DNA of 47,147 nt from Phycisphaerales bacterium (lineage in GTDB: Bacteria; Planctomycetota; Phycisphaerae; UBA1845; G020352895). Each line of letters starts with the position of its first letter. Position 1 is the first letter of the stretch. The position numbers were made by a program, and so were the translations under genes. Under the pieces are notes generated by a model. The model had not been told where the DNA came from and did no database searches. It saw only the letters and a program-made list of their open reading frames with translations. The stretch lies in the NCBI GenBank assembly GCA_020352895.1, contig CP070685.1:1730773-1777919 (forward strand), given 5' to 3'. This document shows positions 1 through 47,147 of this stretch, piece by piece.

Positions 1-461
1 CGCAGCGTGCGGTAATTCTTGCGATAGCGCAGGTAGCGGGCCAGGGCCATCACGAAGGCGATCTTCATGAATTCGCTCGGCTGGAACTGGAAGCCCGGTA
101 GTCGGATCCAGCGGCACGCCCCGCGAATCTCGGGGACGACTGGAGCCAGCGGCACGAGGCGAGCCACCACGAGCAACACCAGCAGGACGAGCATGAGGCC
201 GAAGAACGGGTAGGCATGCCGACCGTAGTGGCGATAGTTCATGGAGCAGACCAACGCGATAGCCAGCAACCCGGCAAAGATGAATAGGGTCTGTTTGACG
301 GTGTTCTTGGGGAATGCACTCTGCTCACGAGCCAATCCCATTTCGGTGGCGTAGATACAGCTCAGGCCCAGCAGGCTGAGGATGAGTACCGCGGCGACGA
401 TGCTCCAGCCGAGGCCCTTGGGGTCGATGCGCCTGAGATGGAACGCGACTACACCTTCCAC
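1..461 (-). CDS. rodA: RodA, SEDS-family peptidoglycan glycosyltransferase (partial, C-terminus outside window)
   Basis: This is the N-terminal 153 or so residues of RodA, the polytopic SEDS glycan polymerase that works with PBP2 in lateral wall synthesis. The visible part has three hydrophobic segments, then the family-typical stretch with GACRWIRLPG and the FQPSEFMKIA motif. The rest of the protein runs off the left edge. I chose a GTG start (459-461) because it lies 9 bp past the mrdA stop and a GGAG ribosome-binding site sits about 6 nt upstream of it. No ATG fits the conserved N-terminus. It is the last visible gene of the mreD-mrdA-rodA unit. Identity is secure from the motifs; the start codon is slightly less certain. 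Confidence 0.93.
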   Translation of the reverse strand, partial: MEGVVAFHLRRIDPKGLGWSIVAAVLILSLLGLSCIYATEMGLAREQSAFPKNTVKQTLFIFAGLLAIALVCSMNYRHYGRHAYPFFGLMLVLLVLLVVARLVPLAPVVPEIRGACRWIRLPGFQFQPSEFMKIAFVMALARYLRYRKNYRTL

Positions 462-470
462 GCCGACTCC

Positions 471-2609
471 TCACCCCGTGTGCGAGGCCCACTCGCCGCG
501 CGCGTACTGCGGGAACCTCTCGATGATCATGCGACAAATGTCGGCGGCCACCGGCCCGGCGTGCCGCCCTCCCGAGCCGCCATATTCGAGCAGGACCGCG
601 AAGGCGAAGGAAGGACGTTGGCCTGCACGGAGTATGCCATTGGATTGGGGTTGCACGAAACCGATGAACCAGGCGTGTGAGGGGCGGGCCTTCTCCGCAC
701 CGGGCGGGTGCGGCCACCAGCGCTGCACTTCGAGTGTCAGATCGTTGACCTCACCGCCGTCGGATTCGACCCGCGCGATCAGCCAATGACGAGCCTGTCG
801 CTCGGTGTGAGCGGGGATGATCTGCTGACGGGTGAGGCCGTCGGCGTCCCGCCAGGAAGCCAGGAAGGACAGGGCGCGGCAGGAGGTCTCGGCGCTGCCC
901 GACTTGCCGCATATTTCGTATTCGTCGCTGAGCAACTTGACCGATCGATATGCGGTTCCGCCGGGTTCGTTGACGACCTGCCACATCCCTTGGCGGATTG
1001 TGGTCCACGTGGCCGGGCTCACAGGAAGCCGCCATGCTCCGCGCTCGCGCCCGTCGTTGGCCACGATCGTGGCGGGCATGTATGAGCCAGTGGCGTACAC
1101 GGCTGCCAGATTGGCCGCCTGCACCGGCGTGATGAGCAGTTCACCCTGGCCCACGGCATAGTTGCGACCGTCGGCTTTGTAGTAGTGCCGCTTATCCGTA
1201 TGGCGGGCCAACCAAGCTGGGCCAGGCACCAATCCGACAGCCTCTTCGATCAATCCGAGGCCGGGCGAGCGCCCGAGTCCGGCCATTTGGAACCATTCGC
1301 ACAGACGCCGCCCCCCCATTCTCTCGCCGACGGTGTAGAAGAACACCTGACAACTGTTCTTGATTGCACCGAGACCGTCGAGCACGCCGTGCCGGACGGG
1401 TTGGCCGGTGACATAGCTACGCCACTCCCTCCAGATGTCGGGCTGGCTGGGAAACAGTGAACCCTGGCACTCGATGGTGAAGTCCGAGGGGATGATGCCG
1501 GCGCTGAGCGCGCCGGTGAGCACTATGGGTTTGACGATCGAGCCCGGGGCATACTGCCCCGAAACGGCCCTCCAAAGTAGGGGTGAGTACAGTGTATCTG
1601 CGGCGAGTTCGTCAAAGCGATCGCGGTAGTCGCCGGGAACGAAACCAGGGTAGCTGACCAAAGCCAGGACTTGACGCGAGGCCAGGTCGAGGATCACGGC
1701 CGCGGCGCCGGTAGCCGTCTCACTGCGGATGACGGCTTCGGCCAGCATGTCGTAGATGCGATGTTGCAGGTCCAGGTCGAGGCTCAGCACCACGTCCGCG
1801 CCGCGGGTCGGCTCGATTCGCCGGGTCACTTCGCCGTCGAGGTTCATGACGATCTGACCCCGTGATCCCCGCAGCATCGCTTCGCAGGCATATTCCAATC
1901 CGGCCGTTCCGCAAAGGTCGCCCTGGCGATACTCGCGCAGGATGTCGCCGCGATGCGGATCCTCGTTCAGGTCGTGCATGGACACCTGGCCCAAACGGCC
2001 GATCAGATGCCCGAGGGTCGGATCATCCAGGTGGCGTCGGGTCGTGCCGGCCCGCACTTCGACCCCAGGGAGATCGTTCAGGGCTATTCGCACGCGTACC
2101 TGCTGCCGGTCGTTCAAATCGCGGACAATGGGGTGGAGCGAGACTTCTTCACGCATGGTGGTTTCGTAACCATGCCGTTCCGCGAAATCGCGGCGGATCA
2201 GATCCACGCGATGCATGAGTGTGCGGCAACGCTGGTCGATCTCGTCCGGCGACATCCCCGACAGCCGTGAGAGTTGGCGCCACATGTGCGCGACCCTTTC
2301 CCGGAGGGCTGTCTCATTAATGCCCAAAGATCGGGCCAGACGCCGTAGGTATTCGGGGTCGTCGGAAATCAATCCGTAGTGAACACAGATATCCCAGGAA
2401 GGTTCCTCACTGGCCAGGACCTCGCCGTTGCGAGCCAGGATGCGGCCCCGTACGGCCGGGATGTACTCAATCGGCCGGATGAGCATTCTTTCGGCCGTTT
2501 CTCGATAGGCCGAGCCGCGGGCCACTTGCAGCTCGGCCAGGCGAGCGACCATAAGAATCGCGCCCATTCCCAGCAGATAGAGCAGAATCTTGAGTCGCCC
2601 CTCGAACAT
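471..2609 (-). CDS. mrdA: Penicillin-binding protein 2, elongasome transpeptidase
   Basis: A class B PBP of 712 residues that cross-links peptidoglycan during elongation, partnered by the adjacent RodA. An N-terminal membrane helix (about residues 8-28) is followed by a PBP dimerisation domain and a transpeptidase domain. The three active-site motifs are visible: SxxK as SIVK (Ser357, Lys360), an SxN/SxD-type motif as SCQ (Ser419), and KSG at 569-571. KSG replaces the usual KTG, a conservative change. About 70-80 residues separate KSG from the conserved HAWFIGF segment, which looks like an insertion in the C-terminal part of the domain. It lies 72 bp after mreD and 9 bp before rodA, so cotranscription is likely. 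Confidence 0.95.
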   Translation of the reverse strand: MFEGRLKILLYLLGMGAILMVARLAELQVARGSAYRETAERMLIRPIEYIPAVRGRILARNGEVLASEEPSWDICVHYGLISDDPEYLRRLARSLGINETALRERVAHMWRQLSRLSGMSPDEIDQRCRTLMHRVDLIRRDFAERHGYETTMREEVSLHPIVRDLNDRQQVRVRIALNDLPGVEVRAGTTRRHLDDPTLGHLIGRLGQVSMHDLNEDPHRGDILREYRQGDLCGTAGLEYACEAMLRGSRGQIVMNLDGEVTRRIEPTRGADVVLSLDLDLQHRIYDMLAEAVIRSETATGAAAVILDLASRQVLALVSYPGFVPGDYRDRFDELAADTLYSPLLWRAVSGQYAPGSIVKPIVLTGALSAGIIPSDFTIECQGSLFPSQPDIWREWRSYVTGQPVRHGVLDGLGAIKNSCQVFFYTVGERMGGRRLCEWFQMAGLGRSPGLGLIEEAVGLVPGPAWLARHTDKRHYYKADGRNYAVGQGELLITPVQAANLAAVYATGSYMPATIVANDGRERGAWRLPVSPATWTTIRQGMWQVVNEPGGTAYRSVKLLSDEYEICGKSGSAETSCRALSFLASWRDADGLTRQQIIPAHTERQARHWLIARVESDGGEVNDLTLEVQRWWPHPPGAEKARPSHAWFIGFVQPQSNGILRAGQRPSFAFAVLLEYGGSGGRHAGPVAADICRMIIERFPQYARGEWASHTG

Positions 2610-2681
2610 GCCAAACTACGAGCACCCAGCAACGGTGCAAGCCTCGCGATGCAGTGCCTTCGCCAACACAGCCAGGGCGAG

Positions 2682-3200
2682 TCAGATCGTGCCCAGGCGG
2701 ACCCGTCTCAACCGGGTCAGGCCCAGAAGGCGTCCAACCTTCAAGTACAACCAGTGCGCGGGGAAGGACCACAAAGCCGTGTACATGGCCGCGCCGATGG
2801 CCTCAAGAGCCACGGAACCTTCGTACTGCCCGACCCCTTCCTGCACGATTCGCAGCACGCCGATCACGGCCTGAGCCAGCAAACCGGCAAGCAGCGTCAC
2901 CAGGACATAAGTCATAAGGGCGTCTCGAAACAGCAACTCGCGCACCTTCACTATGAGCAGAGATATCGATCCATAGCAAAACGTGAATACGCCCAGCGAA
3001 ATGATGGTGTTGAGGTCCACGAAGAGCCCTACCATGGCAGAAGCATAAAGGGCGTGGTTGGCCCGGGCCGTCAGCGAGATGGCTACCACCAGCAGGAACG
3101 GCCAGTCCGGGCGTACGCCGCCGATCTGCACCCGGGAGGCCAGAGTGGTCTGCATGGCCACGACCAGGGCCGCCAGACAGACCCAGACAATCCATCGCAT
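2682..3200 (-). CDS. mreD: MreD-like rod-shape-determining membrane protein
   Basis: A hydrophobic protein of 172 residues with about five membrane spans. An N-terminal span (MRWIVWVCLAALVVAMQ) is followed by the MreD-like 'RPDW' turn and a conserved acidic loop (GLFVDLNT). MreD is an inner-membrane component of the elongasome and its gene typically sits beside mrdA and rodA, as here. The open frame extends further upstream, but the ATG at 3198-3200 has a GGGGAAG ribosome-binding site about 6 nt away and begins the first hydrophobic helix, so I used it. Unusually, mreC and mreB do not precede it: the next gene upstream is a secreted protease. Assignment rests on topology, the RPDW turn and context. 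Confidence 0.82.
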   Translation of the reverse strand: MRWIVWVCLAALVVAMQTTLASRVQIGGVRPDWPFLLVVAISLTARANHALYASAMVGLFVDLNTIISLGVFTFCYGSISLLIVKVRELLFRDALMTYVLVTLLAGLLAQAVIGVLRIVQEGVGQYEGSVALEAIGAAMYTALWSFPAHWLYLKVGRLLGLTRLRRVRLGTI

Positions 3201-3416
3201 GACTGCTTCCCCTGCCACGCAAAGTAGGCGGCAGCGCACCTGCCGCGGTGAATCCGCGCCGTTCCAATGCGCCATGGCCCGGTCGGTCAGGCGCTCAGTG
3301 CTCGCCGGGAGGACCGCGTGCACGCCGCGCCGTGCACGCTTCCTTTGTAACCGACGCACGCGAGCAAAGCCAGTCCAAAGCTGGGGAGTTGTGAATAACC
3401 TTGGCCGCGGCCGTGG
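3201..3416. promoter_or_regulatory. Leader region upstream of mreD with a perfect 9-bp palindrome
   Basis: This gap separates the S8 protease stop from mreD. It holds a perfect inverted repeat, GCGTGCACG at 3316-3324 and CGTGCACGC at 3331-3339, with a six-base loop. No T-tract follows it on the minus strand, so it is not a classic intrinsic terminator for the protease. It could be an operator or an RNA hairpin in the mreD leader, whose start is about 115 bp further on. No mreC remnant is detectable in any minus-strand frame. Confidence 0.4.
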
Positions 3417-6400
3417 CTACGGGGCCGAAGAGCGGCGGCGTGTCCGGCGAGTGCGTGCAAGCGTTGCCGCTGACAGACAGCAAAGCGCTAAGGTGCTCAC
3501 AGTGGCCACGCCGAGACCACATCCGGGCGTCGGGTTGGAGGCTGTGGCCGGAGTCGATTGCCCCGAAGCATCGGCCGGAGCGCCGGGGACCTGCTGAAGG
3601 GCGGCGGGATCACACGCGTCACCCACGCCGTCGCCATTCCCGTCATCCTGGCTGGGGTTGGCCCGGGCCGGACAGTTGTCGAGGCAGTCAGCAACGCCAT
3701 CGGAGTCGGCGTCGGTGTCGGGGACGCCGCAGCCGCAGGCACCGCGCAGGCTCTTGGCGGGATCGTCGGGGCACTCGTCGATGCAGCCGTCGGGGATACC
3801 GTCACCATCGCTGTCGAAGTCGCTCACACCGCAACCACAGAGGCCGGGATCGCGCTTGTACGGGTCAAACGAACAGGTGTCCCGGCAGTCGTAAACGCCG
3901 TCGGTGTCCGTGTCGTCGTCGGGGACACCACAGCCACAGACGCCCGGCAGGACCTTTCCGTCGTCCGCGGCGCACAGGTCGACGCAATCGGGGGTCTCGT
4001 CCCCGTCGCCGTCAGTCTCCAATTGGCCACAGCCGCACACCTGAGGATCGGTCTTACTCGCGTCCAGGGGGCATCCGTCGTTGCAATCCAGCACCGTGTC
4101 GTCGTCGCTGTCCACGTCAAGGAAACCGCAGCCGCAGACACCGGGCTCAATCTTGTCTACATCCTCGGGGCACCCGTCGAAGCAATCGATGACGGCGTCG
4201 CCGTCGGTGTCGTCAGCTTCTTCGGTGACGCCGCACCCGCACACACCCGGGTCAATCTTGACCGGGTCGTCCGGGCAGCCGTCCGCGCAATCGGCCAAGT
4301 CGTCGCCGTCGGCGTCGACGTCGGGCAGACCGCAGCCGCACTGGCCGGGGTCCAGCTTGTCGGGGTCCAAATAGCAGATGTCGTTGCAATCGGCCGTTTT
4401 GTCGCCATCGCTGTCGGTGTCGGGTAATCCGCAGCCGCACTCGTCCGGTGAGATCTTGTCGGGATTCTGGGGGCACCCGTCGGCGCAGTCGGGCATCTCA
4501 TCGCCGTCGGTGTCCGTCTCCTGCTCGCCGCAGCCGCAGTACAGCGGCTCGGTCTTATCGGGGTCGTTCGGGCAGCCATCGATGCAATCGGGCGTCTGAT
4601 CGTCATCGGTATCGGTCAGGTCATCCGGCTGGTTGCAGCCACAGACACCCGGCTCGGTTTTGAACGGGTCGTAGGGACAGTCCTCACACCCGTCGATGAC
4701 GCCGTCCGAGTCACTGTCGGTGTCGCAGGTGTCGGGGTTGAGGTTTTCATCGCAGTCCTGGGCCAGCCCCTCAGTGACTTCGATGTCATCGTCCAGACCA
4801 TTGCTGTTGCAGTCCGGCCCGGCGGTAAGGATCAGCGAGAAGTCCTGGCTGCCGTCGGTTAGCAAGCCGCTGTGGGAGACCTCGATGATGTAATCGCCGG
4901 GCATGAGCAACTGGACGAACACCTGCTCGACGTTGTCACGGTGGTTAACGCCGCGCTGGGCCGCACCGGAGGGGTAAGTCGGATTCAGGATCCAGGGATA
5001 GTGCATCCCGCCCGAGGCGGCAGGCTTGACGATGAGGTTGAGGTCGTTGACCAGCATGCTCACAGGCGGGTTCAGGGAGAGTGGCTGGGGCATCCCCGGC
5101 GGATCGGTCCAGCATATGGTGGCCCGGAAGGGCCGTGCATCCTCCAGCGTCACGGTGAGCTGGAAGGTGCCGCCAGCAGTCAGGGTTTCCTCGCGGATGG
5201 TGTCATCGTCATAGCTGTCGTTGGTGATCCGCCCTGCGGCTCGAGCCACGTTGAGCAGACCCCAGCCATACATGTAATCGGGGCCGGGATAGTCCCCGCA
5301 CTCGCCGGCGGTATGCAGCACCAGAGCCTTGAGCGTGGCCGCCCGCATATCCGCCCCGCCGTGGGTGGCCCGGTAGTGTTGAATGAGTAGGCCCAGCGAA
5401 CCGCTCGTGTTGGGTGTGGCCATGGAGGTTCCGCTGAGAGGCAGGTAAGAGGTATCCGATTCGTGGATGCAGGAGTAAAGTCCGACGCCGTTGGCGCAGA
5501 GATCCGGCTTGATGCGGCCGTCATCGGTCGGCCCCATGGAACTGAAGGTGGCGGGGAGCACGGAAGCCGGCCCGGCGTAGCCGCCCTGCAAATCCCGGAC
5601 TGCGCCGACCGTGAGGACATTCTTGGCCAGGGCTTTCCCCGAGATGGAATCATAGCCGTACAGGCCACCATCCAGATTGAACATCTCGTCGGTGATGGTG
5701 AAGTTCAGTGAGCCACACGGGCGAGCCCAGTGTTCGACGACGGGCACGAGGTCGGGATCGTGCCAGTAGTTGGGGCCTTCGCTGCGGTCGTTGCCGGCAG
5801 CCCAGCAGGCCAGGTAATACGGAGCGTTGTAGGCCAGAAGATCCGTCTGCCGGGTCTGGTTGCTGTAAAATCCGAAGGCATAATCGTCCGCCTCGGAGAT
5901 GCACTGATTGCCAAGCCAGGCCCACAGACCGTCGCCGTACCAGTCCTCCTCCCAGCCATGGGCTTCGCCGTAGGAATGGTTGGAAACCAGAAGGCCGTCG
6001 GCCGCGGCTGCGGACATCTCCCCGATGTCGCCGGTCCATTCGTAAGCGTCGAGGCTGCCGGCAAAGGACATGCCCTTGGCGAGGGGATCGATCCCTGCGC
6101 CGATCATGGTGCCGGCCACGTGTGTGGCGTGGCGATTGAGTGTGGCCACGCCGTCGCGCTGGACGGCGCGGCCGAGCGTGCCGTCGAGGTGCGTCCCGGT
6201 GAACTCGACATGGGTATCGCGCACCTTGCCGGCATCCCAGATAGCCAGGAGGGTCCCACCGCCGTCAAGTTCGAGCCCGGTACTGCCGCCGGGCCAAAGC
6301 TCATCAGCGCCGACGGTGTCTGCCGCCACCACGTTGCAGGTTTTATAGAAGACAGGCTGGCCGTCCCGAACGGCCATCAGTTCGAGCACGGTGCCACGAG

Positions 6401-6632
6401 ACGTTGTGTGTCGCACAGGCACGTCGTGTTCTTGAGCCCAGGCTTCGGCCGCGGACTTGTCGGCCGCGGCCTGCTCAGACCAGAGGTGGGCAGTCTGCTC
6501 AAGTTCGTCAACGCGAGTGACACGTTGGGCGGATGCCGCAGTGGCCGACAGCCACAGGACGGCCGGCAGAACGACAAGCATGCGAAGGCGGGCACGAGGG
6601 CGGAGTGCAGGCGGGCGCAGAGACGCAGTCAT
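3417..6632 (-). CDS. Secreted S8 (subtilisin-like) protease with cysteine/aspartate repeat tail and C-terminal anchor
   Basis: A secreted serine protease of 1071 residues. A signal peptide (about 1-36, ending ATAASA) is followed by an S8 catalytic domain with Asp133 (IWDAG), His168 (HATHVAGT), the oxyanion Asn281 (WAAGND) and Ser403 (LSGTSMATP). After a beta-sandwich-like region (about 460-610) come ten modules of about 33-36 residues that alternate calcium-binding aspartate runs (DSDGD) with CPxDPxK and PGxCGCG signatures, resembling thrombospondin type-3 repeats with an extra cysteine clasp. The C-terminus (1037-1071) has GCG, a hydrophobic helix and an Arg-rich end, suggesting a sorting or anchoring signal. 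It lies 191 bp downstream of an M6-like protease with the same tail; substrate unknown. Confidence 0.93.
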   Translation of the reverse strand: MTASLRPPALRPRARLRMLVVLPAVLWLSATAASAQRVTRVDELEQTAHLWSEQAAADKSAAEAWAQEHDVPVRHTTSRGTVLELMAVRDGQPVFYKTCNVVAADTVGADELWPGGSTGLELDGGGTLLAIWDAGKVRDTHVEFTGTHLDGTLGRAVQRDGVATLNRHATHVAGTMIGAGIDPLAKGMSFAGSLDAYEWTGDIGEMSAAAADGLLVSNHSYGEAHGWEEDWYGDGLWAWLGNQCISEADDYAFGFYSNQTRQTDLLAYNAPYYLACWAAGNDRSEGPNYWHDPDLVPVVEHWARPCGSLNFTITDEMFNLDGGLYGYDSISGKALAKNVLTVGAVRDLQGGYAGPASVLPATFSSMGPTDDGRIKPDLCANGVGLYSCIHESDTSYLPLSGTSMATPNTSGSLGLLIQHYRATHGGADMRAATLKALVLHTAGECGDYPGPDYMYGWGLLNVARAAGRITNDSYDDDTIREETLTAGGTFQLTVTLEDARPFRATICWTDPPGMPQPLSLNPPVSMLVNDLNLIVKPAASGGMHYPWILNPTYPSGAAQRGVNHRDNVEQVFVQLLMPGDYIIEVSHSGLLTDGSQDFSLILTAGPDCNSNGLDDDIEVTEGLAQDCDENLNPDTCDTDSDSDGVIDGCEDCPYDPFKTEPGVCGCNQPDDLTDTDDDQTPDCIDGCPNDPDKTEPLYCGCGEQETDTDGDEMPDCADGCPQNPDKISPDECGCGLPDTDSDGDKTADCNDICYLDPDKLDPGQCGCGLPDVDADGDDLADCADGCPDDPVKIDPGVCGCGVTEEADDTDGDAVIDCFDGCPEDVDKIEPGVCGCGFLDVDSDDDTVLDCNDGCPLDASKTDPQVCGCGQLETDGDGDETPDCVDLCAADDGKVLPGVCGCGVPDDDTDTDGVYDCRDTCSFDPYKRDPGLCGCGVSDFDSDGDGIPDGCIDECPDDPAKSLRGACGCGVPDTDADSDGVADCLDNCPARANPSQDDGNGDGVGDACDPAALQQVPGAPADASGQSTPATASNPTPGCGLGVATVSTLALCCLSAATLARTRRTRRRSSAP
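3600..4720 (-). repeat. Tandem coding repeats, ten cysteine/aspartate modules
   Basis: About ten imperfect tandem units of roughly 100 bp encode the calcium-binding modules of the S8 protease. Each unit carries an Asp-rich loop, a CPxDPxK-type segment and a (P)GxCGCG linker. The GC-rich periodicity keeps other frames open on the plus strand, giving apparent ORFs such as 3558-4427 that are not genes. The last four units are colinear with those of the neighbouring M6-like protease (about 7080-7390). Confidence 0.85.
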
Positions 6633-6708
6633 GAATGAGCCCTCCGGGCGGGATACAGATGGAAGGCGGGAACCCGCGCATAAGTCCAGCGCAGGCCTGT
6701 ACTACACC

Positions 6709-6738
6709 ATTGTACCATCGCGCCCTAGTGTCTGTCTT
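6709..6738 (-). promoter_or_regulatory. Putative sigma-70-type promoter for the S8 protease
   Basis: On the minus strand a TACAAT box (6709-6714) lies 18 bp from AAGACA (6733-6738). Transcription would start about 70 nt upstream of the S8 protease start codon. The -10 matches five of six consensus bases, the -35 four of six. If used, the S8 gene is transcribed independently of the upstream M6-like gene. Confidence 0.35.
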
Positions 6739-6823
6739 GATCTCGGAGATTCTTGGGTCCGAAGCGGCCAGAACCGGGCACGGACGGCCGTTGGGGGAGA
6801 GGGGCATCGCTCGGAATGCCAGG

Positions 6824-9544
6824 CTATGAGTTGGCCCTGGGAAACCGTAACTTCTTTTTCCGAGCTAGTTTAGAAGCGCCCAGGGCCCACAGCGTCAGCA
6901 GGGCGGCCGGTGCCGCCGCGGTGAGCGAGCAGGGAAGCTGCATCTCTGGTTGAGGTTGGTCGAGAGTCGGCGGCTGCTCGGTCTCTACCTGGGGTTCCGG
7001 ACTCACGGGGGCGCAGGCGTCGCCGACGCCGTCGCCGTCGGAATCAGCCTGGTCAGGGTTCCACTTGTCGGGGCAGTTGTCCTTGCAGTCGGCTTGGCCG
7101 TCCCCGTCGCCGTCCGTGTCAGGCACGCCGCAGCCGCAGGCACCGGGCAGGCTTTTGGCCGGGTCGTCAGGGCATTCGTCCGTGCAGCGGTCGGGCACGT
7201 TGTCGCCGTCGCTGTCGAAGTCGTTCACACCGCAGCCGCAGAGGCCGGGATCGCGCTTGTACGGATCGAACGGACAGTCCTCGTGGCAGTCAAACACACC
7301 ATCCCCGTCGGTGTCGTTGTCCGGCATTCCGCACCCGCAGACGCCCGGCATCGTCTTGCCACCATCGAACGCACACATATCGGCGCAATCGGGCACCGGA
7401 TCGCTGTCCGAGTTGGCGGAGTCCTCGATCCGATGGCAGCCACACCAGCCCGGCGCGATCTTGAACGGGTCTTGCGGGCAGTCATCCACGCAGTCGGGCG
7501 TGCTGTCGCCATCGTAGTCGGTGGGGTCATCCACCTGTCCGCAGCCGCACAGCCCGGGATCATCCTTGGCGGGATCGAGAGGGCAGCCGTCGCAATCGTC
7601 GATCTCCTGGTCGCCGTCGGAGTCCGCCTCACAATCATCCGGGACCGCGTTGGGTTGGCAGTCCTGACTGGTTCCGAAGTCCATGTCGCAGTCGTCGGGA
7701 ACGTCATTGGTGTTGCAGTCCACGCTGGTACCGGCGGCAATGTCCGTGGTGTCGGGTATCTCATTGCCATTGCAGTCGGCTTCGCATTCGTCGGGAATCA
7801 GATTGCTGTTAGTGTCGTCGGAGGTGCCCTGGGTAACATCGCAAATATCCGGGACGTCATTGTTGTTGCAGTCGTCGCTGCTGCCCTGGGCTATCTCCAC
7901 GCCGTCGAGAATGTTGTTGCCATTACAGTCGGCCGTGCGGTAGGTGAAGGTCATGGTGGCCGCTGAAGCACTGACCTCGGTAACCATCAGGAATGAAGGG
8001 GCCCCGCTCCACCAGTTGGTGTTCGGCGTGGTGTAAGGAGTGCATTCGGCATAACTGTCGCTGTCGAACAGGTCGGTGCCGTCGCCCTCGTTCAGGTTGG
8101 ATTCCAGGTCCCATTGTCCGTCGGCCTGGACCAGGGTGCATTCGTAATGAGAACCTGGGGTCATGTCCTGGAAGTTGTTGCTCCCAAATACATCAACGTG
8201 CCAGAGGGCAATGCCGGCATCCGGGAGCCCGGCGTCTCGGCCGGTTTGCTGGCGGTTTTCGACCAGATAGAACTCGTTGAAAAGCGTTGGGTGGAGGAAT
8301 ATATAGGACGTGTTGACTCCTGCGGTAAGGGGAAGTCCGGTGGCGGGCGCGGCCAGCACCGTGGGCGTGGCCCAATCGGCCCAGTACTTGAGATAGGCGC
8401 AAGGCTCGACCGGATTGCGGCCAGAGTCTACGTGGGACCCCGCGGCCATCAGACAGTAGTATCCTACGCCGCTGGAGTCATAGTCGTAGTCGTACAGATC
8501 ATGAAACCAGCAGAGCATGTGACCGTTTTCATGGCAGAAGGTGCCGATGCTCAGGGCGGCGCCCATGTCGGTGATCTGATACATGAGCGCCTCCACGCCG
8601 TCGGCGTAGAATTCCACGGTCCAGGAATGGGGCCATAGACCCATGCCCCATCCGCTCTCCACCTCCCCGGCGTAGAAGCAGTTAATCCCATCGATCACAT
8701 TGTCGCCGTTGGAATCGTATTGGCTGAAATCGTGGCCGGAGGCTTCCAGGTCGTTCAGGGCTTCGAGGATCAGCTCCCGTGCCTTGGGGCCTATTTCTTC
8801 GAGCGGGTTATCATAATATCCCTTGTCTTCCAGCGCCCGGTAGTAGGCCGTGGGTACGTAATTGGTATAGTCCAGGCCTCCGTCGGAAACGTCGGAGAAG
8901 TAATCGCGCACAGACCCATTGTTCCCGTACGAGCCGTAGCCGAGCCGGTTGCAGAAATCGTCCACTTCGGAGGGGTCGATGGTGCCGGGCTCGTCGTCGA
9001 AATCGACGATGAGACACAGGGCCTTGACGTTCCCGGTGGATGGGGGTTCGATCTGCAGCGACCCGGCCGCGCTCCGGGCATCGATAGCGGCCAGGACTCG
9101 CTCGTTCTCCAGGGAAAAGCGGCTTCGGGCCGCTTGGACCTTGGCCCTAGCCGAAGCCGGATTGATACGGAGGTGCCGGACAAGCCCCAGGTCCTCACCC
9201 GAGAACAACTCGGGCCGGGCCCCGGTAGAGACCAATTCGTTTCCATCGGGCGAGCACGTTGCGTAGCAGATGAAGCCTGTGTCCTGATCGCGGACCAGGG
9301 TAAAACCGTCGAGGGATTCCACCACCTGGTAGAACTCATCGCCCCAGATCCGGACGGGCACCTTCGAGCCGTCCGGCTGGCCCAGGTCGAATTCCTCGCC
9401 GAAGACGGGGACGCCATAGGCCTGCGCCGAGGCTATCAACGGTAGGAGCAGCGCGCAAAGAGACCGCCGAAAAGAACGCAGAGGACGGGTGTTCCGCGGG
9501 GTGTGCCTGCGGCGCCGCGCGTCGGTTGAGTAGACCGGCCACAT
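6824..9544 (-). CDS. Secreted M6-like (immune inhibitor A-type) metalloprotease with calcium-binding repeat tail
   Basis: A secreted zinc metalloprotease of 906 residues. After a signal peptide (hydrophobic core about 28-43) and a propeptide-like region, the catalytic zone has HENGH (His338, Glu339, His342), a further His348 and a Met-turn-like LMAAGS (about 365-370), the arrangement of M6/InhA-like proteases. Then follow short 'DCNGNxIxD' segments (about 545-640), five cysteine/aspartate modules with PGxCGCG signatures, and a C-terminal Cys, hydrophobic helix and Lys/Arg cluster (about 866-906). The ATG at 9542-9544 has a GGGGA site about 7 nt upstream. Its last four modules are nearly identical in order to those of the downstream S8 protease, indicating duplication or gene conversion of the tails. 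Confidence 0.9.
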   Translation of the reverse strand: MWPVYSTDARRRRHTPRNTRPLRSFRRSLCALLLPLIASAQAYGVPVFGEEFDLGQPDGSKVPVRIWGDEFYQVVESLDGFTLVRDQDTGFICYATCSPDGNELVSTGARPELFSGEDLGLVRHLRINPASARAKVQAARSRFSLENERVLAAIDARSAAGSLQIEPPSTGNVKALCLIVDFDDEPGTIDPSEVDDFCNRLGYGSYGNNGSVRDYFSDVSDGGLDYTNYVPTAYYRALEDKGYYDNPLEEIGPKARELILEALNDLEASGHDFSQYDSNGDNVIDGINCFYAGEVESGWGMGLWPHSWTVEFYADGVEALMYQITDMGAALSIGTFCHENGHMLCWFHDLYDYDYDSSGVGYYCLMAAGSHVDSGRNPVEPCAYLKYWADWATPTVLAAPATGLPLTAGVNTSYIFLHPTLFNEFYLVENRQQTGRDAGLPDAGIALWHVDVFGSNNFQDMTPGSHYECTLVQADGQWDLESNLNEGDGTDLFDSDSYAECTPYTTPNTNWWSGAPSFLMVTEVSASAATMTFTYRTADCNGNNILDGVEIAQGSSDDCNNNDVPDICDVTQGTSDDTNSNLIPDECEADCNGNEIPDTTDIAAGTSVDCNTNDVPDDCDMDFGTSQDCQPNAVPDDCEADSDGDQEIDDCDGCPLDPAKDDPGLCGCGQVDDPTDYDGDSTPDCVDDCPQDPFKIAPGWCGCHRIEDSANSDSDPVPDCADMCAFDGGKTMPGVCGCGMPDNDTDGDGVFDCHEDCPFDPYKRDPGLCGCGVNDFDSDGDNVPDRCTDECPDDPAKSLPGACGCGVPDTDGDGDGQADCKDNCPDKWNPDQADSDGDGVGDACAPVSPEPQVETEQPPTLDQPQPEMQLPCSLTAAAPAALLTLWALGASKLARKKKLRFPRANS
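7010..7660 (-). repeat. Tandem coding repeats, five cysteine/aspartate modules
   Basis: About five imperfect units encode the C-terminal modules of the M6-like protease. A stretch coding for FDPYKRDPGLCGCG and then ECPDDPAKSL is nearly the same as in the S8 protease about 3.4 kb away. The antisense frame 6950-7966 stays open because of this repeat structure and is not considered a gene. Confidence 0.8.
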
Positions 9545-9918
9545 TCTTCATTCCCCTTTAAGCCGTCTGAGCACATGCATGTCCGGAGTTGGTTCCACAG
9601 CGTGTGTCCGGATTAAGAGTGGACCATCAGATTACAGGCCACATCCGGAGCGGCGTGCCATGCCTCGGGGACACGAGATCGGTCGGGCCATAAACATGTC
9701 CCCCGCCGTTCGCACTCCTGAAGCCTCTAACTTACAGTCTATCACATTCTGAGGTCGGGTACAACGAGCTTGACTGAGACAGCGTTAGAGAAAGCCTGAG
9801 AATAGGACGTACCCGGGACCCTCGGCCCATCTGCCGATGCTCTTGGAAAGTGAACCGAAGCGAAGCGGGAGGCGCGGACACGGGCACCCGAACCGCGGGC
9901 CTTGTTAGGGCAAGCTGT
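9545..9918. other. Intergenic region between the SPFH/ABC unit and the M6-like protease gene
   Basis: This 374-bp gap should contain the 3' end of the SPFH/ABC transcript and the promoter of the M6-like protease. I see no convincing hairpin followed by a T-tract, no clear -35/-10 pair and no small ORF with a ribosome-binding site. Only the GGGGA site just before 9544 is recognisable. Confidence 0.5.
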
Positions 9919-11913
9919 CTATTCGGGGACGATGATCTCGTACTCAATTTCGGGGGCGTCGGGGTCGATCGGCTCGGGCTCAGGGATGTACAGCTCCTTG
10001 TTAAGCTCTGGGTGGGCCTTGCGGTAGGCCTCCATGCCGGGCGGTTCGGCGAAGGCCTTGTCTGCGTCATAGCCGGTGGCTTGGCACTGGGCCCGTAGAG
10101 CGGGAATGGACAGATCGTAAACGGAGCGGCGGAGCCCCAGCGAGAGCAGGTCCCAGACGCGCGTCTTGTAAGGAATGGGCACCTGGGCATAGACGAAGAG
10201 GCGGGCGATGGCCTGGCGGTGCAGTTCGTCAAACGGGTACATGGCCAGCCGGTCGGTGGGAGCGTCGGCCTTGTCCTGCATGTAGATGTCGAAGACCCGC
10301 CTGGCCCACTTCAGGTAGGCCTCGGCCTCCCGGTTCTTTCCCAATGAGAGTGCCAGAAGCTCGGCATCAAAGAAGCTGCTGAGCATCTCGCGCGAGGTGC
10401 GGCTGCGCTCGGCCATTCCCCGCATGTCGATCTCGACCCAGTCGGCGAGCGTGTTGAGATACTCGGGCTTGGGGGAGCCGTCCGGCTGACGGTAGTGGTC
10501 GCGGAGGTACTTGTAGAGCCTCTGGGCCCGGGCCATGTCCTCGGGAAAGATGCTGCCGCGAATGAAGAGGGTGCGGATGGCTTCGTGCACGGCGTTGACG
10601 TGGCCGGTAGCCATGTAGTACCCACCGGTGCCTTCGGCGGCCTTGGGGTCGTGCTTCTGCCCATAGCGGACATACTCCTCGTGCATGGCCTCAGCGAAGC
10701 GGATATCGGTGAATTGGGCAAAGAAGCTGTTGGCAGGATTGTCCAGGTCGGGCGTGAACATCAGGCGCCCGGCAGCGAACATGCCCTTGAGTCCGAAGAG
10801 AATGATGCGGTCGCGTTGCATTTCGGTGCTCGGGTCGGTCAGCGGCGCCCGGCGCATCTGCTCGCCCTTGGTGGCCCAATACAGGGTGTGGGCGAACACG
10901 ACGCGCCAGTCAAGCGGGCCGTACTTCTCCATCAGCGACAGCATCCATTCCGGGTCCATGTGATACACGTCGGTGAGCACGCGCCGGCGGACGCAGGCCA
11001 GCAGAGCATTAGCGGCCTGACGGTTCCGGTCGGCCTCCATCAGCTCCAGCAGGGCGGCGTCCCGGCTGCTCATGACCGAGTCGGGCCGGCTGGCGATGTA
11101 CACCGCAGTTTTGCGGATGAGGGCGTCGTGATAAGCCCAAAGAGACTCCTGATCGGGGGCGAAGTCCAGCTCGGCCAGGGCGTCCAGCAAGATGGCCACG
11201 CCTCGATCCTGCTGTCGCAGAAGGGCCACGCTGGGCGGCGCCTCGACGATGTCGCGGAAGCGATCGATGATCTGCTCGTCGGTGAGGCCGTACTCCGGCG
11301 GGCCGAAGAGGCGCTGCATCTCCGTGGCCCACTGCTTCTTATAGACCCAGTGCATGTCATCCTGCACGTCGCCTAGCTTGTGGAAGAAGATCCAGGCTGT
11401 CTGCTTGTAGAGCCGCTCTGCATACGGGTTGAGCGGGATGCCCTGCTGGATAAGCAACATGAGGGCGTTGCGCACCCATTGCCACCGTTCCGCACTGGTG
11501 TGGCGCGTAACGGAGATGTTGTAGGCCATGTTCCAGGACTGGAACTCCCACACTTCGGGAAAACGGGGCTGGAGCTTGCAGATCCATTGGGCCCGTTGCA
11601 GGGCGTCATAGAAGCGGCCCTCTTCCTTGAGCCTGTCGGCCTGGATCCACAGTGCGTAGATCCACAGGCCGCGCATGGGCCCCAATGTGGTGCTGAGCAT
11701 GGCGATGTCCGGAGGCACCTGGCGGAAGATGTCAGGGTTGAACTGAATCTGCAAGTCGGACCGCTCGGCGTTCAGCGGTTCGATCAGCGCCCCGGCCAGC
11801 AGCACGGCACCGACGGCTGCGAGCAGGTAGAAGGTGATCTTGACGCGATCCACCATCTTGGCCCGCTCGCGGGCCTCCAAGTGTTCGGCGATGACTATGC
11901 TGCCTTCCGCCAT
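9919..11913 (-). CDS. Membrane-anchored protein of unknown function, last gene of the SPFH/ABC unit
   Basis: I do not recognise the family of this 664-residue protein. It has one clear membrane helix near the N-terminus (about residues 23-42, FYLLAAVGAVLLAGAL) preceded by charged residues, then a long, mostly helical soluble region rich in Trp, Tyr and charged residues. Segments such as WICKLQPRFPEVWEFQSWNM look like TPR-type helical repeats. The C-terminus is acidic and proline-rich (EPEPIDPDAPEIEYE). The start has a GGGG site about 6 nt upstream and lies 34 bp after the ABC permease stop, so it is almost certainly cotranscribed. Position suggests an accessory or scaffold subunit of the exporter; that is inference only. 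Confidence 0.75.
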   Translation of the reverse strand: MAEGSIVIAEHLEARERAKMVDRVKITFYLLAAVGAVLLAGALIEPLNAERSDLQIQFNPDIFRQVPPDIAMLSTTLGPMRGLWIYALWIQADRLKEEGRFYDALQRAQWICKLQPRFPEVWEFQSWNMAYNISVTRHTSAERWQWVRNALMLLIQQGIPLNPYAERLYKQTAWIFFHKLGDVQDDMHWVYKKQWATEMQRLFGPPEYGLTDEQIIDRFRDIVEAPPSVALLRQQDRGVAILLDALAELDFAPDQESLWAYHDALIRKTAVYIASRPDSVMSSRDAALLELMEADRNRQAANALLACVRRRVLTDVYHMDPEWMLSLMEKYGPLDWRVVFAHTLYWATKGEQMRRAPLTDPSTEMQRDRIILFGLKGMFAAGRLMFTPDLDNPANSFFAQFTDIRFAEAMHEEYVRYGQKHDPKAAEGTGGYYMATGHVNAVHEAIRTLFIRGSIFPEDMARAQRLYKYLRDHYRQPDGSPKPEYLNTLADWVEIDMRGMAERSRTSREMLSSFFDAELLALSLGKNREAEAYLKWARRVFDIYMQDKADAPTDRLAMYPFDELHRQAIARLFVYAQVPIPYKTRVWDLLSLGLRRSVYDLSIPALRAQCQATGYDADKAFAEPPGMEAYRKAHPELNKELYIPEPEPIDPDAPEIEYEIIVPE

Positions 11914-11947
11914 GTTTTACCCCGCGGGCCGCTGGGGCCTACGCGAA

Positions 11948-13348
11948 TCAGGTGGTCGATGCGTCGGCCAGTTCTCTACGTTGAAATAGAACATAGGCCA
12001 GCAGTCCCAGTATGGCGACCCGAATGAGCACGAGCTTGCCGATGGCATCGATGACCCACAACAGCGTTACCGCCCGTCCCTCCACGAGGGTGGGGACAGG
12101 GTTGAACTTGGATAACTGCGGCACGATTTGGTAAAGAGCCAGCCCCAGAGGTCGAAAAACATAGCCGATATAATCCAGAGGATCGTCGATGTACTTCCAC
12201 TTGGGGATCATGTCCAACGATTCCAGGATGAAGCCGCTTACAGCCGCGGCCAGGAACAGGATCATGCAGACCAGGCAGGCCACCGGGAATCCGAGGAAGG
12301 TGGAGGCGCATACGCCGACGGCCGCGAGAAACATCAGCTTGCAGTAGATAATGATCAAGGCGCGCAGGAGATTGCCGCCGAAAGTCCCGATACGATAGAG
12401 CAGCAGTGGCTTGTCCTCCTCGCTGAAGGAGATCACGGCGCGATAGTAGCGCTCGGGGTCTTCGGGATGAACGTTGACCAGAGTCACTCGCAGGCTGCCG
12501 TCGTCGGCCACCAAATCGGCGGGTATGGGCATTTCGTTGTAGATGCCGACCTTGTCATCTCGGGGAATGACCACCTCCCCCGTGTCCTTGGAACGGTCGC
12601 CAACGACCCAGGCGTAGTACACCACTTGTCTTGGAGGCTCCGGTGAAACGGAGAGCTTGTAGCGCAAGTGCAGGAACTGCCCGGGCTCGCGTTTGACCAG
12701 AAGGTGTGTGAACTCCCACGATTGCGTGGCCAGAGGCTGCACGGAGAGGTAATCCCGGCGCAACCGCAATCCAATGTCACGCTTGATCTGATCCACGACC
12801 ACGGGATCATCTACAGGCACGCGACCTTCCTCACGCCGGACCTGGTAGAGCCGTTCCACGTCGGCGGCGAAGTCGGGGACCAGCATCTCGACGCCCGCCC
12901 GGGCGGTGAGCACCTCGTTGTGGAGAACATACGCGTCGTCGGGATTGGTGCCGGGCAACGTGGCCAGATACTTGACGACGCCGTAGACCGCGCCGACGCC
13001 CACGCCCAGCAATACGAGATCCAGCAGGACGATGCCCAGCCACTTGCCGAACAGGATCTGCCAGCGGGGGACAGGCTTGGTGCCAGTCAGGTAGATCTGG
13101 CGAGACCTGATCTCCAGGGCCACTGAACCACAGCCCAGCAGGATGGTGAGCATGCACAGCAAGAAGCTGAGGGTGGTCATCGAGTAGGCGAGGAACGTCT
13201 GGATGCGCCCGGTGAGCGTGTTGTCACCTTTCATGACAAAGGGCAACGTGGCCAGAACCGCCGCCATGATCAGAATGAAGAGGATGGCGACCTTTCGGCG
13301 GATGGCCTCGGCGACGGTCAGTCTGGCAATGCTCCAGATCCTACCCAT
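11948..13348 (-). CDS. ABC-2-type transporter permease with large extracytoplasmic domain
   Basis: An ABC-2-family permease of 466 residues. Membrane segments lie at about 20-38, 55-75 and 103-125, several more between about 330 and 390, and one near 440-455. Between the third and fourth is an extracytoplasmic domain of about 190 residues, larger than in minimal ABC-2 permeases. The cytoplasmic signature EIRSRQIYLTGTKPVPRW followed by FGKWLG is typical of this class. Its start overlaps the ATPase stop by 8 bp, so the two are translationally coupled subunits. The divergent permease at 19393 shares the same signature (EIENKTVLTVISKPIGR, LGKYLG), making the two paralogues. The substrate is unknown. 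Confidence 0.88.
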   Translation of the reverse strand: MGRIWSIARLTVAEAIRRKVAILFILIMAAVLATLPFVMKGDNTLTGRIQTFLAYSMTTLSFLLCMLTILLGCGSVALEIRSRQIYLTGTKPVPRWQILFGKWLGIVLLDLVLLGVGVGAVYGVVKYLATLPGTNPDDAYVLHNEVLTARAGVEMLVPDFAADVERLYQVRREEGRVPVDDPVVVDQIKRDIGLRLRRDYLSVQPLATQSWEFTHLLVKREPGQFLHLRYKLSVSPEPPRQVVYYAWVVGDRSKDTGEVVIPRDDKVGIYNEMPIPADLVADDGSLRVTLVNVHPEDPERYYRAVISFSEEDKPLLLYRIGTFGGNLLRALIIIYCKLMFLAAVGVCASTFLGFPVACLVCMILFLAAAVSGFILESLDMIPKWKYIDDPLDYIGYVFRPLGLALYQIVPQLSKFNPVPTLVEGRAVTLLWVIDAIGKLVLIRVAILGLLAYVLFQRRELADASTT

Positions 13349-14552
13349 CCCTGTCTTCCCGAGGTTTCTTGTCTGAATCCTGCGAGCGGCGCTTCTGCAG
13401 CAGCGAATCGATCACGGAACGGTCGACCTCGGCTTCCGGGAGCGCCGGGGGGAGCTCGGCCTGGTCTTGCCGAGGGAGAGGCTTCGGCTTGGCGGCCTCG
13501 GCAACCAGGCCGCCGATCAGTTCGCGGTCGGGCTGCGGTTCGACGGGTTCGGGCTCGGGCCCGGGTTCGGGCTCGGCGGGGCGTTCCCGACCGGCGGCCA
13601 CCAGCTCCTCGACGATGCCGCGATCCGGCGTGGACGATCGCAGAAACGCTGGCAACTCGCCCGAAGCCCCCTGCACCACGCCGGAGGTCTGGACACGATC
13701 CGCCTGGGCCTGCCGTACAATCTTGAGGAAGAACGACTCGAGTTTCTCGGCCGGCGATTCCACATCGACGCCAGCGTCACCGGTCTTTGCGCGGATCAGG
13801 GAGCGGATCTCCTCGATGGTGTCCTCATCGAGCCGCCGTGTGGTGATCTGCGTGAGCTCGGAGCGGCTGAGCAACTCATGTGTCTTGCCGAGGGCCCGCT
13901 GCATGCCGCCGTAGAGGATCATGACCCGGTCGCAAACGTCTTCCACGTCGGCGAGCAAGTGGCTGCTCAACAGGATGGTTTTGCCCCGCTTGCCCAGGTC
14001 CACGATGAGGTCCTTGATCAGGTTCGTGCCGATGGGATCCATGCCTGAGGTCGGCTCGTCCAGGATGAGCAGGTCTGGATCGTTGATCAGAGCCGTGGCC
14101 AGGCCTATGCGGCGGGCCATGCCCTTGGAGTATTCGCCCATTCTCCTGCCAGCCTCACGAGAAAGCCCGACCATGTCGAGTAGCTTCTCGGCGCGGCGGC
14201 GCCGTTCGGCCCGTGGTAAGCGGAACAGGCGCCCGTAGAAATCGAGCGTCTCGCGAGCGTTGAGGAATGCATAGAGATAGGACTCTTCCGGCAGGTAGCC
14301 GATGCGTGCCTTGATGCTGACATCCGTCGGCGGGAGGCCGAAGATGGTCACGCGTCCGCGCGTAGGATAAAGCAATCCGAGCAGGACCTTGATGGTGGTG
14401 CTCTTGCCTGAACCATTGGGGCCGAGCAGGCCGAAGATCTCGCCCGGGTAGATATCCAGGTGCAGGTCGCGTACGGCCCAGACGTTGGGGCGCCGCCAGA
14501 AGTCCCTAAAGGTCTTGGTGAGTCCGACGCACTGGATGATTGGCGGTTTCAT
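13341..14552 (-). CDS. ABC transporter ATPase with repetitive proline-rich C-terminal tail
   Basis: An ABC ATPase of 403 residues. Walker A GPNGSGKS (44-51), signature YSKGM (141-145), Walker B LLILDEP (161-167) and the H-loop SH (197-198) are all intact, so it should hydrolyse ATP. The typical domain ends near residue 235. The remaining 165 or so residues include a Pro/Glu-rich, probably disordered tail carrying three spaced copies of a short motif: DRGIVEELVAA (310-320), DRELIGGLVAE (342-352) and DRSVIDSLLQK (377-387). Such repeats suggest multivalent docking to a partner. A GGGGATTC ribosome-binding site precedes the ATG. It is 36 bp after the SPFH gene at 14589 and overlaps the permease gene by 8 bp. 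Confidence 0.92.
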   Translation of the reverse strand: MKPPIIQCVGLTKTFRDFWRRPNVWAVRDLHLDIYPGEIFGLLGPNGSGKSTTIKVLLGLLYPTRGRVTIFGLPPTDVSIKARIGYLPEESYLYAFLNARETLDFYGRLFRLPRAERRRRAEKLLDMVGLSREAGRRMGEYSKGMARRIGLATALINDPDLLILDEPTSGMDPIGTNLIKDLIVDLGKRGKTILLSSHLLADVEDVCDRVMILYGGMQRALGKTHELLSRSELTQITTRRLDEDTIEEIRSLIRAKTGDAGVDVESPAEKLESFFLKIVRQAQADRVQTSGVVQGASGELPAFLRSSTPDRGIVEELVAAGRERPAEPEPGPEPEPVEPQPDRELIGGLVAEAAKPKPLPRQDQAELPPALPEAEVDRSVIDSLLQKRRSQDSDKKPREDRDG

Positions 14553-14588
14553 GAATCCCCGCGAGGTTGTAAGCGGCCGTGGCCGGCC

Positions 14589-15893
14589 TCAGCGTTGCTG
14601 GCCCCTCAGGGCCTCCTGAGCAATCCTCTGTCGCTCGAGCTCCTGACGACCTGCCTGGTTCCGGTTCACCATGATGCGGACTTCATCCGTGCCGCGCGGC
14701 AGGCGGATCTTCTCCAGGCTCATGTTGCTGAGGATCTGCTTCTGGACGTCGAGCCAGAGCTGTTCGACCAGGAACGTGGGGTTTTTCTTGTACTCGGGCA
14801 GCAGTTGGGTGAAGCGCTGCACCTCGGCGTCGACTTCCTGAACCAGGTTCTCTCGGTAGCTGCGGGCCTCGTTGATCAGGCGGGCGGCCTCTCCGGACGC
14901 TTCGTTGGCCAGGACGCTGATGATCTCCTGCCGCAACTGCTCGGCCCGTTCCTCCTGCGCGCTGTCGCGGAAGCCCTCGTACGCGCGGATCTTGGCGAGG
15001 ATCAGTTCGTGGGAGGGCCCCGCGGCCCCGTTGAGCATTTGGGTGCGTCTGGCGTTGGCCACCTCGATCTTCTCGAGCTGTTCGCTCTCGGCCCGCTGGA
15101 CGTCGGTGAAGGCCCGGCGGACCTGAAGCGGCGGCGTCTTGGCTTCGATACTGACAATCTCGATCAGCAGGCCGCTTTCCACCTGATCCAATGCGGCCTG
15201 CATTCTTCTTCGGACCTGGTTGCTGATCTGATCGGTGGTCTGCCCACGCAGGATTCCGTCGACCTCATGGCCCGCCACCACGGCGATCAGCGACGACTCG
15301 GCGGTCGCCCTGATCAGTTCCTCCTCACCGAGCACGTTACTCACGTACCGGATAGGGTCGCCTATGATGTAGGTCACGCGCGCCAGCACGTGCATCAGGT
15401 TGTAATCTCCTGTGATCAAGGCGCCGTCGGAGACCGGCTCCAGAGAAGGGCCGCGCGGGCTAAGCTCATCCAGTCCCTTCCCTTTGTCCTCGTCTTTGAG
15501 GCGGAGCCAAAACAAATCGATCAACTGCGAGCGCTTCTTCTTCACAGGAATGGAGATCTTCTCATCGATGGGATAAGGCAGGTTGAAGTGGAACCCCGGG
15601 TCCAGGGGGACACCGTGGATACGTCCAAAGCGTAACACGACCACCTGCTCATCGGGCTGAACACAGCCCCCGCCGCTGCACAAATAGGCCACGACCAGGA
15701 CGATCATGGACACCTTCAGCAGACGGAAGGACATGCGCAGGGCATCGGACAGGGCCTTCCCGGCCGGATCCAGCGGCTCCTCGACAACAGGAAGCGGTAC
15801 CTCTCCGGCGGATCGGGCGGCGGGGCGCCCGCCGTGATCCACGGGGGCCGGATGTCGTCGGGCTGCGCGTCGTTGGCCCAGGTACGGCATCAT
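14589..15893 (-). CDS. SPFH/band 7 membrane protein, HflK-like
   Basis: A 434-residue protein of HflK size. A basic and proline-rich cytoplasmic N-terminus (1-52) precedes one membrane helix (about 55-73, ending near SGGGC). An SPFH domain begins at QPDEQVVVLRFGRI and PGFHFNLPYP, followed by a charged helical stretch typical of HflK/stomatin multimers. In characterised bacteria HflK and HflC form a cage around FtsH and modulate membrane proteolysis; whether that holds here is not shown by the sequence. Its ATG overlaps the HflC-like stop as ATGA, a classic translational coupling, and it lies 36 bp before the ABC ATPase gene. 'HflK' is used by similarity and order. Confidence 0.85.
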   Translation of the reverse strand: MMPYLGQRRAARRHPAPVDHGGRPAARSAGEVPLPVVEEPLDPAGKALSDALRMSFRLLKVSMIVLVVAYLCSGGGCVQPDEQVVVLRFGRIHGVPLDPGFHFNLPYPIDEKISIPVKKKRSQLIDLFWLRLKDEDKGKGLDELSPRGPSLEPVSDGALITGDYNLMHVLARVTYIIGDPIRYVSNVLGEEELIRATAESSLIAVVAGHEVDGILRGQTTDQISNQVRRRMQAALDQVESGLLIEIVSIEAKTPPLQVRRAFTDVQRAESEQLEKIEVANARRTQMLNGAAGPSHELILAKIRAYEGFRDSAQEERAEQLRQEIISVLANEASGEAARLINEARSYRENLVQEVDAEVQRFTQLLPEYKKNPTFLVEQLWLDVQKQILSNMSLEKIRLPRGTDEVRIMVNRNQAGRQELERQRIAQEALRGQQR

Positions 15894-16840
15894 GGTGTCG
15901 CATCTCCACTGGTGGTGCCAGCCTGTAACCGCTCCGGCGCCGGTACATTCAGCTTCGACTCAAGCGGTCCTTTCTGAAACATGTCGAAAGGCGCCGAATC
16001 GAGAAACACGGTGGTGTTCTTGTCCAAGGTGGCCACGAGGAAGTCGAGGGTGCGGAGAAAGTTGGCGAACCACTCGTCCTCCTTGAACATAGCCAGGCTC
16101 TCGGCGGCACGGCGGTCGCCCTCGGCACGGATGGCCTCGGCTTGGCGCTTAGCAAAAGCGATGATCTGGTCGCGGGCGCTAGCGGCCTCGGCGACGATCT
16201 GGTCGGCCTCGGCCTCGCCCTCGCTGCGGTATCGCTTGGCGAACTTCTCTCGAGTTTTGCGCATCCGCTCGAAGACGTCGTTGGTGATGTTCCTTGGCAG
16301 CATGAGCTTACGGATGCCCAGGGCAACAACCTCGACGCCGTACTTGGCCTTGGCCTCCGCATTCACCAGTTCGCGGATTCCCTGCTCGATCTCGTCGAAT
16401 CTCAGCTCCTCGGGATCGGCAGAAACGAAGTTGCTGAAGTTGTACTCACCGATGACGGCCGTCTTGTGATGTCGGACCAAGCCGCGAAGCTCCTCCCGGA
16501 TCTCCTTCTCGCTCTTGTTGGCCTCAAGGAACCGGAGGGGCTTGGCGATACGCCAGCCCACAAAGGCGGTGACGATGAGGTTCTTCTTGTCACCGGTTGT
16601 GGTCTCCTCGAAGGTGTCGTTGAAGACGCGGATTCGGTTGTCGTACTTGACTACCTGCTGGATGGGGCTGGGCCACTTCCACCGGAATCCGGGTTCGCGG
16701 ACCACGTCCTGCTCGGTGGCCTTGCCGAATGTCTTGATGATGGCCACTTCCGTGGTGCGCACGGTGAAGCCGACCATGTACAGGCCCAGGGTGATCACCA
16801 GGATGATGCCCACAATCAGGCTTGGCAGTTGCTTGCGCAT
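15890..16840 (-). CDS. hflC: SPFH/band 7 membrane protein, HflC-like
   Basis: A 316-residue HflC homologue. A short N-terminus leads into one membrane helix (about 8-27, LIVGIILVITLGLYMVGF), then an SPFH domain starting at TTEVAIIKTFGK with PGFRWKWPSPIQ. HflC-typical elements follow: KNLIVTAFVGWRI, the turn GIRKLMLP, and the basic segment RMRKTREKFAKRYRSEGE leading into an Ala-rich coiled coil. It probably assembles with the HflK-like product of the overlapping downstream gene into a membrane-embedded oligomer. The preceding SPFH gene ends 39 bp upstream, giving three SPFH genes in a row. The C-terminus is short and hydrophilic. Confidence 0.92.
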   Translation of the reverse strand: MRKQLPSLIVGIILVITLGLYMVGFTVRTTEVAIIKTFGKATEQDVVREPGFRWKWPSPIQQVVKYDNRIRVFNDTFEETTTGDKKNLIVTAFVGWRIAKPLRFLEANKSEKEIREELRGLVRHHKTAVIGEYNFSNFVSADPEELRFDEIEQGIRELVNAEAKAKYGVEVVALGIRKLMLPRNITNDVFERMRKTREKFAKRYRSEGEAEADQIVAEAASARDQIIAFAKRQAEAIRAEGDRRAAESLAMFKEDEWFANFLRTLDFLVATLDKNTTVFLDSAPFDMFQKGPLESKLNVPAPERLQAGTTSGDATP

Positions 16841-16879
16841 GTTGTTCCATGCTCCCTATCGGTGTGATCTAGGCACCCA

Positions 16880-18973
16880 TTAACGGCCGGTGAAACCTTG
16901 GAAGGTCTCCTCTTCCTCCTGGTCCAGGATCAGAATCAGGTTGCGTCCCTCGGTGTCGGCCGCCACCAGGAACTTGCGGACGTTCTCAAGCCCCTCGCCG
17001 AGAGCGGCGAGGTACTTGCGGTACGAGTAGACGGACGGAGCCGCCCGGTAGGCGAGCAGCTCGTTGGTGAAACGCTCGGCCCGGGAGAGCCACTCGTTCT
17101 CGCGCTGCCAGCGGTAGGCTCGGGCCTCGGCCATGATCCTGCTGACCTCGCCGGAGGCCTGGGCGAAGAGACGGTCGCGGCGTTCGATCGCGGCGGCGAG
17201 CGTCTCGGAGTCGGCGGGCTCTGTCCGCTTCAGGGCATTGGCCTCGCGGATGGCCTCCGCCAGGCGGAAAGCCATTTCCGAATCGCCTACCACCTCGGCG
17301 AGCAGTTCGATGGCTCTGGACCGTGCTCCGGCGATGCTGGCCTCGCGCTGCTGCATGGCACCGACGACCTGCTGGAAGGACTCAGCCACCTCCTTGTGCG
17401 GATGGAAGTCCTGCAGCCCGACGAAGATGATGTCCACCCCCAAGCCCATCTCGTCGGCTCGCTGCTGAAGACGCTCCTTAAGAACCTGCGCGGCTTTGGT
17501 CCGTTCGGCGCCCATGATGGCATCGACGTCCGCGCTGGCCGAGTAACGAATGAGTTCGCGTGCGGCCAGGCCGCGCAGCAGTTCCTCCGGGTCGGAGAAC
17601 TGATAGCCCCACCGGTGAAGATCGCGGATGCGGTACTGGACGGGGGCCATGGCACGGAGGATGCTGACCGGAACGCTCTGTTCGGTCGCCTCGCCGTCCA
17701 GGTCGCTCAGGACTCGTGTCTCCCGCGGCGTGGTGGCCACCAGGACATAGTTGTCCGGCGCGGCTCCGTGGTTCTCGGTGGTCCACAGGACGGTGCTGAC
17801 CTCCTCAGGCTCCCTTTCCGTGTCCGGCTGCTCGGCCGATCCCAGCACGAACTGATTAGGTTGGCGGACCGAGAACTTGTAGACCCTTTCAATCGGCCAA
17901 GGCCACTTGAAGTGGATGCCCGGAGCCAGGGCATCTGTGGTCTGGAGCTTGCGGCCGAAATGCTCCACCACGGCGAGCTCGTGGGGCTGGACGACGACAA
18001 AGCTGGAGACTACCACCACGCAGAGGGCCCCGAAGGCCAGGAGGGGCACGGTCGCGCGGTACATCAACTGGTAGAACCAGGTGGAGCTGACCTCGAAGCC
18101 GAACTGGTAGTTGATGGCCTCGGCGATGGAGCGGGCGATGCCGCCCGATTCGCTGAACAGGGCGAGGAAGCGCGAGTCGAGGGGCAGGCGGCTGACCTCA
18201 CCGGGCGTTCTCGGGCGATAGACGTCCAACAGCAGATTCAGCAGCAGCTCGACCCCCAGTAGGACCAGCAGTGCTCGGATGATCTGGGCACAGACGCGTT
18301 CGGCGGTGGGGTATTCGAAGTGGGCCAGCCCCAGCATGACCGCCAGAACCACACAGAGCAGGGCATTGCCGAATAGCTGGCTGGCCCCGGCGCGGATTTC
18401 GCTCCACTCCTCACGCTGGGCCATTCCGGATGCGTAGCGAGACAGCAGGAAGGTGACGAAGGCGGCGCCGAGGAGAAACGCGGCAGAGACGCTAAGGTTG
18501 GCCAGCGCGGGCCACCTCTCGGAGTCGAGAGGCTCGGTGAATGGAAGAGGCCAGTAGAGGAAAGCGGCGGCGAAGTAATACCCTGCCAAGAGGAACGTGA
18601 AGATCGGGACCAGCCACCTGAGCATCAGGTTCAGCCGGCGCCGGGCCAGCATCAGTTGTTCTTCGTCGACCTCGAAGATGGCCTCGCCGCCGGCACCCGC
18701 GGCCTGCCGCTGCTTCTTGAGGTCAGCTGTCTCAATGATCTCGGCACGCACAAGCTTGCGCTGGTGGGAAACCATCACCAGGAGGAACCAGACACCGATA
18801 CCGGCCAGGGCAAAACGAACCTCGGCCTGAACCGCCAGAGAGTTGTTCCACAGCCCCACCACCAGCAGAAAGCCGGTCAGCAGAGCCTGAAGCACCAAAC
18901 CCAAGATGCTGACGGAGCGGGCCCGCTGCTCCGGGGAATCGCTCAACGGTATTGAGTAGGACGGGCTGTTCAT
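16880..18973 (-). CDS. Multi-spanning SPFH/band 7 protein, first gene of the SPFH/ABC unit
   Basis: A 697-residue fusion-like protein. The N-terminal half has about six hydrophobic helices (roughly 23-43, 53-70, 119-139, 160-180, 203-220, 236-252), with a charged loop after the second. A seventh helix (about 309-328) leads directly into an SPFH domain starting at QPHELAVVEHFGRK and PGIHFKWPWPIER, followed by an Ala/Glu-rich coiled-coil region to about 600. Canonical HflK has one helix, so the extra membrane domain is the notable part. It begins an apparent six-gene unit, with HflC-like and HflK-like genes immediately downstream. The three products may co-assemble, but this is inference. Confidence 0.87.
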   Translation of the reverse strand: MNSPSYSIPLSDSPEQRARSVSILGLVLQALLTGFLLVVGLWNNSLAVQAEVRFALAGIGVWFLLVMVSHQRKLVRAEIIETADLKKQRQAAGAGGEAIFEVDEEQLMLARRRLNLMLRWLVPIFTFLLAGYYFAAAFLYWPLPFTEPLDSERWPALANLSVSAAFLLGAAFVTFLLSRYASGMAQREEWSEIRAGASQLFGNALLCVVLAVMLGLAHFEYPTAERVCAQIIRALLVLLGVELLLNLLLDVYRPRTPGEVSRLPLDSRFLALFSESGGIARSIAEAINYQFGFEVSSTWFYQLMYRATVPLLAFGALCVVVVSSFVVVQPHELAVVEHFGRKLQTTDALAPGIHFKWPWPIERVYKFSVRQPNQFVLGSAEQPDTEREPEEVSTVLWTTENHGAAPDNYVLVATTPRETRVLSDLDGEATEQSVPVSILRAMAPVQYRIRDLHRWGYQFSDPEELLRGLAARELIRYSASADVDAIMGAERTKAAQVLKERLQQRADEMGLGVDIIFVGLQDFHPHKEVAESFQQVVGAMQQREASIAGARSRAIELLAEVVGDSEMAFRLAEAIREANALKRTEPADSETLAAAIERRDRLFAQASGEVSRIMAEARAYRWQRENEWLSRAERFTNELLAYRAAPSVYSYRKYLAALGEGLENVRKFLVAADTEGRNLILILDQEEEETFQGFTGR

Positions 18974-19392
18974 GTTCTCAGTCGTCGCGCCCCGACCATC
19001 CAGAGCAGCGGCATATAATCGTACGCGGTTGCCATCAAGGCGGCGTGGGCCTTGCTCGTTGAGGCGAAATCGGGCGGCTCAACAAGACGCCGCAGGCCAT
19101 GCGTAGCCCGATCGGCGGACCGGGACAATATCGTTACTTGGGTGCGTGGGGTGGTTCTCAGCTTCCGCTGCAAAAGGGAACTCAGTTTGCCGTCGGGCCA
19201 ACATGTTCGGCGGCCGCGTCGTATTCCTGGCGGGGCCCATCAAAGGCCCCTGGCATCAGGCCGCCTTGCCCGCTAAGCCAAGCAGAATACAATAATTGCG
19301 GCTCTCCGCCAAGCGGACGGCCTGCCGCGTGAGGAACCCTGTCGGCTGACGCCCCCGCCCGAGGCGGGGTAGCCATTCCTGGAACAGGCAAT
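18974..19392. promoter_or_regulatory. Divergent control region between the SPFH/ABC unit and an ABC-2 permease gene
   Basis: This 419-bp region must carry promoters for both directions. On the plus strand TTGCCC (19266-19271), 16 bp and TACAAT (19288-19293) form a plausible promoter for the permease. On the minus strand TTGATG (19033-19038) and TATATG (19012-19017), spaced only 15 bp, are a weaker candidate for the SPFH unit. Two hairpins are visible: GGGGCC/GGCCCC at 19232-19250, and CCCCGCC/GGCGGGG with a three-base loop at 19353-19369. The second lies about 23 nt before the permease start and could affect translation. Confidence 0.4.
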
Positions 19393-20370
19393 ATGTTCAC
19401 CAAGTTCATGGCCATCGCCGGCAACACCTTCACGGAGACGATCCGCCAGCCCGTGTACGGGCTGATCCTGCTGGTGATCGCCGGGATGCTGTATTTCTGC
19501 ATCGCTCTGGCGGCTTTCAGCCTGGACGACGACGACAAACTCCTGCGGGAGTTCGGATTATCTACGCTGCTGATGGGGGGGTTGTTCTTGGCCGCGTTCA
19601 GTGCCTCCGGGATTCTGGCGGGGGAAATCGAGAATAAGACCGTCCTGACGGTCATCAGCAAGCCCATCGGGCGGGCAGTGTTCATTCTGGGCAAGTACTT
19701 GGGGCTGGTGGCTGCCCTGACGGTCGCGTTCTACCTGTCCACCATCGTGTTGCTGTTGCTGGTCCGCCACGGAGTCATGCAAGACAGTTCCAAGCCGTAT
19801 GACCTGCCGGTGATCCTGTTCGGGCTGGGCGGCGCGCTACTGGCCATACTGGTCGCCGGCTTCTGTAACTACTTTTATGGCATGAACTTCGGCGCGACAG
19901 CGGTGCTTCTGGCGGTGGTCACCATGAGCGTCGCCCTCGTGCTGGTGTGCCTGATCAACGTGGAGTGGGAGATCCAGCCGTTCGGCAAGGGCGTGCTCCT
20001 GCCCAGCCTGCTGGGCGGAGTGGCCCTGGTCTTCATGGTCGTGCTCATGATTACGGCCGTGGCAGTCGCGGCATCGACGCGGCTGGGGCAGGTGATGAAC
20101 CTGCTCGTCTGCCTGATTGTCCTGATCCTGGGACTGACCTCGGATTACCTGTTCGGCGCGAGCGCACAAGGTGCGGAGGGCTCGCGGCTGGCGGCGGCTC
20201 TCTACCGGATTATCCCAAATACCGGGTTTTTCTGGGCCGGCGACGTGGTTTCGGCCAAGCTGACGTTCTCCTGGGGGTATCTGGGCATGGCCGCGGCCTA
20301 CTCGGGGCTCTACACGGTGGCCGCCCTGCTGGTGGGCATGGCCCTGTTCCACCGACGTGAAGTGGGATAG
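19393..20370 (+). CDS. ABC-2-type transporter permease, no adjacent ATPase on its strand
   Basis: A 325-residue ABC-2-family permease with about six to seven membrane helices (near 20-40, 58-76, 102-125, 140-160, 167-190, 208-235, 295-317). It carries the class signature EIENKTVLTVISKPIGR and LGKYLG after the second helix, matching the permease at 11948 but lacking that protein's large extracytoplasmic domain. No ATPase gene accompanies it; the next gene is a GNAT acetyltransferase. It may use the ATPase at 13341 or one encoded elsewhere. The ATG is preceded by GGAACAGG and by a stable hairpin in the leader. Confidence 0.85.
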   Translation: MFTKFMAIAGNTFTETIRQPVYGLILLVIAGMLYFCIALAAFSLDDDDKLLREFGLSTLLMGGLFLAAFSASGILAGEIENKTVLTVISKPIGRAVFILGKYLGLVAALTVAFYLSTIVLLLLVRHGVMQDSSKPYDLPVILFGLGGALLAILVAGFCNYFYGMNFGATAVLLAVVTMSVALVLVCLINVEWEIQPFGKGVLLPSLLGGVALVFMVVLMITAVAVAASTRLGQVMNLLVCLIVLILGLTSDYLFGASAQGAEGSRLAAALYRIIPNTGFFWAGDVVSAKLTFSWGYLGMAAAYSGLYTVAALLVGMALFHRREVG

Positions 20371-20401
20371 CCGTCCACACCGGGCTCCAAGGGAAACGAC
20401 C

Positions 20402-20947
20402 ATGCTGGAAGGACCGAACGTCATCCTGAGGCTTTTCACCGAAGATGACCTGGATGAGTTTCTGAAGCTCGAGAACACATGTGCCGAGATGGGCGAGTTC
20501 GCTCCCGTTGAGTTGCGCTCGCCGGCGGCCTTTCGCAAGCACCTCAAGGAGACGGGAGGCTGGGGCGACAAGCTGGGCCGCATGCTGATCACCGACAGGA
20601 GTGATCGCATACTCGGGCATATCATGTTCATTAAGGAGCCGTCATTTCAGTCCGGGTACGAGGTTGGCTTCGTCATATTCCGCCGAGAGAACAGGGGCAA
20701 AGGCTATACAACGGAGGCGCTTCGAGTCTTCTCGGCGTACCTGTTCGAGGTCAAACCGATTCCACGTTTGCAGCTTAGCACGCACGTAGACAACGCCGCC
20801 GCCCGGCGGGTGGCGGAGAAGTGCGGCTACAAGCTGGAGGGCACATTGCGACAGATGTTCTTTACGCGCGGAGCGTACGTGGATTACGTGCTGTACTCCT
20901 TGCTGCGTGGCGAGTGCCCGTCGTTGGCAGAGGCACTCAAGGCTTGA
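20402..20947 (+). CDS. GNAT-family N-acetyltransferase (RimJ/RimL-like)
   Basis: A 181-residue acetyltransferase transferring an acetyl group from acetyl-CoA to an amine substrate that cannot be named. It opens with GPNVILRLFTEDDLDEF, typical of the RimJ/RimL type. The acetyl-CoA-binding motif is visible as RRENRGKGYTTEAL, a variant of the R/QxxGxG/A signature, and the C-terminal part has THVDNAAARRVAEKCGYK, the usual GNAT motif B region. The open frame starts earlier at 20357, but the ATG at 20402 has an AAGGGA ribosome-binding site and does not overlap the permease gene. It follows the permease by 31 bp and may be cotranscribed. Confidence 0.92.
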   Translation: MLEGPNVILRLFTEDDLDEFLKLENTCAEMGEFAPVELRSPAAFRKHLKETGGWGDKLGRMLITDRSDRILGHIMFIKEPSFQSGYEVGFVIFRRENRGKGYTTEALRVFSAYLFEVKPIPRLQLSTHVDNAAARRVAEKCGYKLEGTLRQMFFTRGAYVDYVLYSLLRGECPSLAEALKA

Positions 20948-21177
20948 TCGCGGTGATTTCCAGACTGGCAACCTCCTGCCTGTGGAATCCGAGGGGACAG
21001 GCAGCGGGGCGAATCGGTGGGTGTGACAGGCATCAGGCTTGCTGTGTTCAGGTCGTACCACCCCAGGGCGCCGGCAACAGAAAGAGCTGGTAGCCGATAA
21101 TGATGCGTGAGACGCCGAGGTTCAGGGCTTTGGGCTCGGTCGGGTTGCGGTAGCTGCTGTGGAGTCGCGGGCCGCGG

Positions 21178-22047
21178 TCACCCTGTCCGCCCCACGGGAG
21201 AGATGTGGACGAAGGCGCGGTCGATGGCGTCGATGGACTCGACGGCCGAGCGGGTCGCCTCGCACAGATTGTGGGAATCGGTAGTCGACAGGTCACCATC
21301 TACGTAGGCGGCCAGCTCGACGTGAATCATGGTTCCTACGTAGTGCCCCTTGATATGGCCGACGTCGCGGACGCCGGGCACGCCGGCGGCGGCCTGGCGG
21401 ATCCGCTCGACCATATGGGGCTCGGGCGCCCTGCCCATGAGGTAGTCAACATTCTCCACAGCGATCCGGTAGGCACCGTAGAGGATGTAGCCGCCGACCA
21501 GGATTGCCGCGAGGGTGTCCAACAAGGGCAGCCGTAACTCCGCAACAACCACGGCGACCAACCCCTGCAAAGCCACGAAGACATCGTTTCGACAGTCTAC
21601 CGCGGTGGCCCGCAGTGCGGGGCTGTCGAGCCGGCGTCCGCGATGGGCGAAATAGCGCCACAGCAGGGCTTTGAGGACGGCAGTGATACAGAGGGCGACG
21701 ATGGGATAGGGCCCGATGCGTTCGGCAAACTGGCCGTGGGCCAGGTCAAGGACGGCCGTCTTGCTTACCTCGTATCCCAATATGCCGGCGAAGATGGCCA
21801 CGAGCAGGCCGGCGATGGGTTCGGCGCGGCGGTGGCCGAAGGGGTGACCTTCGTCGGGGCGCTTCCAGGCCCAGCGTACGCAGGCCAGGATGACCAGGGC
21901 GGAGACGACATCGGCGAGGGAGTTGAGGGTCTCGGAGAAGATGGTGAGACTGTCGGACAGTTCGGTGGCGCTGGCCTTGAGGGCGAACAGAAGCAGGTTG
22001 GCCCCGAGGGCCACGTAGGCGGCGCGCATGGCCGCGGATCTGCGCAT
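21178..22047 (-). CDS. Cation diffusion facilitator (CDF) metal exporter, non-zinc-type site
   Basis: A 289-residue CDF transporter with about six membrane helices and a C-terminal cytoplasmic domain (about 205-289). CDF proteins export divalent metals in exchange for protons. The loop motif HPFGHRRAE (68-76) is diagnostic. In the second helix the position usually filled by His in HxxxD is Asn (Asn42, Asp46), and the fifth helix has DxxxD (Asp151, Asp155) instead of HxxxD. Aspartate/asparagine-rich sites of this kind are associated with Mn(II)/Fe(II)-type CDF members, so manganese or iron is more likely than zinc. This specificity is inference. The gene stands alone between GNAT and hydrolase genes. 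Confidence 0.92.
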   Translation of the reverse strand: MRRSAAMRAAYVALGANLLLFALKASATELSDSLTIFSETLNSLADVVSALVILACVRWAWKRPDEGHPFGHRRAEPIAGLLVAIFAGILGYEVSKTAVLDLAHGQFAERIGPYPIVALCITAVLKALLWRYFAHRGRRLDSPALRATAVDCRNDVFVALQGLVAVVVAELRLPLLDTLAAILVGGYILYGAYRIAVENVDYLMGRAPEPHMVERIRQAAAGVPGVRDVGHIKGHYVGTMIHVELAAYVDGDLSTTDSHNLCEATRSAVESIDAIDRAFVHISPVGRTG

Positions 22048-22143
22048 GAGGCGTACTCCGGCGCTGTTGCCGAAGCCTATTCTATGCCAAGCGTGCGGAG
22101 CACTCCATGCCCGGCCCAGTGGTCATGGTGACTGGCAACGGGG

Positions 22144-24636
22144 CTAGCTGTCGTCCGGCGGGATCACGGGCAACAGCACATGCGATGGATACTGTGGATC
22201 GTGGTAGATGGCCTGCTGCGCTGTGACATAATCGGTGTCCTTCTCGTTGTGTCCGCCGGTGTTGAGGTTCCGGCTAAACAGCGGGAATGAAGCCGACGCG
22301 ACCTCGACGCGGAGGCGGTGACCGGCGGGAATCTCGATGCCGGTCTGCCAGAGGTCGAGGTGGTACTCGTAGATCTTGCCCGGCTCGAGGAGTTGGGGCA
22401 TGTAAGTGGACTCGCGGTAGCGGGTCCGGATTTTGCCCTCGGCGAGTTGGAAGATCTCGCCTTCGTCGTCGACCTCCACGAGCCGCACGAACCAGTCGGT
22501 ATCGCGTCCGGTCGTGGCGGCATAGAGCACAGCCGAGAGAGGCCCGGCGATGGTCAGCGGCTCGGTGAGGGGCCCGGATGTATAGACGAGGATGTCCTGG
22601 CGCTGAGCGGTGACTTCGGCGTGGTAGGCCTCGCGGTCGGCCTTCTCCTGTTCGACCGACTTGACCTTGCCCTTGTCCTCGTCAGGTTCCCGATACATCT
22701 GTGGCGAGGGCGTAGGATCGCCGGGGTCGTAGGCGTAGCGATCGGGCGGCATATCGGGAGCGGGCTTCGATGGTGTCAGTAAGCCGTCACCACTGGTCGT
22801 ATTGGCATTGCCGCCGCTGGACAGGAACCATTTCTCAAAGCGAGTCTGCGGCAACGGGTACTTATCCCCGTGCAGCCACTTGTTGGAGCCCATGACGAAG
22901 AGGCTCACCAGCGGCTCAGAGACGATCCCGTTGTCGATACCCTTGAGCCAGTAATCGCACCAGCGCAGGTACTGGCGGGGCAGATCGACCGTGGCTTCCG
23001 GTCCGAAGTCCCGATCGCCGAGGGAGCGCGTGGCCTCGTCGGTGTGGCCCCAGGGGCCGAGGATCAGTTTCTGGTGCGGGTGGCCGTGCGAGGCCATGCG
23101 CATGTAGTTCAGCTTGGAGCCGATGCTGTCGCCGTCGAACCAGCCGGATTGATGGAAGACGGGGATGCGCACCTTCTCGAGCTTGTCCAGGAAGTTGGCC
23201 CGGTCCCAGTAGCCGCCGTTGACGGGGTGCTCGATCCACGTGCGCCAGTACGGGTTCTCCTTCCCAAGGACGGCCTTGTCCAGTTCGATGACCGGCAGCG
23301 GCTTGAGGATCTTGTGGTAGTTCTTGTCGCTGACCTCGTAGATGGTCGCGCCGGACAGATCGGCGGTGGCCTCGCTCTCGAGGATGTCGGCCCACCAGAT
23401 GGAGCCGAGTATGAAGAAGACGCCGTATTCGTAGGGGATGTTGAAGAACGGGTCGGGCGGGGCAACGTTGGGGATGATGGTGACGAGGTGCGGAGGGTTC
23501 TGACTGGCGGCCCACCACTGGACCCAGCCGACGTAGGACGCCCCGATCATGCCGACCTTGCCGTTGCACCAAGGCTGCGTGGCGATCCACTCGATGGTGT
23601 CGTAGCCGTCCTCGGCCTCGTTGACAAACGGCTCCCACACGCCTTCCGAGGCGAACCGGCCGCGGCAGTCCTGCACGACAACCGCGTAGCCGCGGCGGGC
23701 GTAGAAGCGCCCGTTCAGCTCCAGCATCTCTTTCTTGTAGGGCGTGCGAATTAGAATCGCGGGCGCCTTTTCCTCAACCTCGGGCAGGTAGATATCTGCC
23801 GAGAGGTTGATGCCGTCGCGCATGGGCACCTGGACGGAGCGCTGCTCCTTTACGTCGTGTTCCGGTCGTGACAGTAGTGGATCACGAGCCGGTTCCTTAC
23901 GCAGGTCGGCAAAGCCTGCGCGTATGTAAGCGGCACGTTGTGCGGGCACGTCGGCGAAATAGAGCCGGGCCTTGTCGTCCACCCAGATGGTAACGTCCAC
24001 GCCAGGCACACCATACAGGTAGCGAGTGAATTCGTAGTCGCGTCCTCCAATGGTCCGATGCACCTTGTCTAGGCGCTCCAACGACGCATCCATGATGATT
24101 TGAGGGACGATGAACAGCGGGAAGGTCTGCTTGCCGCCCTTGGCCTGGTCGTAATGGAGCACGGCCTGACTCATCAGGGCCGGGGTCATGTTCTCGAACA
24201 GGATGGTGCCCGGCTTGAGCGTCAGGGGGTTGACCTCTTTGCGGAACTTAATGGTGGCGATGGTGCCGTCGCGGACCACCTCGACGGGCCCGAGGGGCGT
24301 CCGCATGTCTATGCGGGTCCAGCGGCCGTCCTCATCGCAGGCGATGGCGACTGACTGCTTGACGGTCTGGCCGGCCATGGAGAGTGTCGAGTCGCTGGCC
24401 AGGTTGCCGTCGGGATCGGATTCGAAGCGGATGGTGGCCAGTTGCTCCTCGTTCTTGTACAGCCCGAAGGTACCGTGATCCTCGAGGCCGGAGAGGAGTG
24501 CAGGCAACCCGGCTTCGGGCTGGGACTCGGCGGACGCCGGCTCGGCCTCCTGAGCGATCGCTGGCGATGCGATGGTAAAGGAGAGGGTCAGTACGGCGCG
24601 AGGGAACCAGCACAGGGATCGTGACGAGCGTTGCAT
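22144..24636 (-). CDS. Secreted CocE/NonD-family alpha/beta hydrolase
   Basis: A serine hydrolase of 830 residues in the CocE/NonD family, which includes acyl-peptidases, glutaryl acylases and cocaine esterase. A signal peptide (ending near SPAIA) and an N-terminal region of about 260 residues precede the catalytic domain, which starts at VPMRDGINLSADIYLPE. The nucleophile sits in GASYVG (Ser367). The C-terminal jelly-roll domain starts near YTSGPLTEPLTI and contains VEVASASFPLFSRN. I moved the start to the ATG at 24634-24636 because it gives a proper signal peptide and has GGAGG 8 nt upstream. Family naming is sure; the true substrate is not. Confidence 0.9.
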   Translation of the reverse strand: MQRSSRSLCWFPRAVLTLSFTIASPAIAQEAEPASAESQPEAGLPALLSGLEDHGTFGLYKNEEQLATIRFESDPDGNLASDSTLSMAGQTVKQSVAIACDEDGRWTRIDMRTPLGPVEVVRDGTIATIKFRKEVNPLTLKPGTILFENMTPALMSQAVLHYDQAKGGKQTFPLFIVPQIIMDASLERLDKVHRTIGGRDYEFTRYLYGVPGVDVTIWVDDKARLYFADVPAQRAAYIRAGFADLRKEPARDPLLSRPEHDVKEQRSVQVPMRDGINLSADIYLPEVEEKAPAILIRTPYKKEMLELNGRFYARRGYAVVVQDCRGRFASEGVWEPFVNEAEDGYDTIEWIATQPWCNGKVGMIGASYVGWVQWWAASQNPPHLVTIIPNVAPPDPFFNIPYEYGVFFILGSIWWADILESEATADLSGATIYEVSDKNYHKILKPLPVIELDKAVLGKENPYWRTWIEHPVNGGYWDRANFLDKLEKVRIPVFHQSGWFDGDSIGSKLNYMRMASHGHPHQKLILGPWGHTDEATRSLGDRDFGPEATVDLPRQYLRWCDYWLKGIDNGIVSEPLVSLFVMGSNKWLHGDKYPLPQTRFEKWFLSSGGNANTTSGDGLLTPSKPAPDMPPDRYAYDPGDPTPSPQMYREPDEDKGKVKSVEQEKADREAYHAEVTAQRQDILVYTSGPLTEPLTIAGPLSAVLYAATTGRDTDWFVRLVEVDDEGEIFQLAEGKIRTRYRESTYMPQLLEPGKIYEYHLDLWQTGIEIPAGHRLRVEVASASFPLFSRNLNTGGHNEKDTDYVTAQQAIYHDPQYPSHVLLPVIPPDDS

Positions 24637-24766
24637 GGCGGGACCTCCAGGTTGGCAATGCCTCTGAGGATGCTTTCCATCCACTCCTAGCGACCGGGGG
24701 CGGTTCCCGTGACGGCGGGCAAGACTGGCAAGGCTGCGTCGCGCCCCTCATAGCCGAATTCCGGCG

Positions 24767-25537
24767 TTACGAAGCGCGCAAAAAGGCGACGGCCCGATCG
24801 AAGATGCGCCGGCCGGAAGGCCCCCGGCCCAGGGGGTCGTGGCGGGGATGGATGTTGCGCTCGGGGTGGGGCATGAGGCCTAGTACGCGGCCTGTCGGAT
24901 CGGTCAGCCCGGCGATGTGATCGTCACTGCCGTTGGGGTTGACAGGGAAGGCGCCCGGATTTCCCTCGGCGTCCACATAGCATAACGCAACGAGGTCCTC
25001 GGTTCGCAGGCGAGCCAGTGTTTCGTCACTGTCGGCGACGAAGCGCCCTTCGGCGTGGGCAATAGGAAAACGCACCATCTCGCCCGGATCGAGCCAGGGC
25101 GAATGCGAGACCTCGGCGCGGAGGTACACCCACCGGTCCTCAAACCGCCCTTGTTCGTTGAAGGCGATGGTGACGCGGCCACGCCAATCCCCGTTTCCCG
25201 CGCCGCCGGGGAGCAGTCCCGCCTTGACCAGAACCTGGAATCCGTTGCAGGTGCCCAGCACGAGCTTGCCGTCGTTCACGAAGCGGCGAAGCTCTTCGCC
25301 AAGGTGGTGGACGAGCTGGTTGGCCAGGACCTTGCCGGCGGCGATGTCGTCGCCGTAGCTGAAGCCGCCGGGGATGGTGAGTGCGCCATAGTCGCGGAGG
25401 CGCTGCGGGCGTTCCATCACGCGGTTGATGTGCAGCAGATCCACGTCGGCGCCGGCCTGCTCCCAGGCGAAGACCGTCTCGGCGTCGCAGTTGATGCCGG
25501 CGGCACGGAGAACCAGAACTCGCACGTTTGCTGCCAC
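24767..25537 (-). CDS. purQ: Phosphoribosylformylglycinamidine synthase, glutaminase subunit
   Basis: PurQ, the glutaminase subunit that supplies ammonia to PurL for step four of purine synthesis (FGAR to FGAM). The class I glutamine amidotransferase features are clear in 256 residues: GGFSYGDD (57-64), the nucleophile Cys97 in LGTCNGFQ, and a C-terminal PHPERN with the catalytic His/Glu. I chose a GTG start at 25535-25537: it begins the first beta strand (VRVLVLRAAG), has GAGG 8 nt upstream, and lies 11 bp after the purL stop. The longer open frame would overlap purL by about 90 bp. purL and purQ are clearly one operon. Confidence 0.93.
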   Translation of the reverse strand: MAANVRVLVLRAAGINCDAETVFAWEQAGADVDLLHINRVMERPQRLRDYGALTIPGGFSYGDDIAAGKVLANQLVHHLGEELRRFVNDGKLVLGTCNGFQVLVKAGLLPGGAGNGDWRGRVTIAFNEQGRFEDRWVYLRAEVSHSPWLDPGEMVRFPIAHAEGRFVADSDETLARLRTEDLVALCYVDAEGNPGAFPVNPNGSDDHIAGLTDPTGRVLGLMPHPERNIHPRHDPLGRGPSGRRIFDRAVAFLRAS

Positions 25538-25548
25538 GGGCTGAGCCT

Positions 25549-28464
25549 CTACTTGAACATCCCTTTCTTCCAGGCGGCTTCGAGTTCGTCGGGCGGGATC
25601 GACTCGACCGACCCGTCGGACAGGGTCACGTGAAACCCCCACTCCGGCGCGATCATGCCGACGAGCTCGAAGAGCATCTCATCGAGGCAGGCGTGCACTA
25701 AGTCTGACGACTTGTGGTGCGGGACCTGCACGATATAGCCTCCTGCCTGCGATTCAAAGAGGCGGCACTGCGCGTCTTTCTCGGGCTCCACGACGCTGAT
25801 GCCGCAATGGCCCCCGATGGCCATCTCGGCGAGCGCCACGGCGATGCCATCAGAACCGACGTCGTGGGCCGCCGTGAGAACGCCGTCGGCGATCAACCTG
25901 TGTATCACGCGATGTACCTTCAGTCGGTCGGCGAGGCTAACTTCATCCCAATGTGAGCCGCAGTGACCGATGTAGTAGAACTGTGACTCGGATGCGTCGG
26001 GCTTGGCGGCAGCGGTGATGCAGCGGCGGACGTCCTCGATAATCGACACGGCACTGATCAGCAGCGTGGGCGGGATGGCCAGCTTCTGCGGCAGGCCGCA
26101 TCGCGCGGCCTCTTCGGCGGACATGGCGAACTCGTTGTTGAGCGAGTCCTTGCCGGAGATGAAGGGCAGGCCGTAGGCGACGGCCGCATCGTGGGCGCCC
26201 TGGCAGGCGCGGACGAGTGCGCCGAGCGTGCGCGGGTCCTCGCACTTAGGCCAGCAGAAGTTGTCCAGGATGGCGGTGCGTGACGGGTCGCCGCCGACGC
26301 AGACCACGTTGCGGAGTGCTTCATCCACGGCGGCCACGGCCATCCAGTACGGATCGACGTCGGCCAACTCCGGGCAGAGGCCGCAACCGACAGCAATGCC
26401 GCGGTCAGAATCGAGCCGCGGGCGGAGTACGGCCGCGTCGGAAGGCCCGTCACCCCGACCGACCAGCGGTGTCACCACGCTGCCACCCTGCACCTCGTGA
26501 TCGTACTGGCGGATCACCCATTCTTTGGAGGTCGTGTTCAGTGCCGTAAGCCGCTTGATCAGGACTCGCTTCACGTCGCCCGGCTGAATGGGCTGGGGCG
26601 GTACACGCTGCGGCTCGTCGGGGGGAAACCACTCGGCCACGCGGGTCTGCTGCGGCAGGCCGTGATGAAGGAATTCCATCTTCAGCTCGCCCACGACCTC
26701 GCCTCTGTAAGCTACGGTAAGAGTGTTGTCGTCGGTGAACTCGCCGATAACGGTGGCCTCGACATCCTCGGCGGCGAAGACGGCGAGGAGCTTCTCTACG
26801 TTGGCCGGCGGCACGGCCAGGACCATGCGCTCCTGGGCCTCGCTGATCCAGATCTCGTCGTAGCGGAGGCCGGCGTACTTGAGCGGGACGGTCTCCAGTT
26901 GCACGCGGGCGCCGATCTCAGACCCCATCTCCCCTACCGCACTACTGAGTCCACCTGCGCCGCAGTCCGTGATGGCCGAGTAGAGACAGCCGTCGGCGTG
27001 GTCGCGGGCCTGGAGGATGCAGTCGAGCATCTTCTTCTCGGTGATGGGGTCGCCGATTTGGACGGCATGGGCGAACTCGTCGGCGTGGGTCTCGGTCAGT
27101 TCGGCGCTGCTGAAGGTGGCACCGTGGAGGCCGTCGCGGCCCGTGCACCCCCCCACCAGCAAGATGCGGTCGCCAGGGTGGGCCTGTTTACGGATCAGGC
27201 CTCTCGGAATCAGGCCCAGACAACCAACGTACACCAGCGGGTTGCCCAGGTAGCGCCCGTCGAACGCCAGCGCGCCGTTGATCGTGGGAATGCCCATGCG
27301 GTTGCCGTAGTCGCGGACGCCGGCGACGACGCCGCGAAGAATCGCGACCGGATGGAGCACATTCCTGGGCAGCCGCTCCATGGGCCAGTCTGACGGTGCC
27401 AGACAGAAGACATCGGTATTGGCGATGGGCTTGGCGCCGAGGCCGCAACCGATCACGTCTCGGACGCAGCCGCCCACGCCTGTGGCAGCGCCACCATACG
27501 GCTCGATGGCCGACGGGTGATTGTGCGTCTCGACCTTGAAGGCAATTCCGTACTCATCGTCAAAGGCAATGACACCGGCGTTGTCTTTGAAGACGGACAG
27601 ACACCAGTCAAGATTCAGTGTGTGCGTTGCCCTGGCGATGGTGTCGGCCAACAGGTTTGCGTACTCGATCTCGACAGGCGCGCTCGAGCGATGTTGCGGA
27701 TTGCTCGCATCGGGCATGGGATCACCGCGATAGACGATACGACTCTTGAGGGTCTTGTGAACGCAATGCTCGCTCCAGGTCTGAGCCAACGTCTCCAGCT
27801 CCAGGTCGGTCGGCTCGCGGCCGAGGCTGCGGAAGTGACTACGTATGGTCTGCATCTCATCCGGTGAGAGAAACAGGTGCCCCTCTCGCGAGAGCCTCTG
27901 GAGGGCGTTCTCATGTAAGTCGCTGAGCGAGACACAGCGGACCTGCTGATTTGCTTGCGGTGGTGTGGGGGCTGCAAGCGGAGTGTCGTCGTGCCGCCCG
28001 AATCCGGTCAGGTAGGCATTCTCAATGCAGTCGTTGGCCAGCACGCGCCAGGCTGCGAACTCCAGTTGTTCCAGGCTCCCCAGCCCAACAATGTCGTAGC
28101 GGCGGGCGGTGCGAACGGCGTCCACGCGCAGGCCCATATCGGCCAAGCCGAGCTTCACGGAACGAGCCACGGGATCCATGACGCCCGGTTTGAGGTGAAC
28201 TTCCACGGCGATGTGGTCTGCCCGGCCGCGTGGCGCATCTGCACCGCCGTACACGTACTCTTCGGCCACGGGATCGGCGAGAAGCTCGACGGCCGCGCGC
28301 TCGACGTCTGCGGCGGCGAGTGATCCCTCGATCACGAAAAGGCGAGCCGAAGCCACTCTCTCGACGCAATGCAGCCCCAGGCTCCGCATCTGGGCCAGAA
28401 CGGCCGCACCGTGGGCATCCCACTGGGGGCGACGGGGCCTGACCTCGACCCACCACAAGTTCAT
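25549..28464 (-). CDS. purL: PurS-PurL fusion, phosphoribosylformylglycinamidine synthase large subunit
   Basis: The FGAM synthetase subunit, 971 residues, converting FGAR to FGAM with ATP and ammonia from PurQ. The small-type PurL core begins near residue 175; signature stretches are TWSEHCVHK (229-237), VETHNHPSAIEPYGGAATG (311-329) and GCGAGGLSSAVGEMG. Two PurS-like domains precede it, about 3-73 and 84-155 (IAVEVHLKPGVMDP is a good PurS beta strand). B. subtilis-type systems encode PurS separately; here it is fused and apparently duplicated, while PurQ stays separate. purQ follows 11 bp downstream. The gene is divergent from accA across a 262-bp region. Confidence 0.93.
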   Translation of the reverse strand: MNLWWVEVRPRRPQWDAHGAAVLAQMRSLGLHCVERVASARLFVIEGSLAAADVERAAVELLADPVAEEYVYGGADAPRGRADHIAVEVHLKPGVMDPVARSVKLGLADMGLRVDAVRTARRYDIVGLGSLEQLEFAAWRVLANDCIENAYLTGFGRHDDTPLAAPTPPQANQQVRCVSLSDLHENALQRLSREGHLFLSPDEMQTIRSHFRSLGREPTDLELETLAQTWSEHCVHKTLKSRIVYRGDPMPDASNPQHRSSAPVEIEYANLLADTIARATHTLNLDWCLSVFKDNAGVIAFDDEYGIAFKVETHNHPSAIEPYGGAATGVGGCVRDVIGCGLGAKPIANTDVFCLAPSDWPMERLPRNVLHPVAILRGVVAGVRDYGNRMGIPTINGALAFDGRYLGNPLVYVGCLGLIPRGLIRKQAHPGDRILLVGGCTGRDGLHGATFSSAELTETHADEFAHAVQIGDPITEKKMLDCILQARDHADGCLYSAITDCGAGGLSSAVGEMGSEIGARVQLETVPLKYAGLRYDEIWISEAQERMVLAVPPANVEKLLAVFAAEDVEATVIGEFTDDNTLTVAYRGEVVGELKMEFLHHGLPQQTRVAEWFPPDEPQRVPPQPIQPGDVKRVLIKRLTALNTTSKEWVIRQYDHEVQGGSVVTPLVGRGDGPSDAAVLRPRLDSDRGIAVGCGLCPELADVDPYWMAVAAVDEALRNVVCVGGDPSRTAILDNFCWPKCEDPRTLGALVRACQGAHDAAVAYGLPFISGKDSLNNEFAMSAEEAARCGLPQKLAIPPTLLISAVSIIEDVRRCITAAAKPDASESQFYYIGHCGSHWDEVSLADRLKVHRVIHRLIADGVLTAAHDVGSDGIAVALAEMAIGGHCGISVVEPEKDAQCRLFESQAGGYIVQVPHHKSSDLVHACLDEMLFELVGMIAPEWGFHVTLSDGSVESIPPDELEAAWKKGMFK

Positions 28465-28726
28465 GTGACGCCCTCAAGCGGCCAAGCGGTGCAGAGGCTG
28501 CCGAATGCCTGTAAACCTTGATTTGACAATAAATTATGCAAGTTGCCATGCCCTTGATGGAAGCGGCCAATGTAACGGCGGCGCGAGACCGGGTCAATTT
28601 GCCCTTGCCTGAAATCCAGGGGGGATTAACCTATCATGCTTTGTCACGGCCCAACCTGTGGCGCGGAACGGGCCCATCCACAGGAAACCAGAAGCTCAGC
28701 GACAATAGACAGGATGTAGCGCGCTT
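28465..28726. promoter_or_regulatory. Divergent control region between purL and accA
   Basis: The middle (about 28515-28545) is distinctly AT-rich for this region. On the minus strand CATAAT (28533-28538) is a possible -10 for purL with only a weak -35. On the plus strand a TTGACA (28523-28528) lacks a well-spaced -10. No purine-riboswitch fold was recognised. Confidence 0.3.
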
Positions 28727-29878
28727 ATGAGTGAGTCACCATCTCCCCGTCCCCCGACTACAGCCAGCGCGGTGGCTAACGGCTACCTCGACTTTGAGAA
28801 ACCGCTGGCTCGGATTGAGCAGGAGATCCTCGAGTTGGAGGATGCGCAGGTCGAGACCGGACGGGACTTGTCCGACCAGATCAAACAGATGCGAACCCAG
28901 TTGGCCTCCATGACCAAGGGGGTTTACTCTCACTTAACACCTTGGGAGACGGTTCTTGTAGCTCGCCACCCGCGTCGCCCGCTCCTTCCGCATTATATCA
29001 ACATGATTGTCAAGGACTTCTGCGAATTGCACGGAGATCGCGGCTTTGCCGAGGACCGCGCGATCGTGACCGGATTCGGTCGCATCGGCGGCGAGAAGGT
29101 TCTTCTTGTGGGGCACAACAAAGGGCGCGACACCAAAGAGAAAGTAGCCTGCAATTTCGGGTGCACGCATCCGGAAGGGTACCGCAAAGCGCTGCAGAAG
29201 ATGCGTCTGGCGGCCAAGTACCGGGTGCCGGTCGTGTGCATGATCGACACCCCGGGAGCATACCCCGGCATCGGGGCGGAAGAGCGAGGCATCGCCCAGG
29301 CGATCGCGTACAACCTGATGGAGATTCCCAAGCTCCAGACACCGATCGTGTGCGTGGTCATCGGAGAGGGCGGCAGCGGCGGCGCTTTGGGCATCGGGGT
29401 GGGAGATCGGGTGGCTATGCTGGAGCACGCATACTACTCGGTGATCTCGCCGGAAGGATGTGCCGCGATTCTCTGGCGCACGGGCGACCAGGCCAAGCTG
29501 GCCGCCGAGGCACTGCGGCTTACGGCCAAGGAACTGAAGAAGCTCAACGTGATCGATGAAGTCGTGCCGGAGCCGCTGGGCGGAGCCCACCGCGACCCAG
29601 CCAAGATGGCCATCAACCTGGAGCGCTATCTGGGCAAGACCATTCGCGAGCTGAAGTCTATCCGCTTGCCGACGCTGCTCAAGCAGCGTTACAAGCGCCT
29701 TCGAGAAGTGGGCAGCTTCTTCACAGAGTCACCCAAGCCCACGACGGAGAAGGCCAAGACGACCGGGCAGAAGAAGAACGGCAAGAACGGCGGTTCAGCC
29801 GGTAACGCCATCCGCCTGCCATCCAGGATCCGGTCAAACCGAGCCAAGGCTCCTACCGGCACCGGCGGAGCGCCTTGA
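28727..29878 (+). CDS. accA: Acetyl-CoA carboxylase carboxyltransferase, alpha subunit
   Basis: AccA, the alpha half of the carboxyltransferase that makes malonyl-CoA for fatty-acid synthesis. The N-terminal coiled coil (LARIEQEILELED), HPRRPLLPHYI, ELHGDRGFAEDRAIVTGFG, the oxyanion region IDTPGAYPGIGAEERG and GEGGSGGALGIGVGD are all family-typical. At 383 residues it is about 60 longer than E. coli AccA (319), due to a Lys/Ser/Gly-rich C-terminal extension from about residue 325 that is probably disordered. The partner accD is not in this window. The ATG lies in a region with only a weak upstream AGGA-like site, so the start is less sure than the identity. Confidence 0.95.
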   Translation: MSESPSPRPPTTASAVANGYLDFEKPLARIEQEILELEDAQVETGRDLSDQIKQMRTQLASMTKGVYSHLTPWETVLVARHPRRPLLPHYINMIVKDFCELHGDRGFAEDRAIVTGFGRIGGEKVLLVGHNKGRDTKEKVACNFGCTHPEGYRKALQKMRLAAKYRVPVVCMIDTPGAYPGIGAEERGIAQAIAYNLMEIPKLQTPIVCVVIGEGGSGGALGIGVGDRVAMLEHAYYSVISPEGCAAILWRTGDQAKLAAEALRLTAKELKKLNVIDEVVPEPLGGAHRDPAKMAINLERYLGKTIRELKSIRLPTLLKQRYKRLREVGSFFTESPKPTTEKAKTTGQKKNGKNGGSAGNAIRLPSRIRSNRAKAPTGTGGAP

Positions 29879-30219
29879 CCCTCGCCAGTACGACTCAGTT
29901 CGGCGCGAGCGTCAGATAACCACCACCTATGCTGTGCGCGGGGAGCATCCGACTCTTCTCAAGTGAAGTCCAGGTCGCCTACCGCTACCCTCGGCAACAC
30001 TCATCGAGTTCGATCGTAGAGCGATGCCGGCTCTGTCGAAGGGCTCGTAGTACTGTCTGGCCCGTTCCCGCTGGGCAGGACCAAAGGAGGCCGACACGCT
30101 TCTCGAAAGGCCGCGCCAATTAAAGGCCGCGACGCAGGGCAGGACCCGCGTCGCGGCTTAAGGTTGACGTTAACACTTAGGCGGAACGAATCCGCTGCCC
30201 TTCCTAATCGCTCCTCCGG
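29879..30219. other. Convergent intergenic region between accA and the dockerin protein gene
   Basis: A 341-bp gap where two genes end facing each other. Apart from the hairpin at 30126-30157, listed separately, I see no supported gene, tRNA or repeat. Confidence 0.5.
30126..30157. terminator. Bidirectional hairpin between convergent genes
   Basis: A perfect 10-bp inverted repeat, GCCGCGACGC (30126-30135) and GCGTCGCGGC (30148-30157). Inside it GGG and CCC can pair further. A-rich and T-containing flanks (AAAGG before, TTAAGG after) are weak T-tracts, so it is a hairpin-type terminator candidate rather than a canonical one. Confidence 0.5.
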
Positions 30220-33200
30220 CTACGGGCAATTCGGTACGGTGTTGGACGATGCCAGACCGAACGTCAACGCAAACGTAGCGAAGTCATTCAGATCTACGCT
30301 GCCGTTTGCATCCATGTCGCTGCAGTCGAAGGAGACCGGGGCGCAACTACCACCTGGGCCGGTAAGGCCAAAGCACAGGGCAAAGGAGGCGAAGTCGTTG
30401 AGGTCCACCGGACCGCCGCTCTGGTCGATGTCGCCGCAGGGGCACCCCGCCGTATCACAGGCGTCGCCGATTTCATCCCCGTCGCTATCCGTCTGGTCGG
30501 GATTGACCACGCAGGGGCAGTTGTCGGCTGCGTTGCGGACCTTGTCGCCATCCTCATCGTCCTCGAGGAGTTCGGGCAGAGTGGGGCACAGATCACACAC
30601 GTCCCCAATCTCGTCACCGTCACTGTCGAGCTGACCCGGGTTGGGATCGTAGGGGCAGTTGTCGCAGTCGTCGGTCACGGTATCGAGGTCGGTATCGGGG
30701 TCGCACTCGTCCGGTATCCCGTTGGCGTTGCAGTCCGAGCTAAAGCCGTCCTCGATCTCACAGTCGTCGCGAATGCCGTTGGGCTGGCAATCGCAGTCTG
30801 TAGTCGGCATGGGCTCCTCGATGGCCGGGTGGAAGTCCGAGCACCAGGGCGAGTCCGGATTGAAATTCGGATCGAGATCGCTGCTCCAGGCGGGGTTGTC
30901 GTCCTGGGCAAGGTTGATGGGGCAGAGGCCCGCCAGGCCCGTGTCCAGTTCCCGGGTTACGGCCGGATCTGACACCTTTGTGAAGGTGAATCTCGGCTGG
31001 ACGGGCAGGTTGGAGGCGTAATAGCCGCCGTTGCAGTGGGTCCTGGTTGCCGTCACCGTGCCGGACGGCGACCCTTGAACCGAAAGGTCCACGGCGACAT
31101 CCCACAGTTCGGGGTCCAGGCCTCCGTCGTACGTAACCGTGATCGGGTCTGTAGAAACGAGATTCAGGGCTACGATCTGGGCGGTCACGACGCGTGGGTT
31201 ATCGTAGTCCAGCTCGCAGCGGTCGAAGGGGTCTATATCTCTTTGGACCAGGGTGTCGGCCACGTCGTAGTCACCCCACGTGGTGGGGCCCAGGGGTTCC
31301 CCTCGCAGGCACACGTGTCCTTCGAAAGGATCGGAACCGGGCCCAAAGAAGTCCGCGGGAAGCGGCGGAGAACAGGGATCGACGCCATCGAAGCTGTGAC
31401 ACATCTCCTGGCCCAGATCGGGGTCGATGTCGGTCATCCAGGCGTCGATCAGCTCACCGTCGATGCAGCCGCGCAGGTGCTTCTTCATGGTGTAGCAGTC
31501 CAGACCCGGAGTGGTCCAGTGCACCACGGCTATGCCTTGGTGGACATTGGTTTGCACGTTCTGCGTCGGGCACACCTTGGGTGGGCCACGCCACACCCAG
31601 CCCTGGGCCAAGCAGGTAGCCTGATCCAGCATGGCGCAGGCGGTCTTGGAGGCGCAACAGGCGGCGATCGGTGGCGTGGAGCAAAAGCTGGCAATCTGGG
31701 TACCCCAGGTCGATGCCCCGACGACCGAGGTATTAGCGAACTCATTGGCCACCCAGAAGCAATCGTCGGTGGGATCGACCACGCAGCCGGAAAAGTCCCC
31801 CCAGCGGTCAATGGGGTTGGGAACGAAGCTGTCGTAGAAGCCGGCACTGGCCAGGGCCACCACCTCGGCTTGGAACGTTCCCGGAGGATCGGTGGCCAGG
31901 CGCATGGTGTAGGAGAAGTCGGGGAACTTCCACCAGGCCGACTGTGTGAAGGAAAGGGCGGCATCACCGGCGGCGTTCACGTTGATGGAGGGCATGTAGG
32001 TCCAGTTGTCCACGCCGGTGCCCTGGATGAATCCCGCTTGGACGACGAATGGCGCGGCGGGGGGACCGCCGGCCGTGTTGATTTCCTGCCAGACGACTTC
32101 GGTCTCGGCGTCGCCGTCGGGATTGGAGGTCAGGCAGCACCAGAGGGTTCCACGATAGACGGCGTTCTGCACGCGCGAGGAAAGCGTGTCCAGGTCGGGC
32201 AGGGCCACTCCGCCCTGGTCGGCGCCGGTGTCTGCGGGGAAAGCACCAGCGGCCCAGGGGTGGGTGCTTGTGGTGGCCACAGGAGCGGCTGGGTGTCCGG
32301 TGACGTTGTAGATGCGATAGGTGCCCGCTCCAATGCGGTTGATGAGGTACATTCCACCGTTGTCAGTGGCCCCGTAGACATGAGCCGGCTGGATGGTGGC
32401 CACGCCCCAGGTGACCAGGGCATCATAGGTTATGTCCACAAACGTGTAGAACCCGGCGATGAGCTGGGCCTTGTTGAACACGCGGATGTTGGCACCGCGG
32501 AAGGCTACCGGGGCGCCGGTGAACTGGTTCGTCGTCACGAAGAGGGCGTTGGCATCGGCGCCGATTCCGGGATAGTCGGCCCAGGTTGGCGTGCCACCGA
32601 TAACCTGCACTCCCGAGCCGACTGAGAAGGTCCAGTCGGCCGCGCCCAGGCTGTTGGGGGTGCTGCCCGTTGAAGCGGCTATGTGAATCAGATTCCCGGC
32701 AGGGGTGTTGCCCTCAAGGCAGACGATGAAGAAATGCCCGGAGTGCTGGTCGTAGAGCACCTTGGGATCGAAGGGGAACGGACCGACCGAGGGCGGGAAC
32801 ATGGTGCTTAAGGGAGTGGGGCCGGCAATGACGGCCCCGGTCTTGTCCCAGATTTGGACGTCGGAGTTGGTGACCTCTACCACGCGCCCGGCAGCGCCGA
32901 GATTGGGTCCCACGGCGATGTGGGTGTCCGGGGGCACGATGGTGGCCGGATTGTTCACCACGCCGGTCCAGTTGGTCCTCGGAGCTGGAGTCCGCAGCCC
33001 GCGATCGTCGGGCTGAATCGGATCGGACTGGAGCAGAGGGGGCGGAGCCTGACCGGGTACGAAGTCGTCGAGGGTAATCCACCGGGGCATACCCTCCTCA
33101 GCGAGTTCGGCGCCGGAACCGGCCGAGGGCCTGGGCGGCGGGTCCATCAATGCCCGCGGGACTGCGGGGTCCAATAACGGCTGCAAGGCAAGGGCCAAGC

Positions 33201-33258
33201 CGGAGCCCATCAGCAGCAAGCACAGGGTCGCAACCGCGGTTCTTTTGCCGATGCTCAT
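30220..33258 (-). CDS. Large secreted protein with calcium-binding repeats and C-terminal dockerin-like pair
   Basis: A 1012-residue secreted protein. A signal peptide (1 to about 24, VATLCLLLMGSGLALA) is followed by a beta-rich domain of about 500 residues, probably a propeller, with elements such as TPTWADYPGIGADANALF and DRWGDFSGCVVDPTDDCFW. A cysteine-rich middle comes next, then 'DCNANGIPDECD'-type and aspartate-rich loops (about 860-950). The end holds two EF-hand-like dockerin repeats, GDIDQSGGPVDLNDFASF and CSDMDANGSVDLNDFATF. Unlike the three proteases in this window it has no C-terminal anchor helix, so it may attach through the dockerin. I moved the start to the ATG at 33256-33258, which has GGGAG upstream and opens the signal peptide. 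Function unknown. Confidence 0.85.
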   Translation of the reverse strand: MSIGKRTAVATLCLLLMGSGLALALQPLLDPAVPRALMDPPPRPSAGSGAELAEEGMPRWITLDDFVPGQAPPPLLQSDPIQPDDRGLRTPAPRTNWTGVVNNPATIVPPDTHIAVGPNLGAAGRVVEVTNSDVQIWDKTGAVIAGPTPLSTMFPPSVGPFPFDPKVLYDQHSGHFFIVCLEGNTPAGNLIHIAASTGSTPNSLGAADWTFSVGSGVQVIGGTPTWADYPGIGADANALFVTTNQFTGAPVAFRGANIRVFNKAQLIAGFYTFVDITYDALVTWGVATIQPAHVYGATDNGGMYLINRIGAGTYRIYNVTGHPAAPVATTSTHPWAAGAFPADTGADQGGVALPDLDTLSSRVQNAVYRGTLWCCLTSNPDGDAETEVVWQEINTAGGPPAAPFVVQAGFIQGTGVDNWTYMPSINVNAAGDAALSFTQSAWWKFPDFSYTMRLATDPPGTFQAEVVALASAGFYDSFVPNPIDRWGDFSGCVVDPTDDCFWVANEFANTSVVGASTWGTQIASFCSTPPIAACCASKTACAMLDQATCLAQGWVWRGPPKVCPTQNVQTNVHQGIAVVHWTTPGLDCYTMKKHLRGCIDGELIDAWMTDIDPDLGQEMCHSFDGVDPCSPPLPADFFGPGSDPFEGHVCLRGEPLGPTTWGDYDVADTLVQRDIDPFDRCELDYDNPRVVTAQIVALNLVSTDPITVTYDGGLDPELWDVAVDLSVQGSPSGTVTATRTHCNGGYYASNLPVQPRFTFTKVSDPAVTRELDTGLAGLCPINLAQDDNPAWSSDLDPNFNPDSPWCSDFHPAIEEPMPTTDCDCQPNGIRDDCEIEDGFSSDCNANGIPDECDPDTDLDTVTDDCDNCPYDPNPGQLDSDGDEIGDVCDLCPTLPELLEDDEDGDKVRNAADNCPCVVNPDQTDSDGDEIGDACDTAGCPCGDIDQSGGPVDLNDFASFALCFGLTGPGGSCAPVSFDCSDMDANGSVDLNDFATFALTFGLASSNTVPNCP

Positions 33259-33739
33259 GATTTTCTCCCTTCTGAACTGACGTTCCTCACATTCCCGCGA
33301 ACACACTGTTTCACCGTGGGCGGCAACGCCCACTTCGCACAAGCTCTGCGCAACGACGAGACGCGCAGCGGGCGCGCACCGTACGTGCAGGAGCTTCTCG
33401 TCAATGTGTTGTCCCGGTGAGGCCGCTACTTTCCACCCCTGGTCCCCGATCCCTCAGGCCGGAGGCCAGCATGACAGGCAAACAAACGCATCGAGCGGAA
33501 CTGCCAATGTGGCCGGCGGTACCCTCCGCAAGACGCCCGATACTGGCGAGTAGAATACCTCAGATCAAGCCCGAATGCAAGAAAAGAATTCCGGCCGCGG
33601 GTCAAGTACCATTCTGTGGCTGAAAGGCGCTATCGCCATCGGGGCACAATATCCGACCTAATTCTTCGCCTTTACATGAAAGGGATCCGGTCGTGATTTG
33701 CTGGGCGGACTGTTGCGCGAAGCGATCAGCGAGGTGCGA
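33259..33739. other. Intergenic region between clpS and the dockerin protein gene
   Basis: A gap of 481 bp expected to hold the promoter of the dockerin protein and the 3' end of clpS. I found no convincing promoter pair, hairpin-plus-T-tract, tRNA or small gene with a ribosome-binding site. Confidence 0.5.
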
Positions 33740-34102
33740 TCAAGAGACCTCGTCCGGCTCAATGGTGACGGTGAGCCCGGCGCTGGTGAACTGCTCCTGG
33801 TACAGTTCGGCGCGCTCCTTGTGGGTCACCAGCAGGAGGCTGATCCCGCTTTCGTGGGCCTCCAGCACCCGCGTCAAGGCCTCCTCCGCCGAGAGCGTGG
33901 TGAGCCGACAAATTGTCTTGACGACGTAGGCGAACTCGTTCACGTCGTCATTATGCAGAAGAACCTTATAAGGTGGCGCCGGTTTGGGTGGCTGCTTGGC
34001 GGGCTGCTTCTTGCGAGAGGCCTGCTGCTGAGCCGGAGGCTCCATCACCGCCAAGTCGTTCTCGCCCGCCCCTGTCTGCTGATCGCCCTGCTGATCGGCC
34101 AT
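33740..34102 (-). CDS. clpS: ClpS, N-end-rule adaptor for Clp protease
   Basis: ClpS delivers N-degron substrates to the ClpA/ClpC-ClpP protease. The core (about residues 43-120) has the family hallmarks: YKVLLHNDDVNEFAYVV (45-61), the helix SAEEALTRVLEAHESG, and LVTHKERAELYQEQF. The N-terminal 42 residues are rich in Gln, Pro and Lys and probably disordered, longer than in many homologues. The open frame runs further upstream, but the ATG at 34100-34102 has GAGG 6 nt before it and gives a normal length of 120. No clpA or clpC lies nearby. The gene diverges from a secreted metalloprotease gene. Confidence 0.93.
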   Translation of the reverse strand: MADQQGDQQTGAGENDLAVMEPPAQQQASRKKQPAKQPPKPAPPYKVLLHNDDVNEFAYVVKTICRLTTLSAEEALTRVLEAHESGISLLLVTHKERAELYQEQFTSAGLTVTIEPDEVS

Positions 34103-34239
34103 GATCAACCTCACGAAAACACGGCTGCTTGAACTCGCCATGGCGCGGAGTGCGGCGAATCCGCCCGGTTCCCAAGTATATGAAACCAGGCTCGCGGGAA
34201 CAACGACATTACGCATTGCGGCGGGTCCAACCGGGGTGT

Positions 34240-34268
34240 TTGCCGGTCACCTGCGGGTCCCCTATAGT
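34240..34268 (+). promoter_or_regulatory. Putative sigma-70-type promoter for the matrixin-like protease
   Basis: TTGCCG (34240-34245) and TATAGT (34263-34268) are separated by exactly 17 bp. Transcription from about 34275 would leave a leader of about 50 nt before the TTG at 34324. It also argues against the far-upstream ATG of the longer frame, which lies before this promoter. Confidence 0.5.
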
Positions 34269-34323
34269 GGCCCCAGGGCGCGGGGTGGAAGCGCCCAGCC
34301 TGCCGAGAAACGGGGAGTATGAC

Positions 34324-35871
34324 TTGCGCGGGTGCCATCTCATCCTGCTGGCCGGGTTGTTGCCGATCATCGCGGGCCGTCCCACGGCCGGGGCGGGCCA
34401 CCTGTGGAGCTGGCACCCGGCCGACTACCCGCGAATCAACCGCGTACAGGCTCGTGGAGGCGTCGTAACGTACTCAGTGGACTTCTCCGTGCTCGGCCTT
34501 CTGCCCGAGCAGAACATGCCGGCGTGGCAGGTGGCCGAGCTGGAGGCGGCCGCGGTACGGGCCTTCGACAAGTGGAATGAGATCCTTGAGCCCTTGGGTC
34601 TTCGGTTCGAAAGGCGGGGCGTGGGGCAGCGTGTGGACATACCCGTGTTTGCGTTTCGTTACGAGGAGTACGTGCCGTCCGAGCTTCTCGGCGACACGGT
34701 GGCGGCCAGCTCGGCGTTCCCGCTGAACGGAGTGATGAACTTCTCCACGATCGTGGTGGATGCGACGGAGCCGTTTGAGGTGCTGGACGCACTTCCGACG
34801 GTGATCGACGGCGGGCTGCATCATCCCTACGTCCGATACGTAGACTTCGACGGCGTGTGCATGTTCACGACGATCCTGCACGAAATCGGACACCAGTTCG
34901 GTCTGGGGCATCCCCAGGATATGTTCGGCGAAGGGCGCAACTTCGGATTCCTGGCTCTCGACACGGTCCAGATCGACCCAGGCTGCATGCGCCCCTCTGA
35001 CTTCATGTCCGGTGAGAATCTTCAGCGACGCGGCCGCTTCCTGGCGAGCGAAATCGACTCCCTTATGGGACCGCTTCAAATCGGGGCGACGGTCGTCGAG
35101 ATCCCACCGGAGGACCGGGCATTCGTGGCATTTGTTCTTCGAGAAGTGGACCCGGAGGGCGCAGACGAGATGCTGGCCCGAGCCCGCGGGCTTTTTGAAC
35201 AGACCAATCCGTTCCGATTCGCGAATGTGGTGCCGGAGCACGAGTCCGTGCCCGGTGTGCGCGAGGGGAATGACAGTTTCGACACGGCCATCCCCGTGGA
35301 AGCTGGTCAGATCGTCCTGGGGTCCCTCACGCCGGAGACTAGGGAGCTCCGCAGTAAGGACCAGGATTACTACAGCTTGGCCGTTGGCGCGGGCCAGGAG
35401 GGAGAGGTCTGGATATTCGACATCGACGGTGGCGGAGGGCTGAACGGAGCCAATTGGGTCGATGCCGTGCTGGAGCTGTATGACGAGCGCCAAGTCCTGC
35501 TCGCCGTCTCCGCAGGCGCCGAGGCAGCCGACCCGGGCAGCTTCTCGGTGGTGGACCCATATCTGGTCTGGACGCCGCAAGAGCCTGGGCGCTACTTTCT
35601 TCGGCTGGTGGCCGAGCCCGGGGTGGGCGAGCCTGGGTGGACGGGTGACTATGAGCTGCGAATCGGCATCGGCGAGGTGCCGGAGCCCCAAGGGCAGGCG
35701 GCTCCCTTCGCGGACCCATCCGTGGAAGCATGTGAGTTTCAGCCGCTGGCCGCTCGGCCGCTGCTGCCAGGGACATGCGGCTTGTTCAGCCTCACGAGTC
35801 TCGGCATGGCAGTCCTGTCGATGTTGGCCCTTCGAACGCGACTGTGGACAGGCCGTTCCAGGAACACTTGA
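34324..35871 (+). CDS. Secreted matrixin-like zinc metalloprotease with PPC domain and C-terminal anchor
   Basis: A secreted protease of 515 residues. The zinc motif HEIGHQFGLGH (His186, Glu187, His190, His196) is the HExxHxxGxxH of metzincins. A bacterial pre-peptidase C-terminal (PPC) domain follows (about 315-460), visible in FDTAIPVEAGQIVLGSL and GRYFLRLVAEPG. The C-terminus has GTCG, a hydrophobic helix and an Arg-containing end, like the tails of the S8 and M6-like proteases. The start is a TTG at 34324 with GGGGAG about 7 nt upstream; it gives a standard signal peptide (LILLAGLLPIIAGRPTAGA). The longer frame from 34129 would put about 65 extra residues before the signal peptide. Confidence 0.83.
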   Translation: MRGCHLILLAGLLPIIAGRPTAGAGHLWSWHPADYPRINRVQARGGVVTYSVDFSVLGLLPEQNMPAWQVAELEAAAVRAFDKWNEILEPLGLRFERRGVGQRVDIPVFAFRYEEYVPSELLGDTVAASSAFPLNGVMNFSTIVVDATEPFEVLDALPTVIDGGLHHPYVRYVDFDGVCMFTTILHEIGHQFGLGHPQDMFGEGRNFGFLALDTVQIDPGCMRPSDFMSGENLQRRGRFLASEIDSLMGPLQIGATVVEIPPEDRAFVAFVLREVDPEGADEMLARARGLFEQTNPFRFANVVPEHESVPGVREGNDSFDTAIPVEAGQIVLGSLTPETRELRSKDQDYYSLAVGAGQEGEVWIFDIDGGGGLNGANWVDAVLELYDERQVLLAVSAGAEAADPGSFSVVDPYLVWTPQEPGRYFLRLVAEPGVGEPGWTGDYELRIGIGEVPEPQGQAAPFADPSVEACEFQPLAARPLLPGTCGLFSLTSLGMAVLSMLALRTRLWTGRSRNT

Positions 35872-35966
35872 ATCAGGCGTTGGCGCCACGGGTTCCGGTC
35901 GGCGCGGGCGGTCGGCCGCGGGCCCGAAGCCGGTTTGGAGGGCGGCGTCCTCTGTGGGGCAGCAGG

Positions 35967-36479
35967 ATGATTAGGCCATTGAGCACGGAAAGCCTGCTCC
36001 TGTGGGGTGTCCTGGGGGCGGCTGTCGGCGGCTGCGCGGACACGCAGGAGGATCTGCAAGTTTACCTGTTCGGATCAGGAGGTATGGAATCTCTTTTGGC
36101 GGAAGAGAGCGCTGTTATCGAGCAGTTCAATGAACAAGTCAATAAGGACCCGGAATCTGAGGAGCGGGCCAAGACAGTGGCCGGCTTGCTGCGGAGGGAC
36201 ATTCTCCCGGCGTATAACGCGGTACTGGAACGCATGCGGAGGCTGGAGATCCGGAACAAGAAAATCCGGCGGCTGCACGAGGAATACCTGGAGATCACGG
36301 CCGGCCAGAAAGAGACCTTCGAGGAGTTGCTGGCGCTGCTGGAGGCGGAGGAGATCGGCTCGGTGGTGAGGGTCAATCTGCACCTTGCCAAGCTTCGCAA
36401 CCGCCGCACGGACTGGCGTCAGACCCTTCGACAGATGTGCGCCGACTACGAGGTAGCCCGGCCTGATATCGGGGAGTGA
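35967..36479 (+). CDS. Predicted coiled-coil lipoprotein of unknown function
   Basis: A 170-residue predicted lipoprotein. Its N-terminus (MIRPLSTESLLLWGVLGAAV) ends in a lipobox-like AVGGC with the modifiable Cys23. The mature part is charged and helical, with heptad-like Leu/Glu/Arg patterns (about 60-130), so a coiled coil is likely. No family is recognised. A longer frame begins at 35775 inside the protease gene; the ATG at 35967 is preferred because it creates the lipoprotein signal, although only a weak GGGGCAGCAGG lies upstream. It follows the matrixin-like gene by 95 bp on the same strand. Confidence 0.7.
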   Translation: MIRPLSTESLLLWGVLGAAVGGCADTQEDLQVYLFGSGGMESLLAEESAVIEQFNEQVNKDPESEERAKTVAGLLRRDILPAYNAVLERMRRLEIRNKKIRRLHEEYLEITAGQKETFEELLALLEAEEIGSVVRVNLHLAKLRNRRTDWRQTLRQMCADYEVARPDIGE

Positions 36480-36523
36480 CGGCGTCCCCGGGCGGCCGAA
36501 CGGCAGGGTGGGGGTCGGTCGGG

Positions 36524-36563
36524 TTGAGCACATTTTTCGCACTTTTTTTCTGGTTTAATAAAG
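36524..36563 (+). promoter_or_regulatory. AT-rich promoter-like segment before the basic protein gene
   Basis: In a GC-rich surrounding, this segment has T-runs (CATTTTT, CTTTTTTTC) ending in TTTAATAA. TTGAGC (36524-36529) and TAATAA (36556-36561) are too far apart (26 bp) for a standard sigma-70 promoter, so the exact boxes are unclear. Its position about 80 bp before the 36641 start makes a promoter role plausible. Confidence 0.3.
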
Positions 36564-36640
36564 CCGCGTGTGCTGCATGCCGATGTCCGGGCATCGTTGG
36601 GAATACTGGGACTATTGCGTTCAAGTAAGATGGAGACCAT

Positions 36641-37114
36641 ATGATGCCCATGAATTACACTCGACGCCGCACGTACAAGCGTCGGACCACCAACTACAGG
36701 AAGACCAATTGGCCTTCTTATCAGAAGAATCGCTCCAATCCCAAAATGCGGAGCGGCGTGAACTGGCAGTACGGTCCCGTTCGGACCAACCTGCAGAACA
36801 AGATCAATGCGTATCGCACGCTGTATGCGCAGTGCAATGTAACGGGCCCGTATAAGCCGAGCCCGACCACAATCAACAAATTCGCGAACTACGTGAACAA
36901 GGGCTACATGCTGCACAAGATCAGCGGCACCAAGATTGCCAAGTGGGACAAGAACCACAACCCGTCCTGGACGGTCAACTGGGCCACCAAGTGCCTGAAG
37001 GCCAAGTACGGGGCGGCCATCAAAGCCCTGTTCCCCACGGGCAACGGGCGCACCTATATGGTCGCCACCAGCCCGACCTGGAAGGGCAAACCGTTCAAGT
37101 TCCCCACGCGCTAG
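36641..37114 (+). CDS. Extremely basic 157-residue protein of unknown family
   Basis: I do not recognise this protein. It has about 31 Lys/Arg and only one acidic residue (an Asp in AKWDKNH), plus about 12 Tyr, 6 Trp and many Asn. The first 40 residues are rich in Arg and Lys (RRRTYKRRTTNYRK), and there is no signal peptide or membrane helix. Such composition suggests nucleic-acid binding or assembly with a polyanion, but nothing proves it. GGAG lies 5 nt before the ATG at 36641. An AT-rich stretch precedes it and a strong intrinsic terminator follows, so it is a single-gene transcript. Codons favour AAC, AAG and TAC, compatible with high expression. Confidence 0.85.
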   Translation: MMPMNYTRRRTYKRRTTNYRKTNWPSYQKNRSNPKMRSGVNWQYGPVRTNLQNKINAYRTLYAQCNVTGPYKPSPTTINKFANYVNKGYMLHKISGTKIAKWDKNHNPSWTVNWATKCLKAKYGAAIKALFPTGNGRTYMVATSPTWKGKPFKFPTR

Positions 37115-37195
37115 GCGCCACGACAGCCGCCACCAACAGCGGCCAGTTGGGTTTCCCTTTCCTCGCCAAGACTCTCTGAACGCAATACTCCATCG

Positions 37196-37224
37196 GGCCC
37201 GTCGGTGCGGCGGGCCTTTGTTTT
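37196..37224 (+). terminator. Intrinsic terminator of the basic protein gene
   Basis: A 9-bp stem (GGCCCGTCG at 37196-37204, CGGCGGGCC at 37208-37216, one T-G wobble) with a three-base loop is followed by TTTGTTTT (37217-37224). It is the best canonical rho-independent terminator in the window and ends about 110 nt after the stop of the 36641 gene. Confidence 0.85.
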
Positions 37225-37298
37225 GCGCCTTGCGGCCTAAGTGAAGCTGCGTCTTGGCTCCGGCGAAGCACGGTGTGGGCGGGTACAATTGAAGTGGC

Positions 37299-38261
37299 AT
37301 GGAGTCGACGAGCGCGAGCGTGCCGGGGGCGCCGGACTGGGAGCAGATCGGCGAGGAGATCTGCTGCCCGCTCTGCGAGTATGACCTTCACATGCTGACG
37401 ACGCCGCGCTGCCCCGAGTGCGGCTACCGCTTCGAGTGGGCCGAACTTCTTGATCCCGCGCGGCGGATACACCCATACCTGTTCGAACACCACCCCGAAG
37501 CCAACCTGCGTTCCTTTCGGCGGACGCTGTTGAACGGCCTGCGGCCGCGACGCTTCTGGACATCACTGCACCCTGCCCAGCCGTCCAGCGCTCGTCGGCT
37601 GGTCCTGTACTGGTGCGTCGTGGCGTTGATCTACACGGTGCCGATCGCGGCGGAATTGACTGCCGGCTTCGTCAGCACGCTTGGGCCTCTTCAGGCCAAC
37701 CGGGCGTGGGTCGTGGCGTTTTACAAAACAGCGCGCGGAAAGGATTCTTTCGGGGCGGAAGTAAAGAGATTCGGCTCCATAGAGGCTTACCTCGACTACT
37801 ACTGGCCCATGCCGAACTCACCTGCAACGCTATGGAAGCACTTACGGTACACCCGGATCCTGGCCGAAATGACCTCGTATCTTCTTTTTCCTTTGCTGTA
37901 TGCGTGGTTGACGTTTCTATCCCTTCTGTTATTCGGCCTCTCCATGCGGAGGGCACGAGTCAGAAGGGTGCACGTGCTACGATGCGTGGTGTACAGTACA
38001 GATGTACTCGTTTGGACAGGTCTGTGCGTTCTGCTGGGCGCGGTCATCAGCCGGCTCTACCTCGGCACATCGGTCATTGAAGGGTGGGGCCTCAAGGGGT
38101 GTCTGGCATTCGCCGTCGTGATGGCCGTCGCGTCAATCTACCGGCTGTACGTGGCTTATCGGCACTACTTGCGGTTCGACCATCCCCTGGCGACGGTACT
38201 GGTCTCTCAAGTCATCGTTTACCTGGTGGGAGCCAACTTGATCGCGCCGCAGTTGCTGTAA
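37299..38261 (+). CDS. Zinc-ribbon multi-spanning membrane protein of unknown function
   Basis: A 320-residue protein with an N-terminal zinc ribbon: CPLC (about 23-26) and CPEC (about 38-41), each giving two cysteine ligands. A cytoplasmic linker is followed by about five membrane helices (near 103-125, 190-215, 233-253, 265-283, 298-316). Such zinc-ribbon plus membrane proteins are common in planctomycetes and have no assigned function. A TACAAT at 37284-37289 lies only 9 nt before the ATG; if it is a -10 box the transcript would be nearly leaderless, but there is no good -35 and no clear Shine-Dalgarno. It starts after the terminator of the preceding gene. Confidence 0.83.
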   Translation: MESTSASVPGAPDWEQIGEEICCPLCEYDLHMLTTPRCPECGYRFEWAELLDPARRIHPYLFEHHPEANLRSFRRTLLNGLRPRRFWTSLHPAQPSSARRLVLYWCVVALIYTVPIAAELTAGFVSTLGPLQANRAWVVAFYKTARGKDSFGAEVKRFGSIEAYLDYYWPMPNSPATLWKHLRYTRILAEMTSYLLFPLLYAWLTFLSLLLFGLSMRRARVRRVHVLRCVVYSTDVLVWTGLCVLLGAVISRLYLGTSVIEGWGLKGCLAFAVVMAVASIYRLYVAYRHYLRFDHPLATVLVSQVIVYLVGANLIAPQLL

Positions 38262-38271
38262 TGTGCACCAA

Positions 38272-38450
38272 CAGAGTGCCGCCCCGCCGCCCACGCAGTT
38301 GTAGACCACGCCGAACCCGCCGAAGAAACCCTGGTTGCCAAAGAGGCCGGGGACGGGGCGTCCGCCCACCTGCCGGGCGATGTCGTCATATCGCCGCCGG
38401 GCGTCATTCTTGGAGAATGGCATATAACCTGGTCTGCGCCGAGGCGGCGT
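38272..38450 (-). pseudogene. Fragment of a zinc-type alcohol dehydrogenase gene, frameshifted
   Basis: On the minus strand this segment encodes, in two different frames, the same residues as positions about 281-337 of the dehydrogenase at 39970. One frame gives RRLGADQVICHSPRM (matching RKLGADHVIRHAARM); the other gives RRRYDDIARQVGGRPVPGLF and GNQGFFGGFGVVYNC. The switch is explained by one missing base next to the RM codons when the two DNA stretches are aligned. No start or stop matches the intact gene and similarity fades at both ends. It is a decayed internal fragment of a paralogue, not a gene. Confidence 0.8.
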
Positions 38451-38601
38451 GGACGGTATCTGGTGCTCAAATGCAGGCAGCCTCGTCATAGAGTCCGCCC
38501 TCGCTCGAAACGGAGCCGGCGTGGAGGTAGAATCGTGGCCCCGGAAGCGGCGAATGGCGAAGCCCTGGTAGATAGGAGATGTCGGTCGAGAAGAGCAAGA
38601 G

Positions 38602-39585
38602 ATGCCTGTCGCAGAGATCGTGCCCATGAGCAGACCGGGGCTCGAAACGTTCCACCAGACAAGTCGGAAGCTGGACTTCATAGGCCCCCTAGAGTCTTTG
38701 TTGAACGAGTTCCGCCGTGGGAACATCGCGGACAGGGATCGCGTCCAGGAAGAGTCGGCGATCAAATCTCACCTCGGAGAGCACCGCGAGGCATGGGACC
38801 TCGTGTTTCCAACATTTCCCGAATGCCCCTGGAAGCGCCGCACGATGACCTGGGAACGCCACCGGGGGCGGCGAGACGTCTACCTGAGGAATCTCGTCGT
38901 CACCCACGTACCGCAGCACGAGACTGAAAATCGCCTCATCATCAATCCCGCCGCCGTGGAGGGCAGACATGCCAGATGGCTGGCGCATGAGCTGCCCGCC
39001 TATGAGGTCGTCGGTACTGATATTGACCCTCGGTGGAACCGCCTTTATCGATTCGTGGTCTTCTGGAAGTACCACAAACAGAAGAACTACCGATTCGTGC
39101 GGGAGAGCATTTTTGAGCCGGATCTGGAGCGACACCCGGCAGCCGTCACGTTCTTTGGCGCCTGTGGTTCCGTGACGGACGGATGCATGGACTACGCCAT
39201 TGCCGTGAATGCATCCTTTCTGATCTGCAGGTCCTGCTGCCATGACAACATCGGGGGTAATACGAAGATCGTGAGGCGACCGGGCCGCCCGATCAACGAT
39301 TTCTTCGCATGGAAGAACTACTGGTACGCGAGAATCAAGAAGAAACGGAAGGGCTTCTATTTCGCGGACCGCTACCTCAAGGACGCCTACCCGAGAAGCA
39401 AGGCGGCACGGAGAATCATGGACTCCGACACCATCATCGCCGTCGCCCAGAATGCGCCGGAGAGTGACATTTGCAGAAGCGTGATTGACCTCGACCGGTG
39501 CCTGTTCCTGCAAGAGAACGGCTACGATGTCATGTATCGCGAGGAGCTCTTCTTCGCTCACAAACGGCGCGAAGCCACCGGTTGA
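38602..39585 (+). CDS. Methyltransferase-like protein with HACG/CC-type motifs
   Basis: A 327-residue protein. Residues 136-143 (VVGTDIDP) fit the strand with an acidic residue that binds SAM ribose. Residues 184-195 (FFGACGSVTDGC) followed by SCCHD (211-215) resemble the 'HACGdxTD ... CCY' pattern of the Methyltransf_32-like class, some of whose members methylate RNA. A canonical GxGxG motif I is not obvious, so activity is uncertain. The start could be 38602 or the ATG at 38626; neither has a strong ribosome-binding site. It lies between a dehydrogenase fragment and a WD40 remnant, in a stretch that seems to have been rearranged. Confidence 0.7.
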   Translation: MPVAEIVPMSRPGLETFHQTSRKLDFIGPLESLLNEFRRGNIADRDRVQEESAIKSHLGEHREAWDLVFPTFPECPWKRRTMTWERHRGRRDVYLRNLVVTHVPQHETENRLIINPAAVEGRHARWLAHELPAYEVVGTDIDPRWNRLYRFVVFWKYHKQKNYRFVRESIFEPDLERHPAAVTFFGACGSVTDGCMDYAIAVNASFLICRSCCHDNIGGNTKIVRRPGRPINDFFAWKNYWYARIKKKRKGFYFADRYLKDAYPRSKAARRIMDSDTIIAVAQNAPESDICRSVIDLDRCLFLQENGYDVMYREELFFAHKRREATG

Positions 39586-39969
39586 AGCTGAACGTCTCCT
39601 CGGGCACATCAAACGGGGCTTTAATGTCGTATGGGTAGCAGACTCCTGACGTTCCACGGCCAAGAGAGCGCCATCACCTGCGTTGCGTTTGCCCCAGATT
39701 CCAAGCGGATTGTCCCGGGCCATGGACGCCGTCGTCCAACGTGAGCACCGATTGCGAGACATAAACGGGTGTCCCGTGGATAGAGATCAGCAACTCTTCC
39801 GCACCATCGTTGCCCGTCTGGTCCCCGACTGACTTGTGTACAGCCCGATTCTGCTCGTGGGGGAAAGGGCGTTTATGCGCCCGCCAGGGCCGATCCGCCA
39901 CCCCCAACTCGACCTCTCGCGCACAACACAACAAGCCAACAACAGCCGACTACTCACGCAACATGCGGG
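39586..39969. other. Intergenic region with a WD40-repeat remnant
   Basis: The region has no intact gene. Its only recognisable content is the WD40-like stub at 39631-39744, listed separately. The rest (39745-39969) gave no supported feature on either strand. Confidence 0.5.
39631..39744 (+). pseudogene. Remnant of a WD40-repeat gene
   Basis: An ATG-initiated frame of 37 codons reads SRLLTFHGQESAITCVAF then APDSKRIV, a good match to one WD40 blade (the 'GHxxxVxxVAFSPDGxxIxSG' pattern), and then ends in unrelated arginine-rich codons and a TGA. A single blade cannot fold as a propeller, so this is likely the edge of a deleted WD40 gene. Confidence 0.55.
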
Positions 39970-41214
39970 CTAGGTCCGATTGGGGTCGAGCAAGGCCTTT
40001 AGGAAGGGCGGGGTGGGCGGGTGGACCAGGTCGCGGAGGGCGGCGCGGTACTCGCTGAGGGGGTAGGTGCGCGTGGGGAAGGCGGCCGGGTCGAAGGCGC
40101 CTCTTTCGATCAACTCGAAGAGCACCCGATAAGTGTGCAGGCGACGGCCGTCGTACTCCTCGATCTGCCGGCCGTTGCAGCCGATGACATTCAGTTCGGC
40201 GAACCACAAGGGGGTGCTGTCGAACACGCAGATGGAACCTGTCCCCAGGATGACCAGCGTGCCGCGGGCCCGAGTGAACTTGGCGGCGTCGGTAAGGGCC
40301 GCCCCACCACCGGCGCAACTGTAGACGGTGTCGAATCCGCCGAAGAGACCCTGATTGCCGAACAGGCCGGGCACCCGGCGCCCGCCGACGTAGCCGGCGA
40401 TGTCGTCGTAGCGCCGGCGCGAAGGCATCCTTGCCGCATGACGGATGACATGGTCGGCACCCAGTTTCCGGGCCAACTCCTCCTGAAACGCGGTGTACAC
40501 CAGTGCGGTGACCTCGGCACGACACCTGAGAGCCCGCAGGGCGGCGATGGTGCCGAGGGCGATGATGCCCCCGCCCTGCACCAGAGCGTGGTGGTTATCG
40601 GCCGGGCGGTGTCGCAGCACGCCGTGGAGTGAACAGGCCAGCGGATCGGTCAGGACGGCCTGTTCGTCGGGCAGTGAGTCGGGCACGCGATGCAGTTGCC
40701 AGGAGTGGGCCACGAATCGCTCACCCCAGCTCCCGCCCGTGAAGTTGTTGTATCCGGTCATGTAAGCCGGCGGGAGGGTGCCGCGGTGCAGGTTTTCGCA
40801 CAGCGTGAAGTTGCCGGCCGCGCACGGTGCGCAGGATGGATCAATCTCACGAGCAGCGCACGACAGCGAGGGCTCGATCACCACGCGATCCCCGGGCTTG
40901 TAGTCGGTGACGGCACGGCCCACCTCGTCGATGACGGCTACGCACTCGTGGCCCAGGCCATACGGCATGGCGGCCAAGCTCTGGAGGAACGACGCCGGGT
41001 GGGCGCGCAGGAAGATGGCCGCCAGATCGGTGCCGCAGATGCCACCGAGAATGGTGCGCAGGCGTACCCAGTGAGCGGTGGGCAACTCGGGCGCCGGAAC
41101 TTCGGCCAGTCGCAGCCCCGAAATATGAGACCAGTACGTGCCCGGCCAGAGCAGACCGAGCATCTTGCATGCCAGATACCGCACCACAGTGGATTTGAAG
41201 GTGACTGCTTTCAA
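39970..41214 (-). CDS. Zinc-binding dehydrogenase, medium-chain (MDR) superfamily
   Basis: An NAD(P)-dependent alcohol/polyol-dehydrogenase-like protein; the substrate is unknown. Numbering here is on the longest frame (start 41307). Catalytic-zinc residues are in GICGTD (Cys91) and GHE (His120, Glu121). The structural-zinc lobe has Cys150, Cys159, Cys162 and Cys170, and the nucleotide-binding turn is VQGGGIIALG (243-252). The frame opens at TTG 41307, but the MDR N-terminus (KAVTFKSTV) starts at a TTG at 41212-41214, which I prefer; the ATG at 41271 is an alternative with no ribosome-binding site. It follows the PQQ/TPR protein gene closely and may be cotranscribed. A decayed copy of part of this gene lies at 38272-38450. 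Confidence 0.82.
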   Translation of the reverse strand: MKAVTFKSTVVRYLACKMLGLLWPGTYWSHISGLRLAEVPAPELPTAHWVRLRTILGGICGTDLAAIFLRAHPASFLQSLAAMPYGLGHECVAVIDEVGRAVTDYKPGDRVVIEPSLSCAAREIDPSCAPCAAGNFTLCENLHRGTLPPAYMTGYNNFTGGSWGERFVAHSWQLHRVPDSLPDEQAVLTDPLACSLHGVLRHRPADNHHALVQGGGIIALGTIAALRALRCRAEVTALVYTAFQEELARKLGADHVIRHAARMPSRRRYDDIAGYVGGRRVPGLFGNQGLFGGFDTVYSCAGGGAALTDAAKFTRARGTLVILGTGSICVFDSTPLWFAELNVIGCNGRQIEEYDGRRLHTYRVLFELIERGAFDPAAFPTRTYPLSEYRAALRDLVHPPTPPFLKALLDPNRT

Positions 41215-41328
41215 ATGGCTTTCGCTGATCCTATGGCCGTAGGGCGAGGCGTCGGCCGCGCTGGCCGGCATGAGTGAGGACGATAACAGAGACCAACGGT
41301 GGGTCAAGCAGGAACGTAGCGGGCCCGA

Positions 41329-44300
41329 TCAGTCGTCGCCTCTTCCCTGCTCGGACCAGACGTGGACGGTCTGACCGTCAGCGACGAGGAGGCAGTGGTC
41401 GCGCAGGGCGATTCCCCTGAGGTGATCGAAACGCCCCAGAGGCAGGACGCCGCCGTTGGCGGGAATGCGCCCGCCTTGGCGGCGGTAGAAGTAGGCTGTG
41501 TACGAGCGACCTTCGTCTTGTTGAAGGTCGACGGCCAGGAGGACGTCCGCAGCCAGTTCATGTGTCAGGAAGTTGGCCCCACCACCGGTTGCCCCCTCCC
41601 AAAGGATGCGCCCGTCTGCGATGTCAAGCGCCAACACGGCCTCGTCGCTGACCACGTAGAGGACGTCGCCCCTGAGCGAGGCCGCCAGGGCCTGGCAGGG
41701 GCCGCCGTCAGGACGCAGGGACGGTGATGTCCACAGGATGCGCTGATGATCGAGCGATCGTTTGACAATGTGACGGCTATTCTGGCTGATGTAGAAACCG
41801 TCCAGGCCGATCTGGATGGTCGCCTCGAAAGCGCGTCCGGAGTGCTCGTCGCTCCATTGGAGCAGGCCGGTGTCGGTATCGTAGGCCCAGCACGTTTGGG
41901 CGGTGATGATCAGGGCGATGCCCTCAGGCAGCAGAGCCATGTGCACGGGCGGGCCAGCCGATTCGGGCGTCTCAAAGACGCGTAGCAGTTCGCCGGTTTC
42001 GGCATTCAGGAGGGGATAGAGATGCATGCCTCCGGACATGGAGTGATAGAGGAAGTACTCCTCGCTGAGGGCCGCGGGTTCGTCGAGCGCGGGATTGGCC
42101 AGTTCGAGGTCCCAGAGCGTCTGGCCGGAAACGGCGTCGAGGGCGGTGGCCCTGCCGCGGGTCTGGGTACACACCAACCGATTCTCGCAGAAGGCGTAGT
42201 TGTTGAAGTTGGCGAAGTTTTCGTGATCGGCTTCCGGGAGGTCGAGATCGGCGGGGTAGCGCCCGAAGGTCCACACCGGCCGGCCCTTACTGGAGTCCAG
42301 GGCGAAGACCTGGTGACGGGTGGCCAGGAGAAAGAGTGGCAGGCGTTTCTGCTCAGTGGTGTCAGGCAGGTCCGGCGTCGGGCCAGTCTGTCCCGGGATC
42401 ACGGCCAACAGGGCCGGTTCAACGCGGCAGGGTGCGGGTTGCGGCCAGAGGTCGAGATCGCGCAGGGGATCAACGAGAATCAGCTTGCCGGCGTAGTAGG
42501 CTAAGTAGACGTCCGAGGGGTCAGTCAGACGATGGCCGAAGCGAGGCTGGAGAATCGTGACCTCAGCGCCGAACCGCCGCGCGCACGAGTGAACGAGCGG
42601 CGGTTCGAGACGGGGCAGAGGTGGCTCGGCAAAACTTGCGGAAGGGAACAGCTCCTCATACCAAGCCCGGAAACGAAGGGGGTGCCCATCGACGTTGACG
42701 ACGCGATGAGGGAATCTTCGCTGGGCCCTGAGCAGCCAAGCGGCGGCGGTGCGCCGGCGCCCGGCCTTCAGATAGCTGGTAACGACTCGGGCGTACACGT
42801 CTGCCTGATCCACGCGATCCGCGTAGAGATTCTTGGCCATTTTGTACTTGCGCGCGGCAGCAAGGAACTCCCCCCGTTCGGCGTGGAGATTCCCCAGAGC
42901 CATCAGTGCGTCGGGCGCTGCATCGGCGTTGGGAAAGGCGTCGACGACGCGTTGGATCAGGGCGGCCTGTTCGAGGGCAATCCCCCTCTCGAGCAGCTCC
43001 CGCGCTTTGGCGTCATACGGAGCATAGATCTCGCGGCCGTGGCGCTGGATGAGGGCGGCAATGCGACCGGCGGCCATTTCGCCGGCGGTGCGAGCGGTCG
43101 ACCCCGAGGGAGAGCGCTCTGAGGTGAGGGCCTGGAGATCGGTGGATTGGTGCCAGGCGCGTGGCGGCACATGTTCGTACAGAGATCGATCGGTCAAGAT
43201 CTGTCGATAGACGCCCACGGCATCCGTGAAGCGCCGAGCCTGTTCGTGAAACAGGGCCAGCTTGAAACGATAAAGCACCGCGCTTTGCGTATCGGGAGGA
43301 CACTGCGCCGCCAAGCCAAATAGGGCCAGTATCTGATCCTGCTGAGCGGGAGCCTCGCGCAGTAGTCGGTCTGCGAAGTCGACGGCGTCATCGAAGATGC
43401 GGCGTTTGAGCACCGGGTCGGCGATTTGCAACAAGCCACCGGCCCGCTGGATACTCTGCTGTAAAGCCTCGATGCCGACGGTGTAATCGCCGGTACGAAA
43501 GGCCATCTCGGCGAGGTCCAGACTCGGGCCAGGATCGTGCGGCGCGGCCTGGATGCGAAGACGCAGCCTGGCGAAGGCGTCGTCCTTGCGGGCGTAACAG
43601 GAAAGGCGGTGGCTGCTGGCCACGAGGAGTTCGGTGGGCGTGGCGATGAGATTGCCGCGGGCTTCGAGCGTATCCCACGGGATCTCGTGGAGCAGTGTTC
43701 CAGCCAGATCGTACTGTAGGAGATGCCTCCTGGTGGGGATGAGCAGAGCATCGGCCAGGAGCAGTCCCCGGCCGAAGGAGCCGTCGTCGGGCACCGTGTG
43801 GCTCCAGATGAGTTGATTACGGGCCAGGTCCCACGCGCCGACCTCGTCGCCGACGAAGCAGAGCCGGTCGTCCTGAACACCCAAGATGGTTCCCAGGCCG
43901 CCCAGTTGCGCGTCGGGGATCTGGAATCTGACACGCCCGGTGTTCTGTTCGAGGACAAGCACCTGGTCCAGGTCGAGCGGGGCCGAGATGACGCAATCCT
44001 TCCATACGATTGTGGGGTTGTATTGCCAGGGAGCAACCTGTTCGGACCACATTGAGGTACGTACGTCGGTCTGCGGATAGACGTAGAGCCACCGAAGCAG
44101 GCCGGTGTGCACATCGGCGGCGCCGACGGTGCCGAGGTTGCTCTGTACGAAGACTGTGTCGCCGCTGACGGCGGGGGCAGAGACGGTGGCCTTGCGGTAT
44201 CCATAGCCACCGGCGGACGCGCCGCCGAGGTGGGTCTGCCAGAGCAAGTCGCCGTCACGACGGTCGAAACACATGAGCAGGCAGTCCTCAAAACCGAACG

Positions 44301-45648
44301 CCTTGCGCCGGCGAGCTACAGCCAGGAGGCAGTCCTCGGTGCACACCGGTGCGCCGTCCAACTGCACGGTGGTGAACTGCGGGCTCAGTTGTTGGCCCCC
44401 GATCTTCCAGACGGGCTGCCCGGTGTCAGCGTCCAGGCAGAGCAAGGCCGAACGCGCGAGGGAAGTAGGATAGCCGTAGTAGGGCACGTCGTTGGTGCCG
44501 AAGGCGACGTAAAGCCGCCCGTCGTGGTAGGCCGGAGCGTATATGGCCGGCGGTCCCGTATCGCCGCCGACAGCCTCCTCGCGGCCAGCCAGTTCAGGGA
44601 GCTCGTAGCGCCAGAGGTCCCGGCCGGTGTCGATGTCAAGAGCCCAGGCCCTCGAACTGTCATGCAGGAAGACGCGGCCCAGGCGAACGGCCGGGAAGTG
44701 GTTGAAGAATCGCCCCCGCGTGGCATCCTGTGCGGCGGCGACGGGCTCGGACTCGGTGTCGGCGGCGTTACTCTCGGTGTCGTAATTGAAGGACCAGACA
44801 GCAGCACCGACCGTAGCGGTCGAGTCGATGATGCGGTTGCGAGCGGCGTTCCCACCGAACGCGGCCCACAAGTACGCCTCGGATTCATCCTGTCGTCGCT
44901 GGAGCGTTGTTCCCAGGATCTCGTCAAGCACGTCCGTGAGGGCTCGTGACGCACCGAGCCATTGAATGGTCGCTTCCGGATGCCGGGCTCCGGCGCGGGT
45001 GGCGGCCTCACGGGCCTGCGCGGTCCGGCCGGACCAGTGCAAGGCGGCGACCTGCAAAGCCAGAACCTGCGGCGGCGCATCGGCGAAGTCGCTGTGCTCT
45101 GTCAGAAGGCGCTCCAGAACGGAAGACGCGGTTTCGAAGCGGCCCGCCTCAAGATGAAGCTGGGCGAGCAGGAGGCCGGCCTGGCCGCCAGCCCGAGTGG
45201 AGAACCGCTGGTAGAAGAGCTCGTGCAGAGCCTGTTGATCGGGGCGACGGCGGATCTTGTCCAGCCGGGCTTGTGACTCCTCCTCGTACAGATCGCGGTA
45301 GGCCCGGAGACCCTCGGGCGGCCAGCTCGACACTCGTCGATCTAGATGCACGGCCACACTGCTGTAGAGGTTCTCACCGATGGAAACCAGTTGGTCGCCG
45401 TGTTGATCGATGAGCTTCCGCACCTGAATGCCTGCCTGAATCCAATGTCCCGAGTCCTCCAAGCGCTCCAACAGGCGGATCTCCTGCCGCACTTCGAAAC
45501 TGTCGTTGAGATACACGCCCAGATGTGATGGTCCCGGTTCGGCATCCGGCTGCTGGGCATGACAGATACAGGCGGTGTGCAACCAGGCGAGCGTCGCCGT
45601 GACGGCACAGCGGCGGCCGATATCCCGAAGCCAACCTCTCGGACGCAT
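41329..45648 (-). CDS. Large secreted PQQ-type beta-propeller and TPR protein
   Basis: A very large exported protein, about 1439 residues. After a signal peptide ending near HTACICHA come an N-terminal helical/TPR region (to about 270) and a first PQQ-like beta-propeller (about 290-700) with blade motifs such as LDADTGQPVWKIGGQ and FDRRDGDLLWQTHLGG. A TPR region follows (about 720-1000, including AARKYKMAKNLYADR), then a second propeller (about 1130-1430) with LDAVSGQTLWDLELAN and ALDIADGRILWEGATGG. These blades lack obvious PQQ-binding or catalytic residues, so a BamB-like scaffolding role is more likely than dehydrogenase activity. The start could also be the ATG at 45690; 45648 gives a more compact signal peptide. 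It lies between mtnP and the dehydrogenase, same strand. Confidence 0.85.
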   Translation of the reverse strand: MRPRGWLRDIGRRCAVTATLAWLHTACICHAQQPDAEPGPSHLGVYLNDSFEVRQEIRLLERLEDSGHWIQAGIQVRKLIDQHGDQLVSIGENLYSSVAVHLDRRVSSWPPEGLRAYRDLYEEESQARLDKIRRRPDQQALHELFYQRFSTRAGGQAGLLLAQLHLEAGRFETASSVLERLLTEHSDFADAPPQVLALQVAALHWSGRTAQAREAATRAGARHPEATIQWLGASRALTDVLDEILGTTLQRRQDESEAYLWAAFGGNAARNRIIDSTATVGAAVWSFNYDTESNAADTESEPVAAAQDATRGRFFNHFPAVRLGRVFLHDSSRAWALDIDTGRDLWRYELPELAGREEAVGGDTGPPAIYAPAYHDGRLYVAFGTNDVPYYGYPTSLARSALLCLDADTGQPVWKIGGQQLSPQFTTVQLDGAPVCTEDCLLAVARRRKAFGFEDCLLMCFDRRDGDLLWQTHLGGASAGGYGYRKATVSAPAVSGDTVFVQSNLGTVGAADVHTGLLRWLYVYPQTDVRTSMWSEQVAPWQYNPTIVWKDCVISAPLDLDQVLVLEQNTGRVRFQIPDAQLGGLGTILGVQDDRLCFVGDEVGAWDLARNQLIWSHTVPDDGSFGRGLLLADALLIPTRRHLLQYDLAGTLLHEIPWDTLEARGNLIATPTELLVASSHRLSCYARKDDAFARLRLRIQAAPHDPGPSLDLAEMAFRTGDYTVGIEALQQSIQRAGGLLQIADPVLKRRIFDDAVDFADRLLREAPAQQDQILALFGLAAQCPPDTQSAVLYRFKLALFHEQARRFTDAVGVYRQILTDRSLYEHVPPRAWHQSTDLQALTSERSPSGSTARTAGEMAAGRIAALIQRHGREIYAPYDAKARELLERGIALEQAALIQRVVDAFPNADAAPDALMALGNLHAERGEFLAAARKYKMAKNLYADRVDQADVYARVVTSYLKAGRRRTAAAWLLRAQRRFPHRVVNVDGHPLRFRAWYEELFPSASFAEPPLPRLEPPLVHSCARRFGAEVTILQPRFGHRLTDPSDVYLAYYAGKLILVDPLRDLDLWPQPAPCRVEPALLAVIPGQTGPTPDLPDTTEQKRLPLFLLATRHQVFALDSSKGRPVWTFGRYPADLDLPEADHENFANFNNYAFCENRLVCTQTRGRATALDAVSGQTLWDLELANPALDEPAALSEEYFLYHSMSGGMHLYPLLNAETGELLRVFETPESAGPPVHMALLPEGIALIITAQTCWAYDTDTGLLQWSDEHSGRAFEATIQIGLDGFYISQNSRHIVKRSLDHQRILWTSPSLRPDGGPCQALAASLRGDVLYVVSDEAVLALDIADGRILWEGATGGGANFLTHELAADVLLAVDLQQDEGRSYTAYFYRRQGGRIPANGGVLPLGRFDHLRGIALRDHCLLVADGQTVHVWSEQGRGDD

Positions 45649-45718
45649 CCGAAGCTCAATACGACGATAACATTCTGGCCGTGCAAACATACAAGCAGGC
45701 TCGACGGCACCGTGCCGG

Positions 45719-46600
45719 TCAGAAGTACTTGCCCAGGATGGGCTTCAGATCGTTCACCACGGCCGGATCCACCTTGCTCTTGTCGGACCAGATGGCCAGC
45801 TTGAGGCCGTCGTGGATCGGGCTGCGGCCCGGCGGGGCAGCGCTCATTCTCTCGACAGTCGCCCGGATGAGGGCGATGGCGTTCTCGGTCGCGCTTTGCA
45901 GGTGACCGACGATTTCGCTGAGAAGGGACTCGGTGGTCAGGCCGGGTTGGTGCGGGCGCCAGCAATCATAGTCGGTAACCAGGGCGACGAGCGCATAGCA
46001 GATTTCCGCCTCGCGGGCGAGCTTGGCCTCGGGCATGCAGGTCATGCCGATCAAGTGGCCGTTCCAGCCGCGGTGTGTGTGCGACTCGGCCTTGGTCGAG
46101 AAAGCCGGCCCTTCCATGCAGACGTAGGTGCCGCCGTCGTGCACGTTGGCGCCGATGGCACCGGCGGCGTCGAGCAAGCGGCGGCGCAGGTCACCGCAGA
46201 ACGGATTGGAGAACTCCACATGGACAGCGATCCCGTCCTCGAAGAAGGTGCCAACGCGCCGGTAGGTCTTGTCGATGACCTGATCCACGACGACCAAGTC
46301 GCGCGGGGCGATGTCCTCGGAGAGGCTGCCGACGGCGCCGCTGGCAAGGATATGGGTCACACCGAGCGTCTTGAGGGCAAAGATGTTGGCGCGATAGGGC
46401 ACGGCCGAGGGGGGATGTACGTGGCCGTCACCATGGCGCGAGATGTACGCGATGTCGAGACCGTTCCATTGCGTGGTAAGAACAGGCGAACTAGGCGGCC
46501 CGAAGGGCGTGTCGACATGTACAGTCTTGCCTTCGGTTTGCTCGGTTAGGGCTTCGGCGAATCCGGTTCCTCCGATGATCCCGATGACCGGTCTTATCAT
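45719..46600 (-). CDS. mtnP: S-methyl-5'-thioadenosine phosphorylase
   Basis: MtnP cleaves methylthioadenosine to adenine and methylthioribose-1-phosphate in methionine salvage and polyamine metabolism. The 293-residue protein has the phosphate-binding GGTGF near the N-terminus, RHGDGHVHPPSAVPYRAN, and the MTAP-typical CMEGPAFSTKAES, GMTCMPEAKLAREAEICYA and TDYDCW, which separate it from purine nucleoside phosphorylase. I used the ATG at 46598-46600: it opens MIRPVIGIIGGTGF and has AGGAG about 7 nt upstream. The open frame begins earlier at a GTG (46645). The gene lies 115 bp after a cysteine desulfurase and just before the PQQ/TPR gene. Confidence 0.95.
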   Translation of the reverse strand: MIRPVIGIIGGTGFAEALTEQTEGKTVHVDTPFGPPSSPVLTTQWNGLDIAYISRHGDGHVHPPSAVPYRANIFALKTLGVTHILASGAVGSLSEDIAPRDLVVVDQVIDKTYRRVGTFFEDGIAVHVEFSNPFCGDLRRRLLDAAGAIGANVHDGGTYVCMEGPAFSTKAESHTHRGWNGHLIGMTCMPEAKLAREAEICYALVALVTDYDCWRPHQPGLTTESLLSEIVGHLQSATENAIALIRATVERMSAAPPGRSPIHDGLKLAIWSDKSKVDPAVVNDLKPILGKYF

Positions 46601-46715
46601 GCTGAGGCTCCTGCATGTCTCGAGGCTATGCGTCGTGCCGGACACCGTTCTCCAGGCTCAGATAACGGCTGACGGATCATGATATGTCCATCGCTGCGAC
46701 CGAGCCAGCGGAGGG

Positions 46716-47147
46716 CTAACCGGCTTGGTCGGTAGGGCCTTCGGTGACGGGGCTCAGCGCGGTGAGACGGCCGATGAGCGGGGGGATGCGATCGATGGCT
46801 GCGTCGATGTCGGCTTCGGTGGTATCACGGGAAAGGCTGAAGCGCACCGAGCCGTGGGCGAAGGCGCGGGGCACGCCCATGGCTTCGAGAACATGCGAGG
46901 TTTCGAGCGAACCGCTCTGACAGGCCGATCCGCTGGAAGCGTAGATGCCGTTTTCGCTGAGCAGGAGCATGACGGCTTCGGCTTCGAGGCGCTCGAAGCC
47001 GATGTTGGTGGTGTTAGGCAAGCGGAGGGCGGGATCGCCATTGACGCGGGCGATGGCGATGCGTTCGCACAGCGAGGTCTCAAGCCTGTTGCGCTGGAAG
47101 CCTACGCGATTTGCGTAATCAGGGGCGTGTTTGGCAGCCAATTCGGC
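46716..47147 (-). CDS. Cysteine desulfurase (NifS/IscS type), partial
   Basis: The C-terminal 143 residues of a PLP-dependent cysteine desulfurase; the N-terminus and PLP lysine lie beyond the right edge. Visible hallmarks are NTTNIGFERLEAEAVMLLL, the catalytic loop SSGSACQSGSLETSHVL with the sulfur-accepting Cys, and VRFSLSRDTTEADID near the end. The 'SGSAC' loop and length from it to the end fit the IscS/NifS group rather than SufS. The enzyme supplies sulfur for Fe-S clusters or thiolation of tRNA; no iscU, iscR or mnmA lies within the window, so which role applies is open. Confidence 0.93.
   Translation of the reverse strand, partial: AELAAKHAPDYANRVGFQRNRLETSLCERIAIARVNGDPALRLPNTTNIGFERLEAEAVMLLLSENGIYASSGSACQSGSLETSHVLEAMGVPRAFAHGSVRFSLSRDTTEADIDAAIDRIPPLIGRLTALSPVTEGPTDQAG

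Follow-up and report, generated by a model that had tools for sequence, protein, structure and literature searches.

A nearly acid-free, single-copy protein family of one planctomycete order lies behind a predicted sigma-28-type flagellar promoter

What might a bacterium do with a protein of 157 residues that is extremely basic, almost devoid of acidic residues, and without a recognized family? This question was raised by a gene in the window, the whole 47,147-nucleotide stretch of Phycisphaerales bacterium contig CP070685.1 that was analyzed here. As shown in Table 1, the gene is flanked by a promoter-like element, a ribosome-binding site, and a terminator. A preliminary description of this DNA had counted about 31 Lys/Arg and one acidic residue, and the protein indeed contains 31 Lys/Arg, one Asp, and no Glu, with a pI of 10.8 and 22 Phe/Trp/Tyr. 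Its Asp plus Glu content is 0.6%, versus a mean of 11.1% in the neighboring proteins (those of at least 300 aa; n = 161, sd 3.3, minimum 2.6%). No signal peptide is visible, and the ribosome-binding site is a good one, both as described before; GGAG lies 6–9 nt 5′ of the start codon, and nearly every relative likewise has a GGAG-type site ahead of its start. With ATG as the second codon too, and with Met-Pro at the start of many relatives, the true start may be 36644 instead of 36641. A 284-aa open reading frame at 36446–37300 (minus strand) runs antisense to the gene, as similar ones do in relatives, and looks like a by-product of codon composition.

Table 1. Features of the basic-protein gene and its surroundings (positions within the window)
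Feature	Position	Strand	Description	Basis
Predicted sigma-28 (FliA)-type promoter	36559..36584	+	TAAAG (-35), N16, CCGAT (-10)	conserved element
Ribosome-binding site region	36626..36640	+	GGAG inside AGATGGAGACCAT	sequence; relatives
Acid-free basic protein gene	36641..37114	+	157 aa, ATG start, TAG stop	ORF
Variable basic low-complexity N-terminal tail	36641..36760	+	residues 1-40, predicted disordered	pLDDT mostly 43-56
Conserved folded domain	36761..37111	+	residues 41-157	model, alignments A1, A3, A4
Predicted secondary structure of the domain			helix 42-65, helix 75-86, strand 90-95, helix 96-102, helix 112-126, strands 127-132 and 138-143
Intrinsic terminator	37195..37217	+	10 bp stem, 8 GC, loop 3, then TTGTTTT

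Searched as a single sequence, the protein matched 29 of 61 related genomes. Profile A1, built from 17 sequences, detected a homologue in 75 of the 114 genomes of the order, exactly one in each and never two. The protein family is found in nearly all members of the taxonomic families f4 and f8, and also in f1, to which the window belongs, and in one of three f2 members. No homologue was found by the profile search in f3, f5, f6, or f7 genomes; nearly all relatives are MAGs, so that such absences are less certain than the presences, and the searches scored a limited number of first-look candidates in each genome. In a class sample of 397 genomes, all 65 profile matches fell within the same order, and in a phylum sample of 392 genomes the profile matched the window's own genome only. 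The named relatives are MAGs of Phycisphaerae/Planctomycetota. Homologues share 25–37% identity and align across the whole domain, indicating that the gene annotation is real. The gene, then, belongs to a well-supported, undescribed single-copy family limited to one order.

Comparison of the family with Pfam, NCBIfam, PHROGs, and PDB sequences gave no credible match, in line with the earlier statement that no family is recognized. DUF5113 was rejected as an identity, having been matched at an E value of 0.0025, below its cut-off, by 1 member of 17; other known families appeared as one-off matches in Pfam and chance matches in NCBIfam. Pfam held no match among histone-like families, HctA/HctB included, and neither HMMs nor folds related the protein to HU/IHF or another nucleoid-associated family. 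Ribosomal protein families and ribosome chains in the PDB did not match it either, and no account of such a protein turned up in the literature searched. A match to a known ribosomal or phage family had been named in advance as evidence against the preliminary description; it was looked for, and none was found. Viruses often encode small, very basic proteins, and a lineage-restricted protein of this kind could have come from a phage or mobile element, for example as a packaging or capsid-associated protein. This origin is highly improbable, however, given one copy per genome in 75 genomes, a conserved host-type promoter, and the lack of any match in phages, plasmids, viral contigs, PHROGs, and BFVD.

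The gene appears to stand alone. Its neighbors differ between taxonomic families (an NfeD-like protein, a solute-binding protein, an ECF sigma factor plus kinase, a transporter), and none is shared across them, so that a function deduced from operon neighbors was rejected. Strong hairpins comparable to the one at 37195–37217 occur within 220 nt 3′ of the gene in most relatives. Stand-alone transcription, as first proposed, is thus supported by the lack of a conserved neighbor and by the terminator in most relatives. That terminator had been called the strongest in the window: it does combine stem and T tract best, but by stem length it comes second to a hairpin at 30157–30126 (minus strand), which has 13 pairs and a poor T tract. 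The gene lies outside both flagellar and ribosomal gene clusters. Its codon usage is shifted only slightly towards that of flagellin, a weak hint of high expression. A zinc-dependent dehydrogenase and a partial copy of it lie downstream in the window (38133–38765 and 39970–41307, both minus strand), and the same dehydrogenase is found just downstream of the basic-protein gene in L012, L014, and L015 of genus g8.

The upstream sequence was more informative. An AT-rich segment had been noted there and is present, but it runs into a promoter element that had gone unrecognized (36559–36584; G000:C1:1767331-1767356 in its own genome). A sigma-70 scan found no promoter at the gene. Among non-redundant upstream regions of the family, T[AC]AA-N17-CCGA[TC] occurred in 48 of 55, versus 0.08 expected, a figure that understates chance for this set because the motif was spotted by eye and counted afterwards. 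The remaining 7 of the 55 regions carry near matches in the same place, and the element usually ends about 57 nt before the start of the gene. To obtain the expected counts here and below, each region was resampled by a simple first-order procedure. A motif scan of six genomes matched fliM and fliN of G007 (both named by inspection), and fliM was picked as an independent test. Across several families, 23 of 28 genomes carry T[AC]AA[GC]-N16/17-CCGATA ahead of fliM, versus 0.03 expected, a count obtained after N16 only had given 6 of 28 and the spacing had been widened to 15–18. Most fliM copies have a spacing one nucleotide longer than that of the basic-protein family. Furthermore, TAAAG-N16-[ACT]CGA[AT] was found before 9 of 29 flagellin genes, versus 0.19 expected. 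These elements match the known sigma-28 consensus, TAAA-N15-GCCGATAA. With the element ahead of fliM and a close variant ahead of flagellin genes, the element can be read with good support from these sequences as the sigma-28 (FliA)-type flagellar promoter of the order.

Similar elements were seen at other genes. TMAAG-N16-CCGATA precedes ExeA-like AAA ATPase genes at L111 (G000:C1:3394651) and L135 (G479:C1:2040875), which are possible further members of the regulon, and CTCAAG-N16-CCGATA precedes a glycosyltransferase family 2 gene in L127 (G466) and L146 (G017). Between promoter and ribosome-binding site, several f8 members (e.g., L053, L043, and L184) have a small 5′ UTR hairpin with GGGA frequently at its loop (for example, GTCGGGANNACGAC); the 5′ UTRs of other groups of the protein family share ACGAACAGC or GTCACGTCA. 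The hairpin and the shared stretches could act as sites of translational control, whether of the CsrA type or another.

FliA scored over its cut-off in 105 of the 114 genomes of the order, as did FlhA in 105. The window's own genome, G000, encodes two FliA-type sigma factors (C1:2170379-2171047 and C1:1810689-1811357) that are 44% identical to each other, and a second, lower-scoring FliA-type factor is apparent in many genomes of the order. In G466, FliA adjoins genes assigned by inspection as flhA, flhF, and flhG. FliA itself would be the presumed reader of the promoter of the basic-protein gene. An ECF sigma factor was set aside as the reader because the element precedes fliM across the order. 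An ECF sigma gene does lie directly upstream of the basic-protein gene in four f8 genomes (L009, L011, L013, and L019), preceded in three of them by a serine/threonine kinase gene.

A promoter class common to fliM raises the prospect that the protein itself belongs directly to the flagellar machine or regulates it, through the motor or through sigma activity as FlgM does, with its positive charge incidental. This is quite unlikely. The protein matches neither FlgM nor another flagellar family in Pfam or NCBIfam and has no flagellar domain, and, unlike fliM and the flagellin genes, its gene lies apart from the flagellar clusters. Moreover, f5 and f7 possess flagella and FliA and lack the protein family, whereas the apparently non-flagellated G498 keeps it. 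In this 98% complete genome, no match to FliA, FlhA, FliP, or flagellin was found, and yet the gene and its promoter element are both intact (L043/L071/L181). Unless the MAG misses those genes, G498 agrees with neither a flagellar role nor a strict dependence on FliA. Three explanations offer themselves: recent loss of the flagella, a gap in the MAG where those genes would be, or the reading of the element by a different sigma factor.

The protein consists of an N-terminal tail followed by a conserved domain some 120 aa long. The tail is basic, rich in Ser/Thr/Asn/Gly/Arg, and 5–59 aa long across relatives; in some members (L014 and L019) it measures only about 5–15 aa, and in L014 it is nearly absent, which speaks against conservation of a long N-terminal export signal. 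Within the domain, G88, G124, I127, K128, and F152 are invariant across A1. Acid depletion is common to all members (0–5 Asp plus Glu in 130–184 aa), and every member examined has a domain net charge of about +11 to +18 per 100 aa. The folded domain itself thus carries positive charge, which makes the nucleic-acid or polyanion binding suggested by the preliminary description a plausible prediction.

The profile search and structure prediction proposed in that description yielded, respectively, the conserved family above and a confident domain model. AlphaFold gave the domain of the window protein a pLDDT mostly of 83–93 by block, and that of relative L069 a pLDDT of 93.4 and a pTM of 0.84. Neither model had a significant Foldseek match in the PDB, nor did the window-protein model have one in the viral library BFVD. 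The domain is therefore confidently predicted to adopt a fold matching no solved structure. The order of its helices and strands resembles the H1-S1-H2-H3-S2-S3 order of a winged helix. A winged helix, KH, or RRM fold, to which weak Foldseek hits also pointed, was nevertheless rejected: Foldseek never gave an E value <0.1 in either library, and query-normalized TM-scores stayed <0.35 even with the model of pLDDT 93. It is this lack of a structural match that argues against the winged helix.

Membership in a flagellar regulon fits a flagellum-linked or secreted protein equally well. The strongest rival to a cytoplasmic role is that the protein leaves the cell through the type III apparatus of the flagellum and works outside, for instance as a basic protein that associates with the filament, sticks to surfaces, or binds polysaccharide. 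Type III signals are usually disordered, rich in Ser/Thr/Asn/Arg, and without acidic residues; such an N-terminus is found here, together with a flagellar sigma-type promoter, and some members are Cys-rich, with up to 10 Cys. Cys number is not conserved among members, however, and the depletion of acidic residues spans the folded domain as well as the tail. The rival is weakened further by the tails of about 5–15 aa in some members and by the retention of the gene in G498 without FlhA, FliP, or flagellin. On balance, export is a serious but unlikely explanation.

Flagellar-type control, the missing signal peptide, the nearly acid-free domain, and the positive tail together point instead to a cytoplasmic polyanion binder. 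In the reading that we tentatively favor, at a little under even confidence, FliA would switch on the gene as a late gene of the flagellar regulon. Its product would be small and cytoplasmic, combining a compact, strongly positive domain with a basic disordered tail, and would coat or condense a polyanion in the motile (dispersal) cell, most likely chromosomal DNA. A polyanionic partner is expected because the folded domain has almost no acidic residues, and this partner is presumably nucleic acid met in the cytoplasm, where the protein would stay. It might instead be RNA or the ribosome, the protein then being a motile-cell factor such as a lineage-specific ribosome-associated or translation-silencing protein, whose size, charge, and strict single copy it resembles. 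This seems rather improbable, since sister families that have complete flagellar sets lack the protein, and the protein's gene is located outside ribosomal clusters behind a flagellar promoter. Ribosomal proteins also usually keep acidic residues, unlike this nearly acid-free protein.

DNA is favored as the target by analogy with the chlamydial histone homologue HctB (Hc2), a low-complexity, Lys/Arg/Ala-rich protein whose gene is transcribed at a developmental transition. Sigma-28 of Chlamydia trachomatis binds two promoters only, those of hctB and tsp, and hctB transcription is sigma-28-dependent (PMC12282069). The likeness extends to a small, extremely basic product without a signal peptide, a single gene, a PVC-group bacterium, and a sigma-28-type promoter. 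The two proteins have no sequence match, so that this is analogy and not homology, and the basic protein differs from HctB in its folded alpha/beta domain of about 120 aa. With HU/IHF and other nucleoid-associated proteins it shares the size range, basic character, and single gene; it differs in lacking HMM or structural similarity, in having almost no acidic residues, and in being lineage-restricted. Searches of Pfam, NCBIfam, PHROGs, and the PDB and with Foldseek related the protein to no DNA-binding protein, either by sequence or by fold. By analogy, the protein would be directed at DNA, and it is probably nucleoid-associated. The bolder version, a motile-cell chromatin protein of unseen fold that came under flagellar sigma control as an independent counterpart of sigma-28-driven HctB, is doubtful.

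The single-copy, order-restricted family and its sigma-28-type promoter nonetheless change the likely functional context of the gene. The confident model without a PDB match makes the domain a good target for structure determination, and the flagellar regulon of these uncultured bacteria can be read with the promoter consensus deduced here. Planctomycetes have condensed nucleoids and alternate between motile and sessile cells; to our knowledge, little has been settled as to which proteins compact their DNA or at what stage. The nucleoid of Gemmata, for one, is condensed (PMC3440768). If the bolder version is true, flagellum building and chromosome compaction would be switched on together, and an order-specific core protein under a flagellar promoter offers a gene with which to ask whether the nucleoid state follows the motile phase.
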